NCBI RefSeq assembly: GCF_032854445.1
Contig: NC_088295.1
Location: 45,247,385 to 45,311,384, forward strand
DNA from: Liolophura sinensis
Lineage: Eukaryota > Mollusca > Polyplacophora > Chitonida > Chitonidae
Reading direction: 5' to 3'
Length of the DNA stretch: 64,000 nt
In this document: positions 1 to 64,000 of the stretch, one piece after another
Layout of the letters: every line of letters begins with the position of its first letter
Numbering within the stretch: position 1 is the first letter of the stretch
Position numbers and translations under genes: made by a program
Notes under the pieces: generated by a model
Database searches by the model: none
Seen by the model: only the letters and a program-made list of their open reading frames with translations
Told to the model about the DNA's origin: nothing

Positions 1-38
1 AATAACTTTGTCGGTCCTTCCATCCGTCAGAAACTCAC

Positions 39-89
39 CTGGCGCATGAGAGCCACGGCCACACAGACCATTAGTGTGAACTTCATCAT
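39..89 (-). CDS. ZP-D, partial: signal-peptide exon of a fourth ZP-family gene
   Basis: Read on the minus strand, this exon starts ATGATGAAG and encodes 17 residues (MMKFTLMVCVAVALMRQ) before a CAG|gtgagt donor. A TTTACAG acceptor lies just upstream and puts the 5' exon edge at 94, with a 5-nt leader before ATG. The peptide differs from the ZP-A signal exon at only three positions. Homology to ZP-A also runs into both flanking introns, for example the 'aataaagccgac' blocks near 590-620 and those near 13910-14000. The exon ends in phase 0, as in the paralogues. The rest of the gene must lie left of the window, so its ZP domain is inferred and not seen. Confidence is high that this is a paralogous exon and lower that the gene is intact. 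Confidence 0.75.
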
Positions 90-99
90 CTTACCTGTA

Positions 100-660
100 A
101 ATGGATGTCCATTTTATCGCTTTACTATGAAACCTGATTATAAATTGTTATTATTATAGACACAAAAATATTAACAAACACATGAACACAGTCACTCAGC
201 TCCATCTATCACATATATTCTCTTTCGTCAGGTTTATAAGTGTGTGTGTGAGGATCGGGGGTGGGGCAGGGGGGAATAGTTGTTTTCGCTTAGAGGCCAG
301 CGTGATGGTGGGAGGGAACCGGGCAAAGCACACGGGAAGCGCACGATCATCTATACCTTCGACCCGAGAGGTGGACTTGAACCCATAGCCAATGCATTTT
401 TGAGAGGTTTCCTTTCGATTATGTTGAGCATAATTAAGGGGATGTACAAATTATACTGAATAGATATAATCTCCTGTTATTTTACTGGAATCTGGAATGC
501 ACACCTGAAATATTCAATTCCCTATTAGGACTAAGTTTAACTGAAAAAAGCTCATTTCGAACTCATTTCCTCGTAGCCACAGTAATAAAGCCGATTCTAT
601 TCGAAAGAAATAAAGCCGACTGCAAGAAAAAGAAACATTTCCGACGTTATTGTGGAGAAA
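100..660. other. Presumed intron 1 of ZP-D
   Basis: No ORF or RNA gene is convincing here. Roughly 100-200 and 540-640 align by eye with ZP-A intron 1 (13580-14000), including 'aataaagccgac' blocks. A degenerate SINE fragment lies at about 283-390. Confidence 0.5.
283..390 (-). mobile_element. Degenerate AATAAA-tail SINE fragment
   Basis: The core 'gccagcgtgatggtggga', 'aaccgggca' and the B-box-side sequence 'ggacttgaaccc' match the reverse complement of the fuller SINE copies in this window (for example 46853-47090). The 3' tail region is lost. Confidence 0.6.
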
Positions 661-885
661 AGGCGCATCTGTGGCTCAGTAGGTTAGCGCGCTAGCGCAG
701 CGTAATGACCCAACAGCCTCTCAGCATTGCGGTCGCTGTGAGTTTAAGTCCAGCTCAGCAATCTGCTGATGGTCGTGGGTTTCCCCGGGCTCTGCCTGGT
801 TTCCTCTCACCATAATGCTGACCGCCGTCGTGTAAGTAAAATATTCTTGAGTACGGCGTGAAACACCAATAAAAAAAAATATTGT
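661..885 (+). mobile_element. Near full-length tRNA-derived SINE (AATAAA-tail family)
   Basis: The tRNA-like head contains an A-box-like 'tggctcagtaggttagcgcg' and a B-box-like 'gtttaagtccagc'. It is followed by the family core (tggtcgtgggtttcc, cataatgctgaccgccgtcg) and the tail 'ttgagtacggcgtgaaacaccaat' plus an A-run. It lies in presumed ZP-D intron 1. Recall suggests a molluscan V-SINE/RUDI-type family; this is untested. Confidence 0.85.
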
Positions 886-892
886 AGATAAA

Positions 893-1265
893 TAAAGTCA
901 AGTTGAATGATGAAAAATAAAACCAAGGTGAATGATGAGAAACAAAGCCAAGGCGAATGATGAGAAACAACGCCAACGTGAATGATGGGAAATAACACCA
1001 ATGTGAATGATGAGAAACAAAGCCAACGTGAATGATGAGAAACAAAGCCAACGTGAATGATGAGAAACAACGCCAACGTGAATGATGAGAAATAACACCA
1101 GCGTGAATGATGAGAAGCAACGCCAAGGTGAATGACGAGAAACAACGCCAATGTGAATGATGAGAAACAAAGCCACGGCGAATGATGAGAAACAACGCTA
1201 ACGCGAATGATGAGAAATAACACCAACGTGAATAAAGAGAAAAACAGTCAAATGGAATGATGAGA
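893..1265. repeat. 25-bp minisatellite (about 14 copies)
   Basis: The unit approximates 'gtgaatgatgagaaacaa' plus 'cgccaac'. Because 25 is not a multiple of three and the unit lacks minus-strand stops, three overlapping minus frames stay open with a 25-residue repeat. These are artefacts and not genes. The array abuts the 3' tail of the SINE at 661-885. Confidence 0.9.
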
Positions 1266-2265
1266 AATGCAGGTTAAAAGAGTTAAATACGAAAAAAAAT
1301 GGCCGGAGTGCATGGCTAAAGAGAAATAAATGTGAGGAGAATTGAACAGAAAGACATGAATAATAGACATATAGTTTATAAAGGTTGACTCTGCTTCATT
1401 GAATAGATTTTTGTCTGACTAAATGTTAGACTGTGGCGTCTTGAAAACATTCCGTCTACGCCTGTATTATCCAGTCGTTCGGATTTTTAATAGACAAATG
1501 CGCACAAAAGTTGACTGTTATCAAAAGTGTAATGAGATTAGAAAGTTAAATAGGAAGTGCAAATTAACCAACGACCATAAATAACACCGTCCGTAAAATA
1601 TTCGGCCTGTTAAATATTTGGCTTGATACCGTCTAATATGCAGCTTGGCATATCTTAATGACAGCTTATCAGTATAGTTCTTGAAACTGTGTTTAAAACA
1701 GCCCTATATGTAACAGTCGCTGAGTAATTAAATTTGGAAAACTGAAAAGTGGTTTCAAACAGGATATAGTTAAACTGTCTACAAATAATTAACTTACTAC
1801 TTTTTTGGACTGTTCCACGCACTGCAACGCTCTGACTGCTGGATCCTTGTGGTAACTGGTTAAAACTCAAGTTTTCATTTTAAGCGCCGAAACATGGAAT
1901 TTAAAGCCTATTTGCACACAGATGCCGGATTTGACGACCTCAGAAATCTTTTGAAGATAGATGTCAGACAAACGCACTTTGTAAACGCAAGTCACAACTG
2001 TATAGTCACGACGGTGAATACCTACAGTTGTACAAAGAGTACAATGACAGACTGCTCTATCATCTGAGACCAAAGAACCTGGTACGGTGAGGCGGAGAAT
2101 CTGCCCCAGAGAGTGCAAATTTCGAAATCGAAGTACCCATAAAAGTTATATGGCCATAAAAGAAATGCTTGCTTATTAATAACCCGACAAAAAAATGCAC
2201 TTTCGATCAAAAACGCCATCTTGAATTAGAATGATTGAGGTATGGTATTAGGTAACATTTGACAA
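1266..2265. other. No gene recognised
   Basis: Only short AT-rich ORFs without recognisable domains are present. The sole candidate feature is the possible ZP-D first exon near 1798. Confidence 0.6.
1798..1845 (-). other. Candidate untranslated first exon of ZP-D
   Basis: On the minus strand a gtaagtt donor ends at 1797. The flank (gttaaac...acaaataattaacttac) resembles the sequence around the ZP-A first exon donor (gttaaac...acaaaaaatcaacttac near 14565-14596). No TATA element lies at the 65-75 bp upstream spacing seen in ZP-A and ZP-C. The 5' limit shown is a guess. Confidence 0.25.
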
Positions 2266-2269
2266 CTGT

Positions 2270-2682
2270 AGCGAGTGAGTGAGCGAGTGAGTGAGTGAGC
2301 GCTTGGGGTTTAACGTCGTACTCAACAATTTTTCAGTCATATGACGACGAAGGAATCATTAGGGTGCATGTACGTGTAATGTGCCTTCTTGTTGCAGGAC
2401 GGATTTCCACCGCTCTTTTATTTAGTGCTGCTTCACTGAGACGACTTACCGAAGGCAAGTAAGCCGCCCCGCCCGAGCCATTATACTGATACGTTATACG
2501 TATACGTATACGTATACATTATACTGCACTATCCCCTTCATGCTGAACGCCAAGCGAGGAAGTTACAACTTCCTCTTTTAAAGTCTTAGGTGTGACTCGA
2601 TCAAGGATTGATCCTGGATCTACCAGTCCCGAAGCGGACGCTCTACCAACTGTGCTATCCGGGCCGGTCCAACTGTAGCGAA
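2270..2682 (-). mobile_element. tRNA-derived SINE (CTCA-tail family), near full length
   Basis: Reverse-complemented, it starts with a tRNA-like head (ggcccggatagcacagttgg, an A-box; ggatcaatcc, a B-box-like site), runs through a body shared with copies at 18240 and 19110, and ends 'gagtacgacgttaaacccca' followed by CTCA repeats. A small palindromic (cgtata) expansion interrupts it near 2492-2515. It resembles SINEs of the MetaSINE type, from memory only. Confidence 0.85.
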
Positions 2683-2689
2683 ACCATAC

Positions 2690-5600
2690 CCCAGTTCTGG
2701 TTGAGAGCACGGGGACCTCGGCTATCATTAACATTAACATGTCATGCGTAGCGGAAGTATAAGGCTGAAAGTTACATTAGTTATATTTTTATTTAATTGA
2801 TTGGTACATAACGGCATGCTCAAGAAAGTTCAGAAAGTTACATGTGTGGTGCAGTGATTTTCACAAGTCTACATTGTCTAATGTTAAGAAAAAAATATCT
2901 TTCAGTGTCACTGGAGTCGGCTAAAAATTTTCAATTTTTTGATCTATACATCGCCTCGGTGCATTTTTGGAGCTTTACAAGTTGCGTGCTAGCCATATAA
3001 CAGGAAAAGAAAGAGTAAAACAGAGCTAAAAATAAGAAGTGGCCTTAATGAGTGTGTCAGTAGCTGTCGCTCACAGCTATAGTAAGTTTCGCTGCTAGAG
3101 CTGCACACTTTTTTTCACTGAAGCCGATTCTCCCGCCTTAACATACCAGGTCCTTTCGATTTCATTTTCTAATCAACCAGGCGTTACATTACACTAAACA
3201 ATAATTCGTCCAGTTTCGAGAGTTTGCAATGTGGCAACAGTAGAAAGCGTTTGTCCATTTTTAACGCTTTTAAATTAAAACCTGAATAGCACAGAAAAGA
3301 AGCAATGGATTATGGGCGATGATCTAGCGCCACCTGCAAGGTCTGCTTATTATATGTCAAAATTCACTGATATTTCCTCGGTAACATCGAACACAACTAT
3401 ACAAGGTTTATTTGAGTTTCCCTATTCACTGAAGGTAGCAATCTTCAGCGTGGGTGAGGTACATAACATGTCATCACAGATACAGGGATTCCAGGTATTA
3501 GGTATTTGTTTATCCCTGGTGGCAACTATAGTGCTTCATGATTAAGTATGAAACATCATCAATTTATTTGGCGTCAGATTATTGCAGGTCTGAATTCTTA
3601 TTGTTCCAGACATCTCTTTCTGGGAATACGAACAGTCATTCTGACTGTCAACGACAGCGCTAATGATAGTTTTCTCCTCCTGTTAAACAAAAGGTCATTC
3701 AGGTAAAAAAAAACTTTGTGCAAGAAGGAGTTAACAGTCAATGGATTTTAAAAAAATGTAGAATTATGAAGAGAAAGGACCCTTGCAACTAGATGGGAAA
3801 CCTGTCGCTCAGGTCGAGTGCCAACCTGCTCACAGTGACACAAGGGCTTCCCAGGCGCTAAGGTTACAGAAAGTGCACTTGAAGCTGTTATGTTACATGT
3901 AAAGCCGATGAAATAGGCAAAGCTAAATTATTCGTTGCTAACCATCAACCTACTATATGTCATTAAATAATAACATAATATCCTTTTCCGTTTGATCTTG
4001 ATATTTGAAACAAGATTTGTCTAACGAATTATACCGTGAATTATACAGAGTCTGTTATACAGTGTCTGTATAAAAATAAATCACAATTATTATACAGTGT
4101 CTGTAATAGACATTTATTACGAATCTAATCTGGTAAACAGGCACCCGCTATCACGGTGTAATTTTACGATATGCTATTAGCTGAAGTATTTAGCGTTGGG
4201 ATTTCATTGGAAGAATACTATATATACTCTGCATAGATTTACAATAATTGGCAATATTTGAAGAAATATAAGAAAATAATTTCCTTTGTGGTTCAAATTA
4301 ACTCCCCCATTTTCTACTTAGTTGTATTAAGCATTAAGAGAAGATACGCATTTATAGGAATCCGTCTCGTTATCCTATTCAACTCTGCCCTCACTGCTGC
4401 ACCGATCTGGGACGATATCCTTTCTAGTTGTAAGGGGCCCTTGTAGGGAACAGCATCAGCTGTACAACTATTTAACACGTATTATAAGATACAGGTAATA
4501 AGAAAATCTTAATGTGACACAGAGAGAAAAAAAATCCATTACAAAGTCTTGTGTCTAACAGAATCACTTTTTCTTTGAGGATATGGATAAAACATGTGAA
4601 AATATTATGACCGTGTTTCAAAATAATAGCTTTAGGTCCAAAGGAAAGTATTATTTCCAACAGAGACCTTTACGAGAAAAAGCCATTGTTCTTCAAGATC
4701 GATTCTTTAGGAGACTTTCACAACATGGGCCATATTTCTCCTATATCGTGTATAGAAATCACGTTATAGCGCCATAAAGCTACTTTATTTACTGAAAAGA
4801 CACGAAGAATTGATCTGCAAAGTTTTGTGAAAGTGGGCGCGGGGAAAAACTTTATGAACAAGATAAACTGATATATTAAGAGGAACCCTTTTGTGAAGCA
4901 AACCACTGAAACGGAAACCGTTATTCTAATCAACATCTAACCCGTATGCTCAAAGAAAACCCTTAATTTCCAGTTGTGATGCATATATCCATCAGAAACA
5001 ACAATAACATGACCCAGTCTATCTTGTTACATATCTCACATTTCTGATGAGATGAACAGACAGAATAAAAACGCGATTTGTTGTAACACCTGTCTTCTTT
5101 TTTATGGTAGGGTATACTGAAATAAGGTCATCAGCATGAGCATAAACTATAATGTAAATTATAATACCGGATGTAAATTCTTAAGTTTGTGGATATGCTT
5201 CTTCTTTTATTAATCCAATTTTCATACAGATAATAATTTAATACTGTGCCATTGTCAGAAATCAGCTCAGTGTAACTAAGCCTTGTCGGAGATCTAATCG
5301 ATATAAGGTTTGTGTACAGTCAGTAAGACCTTTAGGGTTCAGTACACAGTATGCGGTAGTAGTTTCCTGTCTCTTTCGAGTGAAGTGGAAAAATCTGATT
5401 TACAACTTCCATTCTTATGACTACTTACACTCAAGAGCTATATAGGAACGGCGTGTCCTCAGCCTAGGACACGTTAAGCCTTAAAGAGTAGTCTCCCATT
5501 AGATTACAAGAGTAATCCAGCCTCTTGTATATTGCTCGATTTTGTGTCAGGTTTGCCACAAATGCAGATCCCTTATAATTTCGCCGAGCTGTGTTGGTTA

Positions 5601-6060
5601 TTATGTTTTTTGTTTGTTTGCCATAACTGTGCTAACCAATGACGTGTTGTAATTCAAATTGAAATCTGTGTAACTCAATCTAAATCAATTACGTGTTGCC
5701 CAAACTTAACCTTAAAAACATTTCAGAGGACTGTGTTTCAATTTGTCTCTGCATTTGTGATCTAAATTTGCCCGCTTCTGTAAAGGAAGATTTATTTTAT
5801 AGGGATACATCATATGAACTGATTCTTGGGCAAACATTTATTTCAGCTGTAATAAACAGTCTTTGGGCAACTGGAAGGAAAGCTGCTATAAAGTTAAGCG
5901 CAATATCAGCGCGTGATACTGAAATAGCCTCATGTACATGTAAACTAAACTTGGACGACTATTATTATCCAGTTAAACTAGACAGTGAGATTACAAATTC
6001 TGAATGAACAGGAACAGTGTCTGCTAAGATTTCTTGAGCTTGTATTACGATACATAACGC
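2690..6060. other. No gene recognised
   Basis: AT-rich sequence with short ORFs and no repeated family seen. A 104-codon ORF at 5693-6007 is described separately. Confidence 0.6.
5693..6007 (+). other. Unrecognised 104-codon ORF, possible TE relic
   Basis: The ORF starts 'atgttacccaaa' in sequence as 'TTGCCC' context and the translation is of mixed composition rather than repeat-like. It contains 'YELILGQTFISA', faintly reminiscent of the segment after the flap of retropepsins ('LILG..FL'), but no catalytic DTG or DSG is visible. No splice context or neighbouring domain supports a gene. It could be chance. Confidence 0.15.
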
Positions 6061-6065
6061 TTCAA

Positions 6066-6215
6066 GAGTGTGACGGTTCATCGGTTCCTGTTCAAGGGTG
6101 TGACGGTTCATTTGTTCCTGTTCCAGAATGACACGGTTGATCGGTTCCTGTTCCAGTTTGCGACCGTTCCTCGCTCCTGTTCAAGAATACCACCTTTCCG
6201 CGGTTCCTGTTCCAT
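6066..6215. repeat. About 30-bp minisatellite, five degenerate copies
   Basis: Recurring 'gacggttcatcggttcctgtt' followed by 'caagggtgt' variants, decaying toward 6215. Confidence 0.75.
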
Positions 6216-6423
6216 CTCTTTCGTCATACCTCACTTTTGCAATTTATAAAATTTTAGAGCGCATAGAGCCAAAAGGTGTGGAACTGTTTATTACACTGCA
6301 TGGTAATATATGAGGTCAGATGAATTTAGGGATTATGTAATTTCACATAAGTCCTTTTGTTAATCATCAGATTGATGTAGGGTATTATCTCTAGCTCTCT
6401 TTGTACATCTGGTGCATGTAGGG

Positions 6424-6612
6424 TTTGTCAAAGTCTGGAGACCCCGGAATGAAACCCGGGCCGGATTATTCCAAAGACTCTTAAAATGGTACTTGCTGCT
6501 GCCTTGTAGGCTTTCAGCACTGAGAGCAAAGAAACATGACTGGTTGGTCTGGAGACAGTATAATGTGAATGGATGGAGTGTCATGTCTGGCGTGTACGTC
6601 CTGATACTTTAA
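6424..6612 (+). mobile_element. Diverged SINE fragment related to the CTCA-tail family
   Basis: The segments 'tgaaacccgggccgg', 'ctgactggttggtctgg'-like and 'gtgtcatgtctggcgtg' match the reverse complement of parts of the copies at 36150-36470 and 55150-55385. It is followed within 10 bp by the long CATA array. Confidence 0.55.
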
Positions 6613-6621
6613 CTCAGCATG

Positions 6622-6923
6622 ACATGTACATACATACATACATACATACATACATACATACATACATACATACATACATACATACATACATACATACATA
6701 CATACATACATACATACATACATACATACATACATACATACATACATACATACATACATACATACATACATACATACATACATACATACATACATACATA
6801 CATACATACATACATACATACATACATACATACATACATACATACATACATACATACATACATACATACATACATACATACATACATACATACATACATA
6901 CATACATACATACATACATACAT
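6622..6923. repeat. (CATA)n microsatellite, about 75 copies
   Basis: Nearly pure tetranucleotide array of 302 bp. All Tyr-Ile-His-Thr or Cys-Met-Tyr-Val reading frames across it are artefacts. Confidence 0.98.
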
Positions 6924-7139
6924 CCATGTAGAGCTTGTGCATTTGTGCTTCTTTGAGTCTCTAGATGGGTATGCTGACATACAGAGGGACGAGACCCCTT
7001 CATCTGAAATTAGATTTACGAGATTATGCAGATAGAGATATTATTGTTCGGGCGTCATGTTGCCAGAATGTATTCTGTAAAACTTCTACCCATAACTCTC
7101 TATACAATTTGTATGTGTTCCGTTGAAATGTCATTAGTC

Positions 7140-7785
7140 ATTAGTATGATTTGCATTCACAACTATCCACGTATGTAATTTGTGCTTTAATGATATGCCT
7201 TCAACCTTTGTGGCGCACATGATTTGTATTCACAACTCTCCACGTATGTATTTTGTGCTCTGATGTTATGCCTTCAACCTTTGTGGCGCACATGATTTGT
7301 ATTCACAACTCTCCACGTATGTATTTTGTGCTCTGATGTTATGCCTTCAGCCTTTGTGAAGCACATGATTTATATTCATAACTCTCCACGTATGTATTTT
7401 GTGCTCTGATGATATGTGTTCAGCTTTTGTGACGCACATGATTTGTATTCATAACTCTTCACGTATGTATTTTGTGCTCCGATGATATGCCTTCAGCCTT
7501 TGTGAAGCACATGATTTATATTCATAACTCTCTACGTATGTATTTTGTGCTCTGATGATATGCGTTCAGCTTTTGTGACGCACATGATTTGTATTCATAA
7601 CTCTTCACGTATGTATTTTGTGCTCTGATGATATGCGTTCAGCTTTTGTGACGCACATGATTTGTATTCATAACTCTTCACGTATGTATTTTGTGCTCTG
7701 ATGATATGCGTTCAGCTTTTGTGACGCACATGATTTGTATTCATAACTCTTCACGTATGTATTTTGTGCTCTGATGATATGCCTC
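7140..7785. repeat. 73-bp tandem repeat, about nine copies
   Basis: The unit contains 'cacatgatttgtattcat', 'aactcttcacgtatgtattt' and 'gtgctctgatgatatgc'. Spacing between successive 'cacatgatt' blocks is 73 bp (for example 7216 to 7289). The last copies are nearly identical, suggesting recent expansion. Confidence 0.92.
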
Positions 7786-7950
7786 TCACAATAGACAAGA
7801 CACATGGTGCCCTGCCTTGTCACAGTAGACAAGACACATGGCGCCCCGCCCTGTCAAATATACAAGACACATGGCGCCCCGCCCTGGCACAATAGGCAAG
7901 ACACATGGCGCCCCGCCCTGTCAAATATACAAGACACATGGGGCACCCTG
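7786..7950. repeat. About 33-bp tandem repeat, five copies
   Basis: The unit has 'gacaagacacatggcgcccc' and 'gccctgtcaaatatac' variants. It begins exactly where the 73-bp array stops and decays to about 8060. Confidence 0.85.
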
Positions 7951-8061
7951 TCGCAGTCACTAGTTACCTGGCGCCCAGTCACATTACACCAGGCTCGGCC
8001 TTGTCACAATATACATGTACAAGGAACTTGGCGTTCCAGCTATCCACATTATACCAATTGA

Positions 8062-8540
8062 ATGACGTTTGAGTCTACAGCAATATATTGCTTATAATAA
8101 AGTTCTAGGCATGACCAGACAGGTTCTCTAACTCTTCGGCCACGAAATTTCTTGTCATATCACATGTAAAGAAAATGTTGTTGTAACTCTAAAGAAAACA
8201 AGAGTGACAATAAATATGCAAGAGTTAACTGACTCCGTTTATTGGGTAAAACATAGAATCCTGCTTATTTGAGTCGATATATAGCTTCATACAAAATACA
8301 CTGAGAAAAATGTTGAACTTTTGCCTTAATATCTAAGACAAGTTTTCCGAAACTTTATTTTTCTTGCTTTTTACCCATTCCGCAAGTAGAGTATCCATTC
8401 TGCAACCTCTTTCTGTGACGTGATCAAAGAGACCGTGTTGGATATACTACCGTAAAATGATAGTTTCGCTGAGGTCTTTTCCATACCAGTTGTTCCGAAC
8501 AAGAAAAATCGTCAACTTTGTAAGAGTGTAGGACATTTTA
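8062..8540. other. No feature seen
   Basis: Unannotated flank downstream of ZP-A. No ORF of note or recognisable repeat. Confidence 0.6.
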
Positions 8541-8544
8541 CACC

Positions 8545-8550
8545 TTTATT
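8545..8550 (-). terminator. Candidate poly(A) signal of ZP-A
   Basis: AATAAA on the minus strand, about 310 nt downstream of the ZP-A stop codon. It is the first canonical hexamer found on this side. Confidence 0.5.
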
Positions 8551-8859
8551 TAGCGTCCGATAAAGCAGGGAAACATTTGATTTCTACTGACGTGGGGGTT
8601 TCCCCTACATACACCTGATACAGGGTGTTTTGTATCCATGCCAAGTTATCTCTCATTCAACTTATAATATATTATTCAGACAAAGGTTTAATTATTTTTA
8701 GATTTAGCCTGATGAGAAATTTGAAGCCAGTGCAAAAAGACAGATGGTAGCTTATATAAGTGGCAAAGTATATACAAGGTGCAGAGCGGTAACCATATTA
8801 TGTGTGTGTGTGGAATTTCTTCGTCATCTTGTCAGTCAGGGTCAGAACTTAAGGAGGGT

Positions 8860-11800
8860 TTATGCGCCTTGCTTCTGTTGCTCACGACGTCTGGTGGTGA
8901 ACATGAACACGACAATAACCATGGCAACAAGCAGCAGCACGGCTAGGACAGCCACGGTGACGATGAAACCAAGGCTTTGCATGCACGTGACGGCATTAGA
9001 GCCGTCCTCAGTCGTATGACCTGTAAGAAAGGTAACCATTATACAAGACCATGTTCTCTAAGTCGTCTCATTGTCCCGTTATGTGAACTCAAGGAATTTG
9101 GATTTAATATAAAATCAAACGTCAGATCCGTTACAAGGCCAATTATGTTAATAATAACAGACATAATGGCGAACGACATATATTTGACTGTTGGCAATTG
9201 GTTATTGGTATAGACGGTATAGCTTTAAAAATAGATCTCTCTACATACAGGTGTAAATAGGAAGTATATTAAGTTCTTACTTGGTTGTGAAAAACATAGT
9301 GGCGATAGACACGGGAGTAAGAGGTGCGATATACTCACTGGAGGACGGTAACTGTACACCCGCTGGGAGAACGAATAACTTTGTCGACAACTTCAGGGTC
9401 TCATCTTCTGTAGGTTCGTCGTCAGCAGCTCGCCTCTTTCTCTTTCCTGGTACACCACAGTTATTCTGTCAAATAAACCAGAAACAAATATTTTTAATGC
9501 CTTCAGGAAAAGTTATTCATGTATTATTTTTCTTCCAGTGGTTACAATTTACACAAGGTAGCACATACTTCTTGAGAGGTCCATTAAATGTCTCTGGCAT
9601 ACACTATAAATTATACCAGCGTGTTATATCGGTATACGACCTGATATTTTCGTCGATATGATCGATATTGGGAAACTAAATATTGATCACCTCGATCATC
9701 TCGTTGGCTGAAGTACCTGTATAGCCAACCCTTGCTGTGTTTTCTAGGACCCTTTCCCGGATAAAGGAGCAAGCCTGTTTCTTATAGCTAGTTGAAAGTT
9801 TGTCACACTATCTTCTTTCACTATCTTTTTTCATAACTGCTCGTGGTAGTCACTTTCTTATACTCAGTCAAAGTATTACTGAGACAAAGTATACAGAGAC
9901 AGATGTACGCGTATGATATCGTGAAATGTAGACAAATGCCTCAAGAGAGCAGGATAGATTTTGAAATATAATTACCCTGTTACAAAAAACAATATAAACA
10001 ATACATGTAACGTCTGCTTTATAATGTTCTGAGAGAGGTGTAATAAATTGCAATCAGTATGGTGACTTTGTTTGAGCACTATACATCAACCATCGGAACC
10101 AAAGGAACTTTCAGTGTCAAGGGATCCGTTTTGCAATGCTTACGCAACCCTGTTTCAAACGCATTTATTTTGATGATGCATGTTTTCAGTAGGTGTTGTC
10201 GTGGAGGATTCGCCACGCAGGCGCATGACTGCTTAGTAAAACTGGCTGCAGAACAGCAATCTCTGTCACTTACCCCGTCACAGTTGACAGGACAGATGGT
10301 CGCTTCAACGTCAAATGTGACGTCATTGGAACCTGATCCTTCAAGAGCGAATAATGTCACGGGAAATGTTGCTACTAATCCAGCCGAGATGAACCCGTCT
10401 TGGACAAACAGAGGGCCGTATGGGGCCACCACACAACTAGAAAAATGAAGGACATACCGAATACAAAGGCGACAACATTGAGATAAACCCCCAGAGCGGA
10501 GACGACGGTGTGACAGTTGGCAAATGGTCACACGAAACGTGTGAAATTAGACCTCTGATCAATTTACCTCTAGGTTTTGTCCAATTGTTCATGTAAAAGT
10601 TTGAAAAGTTGAAACCTTGGCGCCTCACATAGATCATTGTCTTAAGCAGAACTAGGTATAATATAGGTAGGTTAACTGAAATGTATTATACGCCACTGGC
10701 TGAAAACAATGTGTTACAGGCCTCAGTTCTGGAAGCCATTGATCAACGACCAGTTAATCATAGTTGATGCAGGATTTTCATTTTGAGAACAAAAAATTCA
10801 GTAAATTAAGTTTCATTTGTTCATTCAACAATCTTGACTTCACTTTAGAATGGAACTCTCCATTTTTCATCATTAGTTCAATCATATCAGCTCATAAATT
10901 GTAAATTTGAATACAGAAATGAAGTTTATAAGCATTGATAAGCATCTGTGATGACAACACGGCCTGGTGTACCAGATAAAAATAAGGCACGAGTAGGGTT
11001 GTTGTTTTGTACACAGAATTTTCATGGATGAGAGAGACTCACTAATTATCGATAATGTTTACGCTGATCGTTCCGCTTGATACGTTCATCTGTTTAACTT
11101 GTACACCATTTTCATCTGAAAAACATCATCCAAAGCATAATTATGAACTTGTTTAAGTTTGTTACCATTTTAGACGGAGCGCTGAAAAATAAGTTCAGAA
11201 ATGACAAAATGATGTATTGGGTATCCAAGATCTGTAAAAACGTCCGGTACTTCATCTAGGTTATGATTTTACCAGTTATGATAATTTGTCTTAATTATTC
11301 GAGGAGTGCCGTTCGATATATAAAAGTCAAAAATATTGTTGTGCACAAGGCACAAACATGTACCGTTACATGTCAGAAGAACATTTCCTTTTGACGAAAA
11401 TGTCACATTCTGAAACATAGGGAATATCACAATTTTAATGGATGTACATATCCCCATCGGTGCCGCTCATGCTAACTTGAAGAGTGACATAAAATAAAAG
11501 TTAAGTTGAAACATCTGCCATCTGTTTTCGGCGCTGTAATGTTGTAAATAGTGCACTTTTTTGTATATATCCCAATCAAGTGACGAAAATGTCAAGTTCT
11601 AAAACAAAGGGGATATCAAAATTTGATTTATGTACAAACCAGCATCAGTCCCGCCCATTCTAACTTGTAGAGTGACATCGTCACCAAACAGTGCTGTAGT
11701 TGTCACTGCATTTGTAGCGTCTAACAACTCAAGCGTGTATGTCTGATCGCCAGGTATATCTACAGGAATATCTTCGGTCGTGGCAGGTCCTCCACTGTAA

Positions 11801-13580
11801 ACAAATATTCATGAAAAATAATTCATTTATGAATTAAAGCCACTCCGCTAAAATACCCGTCACAGTAGAAATCCTTTCATCTATATCATGCTAAAATTGC
11901 ATGTGTAAGATTGTGGACAAGGGGTACACTTTTGTATACCTGCAGCAAACAATTGTACACATTTCAACAATTGTACACATTTCCACCTGCGCTATACATG
12001 TATGCAAAAACATGTCACTGTTCTACACGATATATGACTCCCAATTTATAGAGCTAAACCAAAACTCGAAATAAACCCGACATGAGCAGTGGATTTTCAT
12101 GTAAACCGTTTCATGTGAATAATCTTGGTACTACTGAATTATTTGAAGGTATATTTATTAAGTTATTTGTAAAACCCCACTATGAAGTCAGGACCCAGCA
12201 GGGTAGGCCTTGACACTGAAATACATATTTTAAGATGGATATAAAGAAATATAAGAGATGGACTTACAAGACATTACCAGCAGCGTCGGTTACTGTTAGC
12301 GTAGGAATACCAAGTGTGTAGATACACCTGAAAGTAAACCTCGGGTCCGTTGGTTGAACAATTATGGGAAATTCTTGGAGCAACACTTCTATCTCGATGT
12401 CTGCGGTAAGCTGAAAACGACCGAATAAAAACACACAATTGTGAGACGGGTATCACAGGGAAAAGCCTGAAAAACAGGAATAAACGGCGCACACAACAAA
12501 CTTACAAAGGTATTCTGCAGATATACCTACCGGGTCGTTATCAACACAGTCAGTGCGCACGTTAGCAATAGTGTACACGTCATCACCATCCGCATCATTA
12601 TCTGTACACGCTGCCGTGCCATCTCTGCTGAACATCTTCACAATATTGTTGTTAACAGGGTCTGGATTAGTTAACGTTATGCTGACTGGTCCACCTACAG
12701 TCGTTCCACAGTCCACAGCAACTGTAACAAAGAGGAGACGAAATGATGTGATATAATTATGTTTAACGCTGTCAGCATGGTGAATAAAGGTTAGGAAATC
12801 AATCCATGTAAATGACTACATTTATTTTGGACGGAGATAATATTTACAACAAAAAAAAAGAGAGCAGAAATACAGCGGCGTCAGTTTTCTAAGGTCTTTG
12901 CCTTTCAATATGGTGCACAATTTTACATCATATATTATATCATGATTTAGCTGGCAAGATGGTGGACAGTTTTTCAGGATGGACTATACCAGAGTGTATC
13001 CCAGGCAAACCAACAACGTTTTGCTAAATTTAAAGCATCCAACGATGTTACAAATATATAATATACACGTAAGTTGTACAAATATTAACATATTAATGAA
13101 ATAAAAGGTCTACGGCTACTTACAGTCAGCGACAGCGACATTTATGGCTGCATTGGCCTCCTGTAAGAGTACATTGGGAAAGTGGTAAATAACTGAGCTG
13201 TTTGAATTTACAGTTAAAATATGAGGGCTGGTATGAAAATGTTAACCATAGAACAATATAAAAATACAGTGGGATAAATAAAGAGCACTAAGACATTAAA
13301 ATAACTCAACATTTTCAGACAAAACACATGGTAAAAGAGATGGGAAAAAAAAGAACAGTAATAGAGTAATATATAACAGTTACACAGTACATTAATATGA
13401 AGTAGGCATTTTAAGATCATGTGAGGAATAGCTGTGTTCGAAGTAAAATCAATATATCCATTTATGGAGTCTTAGCCGTAATCTGTGTCAGAATGACTTA
13501 GTGGGTCCTACCATCCTTGAGCAACTCACCTGGCGCATAAGAGCCACGACCAGACAGACTACTAGTGTGAACTTCATCAT
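8860..13580 (-). CDS. ZP-A: zona pellucida domain type I membrane protein, 366 aa, nine coding exons
   Basis: Coding exons (minus order): 13530-13580, 13124-13160, 12531-12721, 12268-12410, 11640-11794, 11043-11115, 10274-10436, 9339-9465, 8860-9020. All introns are GT-AG and phases join without a break. Signal peptide at residues 1-17, then a short linker. ZP-N has four cysteines at 34, 68, 88 and 122, with the typical 'QEFPIIV' and 'FTFRCIY' segments. ZP-C has Cys 218, 265, 269 and 274 and the hydrophobic 'FPVTLFALEG' patch. A furin-type site KRKRR lies at 279-283, a transmembrane helix at about 331-355, and a short basic tail ends QKQGA. ZP modules polymerise outside the cell after cleavage at such a site (known for the family). 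Two ZP-C cysteines present in ZP-B and ZP-C are replaced, by Met 202 and Val 260. Egg-coat or other apical matrix function is inference. Confidence 0.88.
10455..10735. repeat. Dispersed intronic repeat, copy 1 (ZP-A intron 7)
   Basis: Contains 'gtgtgacagttggcaaatgg', 'caattgttcatgtaaaa' and 'cttaagcagaactaggta' in order. The same order occurs near 37011-37160, 38940-39220 and 46600-46855. No coding capacity or tRNA-like head was seen. It abuts exon 8. Confidence 0.55.
11395..11495 (-). pseudogene. Duplicated, broken copy of the 3' end of ZP-A exon 6
   Basis: Minus-strand reading gives VTLQVSMSGTDG, clearly a copy of VTLQVRMGGTDA at the end of exon 6. The intron sequence after it (gacgaaaatgtca on plus, near 11396 and 11583) is also duplicated. 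The copy has no usable GT donor (GATGGG|gatatg) and lacks the upstream two thirds of the exon, so it is unlikely to be spliced. It lies about 185 bp into intron 6. Confidence 0.75.
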
Positions 13581-13586
13581 CTTTAC
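13530..13586 (-). other. ZP-A exon 2 (start-codon exon)
   Basis: The acceptor TTTACAG precedes a GTAAAG leader and the tandem ATGATG. The first ATG (13580) was chosen because ZP-D conserves both, and no upstream in-frame ATG exists in the exon. The encoded MMKFTLVVCLVVALMRQ is a hydrophobic signal peptide. Confidence 0.8.
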
Positions 13587-14596
13587 CTGTAAAGGATATC
13601 TTGTCCCTGTACTGTGAAACTTGATTTTAAGGCGTTATCATAACCAGAAGAATGTAAGCAAAATACATGATACGGCATATCCATGTAAACAACGTGCCAC
13701 AAACATGGGATTGAGAGCATAAAGCGCACAATTCTATCCTCGCGATAGACAGGATTATACAAAATGAATCTGACACTGTTGTTATTTTACTGGCATATAG
13801 GTCGTATACAGGGCTTAAACATTCATGTTTCAGAAATGGCATATTATAGAATTCATTTCATTGTAATTTCTTTTGTGAACTATCACTGTTTAAAAAATGA
13901 TCTAATTCAACAGAAATTAAGCCGACCTGGCTTATAAATGAATGTATATCCGGCCTGTAAATGAATATAAAGCCAACTTGACCGAAGTTAATTAAGCCGA
14001 CCTTGTCTAATTCATGAAAAATCCAATTTAATTTAACGCGAGTACAGCAGACGTGAATTTAAAGAAAGTTTAGAAAAGTTGATGTAGAAAGTATTGTGAA
14101 AAAATCTAAAGTGAGAAGGAATTCATATATGAAAAAAAAGTTTCTTACAGCTATGAATACCACTTTCCGTAAGACATGCGGAAAGTGAAGCAACCTGATA
14201 CACTTGGGCCCATCTTTGTCAAACGTCTTCAGACAAAACTATTTAAAACTATTTCTTCACTATATACAGAACAATGTACCAACCACAGTTTGAGATCTTC
14301 CCAGGGTTTGACTATTTATGGACTTGCAATTTATGATTTAACTGTTAAGTTGCTTAATAAGTATGAGCGGTGCATGGCTGTACCATCTGTTACAAATTAA
14401 AGACATAGCATTTTGACATTTTCGGCTATTTCGGACATTGATGCATGGACTGTGCCCAGTACAGTCTTCGACAAAACATAAAAAGCAGCTGGGAAATTCA
14501 ACTGAAACTAATTCGTTGATAGTTATTTGGTGAACTTTTGTGAGAAATTGTTTCACAGAGGTTACAGTTAAACAAAAATACAAAAAATCAACTTAC

Positions 14597-14637
14597 AGTT
14601 TCCGTTGACTTTTCCTCACAAGAAGCTGATGGATAGT
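14597..14637 (-). other. ZP-A untranslated first exon
   Basis: Minus-strand exon ending AACGGAAACT|gtaagt, matching the ZP-C first exon end (AGAAACT|gtaagt) and the ZP-B one (AAAACT|gtgagt). The 5' limit is estimated from the TATA element about 25-30 bp upstream. Confidence 0.6.
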
Positions 14638-14661
14638 GGACCAGACTTAGTCCGCCTTCGT

Positions 14662-14669
14662 TTTTTATA
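14662..14669 (-). promoter_or_regulatory. TATA box of ZP-A
   Basis: Minus-strand TATAAAAA, 65 bp upstream of the first-exon donor. ZP-C has TATAAAAG in the corresponding place (74 bp). The matching position and shared first-exon sequence support a real core promoter. Confidence 0.6.
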
Positions 14670-15164
14670 GCCACCGCTACCTGACCTTAATCTTTGCGGT
14701 TTTCAATTGGGCGCGGCCACCTCCGTACAATGCATTTAAAGACGTTCTTTGACATGATGAGAAACTGTTGAATTGTTATGAATAAATAATCATTCCTTTT
14801 ACGATTCGAGTGAATGCTGGTACTTGGTGATATAAGCAGGGATTCCTTTTGGAAAAAAGAAATGGTACTATAAATGTATTTCAATATGAATACATATAAA
14901 AGTATGATTTGACCCGAAATTGTCCCTTTTAAAGCTCGGTCCTTTACATTTCTATCTGTGTGTATTGTGTCATATGAATTGAGAATCAACATGAAGGTGG
15001 TGAAAAAGCCGTATTCACCTAGATAACGTAAAAGAATTAAAGACCACACATAATTTTTCATCAACATACACTGGTTGAAGCACAGCTTAGGTAAAGTTAG
15101 GCCTATATCTTTTTCCTTTTGTTTCGACGATAGGGCCAACTTATTACTACTTATATCCTTGCTG

Positions 15165-16112
15165 TAACATACGGGGTGTAGGTCTGTATCCTTGCCGTCA
15201 CACGGGGTGTGTAAGTCTGTATCCTTGCTGTCGCACGGGTGTGTGTAGGTCTGTATCCTTGCTGTCACACGGGATGTGTAAGTCTTTATCCTTGCTGTCA
15301 CACGGGGTGTGTAGGTCTGTATCCTTGCTGTCACACGGGGTGTGTAGGTCTGTATCCTTGCTGTCACATACGGGGTGTGTAGGTCTGTATCCTTGCTGTC
15401 ACATACGGGGTGTGTAGGTTTGTATCCTTGCTGTCACACGGGATGTGTAGGTCTGTATCCTTGATGTCACATACGGGGTGTTTAGGTCTGTATCCTTGGT
15501 GTCACACGGGATGTTTAGGTCTGTATCCTTGCTGTCACACGGGGTGTGTAGGTCTATATCCTTGCTGTAACATACGTGGTGTAGGTCTGTATCCTTGCTG
15601 TCACACGGGCTGTGTAAGTCTGGATCCTTGCTGTCGCACGGGGTGTGTAGGTCTGTATCCTTGCTGTCACATACGGGATGTAGGTCTGTGCCCTTGCTGT
15701 CACACAGGGTGTGTAGGTCTGTATCCTTGCTGTCACATACGGGGTGTAGGTCTGTGCCCTTGCTGTCACACGGGGTGTGTAGGTCTGTGTCCTTGCTGTC
15801 GCACGGGGTGTGTAGGTCTGTATCCTTGCTGTCACATACGGTGTGTAGGTCTGTGTCCTTGCTGTCACACGGGGTGTGTAGGTCTGTATACTGGCTGTCA
15901 CATACGGGGTGTAGGTCTGTGTCCTTGCTGTCACATACGGGGTGTGTAAGTCTGTATCCTTGCTGTCGCACGGGGTGTGTAGGTCTGTATCCTTGCTGTC
16001 ACATACGGGGTGTAGGTCTGTGTCCTTGCTGTCACACGGGGTGTGTAGGTCTGTATCCTGGCTGTCACACGGGGTGTGTAGGTCTGTGTCCTTGCTGTCA
16101 CACGGGGTATAA
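15165..16112. repeat. 33-bp minisatellite, about 28 copies, upstream of ZP-A
   Basis: The unit is approximately 'tgtaggtctgtatccttgct' followed by 'gtcacacggggtg', with a subtype carrying 'cacatacgggg'. Because 33 is a multiple of three, long frames stay open on both strands, giving 11-residue repeats such as HTPCDSKDTDL. No start context, splice site or neighbouring domain supports translation. It ends about 500 bp upstream of the ZP-A TATA box. Confidence 0.93.
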
Positions 16113-16176
16113 TCTGAATTTTTTCCATCTTGTTAGCAAGAATACAACACTGTTTATATGTACCCATCACCATATA

Positions 16177-16327
16177 TTTATTTATTTATTTATATATTTG
16201 ATTGGTGTTTTTTACGCCGTACTCAAGAATATTTCACTTATACGACGGCGGCCAGCATTATGGTGGGTGGAAACCGGGCAGACCCACGACCATCCGCAGG
16301 TTACAGACAGACCTTCCCACGTACGAC
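16177..16327 (-). mobile_element. 5'-truncated AATAAA-tail SINE with 14-bp target-site duplication
   Basis: The (ATTT)n end, 'gattggtgtttttta', 'acgacggcggccagcattat' and 'ccacgaccatccgcagg' follow the family. Perfect 14-bp repeats 'cccatcaccatata' flank it at 16163-16176 and 16328-16341, consistent with retroposition. Confidence 0.9.
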
Positions 16328-16388
16328 CCCATCACCATATAGAGTGGATGTGAATTCTAAGATGATGTCTAAATGGTAGCACTCTTTG

Positions 16389-16469
16389 AAGCACACTTAG
16401 TTAAGTAAGCCCTTAACTACCACGGCAGCGTACATTACACAGGGCTAACTAACACTAAGTACGCTTCAT
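16389..16469. mobile_element. Small foldback (MITE-like) element
   Basis: Imperfect terminal inverted repeats of about 26 bp: 'gaagcacacttagttaagta' on the left pairs with 'ctaacactaagtacgcttc' on the right, around a loop of about 28 bp. No coding capacity. Confidence 0.6.
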
Positions 16470-16919
16470 GAAACCGGCATCTGGTGCTTAAACAGTGGAC
16501 ACTTCCTGTCAACAGAGATTTCCATGCCACCATATATCAGGGCAAGAAATCGTTTATTTCTATTCTAACATTTAAAAAAGTTCCCCACATTTTAAAGACC
16601 TTAAGCTATGAAAAGAAAGTTAGAAACCACTTATTTTTTCGTGCTTTAAACGCTTGGCCCGTTGATAAAAATATTACATATAGCTGCAAAGGTAGACAGT
16701 CTACTGGGTGTTGAGGAATGATCTAGTGGTTACAGGTGTTTATATTTCAGTCTCTAGGACACTTATGGTTTGTGTCTGTAGATTGTTCAGTTTGTCCAGC
16801 TCGATGACAGCGTTTGTGTGTCAAACTAACAAACTAAAAACAATCTAAGATAAAAATTTATAAATGGAAACGAAGTGTCATGGATTTCGACGATTTTCCC
16901 TTTATCACTATTGTCCTTG

Positions 16920-17205
16920 ATGGATAGTGTTTGTAACAGTTAAAGGTAGTACTTCAGACAGTAAAATGGATAGTGTTTGTAACAGTGAAAGGTAGTACTT
17001 CAGACAGTAAAATGGATAGTGTTTGTAACAGTTAAAGGTAGTACTTCAGACAGTAAAATGGATAGTGTTTGTAACAGTAAAAGGTAGTACTTCAGACAGT
17101 AAAATGGATAGTGTTTGTAACAGTTAAAGGTAGTACTTCAGACAGTAAAATGGATAGTGTTTGTAACAGTAAAAGGTAGTACTTGAGACAGTAAGATGGA
17201 TAGTG
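16920..17205. repeat. 46-bp tandem repeat, six copies
   Basis: The unit starts 'gatagtgtttgtaacagtta', continues 'aaggtagtacttcagacag' and ends 'taaaatg'. Copies are nearly identical and decay at the right end. Confidence 0.92.
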
Positions 17206-17765
17206 TATGAAGCAGTAAGATGGGTAGGGCTGCAAGCAATAAGACGGTTAGTGTTCGCAGCTGTAAAATGGGGAAATTTATGCAAATTCATGATGCACTT
17301 TCTAAGAGATTTGAGATTTATGAAAGGAAATTGTATTGCCTCACCTTACGCACTGATGAACAAATATAAGTTTCTTATCACATCACACAGGTTTACATGA
17401 AAGCTAAAAAAACGATCGGTAAAAGAAATATGAAAATAAAGACCATTTGGTTGTATATGATAGCACATCTGCGTCAATTTGGCGACGTCAAACATGATGG
17501 GATTCAACGATTTCCGCAATAGTTCTTACGAGGTTTTCATGTCATAAAATCAGGTTGAAAAGTCGTATTCTTCTATAGATCACCTGTATGCTGTTTACAA
17601 ATTTTTTGACAGTTCACTTGAGTCATGAATAAAGTTCAAGGCATATCACATGAAACGGTGACATTTCATTTGTTTTCTTTCAGAATGATATAAACCTTTT
17701 GTCGACAAAAGCAGTCAAATTTCAAAGGAAAAAGAAAAAATTCTTGAATAAATCTCACGTATATA
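17206..17765. other. No feature seen
   Basis: Short ORFs only. No repeat family or conserved motif recognised. Confidence 0.55.
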
Positions 17766-17767
17766 CT

Positions 17768-17830
17768 TTGTATTTATTCATTTATTTATTTGATTGGTGT
17801 TTTATGCCGTACACAAGAATATTATATATA
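17768..17830 (-). mobile_element. AATAAA-tail SINE, 3' end fragment
   Basis: 'tttatttgattggtgtttta' and 'tgccgtacacaagaatat' match the 3' end of the family. The rest is missing. Confidence 0.75.
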
Positions 17831-18239
17831 CTTTATATGTTGCGTACTAAAATGACACAAGTTAAATGTGTGTAGTTATGTCTGGAGTTTTTTCTAAAGG
17901 CTACACTCGTAAACTACAAGCAAACCCGCCTACAGTGTCCCCACCCCTTCCCAGCAGATATATTTGGCATATATTCTGAGTACATCTTCCATGGTACATT
18001 TGACTAGTTTTTTTGGTTTACCAGAGTCTGACTGTTAATGAAAATGCCTGAATTCGCTTTAAATGTCATTTCGCTGCACAGCTGCACAGAGTGAAATTGA
18101 TACTCGAAAAATATCATTAATATCAAAAGCGTTGGAAATCCAACACAGGGGAACAGTTATGGATGTAAAAGTGTATCAAAATAATTAAAGTTAAAGTAAT
18201 TCAAATATCAAAATACTCTCCATCCAATGACTGGCTCCC

Positions 18240-18575
18240 ACTTGACAGAGTGAGTGAGTGAGTGCTTGGGGTTTAACGTCGTACTCAACAATTTTTCAGT
18301 CATATGACGACGAAGGAATCCTTAGGGTGCATGTACGTGTAATGTGCCTCCTTGTTGCAGGACGGATTTCCACCGCTCTTTTATTTAGTGCTGCTTCACT
18401 GAGACGACTTACCGAAGGCAAGCAAGCCGCCCCGCCCGAGCCATTATACTGATACAGGTCAACCAGTCGTTGCACTATCCCCTTCATGCTGAACGCCAAG
18501 CGAGGAAGTTACAACTTCCTCTTTTAAAGTCTTAGGTGTGACTCGATCAAGGATTGATCCTGGATCTACCGGCAT
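18240..18575 (-). mobile_element. CTCA-tail SINE, tRNA head truncated
   Basis: Closely matches the copies at 2270 and 19110 from 'gagtgagtgcttggggttta' to 'ggatctaccgg'. The A-box end of the head is replaced by unrelated sequence at about 18572. Confidence 0.88.
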
Positions 18576-18599
18576 CGACGGCCTGAGCGCCACTGAGAT

Positions 18600-18840
18600 A
18601 TAAAGCGACAATTTTTGAACAGAAAAATCTGTTTAACAGAAAGTCTGTTGTCTGAGTGACGCTAGAATATATTCTGTTAATTACAACACAATATTCTGTC
18701 ATATTCAACATAAAATGCTGTTTGTCTAACAGAATATTTGTGTAACAGAACAATCTACTCTAATCGCAGAATACATTCTGGCATCACTTAGACAACAGAA
18801 TTTCTGTTAAAATTAACAGATTAATTTTTTGAGTGTGCTC
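18600..18840. mobile_element. Palindromic foldback (MITE-like) element
   Basis: The left arm 'gtctgttgtctgagtgacgc' through 'tagaatatattctg' pairs with 'cagaatacattctggcatca' through 'cttagacaacaga', about 42 bp with few mismatches. Further AACAGA/TCTGTT pairs extend outward. The interior is rich in 'acagaatat' motifs. A short related piece is at about 33615-33650 (ctgttaatgttaacagaaag). Confidence 0.75.
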
Positions 18841-19109
18841 GATTTGAATGCTCGTTAAATGTATCCCTCTTTCTTTGCGTCCCATTCTTTGCGTGTTTGT
18901 GACGTCACTACAAACCATTGATTATTCTTCTGTACATGAAACCGTCCTAAAGTTTTACTTTACACACTTTGTTGTTTATGCTGTTCTTTTGGATCTAGAA
19001 TTATTGATCTGAAATGTCCATTGCTTTTGTCGATTGATGTACGAATGCCTGTTTCAACGCCTAGACTTCATTTAGTTCAACATGTTATTGCTTGGTTCAA
19101 TATATGAAT

Positions 19110-19482
19110 TAATATGAGTGAGCGAGTGCTTGGGGTTTAACGTCGTACTCAACAATTTTTCAGTCATATGACGACGAAGGAATCTTTAGGGTGCATGTAC
19201 GTGTAACGTGCCTCCTTGTAGCAGGACGGATTTCCACCCCTCTTTTATTTAGTGCTGCTTCACTGAGACAACTTACCGAAGGCAAGTAAGTTGCCCCGCC
19301 CGAGCCATTATACTGATACGGGTCAACCAGTCGTTGCACTATCCCCTTCATGCTGAACGCCAGGCGAGGAAGTTATAACTTCCTCTTTTAAAGTCTTAGG
19401 TGTGACTCGATCAAGGATTGATCCTGGATCTACCGGTCCCGAAACGGACGCTCTACAAACTGTGCTATCCGGGCCGGTAGGA
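19110..19482 (-). mobile_element. CTCA-tail SINE, near full length
   Basis: A complete copy from the 'gagtgagcgagtgcttgggg' tail to the tRNA head 'gctatccgggccgg'. 'aattaatatga' occurs on both sides (about 19107 and 19481), a plausible target-site duplication. Confidence 0.9.
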
Positions 19483-20545
19483 ATTAATATGAACAGTGTC
19501 ATGTAATAACTTGGCTCAACATGCCAATTAATACGAACGATGTCATGTACTTGCTTATTTCAACATACCATTAATATGATCGGTGACTTGTAATAACTTG
19601 ATTCAACGTGTGAAATAATATGAACGGTGTCATGTAATAGCTTGGTTCAATATGTCAGTTAATATGAACAGAGTTATGTAAAGTTATGTAAAGTCATGTA
19701 ATAACTTCGTTCAACATGCCATAAATATGATTGGTGTCTTGTAGTAACTTGACTCAACATGTGAAATAGTATGAAAGGTGTCATGTAATAGCTTGGTTCA
19801 ATATGTCAGTTAATATGAACGGTGTCACCTAATAACTTCGTTCAACATGTCAAATAATATGAACGGCGTCATGTTATAACTTGGCTCCACATGCCAGTTA
19901 ATAGGAACGGTGTCATGTAATTGCTTATTTCAACATGCCATTAATATTATCGGTGTCTTGTAATAGTTTGATTTAACATGTGAAATAATATGAACGGTGT
20001 CATGTAATAGCTAGGTTCAATATGTCAGTTAATATGAACAGAGTTATGTAAAGTTATGTAAAGTCATGTAATAACTTCGTTCAACATGCCATAAATATGA
20101 TTGGTGTCTTGTAGTAACTTGACTCAACATGTGAAATAGTATAAAAGGTGTCATGTAATAGCTTGGTTCAATATGTCAGTTAATATGAACGGTGTCACCT
20201 AATAACTTCGTTCAACATGTCAAATAATATGAACGGCGTCATGTTATAACTTGGCTCCACATGCCAGTTAATAGGAACGGTGTCATGTAATTGCTTATTT
20301 CAACATGCCATTAATATTATCGGTGTCTTGTAATAGTTTGATTTAACATGTGAAATAATATGAACGGTGTCATGTAATAGCTAGGTTCAATATGTCAGTT
20401 AATATGAACGATGTCATGTAAGAGCTTTGTTCAACATGCCATTAATATGATCGGTGTCATGTAATAACCCAGTTTAATATGTCAGTTAATATGAACGGTG
20501 TCATGTAATTCCTTGGTTCAACTTGTCTTTACTGAACTATCTTCC
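19483..20545. repeat. About 44-bp tandem repeat with 370-bp higher-order structure
   Basis: The unit resembles 'aatatgaacggtgtcatgta' plus 'ataacttggttcaacatgcc', with about 24 copies. A block containing 'gagttatgtaaagttatgta' recurs at 19671 and 20041, so a whole multi-unit block was duplicated at a 370-bp offset. No coding potential. Confidence 0.9.
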
Positions 20546-21185
20546 GTCACTGAAATATTGACAAACAAGAACAACAAAAACAATTTAATGTATTTAACTT
20601 TTTTATTTAAGGTACACCTACGTTGGCAAATATTTCAATCATATCGTGGCGACTATTGATATTTCACCCGCATTATTTAATGCATATTTGATATCTTTCA
20701 CGAAAATGTTAACATTAGAGGTAAAAGAGAATCAAAAGATCAACAAATTTAAAAATCATGTCTGAAATGTGCAGACATGCTCAGATGACCTTAAACCCAT
20801 TCACTGCAAGTCTGATTTCACTTTTTTCCACAGCTCGAAATTGTTTCATAAGTTGAATGGGGACTGTAAAAATCAATGAAGTTATTATTCTTACTGATGA
20901 ATTGCATGAAGCCTAAAAAATACATGAGTTAGTACGTATATTTACCAGTAGCAGCACGGTGTACAATTAGCACGGAGAATTTTTTTTTTTTTAAATACCA
21001 TTTATCCTATATTCGGATTTGAAAAGATAATCGTACTGTTGGCCTAAACACAGGTTATAGTCTTAGTAGAAATTATTTGTTTATATGATAGGTTGGAATG
21101 ATGAATGTCGATGTAATCTACTTTCAGAGATCGACACAAATATTAATCCTGGCGCACATCTATATCATAACATTGAACACTGCAT
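20546..21185. other. No feature seen
   Basis: AT-rich, no recognised repeat or coding region. Confidence 0.55.
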
Positions 21186-21198
21186 TCTTATTATTTGG

Positions 21199-21281
21199 GT
21201 TTATTTATTTATCTATTTATTTGATTGGTGTTTTACGCCATACACAAGAATATTTCACTTATACGACGGCGGCCAGCATTA
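21199..21281 (-). mobile_element. Short AATAAA-tail SINE with 13-bp target-site duplication
   Basis: 3'-end fragment of the SINE (gattggtgttttacgcc to ggccagcat). It is flanked by the perfect repeat 'tcttattatttgg' at 21186-21198 and 21282-21294, so it inserted as a 5'-truncated copy. Confidence 0.88.
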
Positions 21282-21299
21282 TCTTATTATTTGGAAGTA

Positions 21300-24225
21300 T
21301 TTTCTATGTCAGAGCGAAGGACAGGGCGAAAGCACCAACATATGGTAATATTAAGCTTCAATAATACATGGTTTGAATGTTTATTATGATTCCATTTTCT
21401 CAGTGCGAAGTACTTAACTTTAGTGTTCAATTATTAAATATTTGTATTTATTCCCATCCGTCAGAACAATCTTGCTGCACACTAGAAAGTCCTTTGACGA
21501 TTATAAAGCATGTTCCATTCCCTTGGAAGAATGTCAGACGCATTTAGTAAAACAGCCTAATATTTTATATTTATTGATTTAAAAACTAACTGATTTGGTA
21601 AGACCTATTTAACTATGACGGTCCTAACCATTTTCCCAGTGATATCCCTTTCTGGTGTAATTAAATGCATACAGCATATAGAGTAAAATCAGAGCAGCGA
21701 CGACTGCGTGAACGTGCAATTAGCACAAAGGGTGAAGGGTAGGTCGACAGGGGCAGAAGTAATGCCCGCCACAAGTTTGGAGGAACATACAACTGTATAA
21801 GTATATAAGTCGGTCAGCAGAAAAACATTCATTGTATCCAGCTTTAGATTTCATGTAAGCGTGGATGAGGCCACCTTAACTTGTAGATAAAGGGTCTGCC
21901 GCACCCATCTCAATGACACTTGGTGCCAGTGAAAGCACGTGAACTGTGACTGTCAATATGAATACACCTTTTCTAGATGTTTCCAGAGTATATAAAACCC
22001 TAGTATCAAATACATACACGGGACTACCATGCTATGTGAACATAGTCAGAAAAAATGTTTTCAGTTAAATATGTTGAGGATTTCTGCCCTGATATATACG
22101 CATATTTTTATAGGCATTTTATTTCGATTCTGAATTTCAGGAATATTATGATAAGTGTCACTTGCCATGTAACTCAAGCAATGGAAAGTATTCAGTGCAT
22201 CCACATTCAACCATATTGCAAACGGGTATATGGACAAGTTATTACAATAAGTAAATAAAATAACACAATTTATATTTTTTTATTCATATGAAAGGGCTTT
22301 AACATAGCACTCAGAAATATTACACCAATGAGACAGCTATCATTTTTATGGGTGAAGATAATGGAAGAATCCAGCTATAAACCACTGGCTTTTGGCAAGT
22401 CACTTCTCAATACATCGCCGCCTTTTACAATGTGTCGGACAAACTTGCAATCTTAAAGCCGAGAGCTGGAATTGAACCTGTGACCTCTACTTTAGCATCC
22501 TACGGTCCTGTTCACAACTGTACTAAATAATGACAACTCAGTTAACGGTGAAGGAAATTAATGATATCAGTTTTGTCATCTAATTACTGAAGGCAAAAAA
22601 AATCAATAATTTAGATTAAACTTCCTTAATTTCAGGCTGTCAGGTCATTATAAATAACGTGACAATAAGTAATATTTTTACAAGTAAGTAAGTAACACTA
22701 TTTTTACATTATACAGAGCTGAAGAATTAATATCATTTTGGAAAAGACATGCGTCCCGAGAGAAAATAGATGTATTTATTTTAATGGATTGTTTTCGTAA
22801 AGTATTTCCCTTACATGATGACAGTCAGCTTTGTGTGTACACGGGTAGAAACCATTTTGATACTTATTTATGTAGTTCCGGCTACTGGTTTCGAACCCGT
22901 GAACGCATTATTCATGGTCGGGTGGTTTGATCTGTGCAGTGTAGCGCAGGCTTAGTGAGTTTATGGATTGGAATTGTTTATGGAGTTTAGATCCCTAGCC
23001 TAACAGGCAATGCAAGGAGGATCTTCTTTGTGGTCGACACAAAGTTCGTGTGTACGTGTGTACGGCTCGTATGTACGTGCTGTATGGCTATAGTCTTGTT
23101 CAGTGGTGTTCGAGGTGAATACATTATTAGCACAAACAAGGAGTTAAAGGTGTACATCCTTGTGTACCTCAGCAAACGCCTTCAGAGGAGATAGGGTAGG
23201 AAATGCCGGGAAATTTTGATCCTATTAGTGAACAAAAGATGGTCCTTATAGGTCACGTAAATATGAATTCATTTAAAAGAAAAATTGGAGATATAGCCGT
23301 GAGCAACTACTGTGCAAGGGAACGAAAGAATGTATAAATTCCATCAGAGATACATACCCCTTGACCCAAAAAGAAAACGTTTTCTTTATCAACCTGTAAA
23401 ATAACATGCACCAAGACGGAGAAACCAGCGACTGCGCACCGCAATGGAGGTTTTTTTTTTCTCGTTTATTTGCTTTGCTCAAATATTTCCATATTTTAGT
23501 GATTTGTCATACTAACATAGACATATGACAATTTATGCTCGTAAATCATTTTTTATGTAAATTTTAGGGTATCAGCGCACATAAGCGCGATTTTGAGTCG
23601 TTACAGTTTTGTCTTATGGAAGTATTTCTTTAACCAACACCATAAAGGTGTTGCAAATTATGTATTTTGCCCCCGCATAATACAACCTGTCATTATTGCC
23701 ACGGATTTACTCCCACCAAAACTGAAATTTTCTTCACAGCGTAAAACACCAGTCAAACAATTAACTCAATATTTATTTATTGCAGTAGCGAAGCCGGAAT
23801 CTGCTGAATAAAACTTCAGGAAAAATAAGAGAAAGTGATTGCTAACAACAGTTAGAATACAATATGGTTTAAGAAAAAATGAAAGCTTACATATACATAT
23901 TTTGAATCGGTTTCGAAAATGTTGCGAAAACTTAACAGGTTCAGTAATGTTTATTGTTTTCAATCATGTTGTGGAGACGTAATTGAAACCATAGCGTGTA
24001 GATTAGAGATGTGACAACTGCAAAGTTATACATTCTGCGGTGGAATATATACAGAGTAAGGGTTTATATATGTGTGCAAAGATATGAACAACAATGCATA
24101 GATACATACAAACAGTTGTTATAAAATATTTCGAACCTGATAAGAAACAAATCTATATAATATTGCCCTATCTAGGACGAGTTAGAAATCAAATTCGTGG
24201 TGATTTAAAATGAGTTAAGAGATTT
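21300..24225. other. No gene recognised
   Basis: Contains a short match to the dispersed intronic repeat near 21662-21735 (cagagcagcgacgactgcgt) and tRNA-like fragments near 22440-22500 and 22880. No ORF with domain similarity. Confidence 0.5.
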
Positions 24226-24323
24226 ATTTCGTCTGTAGGCATTGTTTAATTACTGAAAACAAATGTGATGCCTGATTATTATTTGCTAACAAGGACGGAG
24301 AGGATTGTGAACTGGAAAGCAGA

Positions 24324-24600
24324 GTTGTGTATAAAATATGTCGTGGTGAATGCTCTGCTAGCCATGTAGGCAAAAAATATAAATGCACGTCCAAGATAGA
24401 TGACTTGAACAATATATTTGTAGCTCCAATAACAAAATTTCTGCTGTCGCTGACCATTGCCTCAAAACTGGCCACAGTGCTTTAAGTCTTACACATGGAA
24501 TTCTTGCTCACAGTTCCATTGACTTCAAACTCAGAATAAGAGAATCCTTACTTATCGCCAAGATCAAGCTCTCTCTCGGTAACATGGTTTCTTCTCCACT
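24324..24600 (+). pseudogene. Degenerate GIY-YIG endonuclease C-terminus, Penelope-like retroelement remnant
   Basis: One frame from 24324 reads VVYKICRGECSASHVGK, resembling the 'VYKI.C..C...YVGKT' start of Penelope-type GIY-YIG domains. A second frame from 24440 reads SAVADHCLKTGH and then FKLRIRESLLIAKIKLSLGN, matching the 'H....H......F..RI.ES..I....P.LN' end. At least one frameshift separates them. No reverse transcriptase is visible upstream, so this is a 5'-truncated dead copy. Family assignment is from motif memory. Confidence 0.6.
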
Positions 24601-25295
24601 GTCGCCCTAATTCTTGGCGCGCATGTTTCCTTGTAATTATACGAGTAGATTCCTGTATATACCTGTACCGTTTTTATGTATCAGTTCACTGTTGTTTATA
24701 AATTCGCATATGTATGAACCCTTACTTTGTACATATTCCTCCATAGAATGTACAACTTTGTAGTTACTTTCGAAAGCTTGAAACTTGTGAAAAAAAAAAA
24801 CCAAAAAATAAAAACCAAAAAAAAACAAACAAAAAAAACAATCATGTACAGAGTCTTTTTGTCGTGACCTATACTCACTCAATTTGAGGTCGTGCATGGA
24901 ATGAAAAAAACCCCGTCAGTATTCATTTGAAAAAGGTGACTAGTAAACCATTTTCACACCATATAAGGAAAAAAGTTTTTTGAATTCGTAGATTCCCCTG
25001 TTTGATGCCCATTATAAAGACATAGGCCAATAAAGTACTGGTATTTTGTTTATTGCTTCCTCCCGGGATAAACATGGTATAAGTTTGTCAATCACATCAG
25101 AAATTTAAAGTGTCCCACTGAAGTGTATTTGACACCCTCAACCATTCGAGGTATATTGACACCAGACTGACCACCCAAATTACCCATCCTTTCCTGATGA
25201 GAGCCAAGACAAAGGCCAAGTTTGAACATTTATAAATTTTCCCCGGCGCTTAAACATGTTGATGGCATCTAAATTCGTTCATGAGAGTAACAACT
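24600..25295. other. No gene recognised
   Basis: Possible 3' region of the Penelope-like remnant, followed by an A-rich run at 24789-24840 and unassigned sequence. Confidence 0.4.
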
Positions 25296-25300
25296 CTTAA

Positions 25301-25470
25301 ATGTATGTATGTATGTATGTATGTATGTATGTATGTATGTATGTATGTATGTTTGTGTATATGTGTGTGTGCGTGTGTGTGCGTGTGTGTCTGTATGTAT
25401 GTATGTATGTATGTATGTATGTATGTATGTATGTATGTATGTATGTTTGTATGTTTGTATGTTTGTATAT
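25301..25470. repeat. (ATGT)n microsatellite with GTGTGC interruption
   Basis: Two ATGT blocks surround a GTGTGT/GCGTGT stretch at about 25350-25390. Reading frames across it are artefacts. Confidence 0.97.
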
Positions 25471-25509
25471 ACGTATTTCCTTCAATATTCTCCACAAACA
25501 TTCATGGAA

Positions 25510-27515
25510 TGTAGCACATATGGATTGTTTTCAAGGGGCACTACAGTGGCCATTTGTAAATTTGTAACCATCTAACCATCAAAATTTGCGAATAAGTAAA
25601 CAAAATAATAGCATACTGGATTAAAATGAATTACAAAAATAGGTCATTTTACAAGGAACAGTGCATGCTCTGAAAGCACCATTCTGTTTCAAATGACAGG
25701 TTTCGACAATTGTATATTTGATAGGATTTTCTTCTGGAACTGCGGTTTCGCCATTTATAAACTATAGCTGTCACATAAGTAAAAAATTATTCACTTAAAC
25801 CCTAGCTAAATAACTGAATAAAAACATTTAAGGTAAAATATGGAAATAAAATAATATTTTGTTATCAAACGAAATTGCTCTCTTATGTTCCAGTTATCAA
25901 ATTTGTCATTATGTTTTTACACGGTTGCATTATTTGACCACATTAACTTGTACATTGATAAGACATTCAGACCCATCTACATAAACAGGGCAAATAGAGT
26001 AGGCCTGTATTGTGCAATGAAGTCTCTTTATTATAAATTTGCTGAAAAAAAAGACGATCTCTTATGTATCAAAGGAAACAATCTTCAGCCATTCAATTTC
26101 AATTTTCAATATACAATATCCTTTATCTACCCAAAGTTTAACGTCAGGGTCCGTTTATTTTTTTATAATTGGTACACAGCATATGAAGAAAATTTCAAAT
26201 ATCTTTTTTTTATTTATTCGTATAAAAACGCCTGAAGTTTCAAACAAATGTTCAAAAGTGTTATTTAAGGTAATCTTTTAGATAATCCCAATTATACCGA
26301 TTTGGAATAAAATCTGAAAGTGTCTCAATCATGGAATGTGGTCTACATGAACTACTTCTAAGGTAGATATAGTATATAGTTTTAAAATCCAGATCCACAT
26401 CCATGTGCGTGAACTTAACAGAATCACTATTTTAATTTTTCCTTTCTGGGTCTTTCCAGTACATCACAGGTAGCCTATTCTCATACAGAGTTTCATCCGT
26501 TTTTATGCCATATAGTCGTTGTCACCGAGTCTACATGAATCTGTGCGAGTTTGTTGTTTGCTGTGTGTTGGAAGCCTTTCAATTCGCAGATCAGATCTGC
26601 GTGAAAAGCCCTTGAAAAGCCTGTCCAAGCCACACCTTCTTATAGACTTGGGCTGGGTTCATTTGGAAGTCTATATTTGTGCAGACCTCATAGAAAATAC
26701 ATATTGAGCGATGAAAACAACCCGTGTACTGATTCAGCCACATGACAAATTTATGCAGGTGCTACTGAGCTTTCTTAATACCTTTCTATGAAGTCTGGCG
26801 TTTGTGTGCCCAAAGGGAACGCCATTTCTCTACACAATATTGCTATTATGGTACAGAAATCCAAATGCATTATGGATGATCCCATGAAGGTTTAAATATT
26901 GATGATTTCACACTATGAATTCCAAGTATTTCCTATAGTAATGATCTGACTATGGTTTGTGCTGTCCATGGCTTTGCGCTAAACACTAAACAGTCACTAA
27001 ACAAACAGGAAAGGTATATCATATAGACACATTAGAGTTATTTGAACCATTTTGAAGTATTTTAAAAATAATGTCCCTCATTGTAAAAGTTGTATTCCAC
27101 AATTAATTTCAGTGAAAACAGGAAAATTGCATTTTTTTATGGTTGGGTGACGCTTTTTCTTCTGGCATCAATTTATTTATTTATTAATCATTTATTTAAA
27201 AATTTTAAAAGTTCGTTCGAATTTTTGAACGATTTGATCAATTTGAAATGTACTCAAGAACTGTACATTGCCGGTCACGGGCGGCCAAAACTGCGTTCCT
27301 AAATCTTCGCCGAATTCTTCAATTAACGGCTTTGATTTCGCGATCTTTTTCGCGTTCTTGTTAAATGTACATAGCATTTTAGTATATAAATCTAGACTGG
27401 TGTAAGAACTAACATTAATACGTCTTCTTTTCTGTTTTTTTTAACCTAATTCTGCTTAAGCCATGATGATAGGGAGGTGTTTCAGATACATTCTACTACC
27501 TCAGTATTTCCATGA
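25510..27515. other. No gene recognised
   Basis: AT-rich; a 116-codon ORF at 25885-26235 has no domain I recognise and no splice or promoter support. Confidence 0.5.
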
Positions 27516-27519
27516 AGAG

Positions 27520-27645
27520 TTGCTGTTTTACTCTCCATGCTGTTTCACTCTCCGTGCTGTTTTACTCTCCATGCTGTTTCACTCTCCATGCTGTTTTACT
27601 CTGAATGCTGTTTTACTCTCCAAGCTGTTTTACTCTCCATACTCA
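27520..27645. repeat. 17-bp minisatellite, seven copies
   Basis: The unit is 'ctgttttactctccatg' with single-base variants. Confidence 0.85.
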
Positions 27646-27787
27646 TACCTTTTGTATCCCATGGAAACAATGGGAAATCCATGTGTGCAGCAGAATTCGG
27701 CGATGCTTTCTTAAGCCAACGATCCCCAACGCCAGTTAAACAGCGCAAACGACCACAAGAGCATCGTCAACCGTTTGTTTTAATTTT

Positions 27788-27832
27788 GATTTATTTATTC
27801 ATTTATTTACTTGATTGGTATTTTACGCCGCT
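27788..27832 (-). mobile_element. AATAAA-tail SINE, very short 3' fragment
   Basis: 'tttatttacttgattggtat' followed by 'tttacgccg'. Confidence 0.6.
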
Positions 27833-28224
27833 TCTTTGGTGGTGGTGATACAGTTGCTTGATTGTTTGTGTTGAATTCCAGCAATGTAGCTTTCAACAAT
27901 GCACACGATTTAGCTTAGGGCTTGTTTCCTTTCACCTATTTCACTTATTGCAAAAATAATGATATCCTGTTTGCAGTTTTATCTCAACGCCATTTTATTC
28001 TGCTGATCCCCCCCCCCCCTTCCCCGATAACAAATGTCCATACCGAGCACACCTGTCTAGTTAGAGGACATATATACCACATCCGTCGTTGACTTCCTCA
28101 GGTTCTCCTGAATCATGTACTTGAAGCACAAAAGGTTTAAGTGTCGTTTTATTTGATACAAACGGAGTCTTGATTTAATCGGTATCTTCGGCAAAGCAAC
28201 TCCACTTTCTAGCGCTGTAGATTC

Positions 28225-28535
28225 GGTGTTTTTGACAGGAGGTGTGTGAGAACTTCAACATAATCAAGTGAAATCTAACTGGGTCGTGGTCACTTACAGA
28301 CTGGTGGAGTGGAGGCGCTGGGCATATACACGTTAAAGTGCCGGTACATATTATTGAAAAGGCTGGTAATGCTAGGTCTGCAATAGCCCTGTGATAACTA
28401 CCAAAGGGGCGGGGGTCGATGACAAAAAGAGCAGTCACAAAAAATCTTTATCCACTGAAGTGGCTGCTTCAACGACTGTGATATTGATAAAGGTATACTG
28501 GTCTAGTTGACATGTATATAGTGACCATACTGACC
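28225..28535. repeat. Direct duplication, left copy
   Basis: Shares in order 'cttcaacataatcaagtgaa', 'atctaactgggtcgtggt', 'gctgcttcaacgactgtgat' and 'tctagttgacatgtatat' with 29340-29760. Both copies contain 'cttacag' with 'ctggtgga'. Function unknown. Confidence 0.75.
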
Positions 28536-29339
28536 TTGAGCTGAACGAAACTCAAACAACGCGCTGTGCAGTCAGTTAAAACGAGAATCTTATGAATCCG
28601 ATTTTTCGTATTTGAATGAATAGTCTTGTTGACCAGTTGTTGTTCTGCATTATTGAAAATCATGCCGACCCTTAGGTCATCGATATGGCAATACGAAGAC
28701 ATGGGGTAAAAATAAACCCTTACAGGTTTGTGACAATACCGTGGGAACCCAGAGCTAACCAGTGCCCTAGGACAGCAGTAAAAGGCATGAGGTCTCTCAA
28801 AGATTTTCTGTGGGTTATTTTAAAGGGCAATCGTTCTGTATGAATCCGTATGAAGTCTCTTAATGTTTTTGATATCTTCAGTGTGTACTGCGGAAGATAG
28901 GATTAATTTAGGCCTCATCCTTTCAGGAAATGTTCTTCGATCTAAAAGGGTTGTCTTGTCAACAAAAATCAGTTTTAACGTCAAATTATACGTTCGATTT
29001 TGAACCACCATTTTGTCAGCCATGCAATGAACGTATACGGCTATCTGAGCTGAGGGTATTAAAGCACGCCAATCTATGCTTAACCAATTTTCATCTTTAC
29101 AACATAATATTAACGGGAATGAATTTCAGTGTATAGCATGTTACTTACACTGTATTAGAGATGAAGTCGTGATGCTTAAATAAACCATATACCATAGCAA
29201 AGGAGCAAAGAAGCCAACAGAATTGTTTCAAACTTATTTGGCACAATTCGAATCTCAATTTACCTGAGAATTTACTGAGTAAACTTTATTTCATTTATTT
29301 ATTTGATGTCTTTTAAAATCCGCTATCTAACCTCTATAT

Positions 29340-29765
29340 TCGGTGTTTTGACATGAGGTGTGAGAGGTACATATGGTGAAGGGTCGTGGTTTACACTGGG
29401 CTTTGTTACCTTATTCCCACACATATACTTGACCCCAGTGGTAAAATTACATTTTTAAAGGGTAAAAACTTCAACATAGTCAAGTGAAATCTAACTGGGT
29501 CGTGGTTAGGCCTACTTACAGGCTGGTGGAATGGAGGCACTGGGCACAAAGGCGTTAAAGGACATACTATTGAAATGTTAGTCGTACTAAATCTGCAATA
29601 GCAGTAATAAGTTTTAAAGGAGGTGATCATTTTAGTCAGTAGATAACCAATGGAGAAGTTACAATAAGCCTTTATCCAGTGAAATGGCTGCTTCAACGAC
29701 TATGATATTGGAAAGACTTTTCTGGTCTAGTTGACATGTATATAATTGACATGCACATGACCTTA
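29340..29765. repeat. Direct duplication, right copy
   Basis: Second copy of the 28225-28535 segment, with an insertion of about 100 bp near 29370-29465. The offset between copies is about 1.2 kb. Confidence 0.75.
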
Positions 29766-29929
29766 TCCACTGAAGTGACTACTTCGATGTTTGTTATAAA
29801 AGAGAGCAGCGATGAAAGCAAACTGTCACCCCCTAACCTATGAAATAGGTCGTCTTGTAAATTTACATCTCTTAGTTTTTAAGAGTTATCAGTTCATGTC
29901 AATGTTGAACCATTATCAGATTATACTCA

Positions 29930-30085
29930 CCACCGCCAACCACCAGAACCATGGCTTAAGCAGAATTTGGTAGAAAAAAATGCAGTGATGTTAACTGCAA
30001 TTTTTACACTGGTCTAGAATGACTCAAAATGCAGTGTTGTCATCACATTTAATATTAAAACAATAGGACCAGGCCTCTGGACATA
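29930..30085. repeat. Dispersed intronic repeat, intergenic partial copy
   Basis: 'ttaagcagaatttggtagaa', 'gcagtgatgttaactgcaat' and 'gttgtcatcacatttaat' match parts of the copies at 39115-39215 and 46500-46850. Confidence 0.5.
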
Positions 30086-30414
30086 CTACACACCGGCCTG
30101 TCGGTCTGGGGGTCAGATCTTTGATATAATCTTTAAAATTAAGGCCATTGACATGACGAGGAACCTGAGTGCAAGACGACATGAAATTTTTGTGAGATGT
30201 CGCATCTCTAGCGAATTCGCGATTGTTTTTCGACGTTATTTATGATTTGTATGCACACTTTCTCTCAAATTCCCAAAGAACAGATGAAATTGCAAAAGGC
30301 CATTTATTCGTTGCTTATTAATAGTATATCTTACTACAGAGAGAAAAACATAGATTTGTCCGTTGCATACCAAGACGTTTTATATAGCATTACCTTCGTC
30401 TGGATAAATAAATT

Positions 30415-30570
30415 TTAATTTGGTTTCCGTCTGACAGCAATCTTCGGATGGTCGTGGGTTTCCCCCGGGTTGTGCCCAGTTTCCTCCCGCCATAATGCTG
30501 GTCGCCGTCGTATAAGTGAAATATTCTTGAGTACGACGTAAAACACCAATCAAAAAAATAAATAAATATT
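30415..30570 (+). mobile_element. 5'-truncated AATAAA-tail SINE
   Basis: 'gatggtcgtgggtttccccc', 'cataatgctggtcgccgtcg' and 'gagtacgacgtaaaacacca' then AAATAAATAAAT. Confidence 0.88.
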
Positions 30571-30734
30571 TTGGTTTCCAACCTAAGGCTGTGCTACTCA
30601 TTATCAAACATCAATTCGTTGGAAAACTGCGTGGATGTGTTTTCAGTTACTCTCACCAAGCTTTTAACCAGCTCTCAATAAACTTTCAACCAGTTGTCGA
30701 CAAGCTTTCAACCTGTTCTCAATCACCCTAAGGT

Positions 30735-30965
30735 GCCATACGTGGCCGAGGGGGGTTAGCACGGCAGCAACCCATGAGCCTTCCACTAATGCGGTCACTG
30801 TGGATTCACTTCCTTTCCGAACGTACGTGGGAAGGTCTTTCAGAAACGTGCGGGTGGTTATGTGCTTCCCTAAGATTCTGCGATTCCTCCCACCATAATA
30901 TATAAGTGAAATGTCCTTGAGTACGTCGTAAAACAGCAATCAAATAAATAAATAAATAAATAAAT
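30735..30965 (+). mobile_element. Diverged AATAAA-tail SINE
   Basis: Recognisable from 'ccactaatgcggtcactgtg' and 'cgtacgtgggaaggtctttc' to 'caatcaaataaataaataaa', with an internal deletion in the core ('ccaccataatatataagtg'). Confidence 0.82.
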
Positions 30966-30969
30966 CAGT

Positions 30970-32705
30970 CAGCTTGTATGTCTAAAATCTTCACTCATAG
31001 AGTATATAATTTGGGATCAATCCGCTGGTTCGTTTAAACAGGGCGACATCGTAAAAGATTGTCAAGTAATTAAGTTTAAATACTACATAGAGTTTTAAGC
31101 GTACATAATTTATCTTTAAAATGATCATATGAACACCATCGTTAAACTCGTTAGAACGGAATATGTTGATTGATAAATTTTATTCTCGTTTCATAATGTT
31201 ATAAACAGTTAGATATTGCCGAATAATAATAATAATAATAATAATGTAATGAATAGATTCAATCTGAAGCGTGTCAAATGTGTCACTGGCCAGATGGAAA
31301 CTGACTTCCATATAAATTCAACGATATTTTTAAATGCATCGCTTCGAGAATAACGTATACAGAAATGGTAACAGATGATATATGTGATTCTCCTAAACAA
31401 CGACCACCTTACAGAACCATCAGTGAAAGCCGCATTATATACTAAATACATTCCTGGGTTTTCATGTTGGAAGTGTCTTTTAGGCTGCCATATACCAAGT
31501 AAAAATGTAACACTTGACGAAACATTATACTGTCTGTGGAGGGCCCCTCAGTGAATGGGCCTGTGTCGATTGAAAGGACAACCATTTTTGGCCACACCCT
31601 TGTACAGACTCCACCTTGATCTTCTGGGGGCTGCATTTCGAATAGGGTTCAGAGAAAATAAATGGAAGGACAAAGAAAAGAAACTGCACTTGTGCTCAGT
31701 TAGCTTGGTAAATGTATTCGTGTAGGATTGACCCTTTGTGATATAGTAAGAGATGTCTTCATCCCCCCTAGACGAGGTAATGCTCATATTTGTATATAAC
31801 ATAATGAATGAAACAAGTAAAAAGAGCAAAAAGTAACGACGACGTTTGCATTGTGGAACACGCAGTTATGCAGAAAAAAACATGGTGTATATGGGTGTGA
31901 GTGAGAGAGAGAGCGGGAGGGGGTAGGGTCAGTGTTGCATGAAGGTAAGGGTCATGGAGTATATAGGTGTCAGGATACAGTTTTGTTCACAATAGCGTTT
32001 TTGTTATTTCCACGGGTAGCCTGGACGATTCAGAGATTCGGTTTTCTGTTGCATCGTCACGGTGATATAGATGAATAGATGCAATTAATGGTGTGTTTTG
32101 GGCTGTGGATACTGGATAGTTACGTAAGTATCGGGGAGAGGCTTTGTTTTTTTTTATATTACATTGAACCGGTCCAAATGGATTCTGTAACTGAACCAAT
32201 AACAGCATTATATATAAAAGGCATGTGACAAATATTTTACACTACACTACATATAGAGTACCATCTTACGCGGTAAAATATTCAAAGAGAAATAGCATGC
32301 ATGTTAACCCCACAATATCCTAGTTCCTCAATCGGTTAGAGCAGAAACAGCTTATTCGTCAAGGTCTGGAGTTCTTTAAATTCTGAAAATATAATAATTA
32401 ATATCCAGGTGGCGCTGCAATACATTGAAACATATTTGCTCTCTAACGCAGATATTGTTTTTTTTTTCAAAAATTAATTCGCCTCGCCAAAGGATAAAAT
32501 AGATCTTTGTACCTTGTTATTCGAACCGGAGTATCCTATTGGACAAATGTAGGATTACTCCTAAGCTTGTTGGCAACTTCACAGCTGTTTTCTAAGTGAA
32601 AATAGTTTGCATATCCCGAACCACTGCGATAGACCAAGCAAATCTTCTAGTGGCTGGAATCACTAAACCCATAATGAGAAATATACTGTACATTAAAATG
32701 TACCG
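30970..32705. other. No gene recognised
   Basis: Contains an (AAT)n run at 31225-31244 and scattered short ORFs only. Confidence 0.5.
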
Positions 32706-32711
32706 CTAAGT

Positions 32712-32760
32712 TAATTTATTTATTTATTTGGTTGGTGTTTTACGCCGTACTTTGAGTACT
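32712..32760 (-). mobile_element. AATAAA-tail SINE, short 3' fragment
   Basis: 'tttatttatttatttggttg' followed by 'gtgttttacgccgtact'. Confidence 0.7.
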
Positions 32761-32852
32761 GAGTTACACAACAATCAAATATCAATAGGGCACATCTTTA
32801 CCAGGTCATTTAGTACCGTAGCACGTCTGTGTGTGGGCTGTTAGAGGATATT

Positions 32853-33045
32853 GATTTATTTATTTATTTGATTGAGGTTTCACGCCGTATTCAAGAATAT
32901 TTCACTTATACGCCGGGCGGTCGGCATTGTGATGGGAAGAGTCCGGGGGAAACCCACCACAATCCGCATTTGACTGGCAGACCTTCTCACGTGCGGCCGG
33001 AGAGGATGCCACGCAGAGCTTCAGTTAAGTCCAAGCTCGAGCCAT
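32853..33045 (-). mobile_element. AATAAA-tail SINE, tRNA head missing
   Basis: 'tttatttgattgaggtttca', 'cttatacgccgggcggtcgg' and 'acccaccacaatccgca' follow the family. It ends near the central 'gtgcggccggagaggatgcc'. Confidence 0.85.
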
Positions 33046-33181
33046 TGAACTTGGAATGTTCCTTTCTGTTACTTTAGCTGAAATTTGTATCCGGACTGTA
33101 CATTGTCAAGCAATATTTTGACCTTGTTACGTACGAAATAACAATTTTAAGCGATTGGAAACTTTGACTAAAATGGCTTCG

Positions 33182-33287
33182 TGATCCCGGGGCCTGAACT
33201 CACAGCGAACAAGTTAGTGAGAGGCTCATTGGTCAGTACGCCGCGCCTTAGCGATAAGCACTTCGATCACTGAGGCCCCAGAATGTA
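33182..33287 (-). mobile_element. tRNA-like head of an AATAAA-tail SINE
   Basis: 'cctgaactcacagcgaacaa', 'gtgagaggctcattggtca' and 'actgaggccccaga' are the reverse complement of the family head, here separated from any body. Confidence 0.7.
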
Positions 33288-33814
33288 AGTTTTTTTTTAA
33301 ATCTGTTGGTAATTATCTATACAGGATCCACATATTTCTTCATCAGTTGACCATTGTTGATCCCTATAACATCTTATTACTTTTGAGCAAACCATTATAT
33401 GGAAATGAGTCAGCATTCAAATCTACTTATGTATGTACATCGAACTGTGTTGTAGTTAATCCTGTCCTGATCTGAGTTTGGACATTGATTTGTTTTCACC
33501 CAGCCTATAGAAGATCCACTGTTTGTTGAAGACATCCTGAGTGCTACTTGCTACAATGTTACAGCATATATCACTACCTCTATAATAACACACTAATCAA
33601 ACACTAAAAAACTTAATCTGTTAATGTTAACAGAAAGTCTGTTTTCTGAGCATGTGGATGATCATGGGTGTCCTCAGGGCCCTGCACTACAGTATATTTT
33701 CTCGTCGAGTTTTCTCACTGCACAACACTTTCCCATTATCGACTAGACTACATGTTCGAATCCAGTTACCTGCAGGATGTAAAGGTTTTCCAAGTACCTG
33801 GCGGAATAGTGAAT

Positions 33815-33960
33815 AAATATGGGTTTAATTTATTTATAACATACTTAAGGATATTTCATTTGTACAACAGCGGCCAACATTATGGTGAAAGGAAACTCAC
33901 GACCATCCGCAGGTTGCTGAGAGACCGCAGAGGAAACCAGCGTGAGCTGGTTTTTGAGGC
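33815..33960 (-). mobile_element. Degenerate AATAAA-tail SINE
   Basis: 'ttcatttgtacaacagcggc', 'caacattatggtgaaagga' and 'cacgaccatccgcaggttg' are diverged family sequence. Confidence 0.7.
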
Positions 33961-34145
33961 CATATATGCGTCTGTTGACTAGGTTAAATGATGACGTCGT
34001 TGCATCGATTCGCCGATACGTCCGTCTTAATTCTGTGTTGAATTGTTGGGTTATTGTGTATGCGTATTGGGGTGGGGGGTAAATTCGTTACACCGTTGCA
34101 CATCGAATTTCCCATATTTGGTGTGCCACTTAAACTAGACAGTAA

Positions 34146-34338
34146 GAGCGCTGGCTGAAATGGTTAAAGCGCTGGCCCAGTCGGTCAGAGTGCTGACTTA
34201 CACGATTAGAATGCTGCTTCAGCCGATTAGTGCGGCGGTTCAGGTGGTTAGAGGACTGTCTCAGTCGGTTAAATCACTGGTTTATACGATTCTGACTGGC
34301 TGGCTCAGACGGATACAGCGCTGACTCAAACAGTCTAG
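34146..34338 (+). repeat. Tandem array of A-box-like 21-bp units, about nine copies
   Basis: The unit consensus is near 'gcgctggctcagtcggttag', i.e. the tRNA/SINE A-box (TGGCNNAGTNGG) with 5' flank. Copies differ at many positions and vary between about 18 and 25 bp. No B-box follows within the array. Confidence 0.65.
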
Positions 34339-34434
34339 CTTACATTGACTGTCGAACTTTTGACCAATGACATCGCGTGTTAGAATCTAGCATTTCCGTC
34401 TTCAGTCCGAGCTTGTACATCAGGAGGTTTGCCA

Positions 34435-34552
34435 GTTACTTGATGAAGTACGGTGTTTGCACTCTGATTTCCTACACCCCAAAACCCTGTGAAAAAGCGA
34501 GAAATTCTTGATTACTGCATTTAACTCCAATCAAATAAACAAATAAATGCAG
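34435..34552 (+). mobile_element. Degenerate AATAAA-tail SINE 3' half
   Basis: 'ctgatttcctacaccccaaa' and 'ttaactccaatcaaataaac' retain the family order. It lies 100 bp after the A-box-like array. Confidence 0.45.
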
Positions 34553-34904
34553 ACATTTTTTCCGCCTTGCTGTCCTGAGAATAGTACGGTGCTCTTGTTT
34601 ATATCCCTTGAAGTATGAACATTAATTGTTCATGTCCGACTAATAATATTGACAGGTAGGTCTGAGTTTTGCTCATTCTTCGCAGCTTAGCTTTTAGAAG
34701 AAGACAGCTGTACTCTTCCATTTACTAAAATGGAACTTTCCGCGTGTGCTATCCTCAACATGTCAAAGTTGTACGCTTTAAAACATGTTTCTGTTAATAC
34801 TGTATTTTTTTCTTATTTCAATATCAGTTAGTTATCTATGAATACTAAAGATTACATAACATTCTATTTTACTCGATTGCGACTAGAACATCAACAGCAA
34901 GCCA

Positions 34905-35180
34905 GTTTTTGGTAACCGCCATTTTCGAATCGAATCGGCCGAACTCGGCTTCGTCCGTAAAAAGATAAGTTCGCGAAAGGTTTGGATTGAAACCAAGAAG
35001 ATGTACAACATTAAAAAGGTAAATGCCACCCTGTTTGGTAGTCTTAATTTTAATTTTTGTTTTACTGCAGAATAAAAGGAACTATAAACAACTATTGTGA
35101 AAAAGAATATATTAACTTTGAGAAGAGCAACCGAGTTCAAACTATTCGTTGGATTCGAAAATGGCGGTTTGTGAAGTTCT
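34905..35180. mobile_element. Possible inverted-repeat element with about 220-bp interior
   Basis: Perfect 18-bp inverted repeats 'aaccgccattttcgaatc' (about 34914-34931) and 'gattcgaaaatggcggtt' (about 35154-35171). Weaker pairing continues beyond them. No transposase ORF. Confidence 0.5.
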
Positions 35181-35181
35181 G

Positions 35182-35570
35182 ATTCTGTCCGAGTGGGTGT
35201 CTTCGTTACAGGGAAAATGAATCCAGTCACTTTAATATCACCTGAAGTCTGTTTTCTTTTGACACTTATTTTGGGTTAGTGAATGTAACGATTCGTGCAG
35301 AGCAGTAAATATGAAGTTGACCTGGGAACATGGCCAGCTGATCTCACAGCAATATTAAAGGATTAACATTCGTTGTCAGATTTATAGTGCCGTCTCCCCG
35401 AATGTCATCTTATGACGAACGCTAAGGCAAAAATTATCGCCATTTTAAATTCTAATTCAGTTCATCTTGACCGATTCCATGAGTAATGAGTTTTATTTAA
35501 ATGTTCTGTACTACTGGTGTATTTATAATGATACAGAGAATAAAGACAACAAAATAAACAAACACGCAAA
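35182..35570. other. No feature seen
   Basis: Flank downstream of ZP-B with no recognised repeat or ORF. Confidence 0.5.
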
Positions 35571-35577
35571 ACATAGT

Positions 35578-35583
35578 TTTTAT
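35578..35583 (-). terminator. Candidate poly(A) signal of ZP-B
   Basis: Minus-strand AATAAA, about 150 nt downstream of the ZP-B stop. Confidence 0.55.
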
Positions 35584-35729
35584 TGAATAAATACCATAGT
35601 AAAAAACAAGAGAGCAATGACATGTAGAGTATCGTTTCAAGATGAGTATTTGGTTGAATCCAACAGGGAAATGAGTGATCAAGCGCCTGTGAAGAACTTG
35701 CAGGAACCAGGGTGTAGGTTTTGCAGGAT

Positions 35730-38700
35730 TTATGCCCCTTTCGTCAGGCACTCTCCTCGCCGAATGGTAAGCAACGTTATTACTGTAACCATGGCGACGA
35801 ATAGCAGAATAGCGAGAACAATCACTGTGACAATTAAACCGAAGCTATGTATACACATCACGGAACTAGGCGCTTTCTGACTTCCTTCACCTGTAAAAGA
35901 AATACATAACAATGCCATCAGAATGTCTCGTTGGAACATCACACACATCGCCCCAATCGCGAATCCCCAAGACAAGCAAAATATCAGCTTTATTTCTTTG
36001 CAAATACTTTTGCAGTTAAACTCAGAATTTATGTCGGAATCCCGAGTTTATTTTGTGAAGGGCTGTGAAAAAGAAAAACTCGGTATTATCCAGAGAAAAT
36101 TCGAGATAACTGACCAATGATAATGCTACATAATTTCGGAGAATATGTATGTAGGCTTGGGGTTTTACGTTGTACTTAACAATTTTTCAGTCATATGACG
36201 ACTAGGAGTCATCAAGTTTGTGTACAAATACTGTGTCTTCTGTGTCGATTCCATGTCGCCAAAGTGCTGCCGCCACTGAAGTATCATGCCGAAAACACCA
36301 GACATGACACCCCCATTCAGTCACATTATACTGACACCTAGCCAACCAGTCCTGTTTCCTTGCTCAAACCTCTCCATTCAGAGCCCAAGCGAGGCAGCAA
36401 CATGTGCCAGGCTTTTTAAAGCCTTTGGTATGACCCGACCCGGACTTGCTTTGTGATGATTCTTGAAACGTGATCGTGGTTGGTGACGACGTATTTATCT
36501 TACTTTATACTGACGTGGAGCTCAGTCATCCAATCTACGATGGGTCAGTTATGCCTGGTTATATCTAGAAATGAATGAACGAGTGATTATGACTGAGTGC
36601 TAGTTCGGTCTACGAAATACGCTAAACAGATGCTTGATTATACTGCCTCTGTAAGTCCAGGCTATGACCACGGACATCCGAGTACATGTATGAGAACACT
36701 TTTATCCAACTGATTACATGATCTGATTACGTAGTCTGTGCTAACCTTGTTTATCGGAAGTTAATACGCTGAACGGCAGAATTATTAGCCTGGTCGCCAT
36801 GGTTACGGACTTTTCATCTGTCGATGTATCTCCAGCAGTTCGTCTCTTTCTTTTTGCTTGCGGTCCACAGTTTTCCTGCAGGGGGGAGTAAATCAGCAAA
36901 AAATATTTTTTCTACGATCAAAACGTTTTGGATTCTATGATCATAAGTCCTTATATAGCGTATTATCTTCAGTGTTAAAACTCTTTTTTCACATATTGGA
37001 AAGTATAAAACCAGAGAACTGACGGCGGTATGACAGTTGGCAAATGATCATTCATACGCAACTGGGGAAATCCAGCCTCTTGTCACTTCACGTCATGGTT
37101 TACGTAATGGTTTTATTCCAACTATTCGTGTAATTTCTCAAACAGCAGCACTTACACGCCTATCAGCGAATGCTGTTAATTATTAGATTTATTAAATCGT
37201 TTGTATAAAATTAATCAAATGACGTGTTGTGAACACATTAAATAAACAGTAAGAATGAGATGAAAAACATAAAAAATATGAAAAGATGTATTCTTTCTGC
37301 GTGTCACTTAATTGCTGCCATATTAATGTTTATTCATTTCTTTGATTGATTGTTTTATTACGCCATACTCAAGAAGATTCACTTATATGAAGATGGCCAG
37401 CTTTATGGTGGAAGAAAACCGAAGAAAATCCACAACCATCCGTAGGTTCCCACGTACGGCCGGAGTGGAAACCAGCACGAGCGGGACACTGTATTATATT
37501 GCCTATGTTCGGTAACCTTTCTTTAAAACTCGAGACCATCTAAAGCTTATGCCAAACTTATGATAAGTTCGGATGACTCTAAGACACCATGCTACATTTA
37601 ACCATTTGTGTTTTGCTCGTATGTCACATATGTCTACCCCTCTTCTCTCCTCTTCTATAGGCGATACATTTTTTATGTTTAATATATTGTAAAGGTTTAT
37701 ATCTCACCCCAAGACATGGCCCCGGGCAGATCACCGACAAACACTCAAACTCCACTTGGGTTAAATCTGATCCTTCAAGGGCAAACAGTGTGAGAGGGAA
37801 CTTTGCTGACATCGATTCAGAAATGAAACCAGTTTCTTGAAACAAATCCTGATAAGCCACTACAACGCAACTACAAAGGTAAAAAGTATTGTGAATATAA
37901 CGGAAAATCGTAACGTTTCTGATTCAGTCTGGGGAAATTTTAGGATTTAAACTTCAGAATCCGATCATTCAAGGGCAAATAATGTGAGAGGGAACTTTGC
38001 TGACATGGATTCACAAGAAACAGCTCCTGAGAATCGGCTACAACATATTAAACTAAAACGTAAAACCTATGGTGCATTTAACCAACAAACGTAACTTTTG
38101 TAGTTTTCTAGAAAAAAAAATGATCTCAGCTTTATTTACCAAAGATTCTATACGCATCTTCTGTCTTGTGCGAAATCCCTCTTGATACAACATGCACTGT
38201 ACAAAAAATTCATCAGCGGGTTACGTCCTGGTTCCAATTTAAATTTAGATTCGCACTTAAAAATTAGCAAGACATTGAAAACTTACAAGTCTTCTATAAA
38301 CGTCATGCTGATATTTCCACTTCTTAACAAACAAGACAGGACCTGGACGCCTTGTTCATCTGAAAATATATGTCAATATTATTGTATAATAAAGTCTTTA
38401 GCAGAACAACAGAAAGAGACACGTTTAACATGTGTGAGCCTTGGGTAATACAAAAACATGACCATCTGAATGATATTTACAGCGCAATCACGGTTACCTT
38501 AATTCTTATTCGACCACTTTAGGAATACAGAAATAAAGGAAGCCCAGACACTGCACCTGACAAAAATCTTGTTTGTACGTAAAGCTTCACCCTATTTTTT
38601 TTCTTTTGTATCAATGGCGGCCTTTATTATTTTGTCTCTATATAACTGCTATGCCTTAATTTGAACCCTGAACTTGAATAAAATCATGATATAAATCGAA

Positions 38701-39625
38701 CTAGGCTACGTTCTTACAGGCCGACTACATACAATCATTATCCTTTTTGAGTTTTAACGATGTTACGCCCTTTTTACGATTCTAATCCCTGCAACTTCCC
38801 TTATTTGCTCATCCCACATGACACATGCGACGTTTACCAAATGTCTCGGACAGCGTTAACAACTGAACATTCTGGAATTGACCTGGTAGGCATCTCACTA
38901 TACACAGATTGATTAACTAATCCATTGATTGTACCTGCAGCATATATACAGAGTAAAACCAGAGCAGCGACGTATGTGTGATAGCTGGAAAATGGTCACA
39001 ATTAACCACATCCGGCGTCTTGCCAGTTTACCTTGGTTAGGGTTATAATTCAACTGTTCATGAAAAATGTTTAAAAAGTAGAAACTTACATGCCCTTTAA
39101 CACCATGACTTATAAGGAATTTGGTAAAAAAAGGCGCATTTATGTTAATTGCAGTTTATTAGGCATCACTGGACTAGAAATACTCTGTGTTGTGTTGTCA
39201 TCACATTTCTTGGCAATTACATGAAGTAGCATTTCGCTTATATCACGGCGTTCAGGAATGTGCTAGGAGGAAACTGTACAGAGAGAGCCATCTGTAGAGA
39301 ATAATATGTACAAACTTAACCAGCATCTGTAGCGTCCATCTGAACTCGTATGAAGATGTCATCTCCGAAGTTTGCTTCTGTAATGACATTCTCTGCAGAG
39401 TCCAGAATCTGAAGGGTGTATGTCCCGTTGAAGTCCCCTTGTGCACTCACAGTATGGCTGATTGGAGACCCACTGGCAAAACAAAAGTAAATTCACATAA
39501 AATGGCGTTCATTTCGAATGGGCTGGATCTCGTAGTATACACAAAGTTCGGTGAAAGAGGTCACTAAAATTACCGGCATGGTATAAGACAAAAAATTGTC
39601 AGTACAGCGTTAAACGACAGTCAGA

Positions 39626-39700
<75 letters not shown>

Positions 39701-42700
39701 ACAAACAAACAAACAAATAAATAAATAAATAGATAAATAAATAAACACGACGGGGCCTGGTAAGTAGAGTAAACCTGAACCGAGGTCATGTTCATGTATA
39801 CATAATACAACGTGTTCATAATTTATACATATAACTGTAAATGAAATACACACAGGAAAATCTCTTCTCTTCCATGGATTCAGCACGTTGATATACAGAG
39901 GACCGCTATCAGGGATACCGGTGTAATACCAATACTCAAACGTTATCGTTGATTTAGCAGATAAACTTACAGTGGCCCGCCATCAGGTAAAAGTGTTGTC
40001 AGGGTAATATTGGAGGCATAATACGAACACTCAAACTTAATCGTGGTTTCAACGATTGACTTGCAGAGGCCTCTCGTCAGAGACAAGTGTTGTCAGGGTA
40101 ATATCAGAGGCATAATATGGACACCCAAACTTAATCGTGGATTCGACAGACTGACCTGCAGAGGCCTGTCGTCAGGGACAAGCGTTGTTAGGGTAATATT
40201 GCATTTGTAACAGGAACACTGAAACCTAATCGCGCATGATTCAACAGACTGACTTACAGAGGCCTGTCATCAGGGGCAAGGGCTGTCAGGCTAATATTAT
40301 CGGTGTAATACGAATACTCAAACTTAATCGTGGATATAGCAGACTGACTTATACACTAGCCCACCAGCAGGGAAAATATTATCGGTGTAATACGCATACT
40401 GAAACTTAATCATGCATGGATTCAGCTGATTGACTTACAGAGGCCCACCATCAGGGACAAGGGCTGTCAGGGTAATATTACCCGTGTAGTACGAACACTC
40501 AAACTTAAACGTGGGGTCACTTTGCTGATATACTCCGTCAAATTCCTGCAATGTCACTTGTAGATAATACAAAGGTTTATTCAAGTCCTGTAAAGAACGA
40601 AAAGAGAAAATATAGTAGACAATAATAAAAGGAAAGTAGAGTTAGCATTACGTTTACAAGATAGTAGATGTCATAAATGGCTCATAATGATGTCATGAAG
40701 TATAAATTGCAGGCTAGGTACATAATAAGGCGGGAGTGAGTCGTGACGAAGTGGTTATGATGATTTTATTATTGATGAGATAGAAGATCTCAAGGATAGG
40801 GCAAGGACTTTGTGGATTCATCAGCTGTCATTGTTAGTGGAACCTGAAAGATAATAGAGCTTAGGCGAAGCGCGAGTTGCGCGTTTGCACAGTCAGTCAG
40901 TAACTTGCCCAAGCTTGGTGATTTATCCAGGCCACTCCGGTTTGAGTATTGAGTTAAACAACAATCAAATATGAACAAATCACTACCATGTCATTTAGCT
41001 GAGCGCCTGTGTATGGGCTGTTAGAGAATACTGATGAATATACTTTTCAACCTGTCTTCGTGGGTTTCCCCAGGCTGTACCCGGTTTCCTCCCACCATAA
41101 CACTGGCCGCCGTCGAGTAAGGGAAATATTCTTGAGTACGGCGTAAAATACAAATCAAATAAATCTAACAAATCAAAAGTCTAAAACTAATATTACACTT
41201 GTCACGTTTTACAAATTGAAGAGAAACGAATGCCGAAGATTTAATATGGCTAGCAGCGTTTAGCAGATCTGTTATTTCGATTGGGACGATGTATTTGTGG
41301 AACACAATAGTTCCACGCGCTGACAAACGGTTTGTCGTGATCTCCATGCATGGAATTCAGTGCCAAGAAAGGCTATGAAAAAGGTGTGTACAATATGAAC
41401 TTCACTGGTCTCATCATTTAGGCTTGCGATGGCAGCCAGCTACCGAATCATACATTTTCCACATCGAAGCACACACTAGAAACGAAGTAACTCCGACTCA
41501 CTCACCTGAAAAGGCCACTCGCCGCCATTTTGTCGCTTGCAAAAATCAACTTCCGTTCTTGATTACTACTTTACTCCAACAGCAAATGCGACAAGGCATG
41601 CGCCAATACAAGCACCCGGAATTGTATCTGTAGAGCCGACAATATGGTGGCGAGTAGCCTGTCCGGGTGAGCGTATAGGAGATGTTTCGTTTCTAGTTTA
41701 TCACACAGGCTGTAACGACGCCAGAGGTAAAACTGCAAGATGCAAGGGGCAACTTTGAACTGGGTGATATCTTTGACGATGGTACATATACTTTATTTCA
41801 CTAGTCGTTGGGACAGGTTTGGCCAGGTTGGACACGACTCGGGAATTAAACGCCCAGAGTCTCAATACCACATTGAGACAATCATACATGTGAACACGTC
41901 TACGTACGGGCTGGTCAATATCACAGTCAGCGCGTGGGTCAGAGATCGTGAACACCCCCGCGGTTCCCGTATCTGCACACGTTGCTTTGTTTCCAGGACT
42001 GGACATCTTAACAACCAAGTTTGTACCTGGACTGGGGTTAGTATAATTGATACTAATCGGTCCACCTTCATCTGTCCCACAATCCACTTCAACTGAAAAA
42101 CATATAAAGAATATATACGCATGTATGAAGAGAACGTAAGCAAAAGAGTTGACCCTAAAAGCCTGCTAAATTACACAGGTTTGTTGTTGTAACGGGGTTT
42201 CCTTTCCCGCGCAGTGGCGACCCTACTTCAAGCTGAATTAACCGTTGTTCGTGTTACAATGAATGAGTAATACGTCACCAGTCTGTCCACAAAACGTCAT
42301 CGAAAAAGTAGGAATAAACAACATAATACACAGCTTAGGCCAAAATTAGGTCATGCCGGAAACGGTCGCCATTGCTGCAAGGACATTCCTGTACCAGAAA
42401 TACTCTAAAGATGACGGGGACTGTAACATTTTAACAACTCCAAGATTTTGGCTCGGCTGCGAAGTCGTGGCAGAAAAAGCATTTGTTCTTTATAGATAGT
42501 CAAGTAACAATGGGTTTAGCACCATGCGAGACCCCCTCCCCTGCGTATCTCTGTTTTTTCATCCTCGGACTGATCTTCGTTATTGCTTGTAAACTGACCG
42601 GCGGAACTGTCGTCGTCAGCTTTGTTTCAGTTCAAACTGATAGCCTTGTAAGCCGAAATGACTTACTCTTTCATCAGAGTTGGAGCTTGCTTTTTTGATT

Positions 42701-43340
42701 GATGCTGTTTCTCTCTAATACTGTGGAAGAGTTACTTGATACAGCTAACCATGAAGAATAAAGGTAGTTAAACGGTGACACTCATAAGCTCAGACCGCAT
42801 CAGTTTTTATTTATTTTGATTTGAGTTATAACCTCACTTTCAAATTTCATTTGTACATTTCACTCCGAATGCACACATTCCTCGAAAGTTTCAAACTATT
42901 TTACGCGACATCAGTTATAGCTCTACCATTTGGGACATGTATTTTTACCAAATATTGTTTTTTTTTCTGTGAACAAAAAGTAAAACCATAGCAGTCACAG
43001 CAGTGTCATAACAATTTAGTCCATATTGTATTACATTAGAAAGATCATCTATACACAATGATCCTTGTGTATCATCAGTCACAAATACACCATTGTAAAA
43101 TGTGTGTACTTACAGTCGGATACATCGGCCGTCACAGCTGCATAAACATTCTGAAACAGTAAAGAGACAGTAAAATATTCCAGTAAGTTAACAGTAATAA
43201 AGTGAATTAATAAGTTTATAATGAACAACAGCATATTGATTTAAACTGAACAGTTCGACAGAAGACTATAAAAAAATAGTCTTTATAGCTGAAAATAGAG
43301 ACAGCTGGTACCCAGAAAAACAAAAAACAAACGAATATTA

Positions 43341-43378
<38 letters not shown>

Positions 43379-43609
43379 AAATAAATAAAGAAGTAAAGAA
43401 ATAAGGAAATAAATAAAGAAATAGATAAAAGAAAAATTAAAAATGAACCTCCCTTATATTTCGGCCCCTAAGAATAATTTCTTGTCCGACGGAAGGATTT
43501 TATCACCAACACCACCAAGGGATAATCTCTGTGATAATCGCACCAAAGATCCATTGCTTACCTGATGAATTGTAACCACAGTCAGACAGGCTAATAGTGC
43601 GACATTCAT
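35730..43609 (-). CDS. ZP-B: zona pellucida domain type I membrane protein, 365 aa, nine coding exons
   Basis: Coding exons (minus order): 43562-43609, 43114-43150, 41908-42092, 40439-40587, 39321-39472, 38287-38359, 37708-37870, 36746-36875, 35730-35890. Phases match ZP-A exactly and several exon lengths match ZP-C. The signal peptide exon encodes MNVALLACLTVVTIHQ. ZP-N begins at Cys 33 (VDCGTDEGGP) and includes 'LQEFDGVY' and 'FKFECSYY'. ZP-C carries six cysteines: 200, 216, 258, 263, 267 and 272. The furin-type site KRKRR is at 277-281. A transmembrane helix starts at about 330, and the tail ends TKGA. It probably forms extracellular ZP filaments after cleavage (family knowledge). Intron 5 holds a tandem array of broken exon 5 copies and intron 7 a broken exon 8 copy. 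It is closest to ZP-C by exon lengths. Confidence 0.88.
36150..36475 (-). mobile_element. Diverged CTCA-tail SINE variant in ZP-B intron 9
   Basis: The 3' end 'cttggggttttacgttgtac' and 'ttttcagtcatatgacgac' match the CTCA-tail family, but the body ('gccactgaagtatcatgccg', 'acaccagacatgacacc') matches the element at 55150 and not the copies at 18240 or 19110. Confidence 0.75.
37005..37165. repeat. Dispersed intronic repeat, ZP-B intron 8 copy
   Basis: 'ggtatgacagttggcaaatg', 'cagcctcttgtcact' and 'aactattcgtgtaattt' parallel copy 1 in ZP-A intron 7. Confidence 0.5.
37330..37485 (-). mobile_element. Degenerate AATAAA-tail SINE in ZP-B intron 8
   Basis: 'gattgattgttttattacgc', 'catactcaagaagattcact' and 'acaaccatccgtaggttcc' keep the family order. 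Confidence 0.78.
37945..38045 (-). pseudogene. Broken duplicate of ZP-B exon 8 (intron 7)
   Basis: 'caaataatgtgagagggaac' and 'tttgctgacatggattca' repeat exon 8 sequence at 37783-37820. Read on the minus strand it keeps 'MSAKFPLTLFALE' and then has TGA where the gene has GGA, with a small deletion shifting the frame before it. No functional exon is possible. Confidence 0.82.
38935..39220. repeat. Dispersed intronic repeat, ZP-B intron 6 copy
   Basis: Longest copy: 'cagagcagcgacgtatgtgt', 'gataagctgg'-like, 'caactgttcatgaaaaatg', 'ttggtaaaaaaaggcgcat' and 'tgttgtcatcacatttctt'. Ends are not defined by inverted repeats or target duplications that I can see. Confidence 0.55.
39622..39748. repeat. 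(AAAT)n microsatellite with (AAAC)n interruption
   Basis: About 125 bp of AAAT repeats with a short AAAC block at about 39701-39716. It may descend from a SINE tail: 'cagcgttaaacgacagtcag' precedes it. Confidence 0.95.
39895..40438 (-). repeat. Tandem array of degenerate exon 5 fragments in ZP-B intron 5
   Basis: About six copies, periods 86-98 bp, abutting the real exon 5. Donor-like sites on the plus strand start at about 39965 (acttac), 40059 (acttgc), 40154 (acctgc), 40252 (acttac), 40347 (acttat) and the true one at 40433. Each unit holds the last 80-90 nt of exon 5 and a few intron bases; none has the 5' part of the exon or a convincing acceptor. Readings such as FEYSYYTDNISLTALAP show exon descent. 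Some copies keep the ZP-N cysteine codon (GAGTGT), others have GAGTAT. The leftmost copy is truncated. Confidence 0.85.
41055..41165 (+). mobile_element. AATAAA-tail SINE 3' half in ZP-B intron 4
   Basis: 'tcgtgggtttccccaggctg', 'cactggccgccgtcgagtaa' and 'gagtacggcgtaaaatacaa' then AAATAAAT. Confidence 0.85.
42110..43080. other. ZP-B intron 3, nothing further recognised
   Basis: About 1 kb of AT-rich intron between the ZP-N exon and the short linker exon, without an identifiable element. Confidence 0.5.
43345..43435. repeat. (AAAT)n-rich low-complexity run
   Basis: AAAT repeats degrading into A-rich sequence with G, in ZP-B intron 2. Confidence 0.9.
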
Positions 43610-43623
43610 CTTGGTTAAGTTAC
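43562..43623 (-). other. ZP-B exon 2 (start-codon exon)
   Basis: Acceptor TTCCCAG, a 14-nt leader, then ATG at 43609. It encodes a 16-residue hydrophobic signal peptide ending at a CAG|gtaag donor in phase 0. Confidence 0.8.
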
Positions 43624-43716
43624 CTGGGAAGAAAAAATGTTATAGGTAATTTACTTTAGAAAAGCTTTGTCTTTGCTACCTGCTTCAAACAGGTCGGTCA
43701 GATTTTTGTCCGCAAA

Positions 43717-43862
43717 TTTTAACACTGGCCAGCTTGCCAAATGCTGGAGATAATACATTTTAACACTGGCCGGGCTGCCAAATGCTGGACATAATACATT
43801 TTAACATTGGCCGACCGACAGGTCAAAGTTTGACATCCTATCTTTTAACATTGGTCATTCAG
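43717..43862. repeat. About 55-bp tandem repeat, three copies
   Basis: 'ttttaacactggccagcttg' then 'ccaaatgctggagataat' and 'acat' recur with mutations just upstream of ZP-B exon 2. Confidence 0.75.
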
Positions 43863-44189
43863 TTAACGTGTGGTCTGAGTCTGTATATGCGTTTATTTTA
43901 GTTTAGCTCAGTTGATGAAAACGATATGGGATCTGAATAAATACTTTTTGCGACATTAAGCATATGCTCGTTTGGCAATAAGTGCAGGCCGGTCGGCCCA
44001 ATGCCGTTATACAGTGGGACATCTTGACTGAATGGTGTCTTCATCGTATACCAGTCGTCAACCAATAAGAACATTTCGGGTCTCCAAAAACGACGTTAAC
44101 ACAAACCACCAAAGAACTAAGACAGTATACAAAGTACGAAAAAATGAGGCCGGCCTGCCACAGGGAGGCAGTTGCTGTATATGAACGAA

Positions 44190-44325
44190 ACGTATGGGAA
44201 GGTCTTCCAGCAACCTTTGGATGGTCGTGGTTTTCCAAGGAGCTCTGTCCGGTTTCCTATAAGTAGTACGGCTTAAAACGAAAATAAAATAAATAAATCA
44301 AAACGCCAATCAAATAAATAAATAT
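44190..44325 (+). mobile_element. Degenerate AATAAA-tail SINE
   Basis: 'gtatgggaaggtcttccagc', 'ggatggtcgtggttttcc' and 'gtacggcttaaaacgaaaa', with the central domain deleted. Confidence 0.75.
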
Positions 44326-44329
44326 GAGT

Positions 44330-45425
44330 TTGTTATGATATCTCGTGGCATTCTTTACATGTGCTCTCACTCAGCTATACTTTATAGCACTGGCCACGAG
44401 ATATGTCGAATCCAGGCAAATAAATGTACGGTGGATTTAAAGTCTTTAACCTTGTATCAATAGGCTGGTTGGCAAACCACATATGCTGTTAAATATGCAA
44501 CTGAACTTAAAAGTGTATGTTGACCATTGTGTACATGTTTGATTACGTCACAGAGTGAGTCTTATACCATACAGCTTTTAATTCCCTATAGAGGTAAGGG
44601 TATGGCAACGTGACGTGATTCTCCCGGCATGATCAGCGTTTCAACATTATATCAAAAACGGGCATATTATTATAACTTATTATTACTTATAAGCACACAC
44701 GTGGGACTAAGCCTATACATGAAGGACTGCTTTCACATGCCCATCAGCTGTTAGTAACTACTTCGAAACGCCGGGTTAATAAATCAAGAGCTTGTATGTC
44801 CATAAGGAACGTCGTGTTGGTATATTTCTAAAAGTGAGGAAAACGATTTGCGCATGTAAGTTTAGGAGATAAAGCCCAAGGTAAAGTTCACACGGGATAT
44901 AGGATTAAGACTAACCATTGAATTTCCAACGAATACATTATTCATACTCAGTAAGGCGCATCAATAAAGCCTCTTTTTAATATGCTTTTAACAAAAAATT
45001 GTTAAAAGCTGTTGAGCTTTTATTATCCCACCCTAGATGTACTCTCAATGTGACATGAACAACTTTTCTATTCTTTTTATCTCGTATAGCATGTGCTTTT
45101 GTGATACAGTTATTAATCTGATGGATTCAATTTGCGCCTGTTCGTTTCTGATTTCACCCATGACTAAATGTCTTGATATAACTAAGATTGACTATTGTAT
45201 AGCACTCGGCAGTGATGTGCCGTCCAGGTGTGTAGAATTTGTATCTTTGACAATACGTGTATAAAAAGACTCTCTGCGTATTCGTCGTGTGGTTATCAAC
45301 ACTGTTAGAAACCGATATTACAAAAACAGAATACATGTCTTAGGTCAATAGGGGTTGTTTATCTGTATCTGTTTATTACTCCCAGGGATGTTTGTCACTA
45401 ATTTGCCAAAGGTCCGTGGTTTACT
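44330..45425. other. ZP-B intron 1, no further feature recognised
   Basis: AT-rich intron sequence with only short ORFs. Confidence 0.5.
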
Positions 45426-45429
45426 ACCC

Positions 45430-45512
45430 ATATAACTGGCTGTCATCATATAAGTGAAATTTCCTTGAGTATGGTATTAAACACCAATCAAATTAATGCA
45501 TAAATAAAAAGG
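45430..45512 (+). mobile_element. Degenerate AATAAA-tail SINE 3' end
   Basis: 'ggctgtcatcatataagtga' and 'ttgagtatggtattaaacac' followed by 'caatcaaattaat'. Confidence 0.6.
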
Positions 45513-45564
45513 TACAAATTTTGCAGGGTATCTTTAGTGTTGGACTCTCTCAAATAATATATGT

Positions 45565-45705
45565 GGTGAGCTCGGTAAAATTCGCACAAGATTCCAACTC
45601 AACATTCAACACCATATTCACCTGAATGCATCTCGCACAGCTGTGAATATGGAGCTGAATGTTGTGTGGGAATCTTACACTAACTTCACCGGGCTTGTAT
45701 GGTGT
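45565..45705. mobile_element. Foldback (MITE-like) element in ZP-B intron 1
   Basis: Arms of about 55 bp: 'gagctcggtaaaattcgcac', 'aagattccaactcaacattc' and 'aacaccatattcac' pair with 'gtgaatatggagctgaatgt', 'tgtgtgggaatctt' and 'aacttcaccgggct'. The loop is about 25 bp. No ORF. Confidence 0.72.
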
Positions 45706-46384
45706 CTTTAATTGTTGATGTGAAATATCTGGCATAAATAACTAAATTGGTTGGTTTCAAATGTTAACTTTTATTGAAGACGCGATTAAAAAATATTATG
45801 TAGGCGTACAACGACGTAACAGAATAACAAAGGCAAACTGTGTCGTTTGGTATGTATATGCGATCTAAAATCAGTTTACGGTTGACAATTTCCACCCTGT
45901 TTAGGGGTATGCACCAATATATACGCCTTATTGGTGGAAAGCGAATTACCTTCAATAAACCGGCTTTGCTCTGGGCCCTAAACAACCACAGTTGACTGGG
46001 GTCCTTGACTTTCAGTCCACAAGAGCTAGTTGCTTCGGTGGAATCTTGAAGATTTCTTTTCAGAAGCTGGGAATATAGCAGCCTCTTGTGTTCGAGCGAA
46101 TTTAAACAAGGACCTCAACCGAGCGGGCATGACCCTCAGAAATAATTTCAAAGGGTAACACGAAAGCTCTTTCCCTTTATTAGCAGTTTTCTCAGTTTCA
46201 TCTCTACCAATTTTCAGTTTTGAGATATTGTATAACATAGATTTGAGCATGGATAATAAAACCACAGTGTAATGCGTGAGGAACGGTCACATGTATAATC
46301 GGCTAAATCCGAATTACTGACAATTTACCATCGTTAGTGTTTTGTGTAAACTGTATCATGCTCAACTTATAAGCCCCTACATAC

Positions 46385-46850
46385 ACAGCACAATGACACA
46401 AGCAAATTAATACCCCCCCATCCCCCCAAATGCATTAATATTAATTACAAAATGCTAAAATTGGTCAATGGTCTACAATTATTCAAATGTTGCATTATCA
46501 TCACATTTAATAAACAGTAAAATGAAAACAGAGCATCCCAGACCTCGGGGATGCTTAGTCCACCAGCAGAAATATACAGGAATACAATGTGCAAGACTAT
46601 ACATCATGGAACATAACCCAGAGGAGAGACGAAGGTGTGATGGCTAGCAAATAAAAACTCGGCCTCTTGTCAGTTTACCTCAGTTAGGGATCTAAACTAC
46701 TTTAATGGTACAGGTAGTAACTTACAATCTCCTTGGTATCACGGCCCAAACAGAATTAGGTAAAAAATATGCTGTGATGTTAATTAGTATCTGCTATACG
46801 TCACTGATCTAGAATCAATCAAATTCTGTATTATCTTTGCATTTAATAAA
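46385..46850. repeat. Dispersed intronic repeat, ZP-B intron 1 copies (two partial)
   Basis: One part near 46440-46540 (cattatcatcacatttaata) and another at 46610-46850 (cgaaggtgtgatggctagca, cctcttgtcagtttacctca, acagaattaggtaaaaaata). They match the intron 6 copy in ZP-B. Confidence 0.55.
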
Positions 46851-46853
46851 CAC

Positions 46854-47087
46854 CGCTAACGCAGCGTAATGACCCAGGAGTCTCTCACTAATGCGGTCGA
46901 TGTGAGTTCAAGTCCAGCTCATGCTGGCTTCCTCTCCGGCCGTACGTGGGAAGGTCTGCCAGCAGCCTGCGGATGATCTTGGGTTTTCCCCCGGGCTCTG
47001 TCCGGTTTCCACCCACCATAGTGCTGGCCGCCGTCGTATAAGTGAAATATTCTTGAGTACGGCGTAAAATACCAATCAAATAAATAA
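46854..47087 (+). mobile_element. AATAAA-tail SINE with 13-bp target-site duplication
   Basis: Long, well-preserved copy from 'cgctaacgcagcgtaatgac' through 'gagttcaagtccagctcatg' (B-box-like) to 'caatcaaataaataa'. It is flanked by 'atttaataaacac' at 46841-46853 and 47088-47100. It lies inside the dispersed repeat in ZP-B intron 1. Confidence 0.92.
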
Positions 47088-47471
47088 ATTTAATAAACAC
47101 TAACGTGAAAACATTGCAAATAAACTGTTATGAGTACATATTTTAAAACTGAGCAACATAGTAGGTAAAAAAGGTAACTCTAATTAAATTTCCGTCATTA
47201 AAACACACTTTAGAGAGAAAAAGATTGTCTGTGTACGGGCGGACTCACAAACACACGCGGGCGATTATAGTTGGTACGAAAACTCTTCACGCTTGTACCT
47301 TCTGGCTATGTACGCGACCGATGAAGTATTCAAACATGTATTAGCATAGGGTAACAGCTTTTAACCGTGGCGTTAGATGTCATTATTAAAAGTAAGCAAA
47401 CATGAAAGACAGCGGTTTGGGGAGGAATACTTTGAGTATGGTAGAATTGCGTAAATGACTTACTTACTCAC

Positions 47472-47515
47472 AGTTTTTGTCCATAGGCGATCTTTTTCGG
47501 GCAGGTAGCGCGGCG
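47472..47515 (-). other. ZP-B untranslated first exon
   Basis: Minus-strand end AAAACT|gtgagtaag matches the first-exon ends of ZP-A and ZP-C. The 5' limit is estimated. Confidence 0.5.
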
Positions 47516-47540
47516 ACAGAGCTGAAAGTGCACTGATCCG

Positions 47541-47552
47541 TGCTTCTATTTG
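47541..47552 (-). promoter_or_regulatory. Degenerate TATA-position sequence of ZP-B
   Basis: At the spacing where ZP-A and ZP-C have TATAAAA, ZP-B reads AAATAGAAGC on the minus strand. The start site may be TATA-less or shifted. Confidence 0.3.
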
Positions 47553-47959
47553 CAGTCACGTGCAGTCATCTGTAGCATTTAACGCTTTGACTGTGAAAGG
47601 TGGGGCCCTCCACCCTACACGACCTGACCTACTGAGATAATATGTCATAGACAGCGGCGACTAGAAGGATTAGATTTTTAGACGAAATTCTTTGTCTGTT
47701 TTTCGTTCTGTCTCTCGGTCGGTCAAATTTTTAACCTCCCATTTTTCAAAATGAGCAATGCATTTCACATAGTGAGGGGCATGAAAGAAAGACGAAAACG
47801 ACTTTATTCTGGAGCTTGCAGCTATTTTTTTTTCTTCTTTTTTTCATTTTGAGTTTTTCGTTTGTTGAAGACCACTTGTCTTCCACCAATCCGACGTGCA
47901 AGTCTGTACGTCACATGTTTGAATAATTTAATGATTATAGCATAACGCCATATATTATA

Positions 47960-48135
47960 TATTTATTTATTTGATTGGTGTTTTACACTGTACTCAAAAA
48001 TATTTCTATTATACGACGGCGGCCAGCATTATGGTTAGAGGAAACTGGACAGAACCCGAGGGAAACCCACGACCATGCCCAGGTTGTAGCCAGACTTTCC
48101 CCGGCAACTGGCCGGACAGAAAGCCAGCTTTTGTA
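47960..48135 (-). mobile_element. AATAAA-tail SINE
   Basis: 'tttatttgattggtgtttta', 'acgacggcggccagcattat' and 'gggaaacccacgaccatgcc', ending near 'actggccggacagaaagcca'. Confidence 0.88.
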
Positions 48136-48920
48136 TGTCACATATGAGAAGCTTAAATATAAGTAACTGTATTTTCTTCCGGGCAATCCAATTGCCTTCA
48201 CTGGTCGTTATCTGTTAGCGAAAAGGTTTTGAGTATGGCGTTAAAGAACAATGAATCCATCCATCAATCAATCAATCAGTTTAACCAATGCTTTGCTGGA
48301 GCACGTGCTAATGAATATACACCAGATATGACCCACACACAACAAAAGTTACCCATTCACTGAAACAGAGCAAATCAGTACTAGTCACAATTATTTTGGT
48401 GGGAAATACCAAGATTGCCTCTTATGAAGTCCGTACAGACCATTCATTTTTGTGTAATATCAAAACAAGGGTTGCATCGCATTGCCATTAATCTCTTTTT
48501 GACAACATGGGATTCTGGGTTGCAAATTGCACTTTGCTGCCACATCGATCGACCGAATCGTCTAATCATTTTGTCCCAAACTAGTCTCTGGACAGTGACG
48601 TCGCTAGTTCGAATCCAACATTCGCCGGTTTGGCAGTGGACTTTATATATTAAGAGGTGTGTCTGTTGCTTGGCGAGGTGTGGTGGTTTTTTCCTGTACT
48701 ATGCCCAATTTCTTTTAAGTATGACAACCGTAACGTGAATCCAATTTTTTGAGTATGGTACAAAAAATGGTAGTCCATAACTAAACTAATCACTTCGACC
48801 ATTTAATGTCACTAACGCTCCACGAACAGTGCGAGCAAAGAATCCACACATTCTCTGTCTACAGCTGGACTCCTTGTGTCTTAGGGCTCGAAAGACAAGC
48901 GTCTTAGCCACTCTGCCAAC
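48136..48920. other. No gene recognised
   Basis: Contains (aatc)n near 48268-48280, and tRNA-head-like fragments near 48600 and 48880-48920. Confidence 0.45.
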
Positions 48921-48925
48921 ACAGA

Positions 48926-49118
48926 TTTATTTATATATTTGATTGGTGTTTTACATCGTACTCAAGGGTATTTCACATACGATGGCGGTCAGTATTATGG
49001 TGGGAAGAAACCGGGCACAGCCCAGGGGGTGGGGGACCCACAACCATCCACAGGTTGCTGATAGACCTTCTCACGTACGGCCGGGGAGGAAGCCAGCAAG
49101 AGCCCAGCATCTTATACT
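48926..49118 (-). mobile_element. AATAAA-tail SINE
   Basis: 'gattggtgttttacatcgta', 'gatggcggtcagtattatgg' and 'ccacaaccatccacaggttg', ending in 'cacgtacggccggggaggaa'. Confidence 0.87.
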
Positions 49119-49119
49119 C

Positions 49120-50630
49120 TGGAATTATACACATTGCGAAGAATGTAAAACAAGGAATTAACCAACCCATGATGATGATCTGGTGATACCGAGTAGAGAC
49201 ATGTTGATTGCGTTGTGTCGCACTCAGTAATAGTTCACTTTCAAAACTATGACCACGTTTGATAGTGGAAGAAACCAAACACGGCCCATTGGTCGTAATT
49301 TTTCATAAATTTCCAGCGACTTAACCATCTACTTGATAGCCAATAAAAAAAACTATAATTTCAAATATCAACAATTTGAGTGGTTGGCTAAATCGTTCGA
49401 GACATTTTCCTCTGCGTGTTATAGCTGCATTGAATTTCTATTTTTTCTTGTCTTCTTTTCTCACCACCCAGAAAAAAAAGGATAACAAATGTACCTGCCG
49501 TTGTTCCATAGAATGCAGTTCATAACACATATTACTCAAAAACGCACAAGGAATACTGTACGTAACGTCACAACATGCATGATGTAGATTATGAATGGTT
49601 TTGTCACAACAACAGCCACGTGCATTCTGCAGTGGAGTCTTTGGAAGAATTTATTGTGTGGGGGAGGAACATTTTGCAACATATTTCATTCGCTTTACAA
49701 GATGAATAATTTGGAACTTTTCCTTCGTATTAAAGGATGGCGTCATTTATTGAACTGCATTTAAAATTGCAGCACATAAAAGGCTCATCTGTTCCAGAGC
49801 AGTTAATTTAGGATCTAGAATATTTAGTTGGGCACTTGTTATTTCGTATATGTCCCAATGCCTGGAATTCTGTGCAGTATAAAAAGGCATAGTGTAATAT
49901 ATTCGCCAGGCAAACGTTGGGACGTTTAAAGGGGAACAACTGTAAAGGCTACACTGATCTCATGGTGTAGCAAAATAAAGTAAGCGACTTGTTCGTCAAG
50001 GGTGTGTTGGACACAGACCCCCATTACAACTTCCGTTTTTCGGTAGGGACAATTGTAGTTCTGTGAATTTTAGGGTATAAAGTCTTTTTTTGCTCCCAGG
50101 CGTCCATTTTTGGTGCACAGGTGCATGCTTGGTATTAAAATGCTGGAAACTGTCTAAACTTTGAGGAGGTATGAGCTTTATTGATGAAAGTTTGAAATTC
50201 TGGGTGAGAGGACACAAGGTGTGAGGTAGTGATGAGGCTGCGAGTGACGTCCCCTTGGCGTTGCTAGGCACGTCCCCCAGCTGCCGGCATGAAAAGGTCC
50301 AGATTTTGACGGTCAACCTATGTCAAGATTTTTATGGCTTCTTTCTCACAGGCTGGGCCAGGTATGCACCAAAGCTTATTGGCCACGGAATGTTTTGGAC
50401 TGAGCTACAGCGCTAGACGTTAACATTGTCGCTTATGGAAAATTAATGGGGGTCCGAGGCCTGTTAAGGACATGATAGAACTTACATACTAGAACAGGAC
50501 AAAAAATAATTCTACCCAATAACAGGAATGTTAAAAAACACATTTCAAACAAATTACAGAGATACATTTGCTATAAACTATACCTATCGTTATATTTAAA
50601 TCGGAGGTTCACAATGTGGAGTTTTGAATT
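49120..50630. other. No gene recognised
   Basis: A 106-codon minus ORF at 49996-50316 has no domain I recognise. No splice or promoter support. Confidence 0.5.
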
Positions 50631-50637
50631 TGATCAC

Positions 50638-50860
50638 GGGGCCTCCTTGGCTCAGTTGGTTAGTATGCTAGCTAGTAAGTCCAGTTCATGCTGACTTTCC
50701 CTCCGGCTGTACGTGGAGAGGTCTTTCAGCAAACTTCGGATGGTCGTGGGTTTCGCCCGGACTCTGCCAGGTTCCCTCCCACCACAATGCTGGCCGCCGT
50801 CATATAAGTGAAATATTCTTGAGTACGGCGTAAAACACCAATCAAATAAATAGAATCAAT
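50638..50860 (+). mobile_element. AATAAA-tail SINE with tRNA head
   Basis: The head 'ggggcctccttggctcagtt' plus 'ggttag' (A-box) has an internal deletion before 'agtccagttcatgctgactt'. Core and tail ('gagtacggcgtaaaacacca') are intact. Confidence 0.9.
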
Positions 50861-50975
50861 AAATTATTCAATTTGATTGTTTTGGATTCACGCAAGTTGA
50901 CTTCTGACGCAAACAGAAAGACTTTATAATGATCAGTATGTCAAGATTCAAACTGGCTTTCCGGATGAAATACAA

Positions 50976-50981
50976 TTTATT
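50976..50981 (-). terminator. Candidate poly(A) signal of ZP-C
   Basis: Minus-strand AATAAA, about 210 nt past the ZP-C stop, the nearest canonical hexamer found. Confidence 0.45.
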
Positions 50982-51191
50982 AGGGAATAATCAATAGCAG
51001 TGATTAACAAAGTTTGGTGTTTGGTTTGGGAATCTTTAAATTTTAAAACGTAAACATACATGTAAAGTCTTCTAAAGAAAATTAAACAAAAAACAAAAAC
51101 AAAAGACAACAAAAAATAATGAATTGAAATCTCTGCGTAGCTTAGTCATGAAGTTTCGTCCAAGGCAGAAACGAGCTGTCAATCACAAGGT

Positions 51192-54100
51192 TTATGCCCC
51201 TTGCTTCTGAAGTTCACGACGCCTGGTGGTGAGCAAGTAAACCATGGCAACCATGGCAACCAATAGCAGCACAGCAAGGACAGTCACCGTTAGGATGAAA
51301 CCAAGGCTCTTCACACACATCGTTGGACTAGAGTCTTGTTGACCGTTTTGTTGGCCCTTCTGCTGGCCGTTCTGTTGATCTGTGAAACAAACATTTTAGA
51401 TGTTTACTCGATAAGGAACAACAAATTCGAATGCAAATCGTAAACGCCAGCTGCTATTTCGGCATAAATTTCATTCTATGTTGTATGCAGTGTCTCCTCA
51501 GAATTAACACCGACCTGAGAACTTTAACCTGCATGTCAGTAACAATTTTATGTACACAGCAAAGTACTTAATATTTATCGTGGTGCATAACATAACGTGG
51601 TGCATGAAAAATTCCAGCTACAAAAGAGTCCATAGCCACATGTAAGTACTTTCTTACCTCGGGCAATTTTCATTCTAACTGTACAGCTCTATACAACTAC
51701 AGTTAACATTGCATACACACACCCCTTTCCTCTTTTAACTTTTGTTGAATATGGGCGAAAAACACAGCCATACATACCAGGTAGTTCAGAGCTGCTCCCT
51801 TGAAAATTGCCTTTAAGTTCAAAATCTGTAAATTAGGGTAATAATGAAAAAATTAAAACACAGCCGCCCGTTTATACAGTAGCTATTCATTATTTGTAGC
51901 ACGACACCCAGTATACTTTCCATCCACAACTCCAATCACGAAAAAATGAATGAACTACCATCCATACCTGAGGCAGTTGTACCGACAGAGAGAATTTCGA
52001 TTGAAGTCACCATTTTCACAGTTTTGTCTTCAGCGGATTCATCACCAGCCGCTCGCCTCTTTCTCTTTCCTGGTGGTGTTTCACAGTTTGGCTGGACAAT
52101 AAAATGCAGACTGATGTTTGAACTACGGTAAAAATCATTGCTTCATAAACCTAACCGACGTTGGTTGTAAAATATGGACCAAATAAATTAACGAATTTAA
52201 GTTTTTATCTGGACACACCTGCCTACGGTCGATGGTTTCCGTAACCCATAAACCTGACTGCCGATATATATGTCAAAAATTCTTCAGTTTCATGTAAACA
52301 AATATATCGGTGTTCCATTAATTAAAATAAACACAATGAAATAAAACTCTCAGAATGCAAAGCTTGATTACAGTCGAATGAATCTTATCCTCACTACAGA
52401 TAAAGAGACAATACTGTAGAATTGTGTCGTGTACCTCGCAATGGTGAAGAATTGATAATAGGTTCATATCCAAATTCGATTCTCTACCAACATGAAATTG
52501 TTTGGTGCTTGTTTCACACCCAAGCGGTGCACAAAATGTCAACAAAACCCGTGCGAAACTTTTGCTGAAATTTTTTTTGACAGATAAACAGACAAAAAGA
52601 CAGACAGGCAGAGAGATAGACAGGCAGACGGATAGACAGGCATAAACGTATCCTCCTTTTCTGGAGGTAATAATTTTAAAGGACATAAATACAAATTAAA
52701 ATTGGAATGGAAATGAACTAGATTGAATTAAATTCTCTGTGGTGATAACTCACATACCCCATTGCATGATGATGGGCAGATGTTTATCACGCATTCAAAA
52801 TCCACACGTTTGGTATCGGACCCTTCCAAGGCGAAAAGCTGAATGGGAAACGCTGCTGAAAGTGGTGCTGAATTAAATCCAGTTAGTTTAAACAAACCGA
52901 CCTTGTCCGCTGGCACACAACTGGAACACAACAGGAACACAACAGTTTACATGTTACAAGCAGGACCAATGTCCACTGAATTGACTGTTAAACATGCTGT
53001 GATGGACTCGGATCTGTCGTATCAGTCATGTAAGGCGGAATCACGCTTTAAAGCGAGATTTTCAGGTTATCGGATAGACTCTTGTGTCACGTGTCATTTC
53101 TATCATTTTAAATTAAAATTCACTTTGAGAAGCAGATTTTGCATTACACAACTATATCCCACAGTTCTGCAGAGTGAAAGCTGCAAACATTGTGTGGATC
53201 CGGTCCAGTCTAAAACGAGGCAATATGGCAAAATGGCAGATTTCATTTGGAGAGAGCAGCACCTTGTTTGGAGCAAAATATTCGCCAGTTGATGGACTTG
53301 GGCGTGCAAGATTATAACATTCTTCACGTTCTTAACGCGCTTTTTGACTGAACGGCAGACCTTTACTTTCTTTCTGCAAGGGGATCCAAGTAATTGAGCA
53401 GCTATAAAGTTGCCCCACAGTTACCCTAACAATGCCACTATAGTTTTCAATCACCAATCACAAGAGAGCTACAGTATATTCTAACCAGTAGCTTAAAGAT
53501 ATAATAAAGGAATGTAATACCGGCAGAAATTACAAATACAAATGTCACATAGCGCATGACGCATTTGTTTCTCAACATGACATATTACAAAAAGAAATGT
53601 AGTAGACAAAATGAAAAAGATATCAGAAATAACACTTCTTAACTTACAAGTTTTCGATTATAGGCAAGCTGACAGTTCCACTTTTCACAGCGCACGACTT
53701 AACCTTGATGCCCTTTTCATCTGAAAATATACGGCGACTTAAAACATAGATTTCAAAACTAATATCTTGAATAATCCTGTGATAAACCTAGTTAAAATAT
53801 TTATTTACAATTCACCTTTCATCAGATACCTGACAAATCTTCTGACCTACATCTGCACAGCCAAGCCAGAAGTGACTCGAGTCGAGAACGTGACACCCAT
53901 AGGCCAGTCAACGGCTCATTCGAAAGAGACGCATTTTTTGAAAAAATCTAGAACACACTTAGGCTTCAGGGATTCAAGTACATGATCACCTGGCAGCAAC
54001 CTGCGGACGATCGTGTGTTTCCCCAGTGCTATGCCATAGTTTTTTCACCATAGTGCTGACCGCCGTCGTATATACGTGAAATATTCCTGAGCAGGACATA

Positions 54101-57100
54101 AAACACAAATCAGACAAATAAATGTATTATCCTCTAAGCCCTATGAGATCCAGAGTGGTGGCGTGTCAAAGTCTGCATTGGCAAGCCATCTGTGAGTCAG
54201 ACCAACGTCGGACATGTTTTGAATTTGAAACTACGCGCCGGCAGTTCGAAACTTCGGCCAGGTTTTTATTTTTTTGTTTATTTTTTTCACCTTTTTTGTT
54301 TGATATTTCTTGGGGGGTTTTTCTCTTTTTTTTTAGAACCCTATCCAATGGATTTCGTGGTCAACATTCTTCCCTTCAAACAATCAGATTGTACTTTGTC
54401 TGAGGTGAGCATTAACAAAGTAATTACTGTCCGAAGATGCCGATTCTCACGCATGCTTCTGATGACTTTGAAATCTCATTGAAAGTTTCCGTGTACAGTA
54501 GGGCTGGGCTGTACGTATGGAGAGGTTAGAGCCTTCAGCTCTACCTGTTGTATGCAGGCTTAAATGATTTTTTGGCCAGTATCATTTAATCAGTTTAATA
54601 TCTTTCAAAGCGATAAATATAGACATCTACTTACCGTCATCTGTGCCGTTCATTGTGACCCTAAGAACTAAATTGTCTCCAAAGGCTGCCTTAGTGACTG
54701 GGGCTTGGTTTGAATCCGACACTTCGATACTGTACACCATGTCATGACCAGAGATGGCTGTCTTGTCAACAGCGATTGGACTTCCACTGTTAAGAATAAC
54801 ATGTTCAGGAAAACGTTGAGCTTATACACTTTTAAGAGCGGTTTTAACAACGCTGAATGGCCCTTGTTTAGCTGATTTTTATCATAAGTGCTCAAACAGA
54901 ATATACATCTATCAATATAGCGTTGGGATATGTGATATAAATTTTTTTACAAACACACACACATCTATCACCCACCTTTCCTTCTAAATTACTTTATTAC
55001 CACGCCGCTTTATATCTACTAACTAGGCCGCATATAGAGTGACACAATAAGAACAACAATAAAAATGCCTTAAACGGCTCAAAAATATAGCCTATACATC
55101 AATAATTTGCAATATGAGGTTGTGTATTGCCAAACAATGCTTTGTGTTTTTTTTTTCACATCCATGCTGCTAAAGTGCATCCGCCACTGAAGTATCATGC
55201 CGAAAACACCAGACATGACACCCCATCCAGTCACATTATAATGACACCTGGCCAACCAGTCTTGTTTCCTTGCTTTAACCTTTCAGTGCTGAGCGCCACT
55301 ACAGGCACTAATGGAAACCATTTTTAAGGACTTTCGTGTGACCTTACCCCGGTTTAATCCCAGGTCTCCCTTATCACTTCAACCACTAGCAAACGATTAA
55401 GTATAATATCCAATATATATATCTTTCCATTACCGTTAAACCATGCACATCACGGATGCCAACTTTCCCACCTGCAAACGTGTGTTGATTAAACATATGG
55501 AAACGTATTGATGATGCAAAGGTTGGACGAACTCTGATGAGCATCTGTGTATGTTAACCTAGCCATTTATGCAGTGGAATACGGATGAGATATCGATGAA
55601 CTAGAAGTTTAGTGTATGCTGGTGCAGGTTATGTGTCATATTAAAGGAAACATGAAACGCTTTTTTTTAATACTTTTTATTACTGAGTATATAATATGGC
55701 CTAATATGCAGAAGTACAAAAATCTTCCTAACTTTTTTCTTAGGGCGTAAAATTGGAGAACTCAGCGGTCAGTCCGGAAATTAAGTAGCCTGCTGTGGTG
55801 ACGTCAACGATGATAACTTTCAAAAGAACATTATTTGGCCAAAGGCACGCGTTCCCAATATACTCATCGATGACATCCGAGGGATTATTAAGAAATATAA
55901 AATGTGCCTCAAAAAATAATTTTTTTCTCCTCATTTTTTGGCATATCAGTCTTCATTTATATTAAAACAATACTCTGCGGTTATAGTACCTTTCACTTCT
56001 TATTCAACACATGTTTTACGAACAAATCACAAAAGCTTAAACAATTTATTTCTACAATAATGAAAATGATTAATCAAAAAGTAGCCTTAGGAATTGTCAT
56101 ATTCTGTTTGATTTCTGTAATGCTGTGTAACAGTGATATTAGTAAAACTTTTGTCGTTGTTTTTACGGGACGGCACAATGAATTTCTATTTCCAAATAAA
56201 TTATTCCAATTCCAAATTGAAAATGACTTTTTGTTCTTTCCAATGTACTCAACTATGGAGTTAATTTAATAACTTTATATTTTCGACATCTTGAAAAGTT
56301 TCTGAAAATGCTCCCATATCAGAAATATTAAATCAGGATAGAGGGATTAGGTAGTTTTAGATTTTTCAGTTAACCAGTACAATTTAGTAAAAAATGCACA
56401 TCATGCAAAATCAAACAAAAGAAATAGGCCTTTTCTCAACAACAACGCCCTATTGACAGAGCTGCTTCATCGCACCTACAAAATATTGGCCAACATGTAT
56501 CTGTCAAAGAATAGAACTTCTCTTCTCTCAATTATTCATTCCAGACAATCAGTTAATGATATAGGCTAATAGAGGGAATACAGAGATAAAACCTTACAGT
56601 AGGCCGCCGTCAGGGATGAATGTTGTTACATTAACCGATCCTGCTATATACGAACACTTGAAAACAAACACCGGATCTGATTTCTGGTAGACCGAATCGT
56701 ATTCTTGGAGGACAACTTGCATCGCATATTCCGGTTTTGCAGGGTCCTGGAAAACACACGAAGCTGTCTCAAAACACATCGATTAATATTATGTTTACAT
56801 GAACCAGAGTATATTTTAAAAATTAGAAATGTTTCATATAAATTGTACATAGTAGGCATGTGTTGGTTTGGTTACTAATGTCTGCATTTCCCAGGTCTCA
56901 TTGTTCGTGAATGCATGAGACCTTAGATGATAAAAAGTGGTGTACAATGCTCAATGAACACTTGTTGTATCGACTCCTTTTGAAATAAACTACACCTAAT
57001 GAAATATTATTTCAGCAAGGGTTGTAATTTCAAGATTAATGTTTTAGTTTCAACAAATCATAATTGCTTTCATTAAGATGTCGTGCTGACCGCATGAATT

Positions 57101-58384
57101 CACTCTTAAATAGCTCACTGAGTACAGCTCCTGGTATGGACCAGATACATTGTTAGTACAACGGAGTAGTCTCCCTTCGTTGATTTTCTATAGACGCCGT
57201 CGAGTGATTTACCGGTAATTAAACATGACATTTACATAAATAGAGTTGCACTGATTTTGTCAAAACACTCACGCAGTACATATTTATACAATGCACTTTA
57301 AAACTTTCAACCAAAAGCGACTGCAACAACATCTGGGAAAAGTAATGTGATAAATTCTGTCATTTAACATGAACCAATATTTTTATAATGGTATAGATGC
57401 AAAGAAAACTTTCGAAATGGAGTTAACTTGCCAGTTGGTTGATGTCACAATTTGTACGAGCGTCAGAGATGGTAAACACTCCAGAATTTCCTGTGGCAGC
57501 ACACGTGGCTTTGTTTCCAGGACTGGACATCTTAACGACCGGATTGGTGCCGGGGTCTGGGTTTGTATATTTCACACTGAGTGGTCCACCCACGTCTGTT
57601 CCGCAATCGACTTCAACTGAACATAAAACATTTACTATTGTAATATTAAAAATTGTTACAAATTGAACATCAGCTAGGGTCGCGAACTACATTTTATGTA
57701 TCACATCACGGTTTTTTTTATTCGACATTATATACTATCTTTTTATTCATGAATTTCAGTTCAGGTCATGTTTCTATATCTGCTTTATTCTTAATTGTAT
57801 TAGAAACAGAGAGGATCCAACAACAACAAAAACTGACAGGAGAGTAAGACTGCGTGAGCTGGTCTTGAGCTCAAAGCGACAGTATTGGTGAGAGTCTCCT
57901 GCGTCATTGCGCCCCGCTGGCACGCTACTCACCTCTTCCAGGGAGACCACTCATTTACGTTCGTGCTCGCGTTTAAAATCATGGTGTATAGCATGAGCGC
58001 TATATAAACCCCTAATCCGTGGCCTTTTGAGGCTAACATTGTTGAGGACGGCGTAAAACACCAAATAATTAATTTTTTTGTGTTTCGAATATAATGTGAC
58101 TGCATGCAGCGACATCTTGTGGTCAGACCGGATGTTTTACTTACAGTCACTCTCAGTGGCCGTAATTGCTGCATACGTCCCCTGAAACAGTCAAAAAAGG
58201 ACAAACATATTTATTTCATTTATTTAAATTTATTTAAAATTATTTTAGCTGTGTTTATTGTCTTGCTTAAAAAAAGAAACAGCATAAAAAGCTTGGGCAA
58301 GGGGGAGAAATGTAGAGATACATAACTGGTCAGAGAGAGCTAGTTGGAGACAAAAAGACGGGACGGAAGGAGGGAAAAAGCTAA

Positions 58385-58469
<85 letters not shown>

Positions 58470-58613
58470 GTTGTCGGATGGATAAGATAGAGAGACAGAC
58501 AGTCGATACGTGATGTTGAACAAAGCCATAGGTCCACACAGGCCTTAATCTCTCACCTGACTTGCAATGTTCACAAAGAGGTAAAGAAACAGTACCAGTG
58601 TCATCTTGGTCAT
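51192..58613 (-). CDS. ZP-C: zona pellucida domain type I membrane protein, 391 aa, ten coding exons
   Basis: Coding exons (minus order): 58557-58613, 58145-58181, 57432-57616, 56598-56746, 54635-54786, 53648-53720, 52758-52920, 51968-52091, 51778-51825, 51192-51379. Phases follow ZP-A and ZP-B. The intron after 57432 starts with gcaagt, a GC-AG intron. The start ATG abuts the GGGCAG acceptor and the peptide begins MTKMTLVLFLYLF. ZP-N starts at Cys 36 and has 'LQEYDSVY' and 'FVFKCSYI'. ZP-C keeps six cysteines: 203, 219, 261, 266, 270 and 275, with the hydrophobic patch 'FPIQLFALEG'. KRKRR is at 281-285. An extra 48-nt exon (DFELKGNFQGSSSELP) and a Gln/Gly/Asn-rich stretch lengthen the stalk before the transmembrane helix at about 356-380. 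The tail is RRRELQKQGA, nearly that of ZP-A. Extracellular matrix subunit role is inferred. Confidence 0.88.
51778..51825 (-). other. ZP-C-specific 48-nt stalk exon
   Basis: TTTACAG acceptor and G|gtatgt donor, phase 1 on both sides, open frame DFELKGNFQGSSSELP. Because it is symmetric, it could be skipped without changing the frame. No equivalent was found between exons 9 and 10 of ZP-A (intron of 318 bp) or ZP-B. Confidence 0.65.
53995..54122 (+). mobile_element. Degenerate AATAAA-tail SINE in ZP-C intron 6
   Basis: 'agcaacctgcggacgatcgt', 'catagtgctgaccgccgtcg' and 'acataaaacacaaatcaga'. Confidence 0.8.
54125..54600. other. ZP-C intron 6, nothing recognised
   Basis: T-rich run at 54255-54335, no element identified. 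Confidence 0.5.
55150..55388 (-). mobile_element. Diverged CTCA-tail SINE variant lacking its 3' end
   Basis: Body 'gccactgaagtatcatgccg', 'acaccagacatgacacccc' and 'cacctggccaaccagtc' matches 36150-36475. It ends in the head-side 'accccggtttaatcccagg'. Confidence 0.7.
55390..56590. other. ZP-C intron 5, no further feature recognised
   Basis: A 121-codon plus-strand ORF at 55904-56269 is Phe/Ile/Leu-rich with no recognisable domain and is probably chance. Confidence 0.45.
56760..57420. other. ZP-C intron 4, no feature recognised
   Basis: AT-rich intron of about 680 bp; ends with the GC donor at 57430-57431. Confidence 0.5.
57848..58070. mobile_element. Rearranged SINE pieces in ZP-C intron 3
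   Basis: A minus-orientation tRNA head (agctcaaagcgacagtattg, gtgagagtctcctgcgtcat) at 57848-57935 and a plus-orientation 3' end (gttgaggacggcgtaaaaca) near 58040 lie in opposite orientations, suggesting two insertions or an inversion. Confidence 0.55.
58388..58466. repeat. (GA)n microsatellite
   Basis: About 78 bp of pure GA in ZP-C intron 2, 90 bp from the signal exon. Ser-Leu frames across it are artefacts. Confidence 0.97.
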
Positions 58614-58861
58614 CTGCCCAAAGAAAACATGAAGGTTTATATAAATATATATATATATATAAACACATACGTATGCGGCTCAATTTAGGAGTGCGGGAAG
58701 CCATCCATAGTCCAGGTTCACAAAACATTATAAATCTGTTTTCTGTACAACCTTCTTCGTAAATTATGTCACCCTCTGGTGTTATAGATTATATCAGAAA
58801 GAAGTTGAACTGGATTACGGATATTTCTAGAGTGTAATCCCTAATAACGATAATTGTTCGT

Positions 58862-58990
58862 AGGAAGGCCTGTCAGCAATCTGCGGATGGTGGAGGGTTT
58901 TCCCTGTTCTCTGCCCAGTTTCCTCTCACCATAATGCCGATCGCCGTACGGAATAAAACACCAATCAAATAAATAAATAAATAAAATAAG
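58862..58990 (+). mobile_element. AATAAA-tail SINE 3' half in ZP-C intron 1
   Basis: 'tgcggatggtggagggtttt', 'cataatgccgatcgccgtac' and 'aaaacaccaatcaaataaat', with a small deletion in the ATATTCTTGAG segment. Confidence 0.85.
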
Positions 58991-59569
58991 GAAAATACTG
59001 TTACTTAAAAACCCGTACATCGGGAAAGTATAATCCTTAAAAACAATAATACTATATCTTAAAAATAAATTTTTAACCTCCTATTTTTGAGAGAGTCTAG
59101 AAGGTTGAGGTAATGTTGGTGATCTGGTGCCTGTCTCTGGTGTCACTTGTTACAAACCAGAGTGATCTTATCCATTTTCAACACTATATCTGAATCTGCG
59201 CAATATCTAGAGAGCGTAATCACCAATAACATATACCCTGAACCAGCTATAGAGCTGGGAAAACCTGCTGATTGCAAGGTACTGATCCCAAGCATGGTCA
59301 GACAGTCATATATACACCAAAAATATAACCATCTGTTTCCGTTGATCATATATTATTTATGGATTTGTACAGTTTGACATTTCTAACAATGAAAAAAGTG
59401 TTAATCTAAAATTATATATGCTTTCCATCCCACACCACTGCCTTAATGCGGGATATAACATTACTGAAGTTTTAAGAGGGTGTAATGAGCATAAACTAAA
59501 TAGAGATCAGAATAAATGCGTACATATGAATTGATTGCTTATAAAAGATACGTCGTCATCAGTTAAAGA

Positions 59570-59790
59570 GGCCTTAGGACTACCGGTGTTTTTCGGCTGA
59601 AAATGTATATTCTCTGATCAAATCTGTGATCACCAAGAATAGTTCAAATTATATTGTCTTTCTGTAACTCGCTTAGCGTTAGGCTATTCCGTGTTGTGTT
59701 GAAGTGACTTTAATCGGTAATAAATTTTACGAATCTTAATTACCAATTTTAAACGAGACTGATATTTTATGAACGGTAATTATCTGGACT
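59570..59790. repeat. Dispersed repeat, copy in ZP-C intron 1
   Basis: 'accaagaatagttc', 'ttaccaattttaaacgagac' and 'tgatattttatgaacggtaa' match 61360-61700 in order. Confidence 0.55.
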
Positions 59791-60083
59791 AGTCCAAATT
59801 AAAAGCAAGCATTTGATTGGATTTGTGCTGATTCATTTTTTGTCATTAATATCTGGTGTAGTTTCTTAAGGTAAAATATTTATAATTAAAAAATACAGAA
59901 GTTTATAATGATTTTTTGGGTGCTTAACACTCTACAAAAATAGACCGACTAGTAAAGAGAAAGAAAAAAACTTTCCTTTCAGAGATAGATCTGAATACAG
60001 TAAAATTAAACCACTGATTAAGAAATAGATACAACCAAACGGGTAAGCAAAGAGTTTTACCTAATGTAAAACTGGCCACTTAC

Positions 60084-60130
60084 AGTTTCTGGATGAACGC
60101 TCACTTTCCTCCTTCACCAGAAAATTCACA
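60084..60130 (-). other. ZP-C untranslated first exon
   Basis: Minus-strand end AGAAACT|gtaagt as in ZP-A. The 5' limit is set from the TATA box. Confidence 0.6.
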
Positions 60131-60157
60131 GTGGGCGAGGTTTGTTTTCTGTTTGTT

Positions 60158-60165
60158 CTTTTATA
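60158..60165 (-). promoter_or_regulatory. TATA box of ZP-C
   Basis: Minus-strand TATAAAAG within GGGACTATAAAAGAAC, 74 bp upstream of the first-exon donor and comparable in position to ZP-A. Confidence 0.6.
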
Positions 60166-60199
60166 GTCCCAATCCAGTTCTTAGATCATATATGACTTT

Positions 60200-60760
60200 G
60201 TCTGGGCACTACTTTCCTTCATTTAAGCTGTAATACTTTATTATTGATCATGTTGAGAGAACGTGTCAGAATGAAGATATAAAGATTCCTAAGTTTCAGG
60301 TATCTAATTCTAGACGTTAATATTATATTCAGGTGCAAAGCTGTATGCTATTTGTGCACTGACCAAAGTTGATTCCTTATTGTGTGCTTTTTTTTTTAAC
60401 TTAAAGCAATAAAAACGGGGCAAAAATAAGCTTGATGCCGCAAAATTAGAAGGTCTGGTAGACCGTATGTAAACGATACAACGGCTGGGTGTGTCCGAAA
60501 TATCTATAGTCGCAGAGCTCCATGTATATATGCCACTCACGGAGCAAACATGATCTTCTCACCTTGACTTCATCTTACGTTTTTCATGATAAGAACATGA
60601 TCGAAGTACTGCGTTTTAACCTACTTACTAGATATATGACTTTGACAAATGCCCCGAGTTTCACATTCAATAGAGAACAAGAACTGGTTGACTGCTTTTA
60701 TTTGGTGACATCATATTTCGTTAAGTATACTTTGTTGGAGTGGAGTGTCAGTGGAGCCTT
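60200..60760. other. 5' flank of ZP-C, no element recognised
   Basis: No further TATA, repeat or ORF supported. Confidence 0.45.
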
Positions 60761-60764
60761 TGCG

Positions 60765-60952
60765 ACTGCGTGGTTAACATGCTAGAGCAACACCGTGACT
60801 CTGAAGCCTCTCACCAATGCGGTCGCTGTGAGTTTAAGTCCAGCTCATGTTCATCATACCTGAGAAAGTCTGCTACTAGCCTGTGGATGAGAGCGGATTA
60901 TAGTTTTGAGTATATGGCGCAAAACACCAGTCAAATAAATAAATAAACGCCA
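60765..60952 (+). mobile_element. Diverged AATAAA-tail SINE with tRNA head
   Basis: 'ctctcaccaatgcggtcgct', 'gtgagtttaagtccagctca' and 'aaacaccagtcaaataaata', with most of the core deleted. Confidence 0.82.
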
Positions 60953-61359
60953 GTGAAATAATTAAATAACAAATCTCCCTATACTGTAAATAATTAAGCA
61001 TCCTGGGGTAGCCGCAGTCTTTGCATACCAACAGCATGGGTGAGAAATAAATGTTATGATCAAAGACAATCACGCAACTGTCAATGACCAATGCAATTGT
61101 GAATTCGCATAAAATTATTGCAGAACATAGAAAATACGCTACAAAGAAGGGACAATGGCAAGAAAATGAACGACTTATTTAATGGCAGAGAACAATGTGA
61201 TTGGGTTTGAATCAGGTGAAATGGAAGCTGCTCACTGTGATGGCGACATTGCCGAGGACTTGATAACCTACGAAGCAGATTAAAGCAGGCTTACGACTGT
61301 TACTCTGGGTACCATGACTTTCTGGGTGACAGTTGCCATGAGGCTAGATTTGACGACAG

Positions 61360-61700
61360 TGAGGAATCCTAAACTTGAGTTTTTGGCAAAAAATTCATAT
61401 TCTCTTATAATTTCTTGGTTTTACCAAGAATAGCTCCGTTTATTGCCTTTTTAAGGTATCAGACTCGTTGCTGTGTTATTTATAGTGTTAAACTGAGTAT
61501 CAGATTCATTACTGTACTATTTATAGTGTTAAAATGATTTTAAAGTTAAAAAAACCTATAATGCCTCCTGCTGATTAAGGAGGCATTATTAATTAATTTT
61601 ATTTAATTAATTTTAAGGAAGTTTATTACCAATTTTGAACACTAACACGTGCAAAGACGAAGCTGATATTTTGTAAAAGGTAATTATTTGGGCTAAAATA
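61360..61700. repeat. Dispersed repeat, right copy, with internal palindrome
   Basis: Parallels 59570-59790. Contains a hairpin, 'aatgcctcct' pairing with 'aggaggcatt', around 61560-61590, and an AT palindrome 'aattaattttatttaattaa' just after. Confidence 0.55.
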
Positions 61701-61701
61701 A

Positions 61702-62125
61702 TGGCAAAAATACCACTCGTTTTGTACTGTCCAATCTGATTGCCGAAAATCTCAAGTATAGCTTATTTTATCATGGTGTAAGTCCTTTCTTACAATGTTG
61801 AAGGAGAAAACACTTAGTGCTGACGGTACATCTAAACTGTGCATATATCTGTGCAAGTATGACCAAGGCCTCCTCTTCTGTAAATTATAAATTATCGGTA
61901 TTTGGATAGTAAAATGCCAAAGGCTCTTGCGTATGGCATGTACATATCCTGTGTAAAATGTGATGACTTCAATCTACGTTAAAGGCTATTGCTTTAAAAG
62001 CTAATGTGTCAAGGATACGCCAAATCCTTTCACTCCAAGTTTCTAAAATTTTAAGGTGAGTAAAATGGGCAAATAGGGACACAGCGTTCAGGATCTCTGG
62101 CAATCTGTTATAGTTGTGTAGGTCT
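61702..62125. other. No feature seen
   Basis: No recognisable repeat or ORF. Confidence 0.5.
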
Positions 62126-62129
62126 ATAA

Positions 62130-62275
62130 TTCCGCTCGTACGTGGGGAGGTCTTGTGGCAGCTTGCGGATGGTCGTGGGTTTCCCCCAGGCCCTGTCCGG
62201 TTTCCACTAACCATAATGCTGGCCGCCGTCGTATAAGTGAAACATTCTTGAGTACGGCTTAAAACACCAATCAAA

Positions 62276-62322
<47 letters not shown>

Positions 62323-62325
62323 ATA
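62130..62325 (+). mobile_element. 5'-truncated AATAAA-tail SINE with expanded tail
   Basis: 'cgtacgtggggaggtcttgt', 'ggatggtcgtgggtttcccc' and 'gagtacggcttaaaacacca', followed by about 14 AAAT units. The tail has expanded into a microsatellite. Confidence 0.9.
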
Positions 62326-62329
62326 TAAT

Positions 62330-63025
62330 TCTGTGGCTGTATACGCACTGATGTTTAAAGCTTACGTTAGGACTAAACTTTTATGGCGGTTGCATTCAAA
62401 CCGCGACTCAGATACCTGTATTTGTATTCGACCTGTACATAAGCGACGGTAACCAACTTTATCTGCTACCGGTATTGATGTGTTGTTTCTTACGTATTCC
62501 TTGGGAAACTTGTGTTTAGCATTGGTTTGGAAAGGAGCCTTGTGATGATCGACTTGAAAGACCCCGTTACAGTCTACGAAAGGTATACGAATGTTGGACC
62601 TGCACCTTAGATTTAGACCGTGACCTGTTATGGACATTTCGAAAAATACCAAAACATTCAGATTCGATGAAAACAGATAGATCTTCTCTCAGCACAAAAC
62701 AGATCTCCTACCTTGTTAGAGAAAAACTTATGTTCCAGAATGGAGTCGTTTACGGGGTTTAATAACATAAAGTTTAACAGAAATCGAACTTGGAGAAAAA
62801 GCTGTTTTGTTTTATGACTTCGTATTTTGCAGGTTGAGAGTACTGAGTGTAACAAAACACATAACTGATTCTGTCTTATTGAGAATTTAGTAAGTTACGA
62901 ATGAAGAGATATTAAATTCATATCAGCTCCTAGATCAGTTATGATGAAATCCATTTTCAATCCATGCATCGATGATGTTCTGACCTGTTCAGGATTTCAT
63001 AAGCATGGCTCCATCTAAACATGTA
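62330..63025. other. No gene recognised
   Basis: A segment near 62400 ('actcagatacctgtatttgt') recurs near 63220 ('actgagatacctgtatctgt'). Confidence 0.45.
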
Positions 63026-63030
63026 TGTTT

Positions 63031-63079
63031 ACCAAATCGCCAGCAATAGACGGTTAACATGTATTGCTGGCGATTTGGT
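63031..63079. repeat. Perfect 18-bp inverted repeat (hairpin)
   Basis: 'accaaatcgccagcaata' and its exact reverse complement, separated by 13 bp. It is followed by a tRNA-B-box-like 'ggttcgaaaccc' at about 63101. Confidence 0.85.
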
Positions 63080-64000
63080 GCCTGACTCTGAGGTCGCTGG
63101 TTCGAAACCCACAGCGGTCTCAGCCAATTTTCAGCACTAGAATCTGGACTATATTCAGAAAGTATAATCCCTATTAACGATAATACTGTTCCTTCTATGA
63201 ACAGTTGCAATCAAAGCACGACTGAGATACCTGTATCTGTATTAAATGTGTACAGTATTAATGAAGTACCACTTTGATATTTGAATGGGAAACTCCCAAA
63301 ACTCTGTACCGCCTGTATCAAGACGGTCCAATGCTGTAAACTCACTAATTCTTTCCTTTATTACGTCACAATTATCGATGTATTTGTGCTCAAAAAACAT
63401 AACTGAAGTGCACACAATGCAGCGTCACAGAAGAAAATGATGCGTTCTACCGTCATTTGGAACTTCTGTGTAGCTTGTCCTCGAGTCTCCCATTAGATGT
63501 CATGCCTAGAATATCGACTGTCTTCCCTACGTCAATGAAAACTGATAACTATGTCTCTTTTACATGCTATCAGCTTTAATTACTCTTTATATATCAATTG
63601 TAATATGTTCTTCTTGGAGCTGTTGTTTTTTGCTGTTTTCGAAACATAGATCTATCTTGTGATTATGGACATGAACTGTTCCAAACTGTATCACGTTAAA
63701 AGAAAAGGCAACAATAGACCAAATATATATATAGGTCTATATGTATCCATAAAGAGTCACATTTAAACTACAAAAACATCACTTTTTATTTTTGTGATGT
63801 AGAATAAGTGAGATATCGCAGTTCAAAGCAACCAAAAACGCCCAAATAGGGAAAATCGAACGGGCCGTCTGTATGGAAGACTAAGGATGAGAAGCAACTG
63901 GTTTGTTTAACTCTTAAATCAGCGACATGCCTTACACATGATCAAACAAAGAAACACGGAGACACTTGCATAAGTTCAATGCATATATTTGAACAAAATA
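63080..64000. other. No gene recognised
   Basis: Segment 63071-63190 resembles 59110-59240 (ggtgcctgtctctggt; gtaatc...aataac), perhaps another tRNA-headed dispersed repeat. Nothing else is supported to the window end. Confidence 0.45.

Follow-up and report, generated by a model that had tools for sequence, protein, structure and literature searches.

A decaying minisatellite that probably derives from an exon-intron boundary in intron 5 of a ZP-type gene of the chiton Liolophura sinensis

In this study, six head-to-tail units were identified where intron 5 begins in ZP-B, the middle member of three ZP-type genes lying on the minus strand of the window (i.e., the whole 64,000-nucleotide stretch of Liolophura sinensis DNA that was analysed). 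The array occupies positions 39,897-40,438, with U1 starting at the exon 5 donor, and we consider it, with a probability of about 0.9, to be an inert, decaying minisatellite that spans an exon-intron boundary, of the type called 'mirage' in amphioxus. In this scenario, a segment of approximately 99 nt across the exon 5 donor (around 75 nt of exon and 24 nt of intron) would have been tandemly duplicated once, at the start of the intron, and later duplication within the array, presumably by unequal exchange or slippage, would have raised the number of copies to six. The copies would be intronic and drift without detectable selection; splicing would ignore them and, by using the real donor, remove them together with the intron. 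An array of exon 5 fragments had been pointed out in the initial annotation, which also put forward inert minisatellite growth seeded on an exon; the existence of the array directly after the exon 5 donor was confirmed, and the inert reading is favored by the neutral-like divergence of the units and by a unit built on the exon-intron boundary.

The three genes of the minus strand have exons in common (Table 1). ZP-C showed 99% agreement with isoform X2 of L. sinensis LOC135480804, with the single visible difference located at a hand-set joint, and LOC135480804, which has PF25272 in the database, was 52% similar to the ZP-B protein. In the protein alignment, moreover, ZP-B displayed KRKRR (furin-like site) and a hydrophobic C-end (transmembrane end), both named by eye; from the similarity to ZP proteins, the furin-like site, and the transmembrane end, ZP-B is predicted to be a ZP-domain gene. 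A Pfam search with ZP-B at 1e-3 yielded no hit, VERL_C matched ZP-C at 23.8 bits (under the Pfam cut-off of 27.2), and a sequence search of the Protein Data Bank returned no match. In the protein database, three length ranges were searched and no entry of its own was found for ZP-B, its neighbor ZP-C having one.

ZP-B was open, with splice sites, from the so-called exon 4 through the transmembrane end, and candidate first exons were placed at ~43.6 and ~43.1 kb on weak similarity or a signal-peptide look only. The exon numbering of the initial annotation was kept; the P0001 protein is without an exon between its second exon and the so-called exon 4, so that 'exon 5' would be the fourth coding exon. 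The cysteine of exon 5 was invariant across four aligned proteins. Furthermore, the counterparts of exon 5 in ZP-A and ZP-C terminate at an identical place, and the end of this exon is therefore old.

Table 1. Positions in the window of the ZP-type genes, of the exon 5 region of ZP-B, and of the array units (unit lengths by alignment).
Feature	Position	Strand	Details
ZP-A	~8.9-12.7 kb	minus	
ZP-B	35.7-43.6 kb	minus	middle of three ZP-type genes
ZP-C	51.2-58.6 kb	minus	
ZP-B exon 5	40,439-40,587	minus	149 nt; second part of ZP-N domain, with its cysteine; end CCTCT^GTAAGT
ZP-B intron 5	39,473-40,438	minus	
ZP-B exon 6	39,320-39,472	minus	next real exon; low end approximate
U1	40,355-40,438	minus	84 nt, 15-nt internal deletion; Cys codon TAT; end gtataa
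U2	40,258-40,354	minus	97 nt; Cys codon TAT; end gtaagt
U3	40,160-40,257	minus	98 nt; Cys codon TGT kept; end gcaggt
U4	40,065-40,159	minus	95 nt; Cys codon TGT kept; end gcaagt
U5	39,971-40,064	minus	94 nt; Cys codon TGT kept; end gtaagt
U6	39,897-39,970	minus	74 nt, 21-nt internal deletion; Cys codon TAT; end gtatat
Tail past U6	39,873-39,896	minus	resembles intron 5 start, then departs from repeat; right edge of founder

The array was detected by TRF (score 435, period 95, 4.5 copies) and by blastn against itself (best E 9.5e-80). Each unit opens with the intron start (GTAAGTCAATCAGCTGAATCCATG in U1), continues with the 3'-terminal 71-75 nt of exon 5, minus the deletion in U1 and U6, and terminates just ahead of the following donor-like site. 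The 'spacer' of the unit is, in fact, the beginning of intron 5 itself, and the 5' half of the exon is missing from all six units in both the self-comparison and the alignment, as the initial annotation had stated. The earlier unit size of 86-98 bp holds for four of the units and fails for the two short ones (U1 and U6), which carry internal deletions. The donor-like variants gtaagt, gcaagt, and gcaggt had been correctly recognized, and gtataa and gtatat also occur; the described loss of the cysteine codon in some copies corresponds to a TGT to TAT change in three units.

Since the spacers of U1 and U3 are longer than the others, a founder of ~99 nt is suggested, the tail past U6 marking its right edge. 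Where the aligned exon part begins, all six units have A, unlike exon 5 and the ZP-C exon, which have T, and for this reason a single founder, and not several rounds of copying from the exon, probably gave rise to the units. A unit made entirely of exon was also considered, given that the spacer seemed similar to exon 5 slightly upstream (GTATATCAGC...); this candidate was rejected and the spacer taken as intron-derived, because the tail past U6 matches the spacer better (by eye). Support in the unit tree was weak (28-75), and nothing was drawn from the order of the units.

Regarding selection, the initial annotation had proposed aligning the coding half against the spacer, naming uniform neutral divergence as part of what would speak against a role for the copies, and this neutral pattern was indeed observed. 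Among units, 227 of 900 compared bases differed in the exon-derived part (25%; summed by hand from the alignment) and 68 of 295 in the spacer (23%; 20 hand-picked gap-free columns, likewise summed by hand), with pairwise unit differences spanning 18-38%. Differences were spread evenly over codon positions (99/97/112 for all seven copies, exon included), and single-difference codon pairs among units were synonymous in 34 cases and not in 77, giving a synonymous share of 0.31 vs 0.26 ± 0.08 expected from 3000 neutral simulations (P 0.28). A codon model, run on the weakly supported unit tree, estimated omega at 0.78 for the units, with no real gain over omega 1 (lnL -291.82 vs -292.07), and at omega 0.1 the fit was worse by 19 lnL units (lnL -311.16); when the exon was given an omega of its own, the units came out at 0.70 and the exon branch at 0.22. 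Coding constraint on the units was consequently rejected, on an omega indistinguishable from 1, even codon positions, and a synonymous share as in neutral simulations, and purifying selection on the coding part, as a bank of coding or mutually exclusive exons would have, was not detected.

Exon 5 itself behaved as a constrained sequence when compared with ZP-C, with a best grid omega of ~0.1 (lnL -357.5 vs -371.9 at omega 1), a rough value from a coarse grid with its optimum at the branch-length grid edge. Differences from ZP-C by codon position were 11/9/18 of 26/26/26 in the 5' part, which is absent from the units, and 10/5/15 of 24/24/23 in the 3' part, denoting no clear difference in constraint between the two parts. 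Weak signals against the inert reading may be seen in the open frames and in-frame deletions of the units. The exon frame is open in 6/6 units, for which the neutral chance was 0.26 on the tree and 0.11-0.30 on a star tree, and 0.076 when an equally high synonymous share is required as well; the two internal deletions (15 and 21 nt) both have lengths divisible by three (chance 1/9 by hand). The product for open frames, synonymous share, and in-frame deletions is ~0.008, a figure combined after seeing the data.

The initial annotation had also raised the possibility of a bank of alternative donors, in which exon 5 would sometimes be lengthened to the donor of one of the six units, so that altered or shortened ZP-N proteins would result. 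Scores of real donors in the three ZP genes ran from 2.0 to 10.0 (15 sites, leave-one-out), and the unit ends from U1 to U6 scored 0.4, 8.1, 1.7, 3.8, 9.4, and 2.5, so that the GTAAGT sites after U2 and U5, within the range of real donors, could be recognizable as donors on a matrix of only 15 sites that includes exon 5's own donor, identical in nine bases to that of U2. By length, the downstream frame is kept with extension to U1, U3, or U5, and changed in the other three cases. However, exon 5 read on to any of the six unit donors runs into TAA at codon 51, GTAAGT is kept at just two of the six unit ends, and GT sites that score no lower than the weakest real donor number 8 in the array stretch, counting the one of exon 5, where 400 random stretches contain 8.9 on average, which leaves this proposal unsupported and very unlikely. 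Equally little credit is given to an intermediate of intron gain or exon birth, where a unit would be used, or be becoming used, as a separate exon. Units do have donors and open frames, and a comparable route has been proposed for amphioxus globins (PMC3087553), but, apart from the undetectable coding constraint, the acceptors of the array are no better than chance. The best of its 32 AG sites scored 4.2, with 19 of 21 real acceptors scoring higher when left out of their own matrix (built from 21 sites), and in 88% of 400 equally long random stretches the best acceptor was better. Units acting as exons through an array acceptor were rejected on this basis, and the acceptor ahead of each unit that a bank of coding or mutually exclusive exons would have was not found among these sites.

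A gene-conversion bank, the other functional role put forward in the initial annotation, would consist of frame-keeping, unspliced copies that occasionally donate tracts to exon 5, diversifying the ZP-N strand between chitons. With ~75 nt of homology adjoining the exon, an open exon frame in every unit, and both deletions in frame, this idea has its attractions, and if it were true, the open frames and in-frame deletions would be traces of a two-way flow of sequence between exon and array. Against it, exon 5 is unlike all six units at three positions, the units diverge in a neutral-like manner, and the exon is under purifying constraint vs ZP-C with its 5' and 3' parts not clearly different; hence, conversion is regarded as highly improbable, both as an account of the array and as an occasional source of ZP-N diversity. 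Finally, tandem repeats are prone to collapsed or stuttered reads, but units that are 18-38% apart are therefore not repeats of one read, and an assembly artefact is the least probable explanation of all; PacBio HiFi reads are reported in the Liolophura genome paper (PMC11068029), from whose assembly this window may come.

The inert, boundary-spanning minisatellite finds its closest comparison in the 'mirages' of amphioxus, described in the globin genes BflGb6 and BflGb9 and in Adh3, TnC, and PGBD5, as exon-intron boundaries repeated in tandem in a minisatellite-like manner, with splice signals in many units (PMC3087553; PMC3902484). Mirages are reported to hit 5' as well as 3' boundaries, with unit lengths of 10-72, 60, 108, and 150-160 nt (PMC3087553; PMC3902484); RT-PCR suggests that splicing is undisturbed, and haplotypes carry different numbers of copies (6 and 3) (PMC3087553). 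The chiton array shares their structural features, being tandem and minisatellite-like (TRF period 95; six aligned units), with a unit of the same order of length that spans the boundary and its splice signal, and adjoining the authentic boundary. It differs in its molluscan host and in lacking homogenized units, since divergence here is 18-38% whereas identity of 81-100% is given for BflGb6. Homogeneity was not taken as defining mirages, because the PGBD5 copies, which were added together with TnC in PMC3902484, are imperfect and still compared with mirages in that source.

Other systems resemble the array in part. Human genes of segmental duplications carry internal tandem repeats at boundaries, likewise by minisatellite expansion, but these differ from one paralogue to another and change introns in a way supported by transcripts (PMC2812944). 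Splice signals copied by local duplication are the theme of PMC2891723; the chiton case differs from that system in an exon end common to three paralogues, with neither a new intron position nor an acceptor above chance. How boundary repeats can make introns is treated in both sources (PMC2812944; PMC2891723), and of the intron-making features testable in the chiton array, namely an acceptor and selection, neither was found. In abalone VERL, as here, ZP-N sequence is repeated in a molluscan ZP gene, with 23 ZP-N domains, but the VERL repeats are protein domains (PMC8830517) and the chiton units are intronic half-exon pieces. In this context, our data would extend to a mollusc the boundary-spanning minisatellites named in amphioxus. 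Among the matches listed from the open-access literature, no earlier molluscan case was found: an abalone intron minisatellite with 27-bp units appears there with no exon origin stated in the parts available, and a paper on hemocyanin introns, as far as its available text goes, is without a boundary-spanning case. Such an array has perhaps not been described before in molluscs, within the scope of those matches.

The locus also provides a local base rate, in which partial duplication of exons is about as frequent as that of introns. Local copies within 4 kb were found for 3 of 25 exon stretches (12%; some edges approximate, first exons of ZP-A absent from the set), and for 27 of 300 control placements inside the ZP genes (9%) and, across the whole window, for 78 of 300, exons and the three exon-derived copies being excluded. 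A looser control, whose placements could land on exon-derived copies and for which exon overlap was checked at five points only, gave 46/300 and 81/300, respectively. Special targeting of exons by duplication was rejected, the exon and control rates being close; inside the ZP genes exons stand slightly above controls, on three cases, and are not clearly preferred as far as these counts suggest. Since exons carry local copies about as often as controls, duplication appears to strike widely and to survive as intronic debris.

Two further exon-derived copies were observed on the minus strand. One, at 37,958-38,021 (extended to 38,099), reproduces the beginning of ZP-B exon 8 together with preceding intron sequence, has an in-frame stop, and sits in the intron ahead of the real exon 8; the other, at 11,413-11,490, duplicates the donor side of ZP-A exon 6 once, within the intron that follows, and has AT aligned to the donor GT. 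In addition, a ~107-nt repeat is present at 41,058-41,164 and in ten other places in the window, on both strands and 77-89% alike where matched; this probably represents a short dispersed repeat, with a SINE-like character by impression only. Seven merged minisatellite arrays (period of at least 20, at least 4 copies; TRF rows picked by hand), the ZP-B array included, cover 4,076 nt of the window. Large minisatellites outside the ZP genes lie at 15,154-16,108 (33 nt x 28.7), at 19,482-20,527 (44 nt, partly within a 370-nt unit), and at 7,146-7,784 (73 nt x 8.8).
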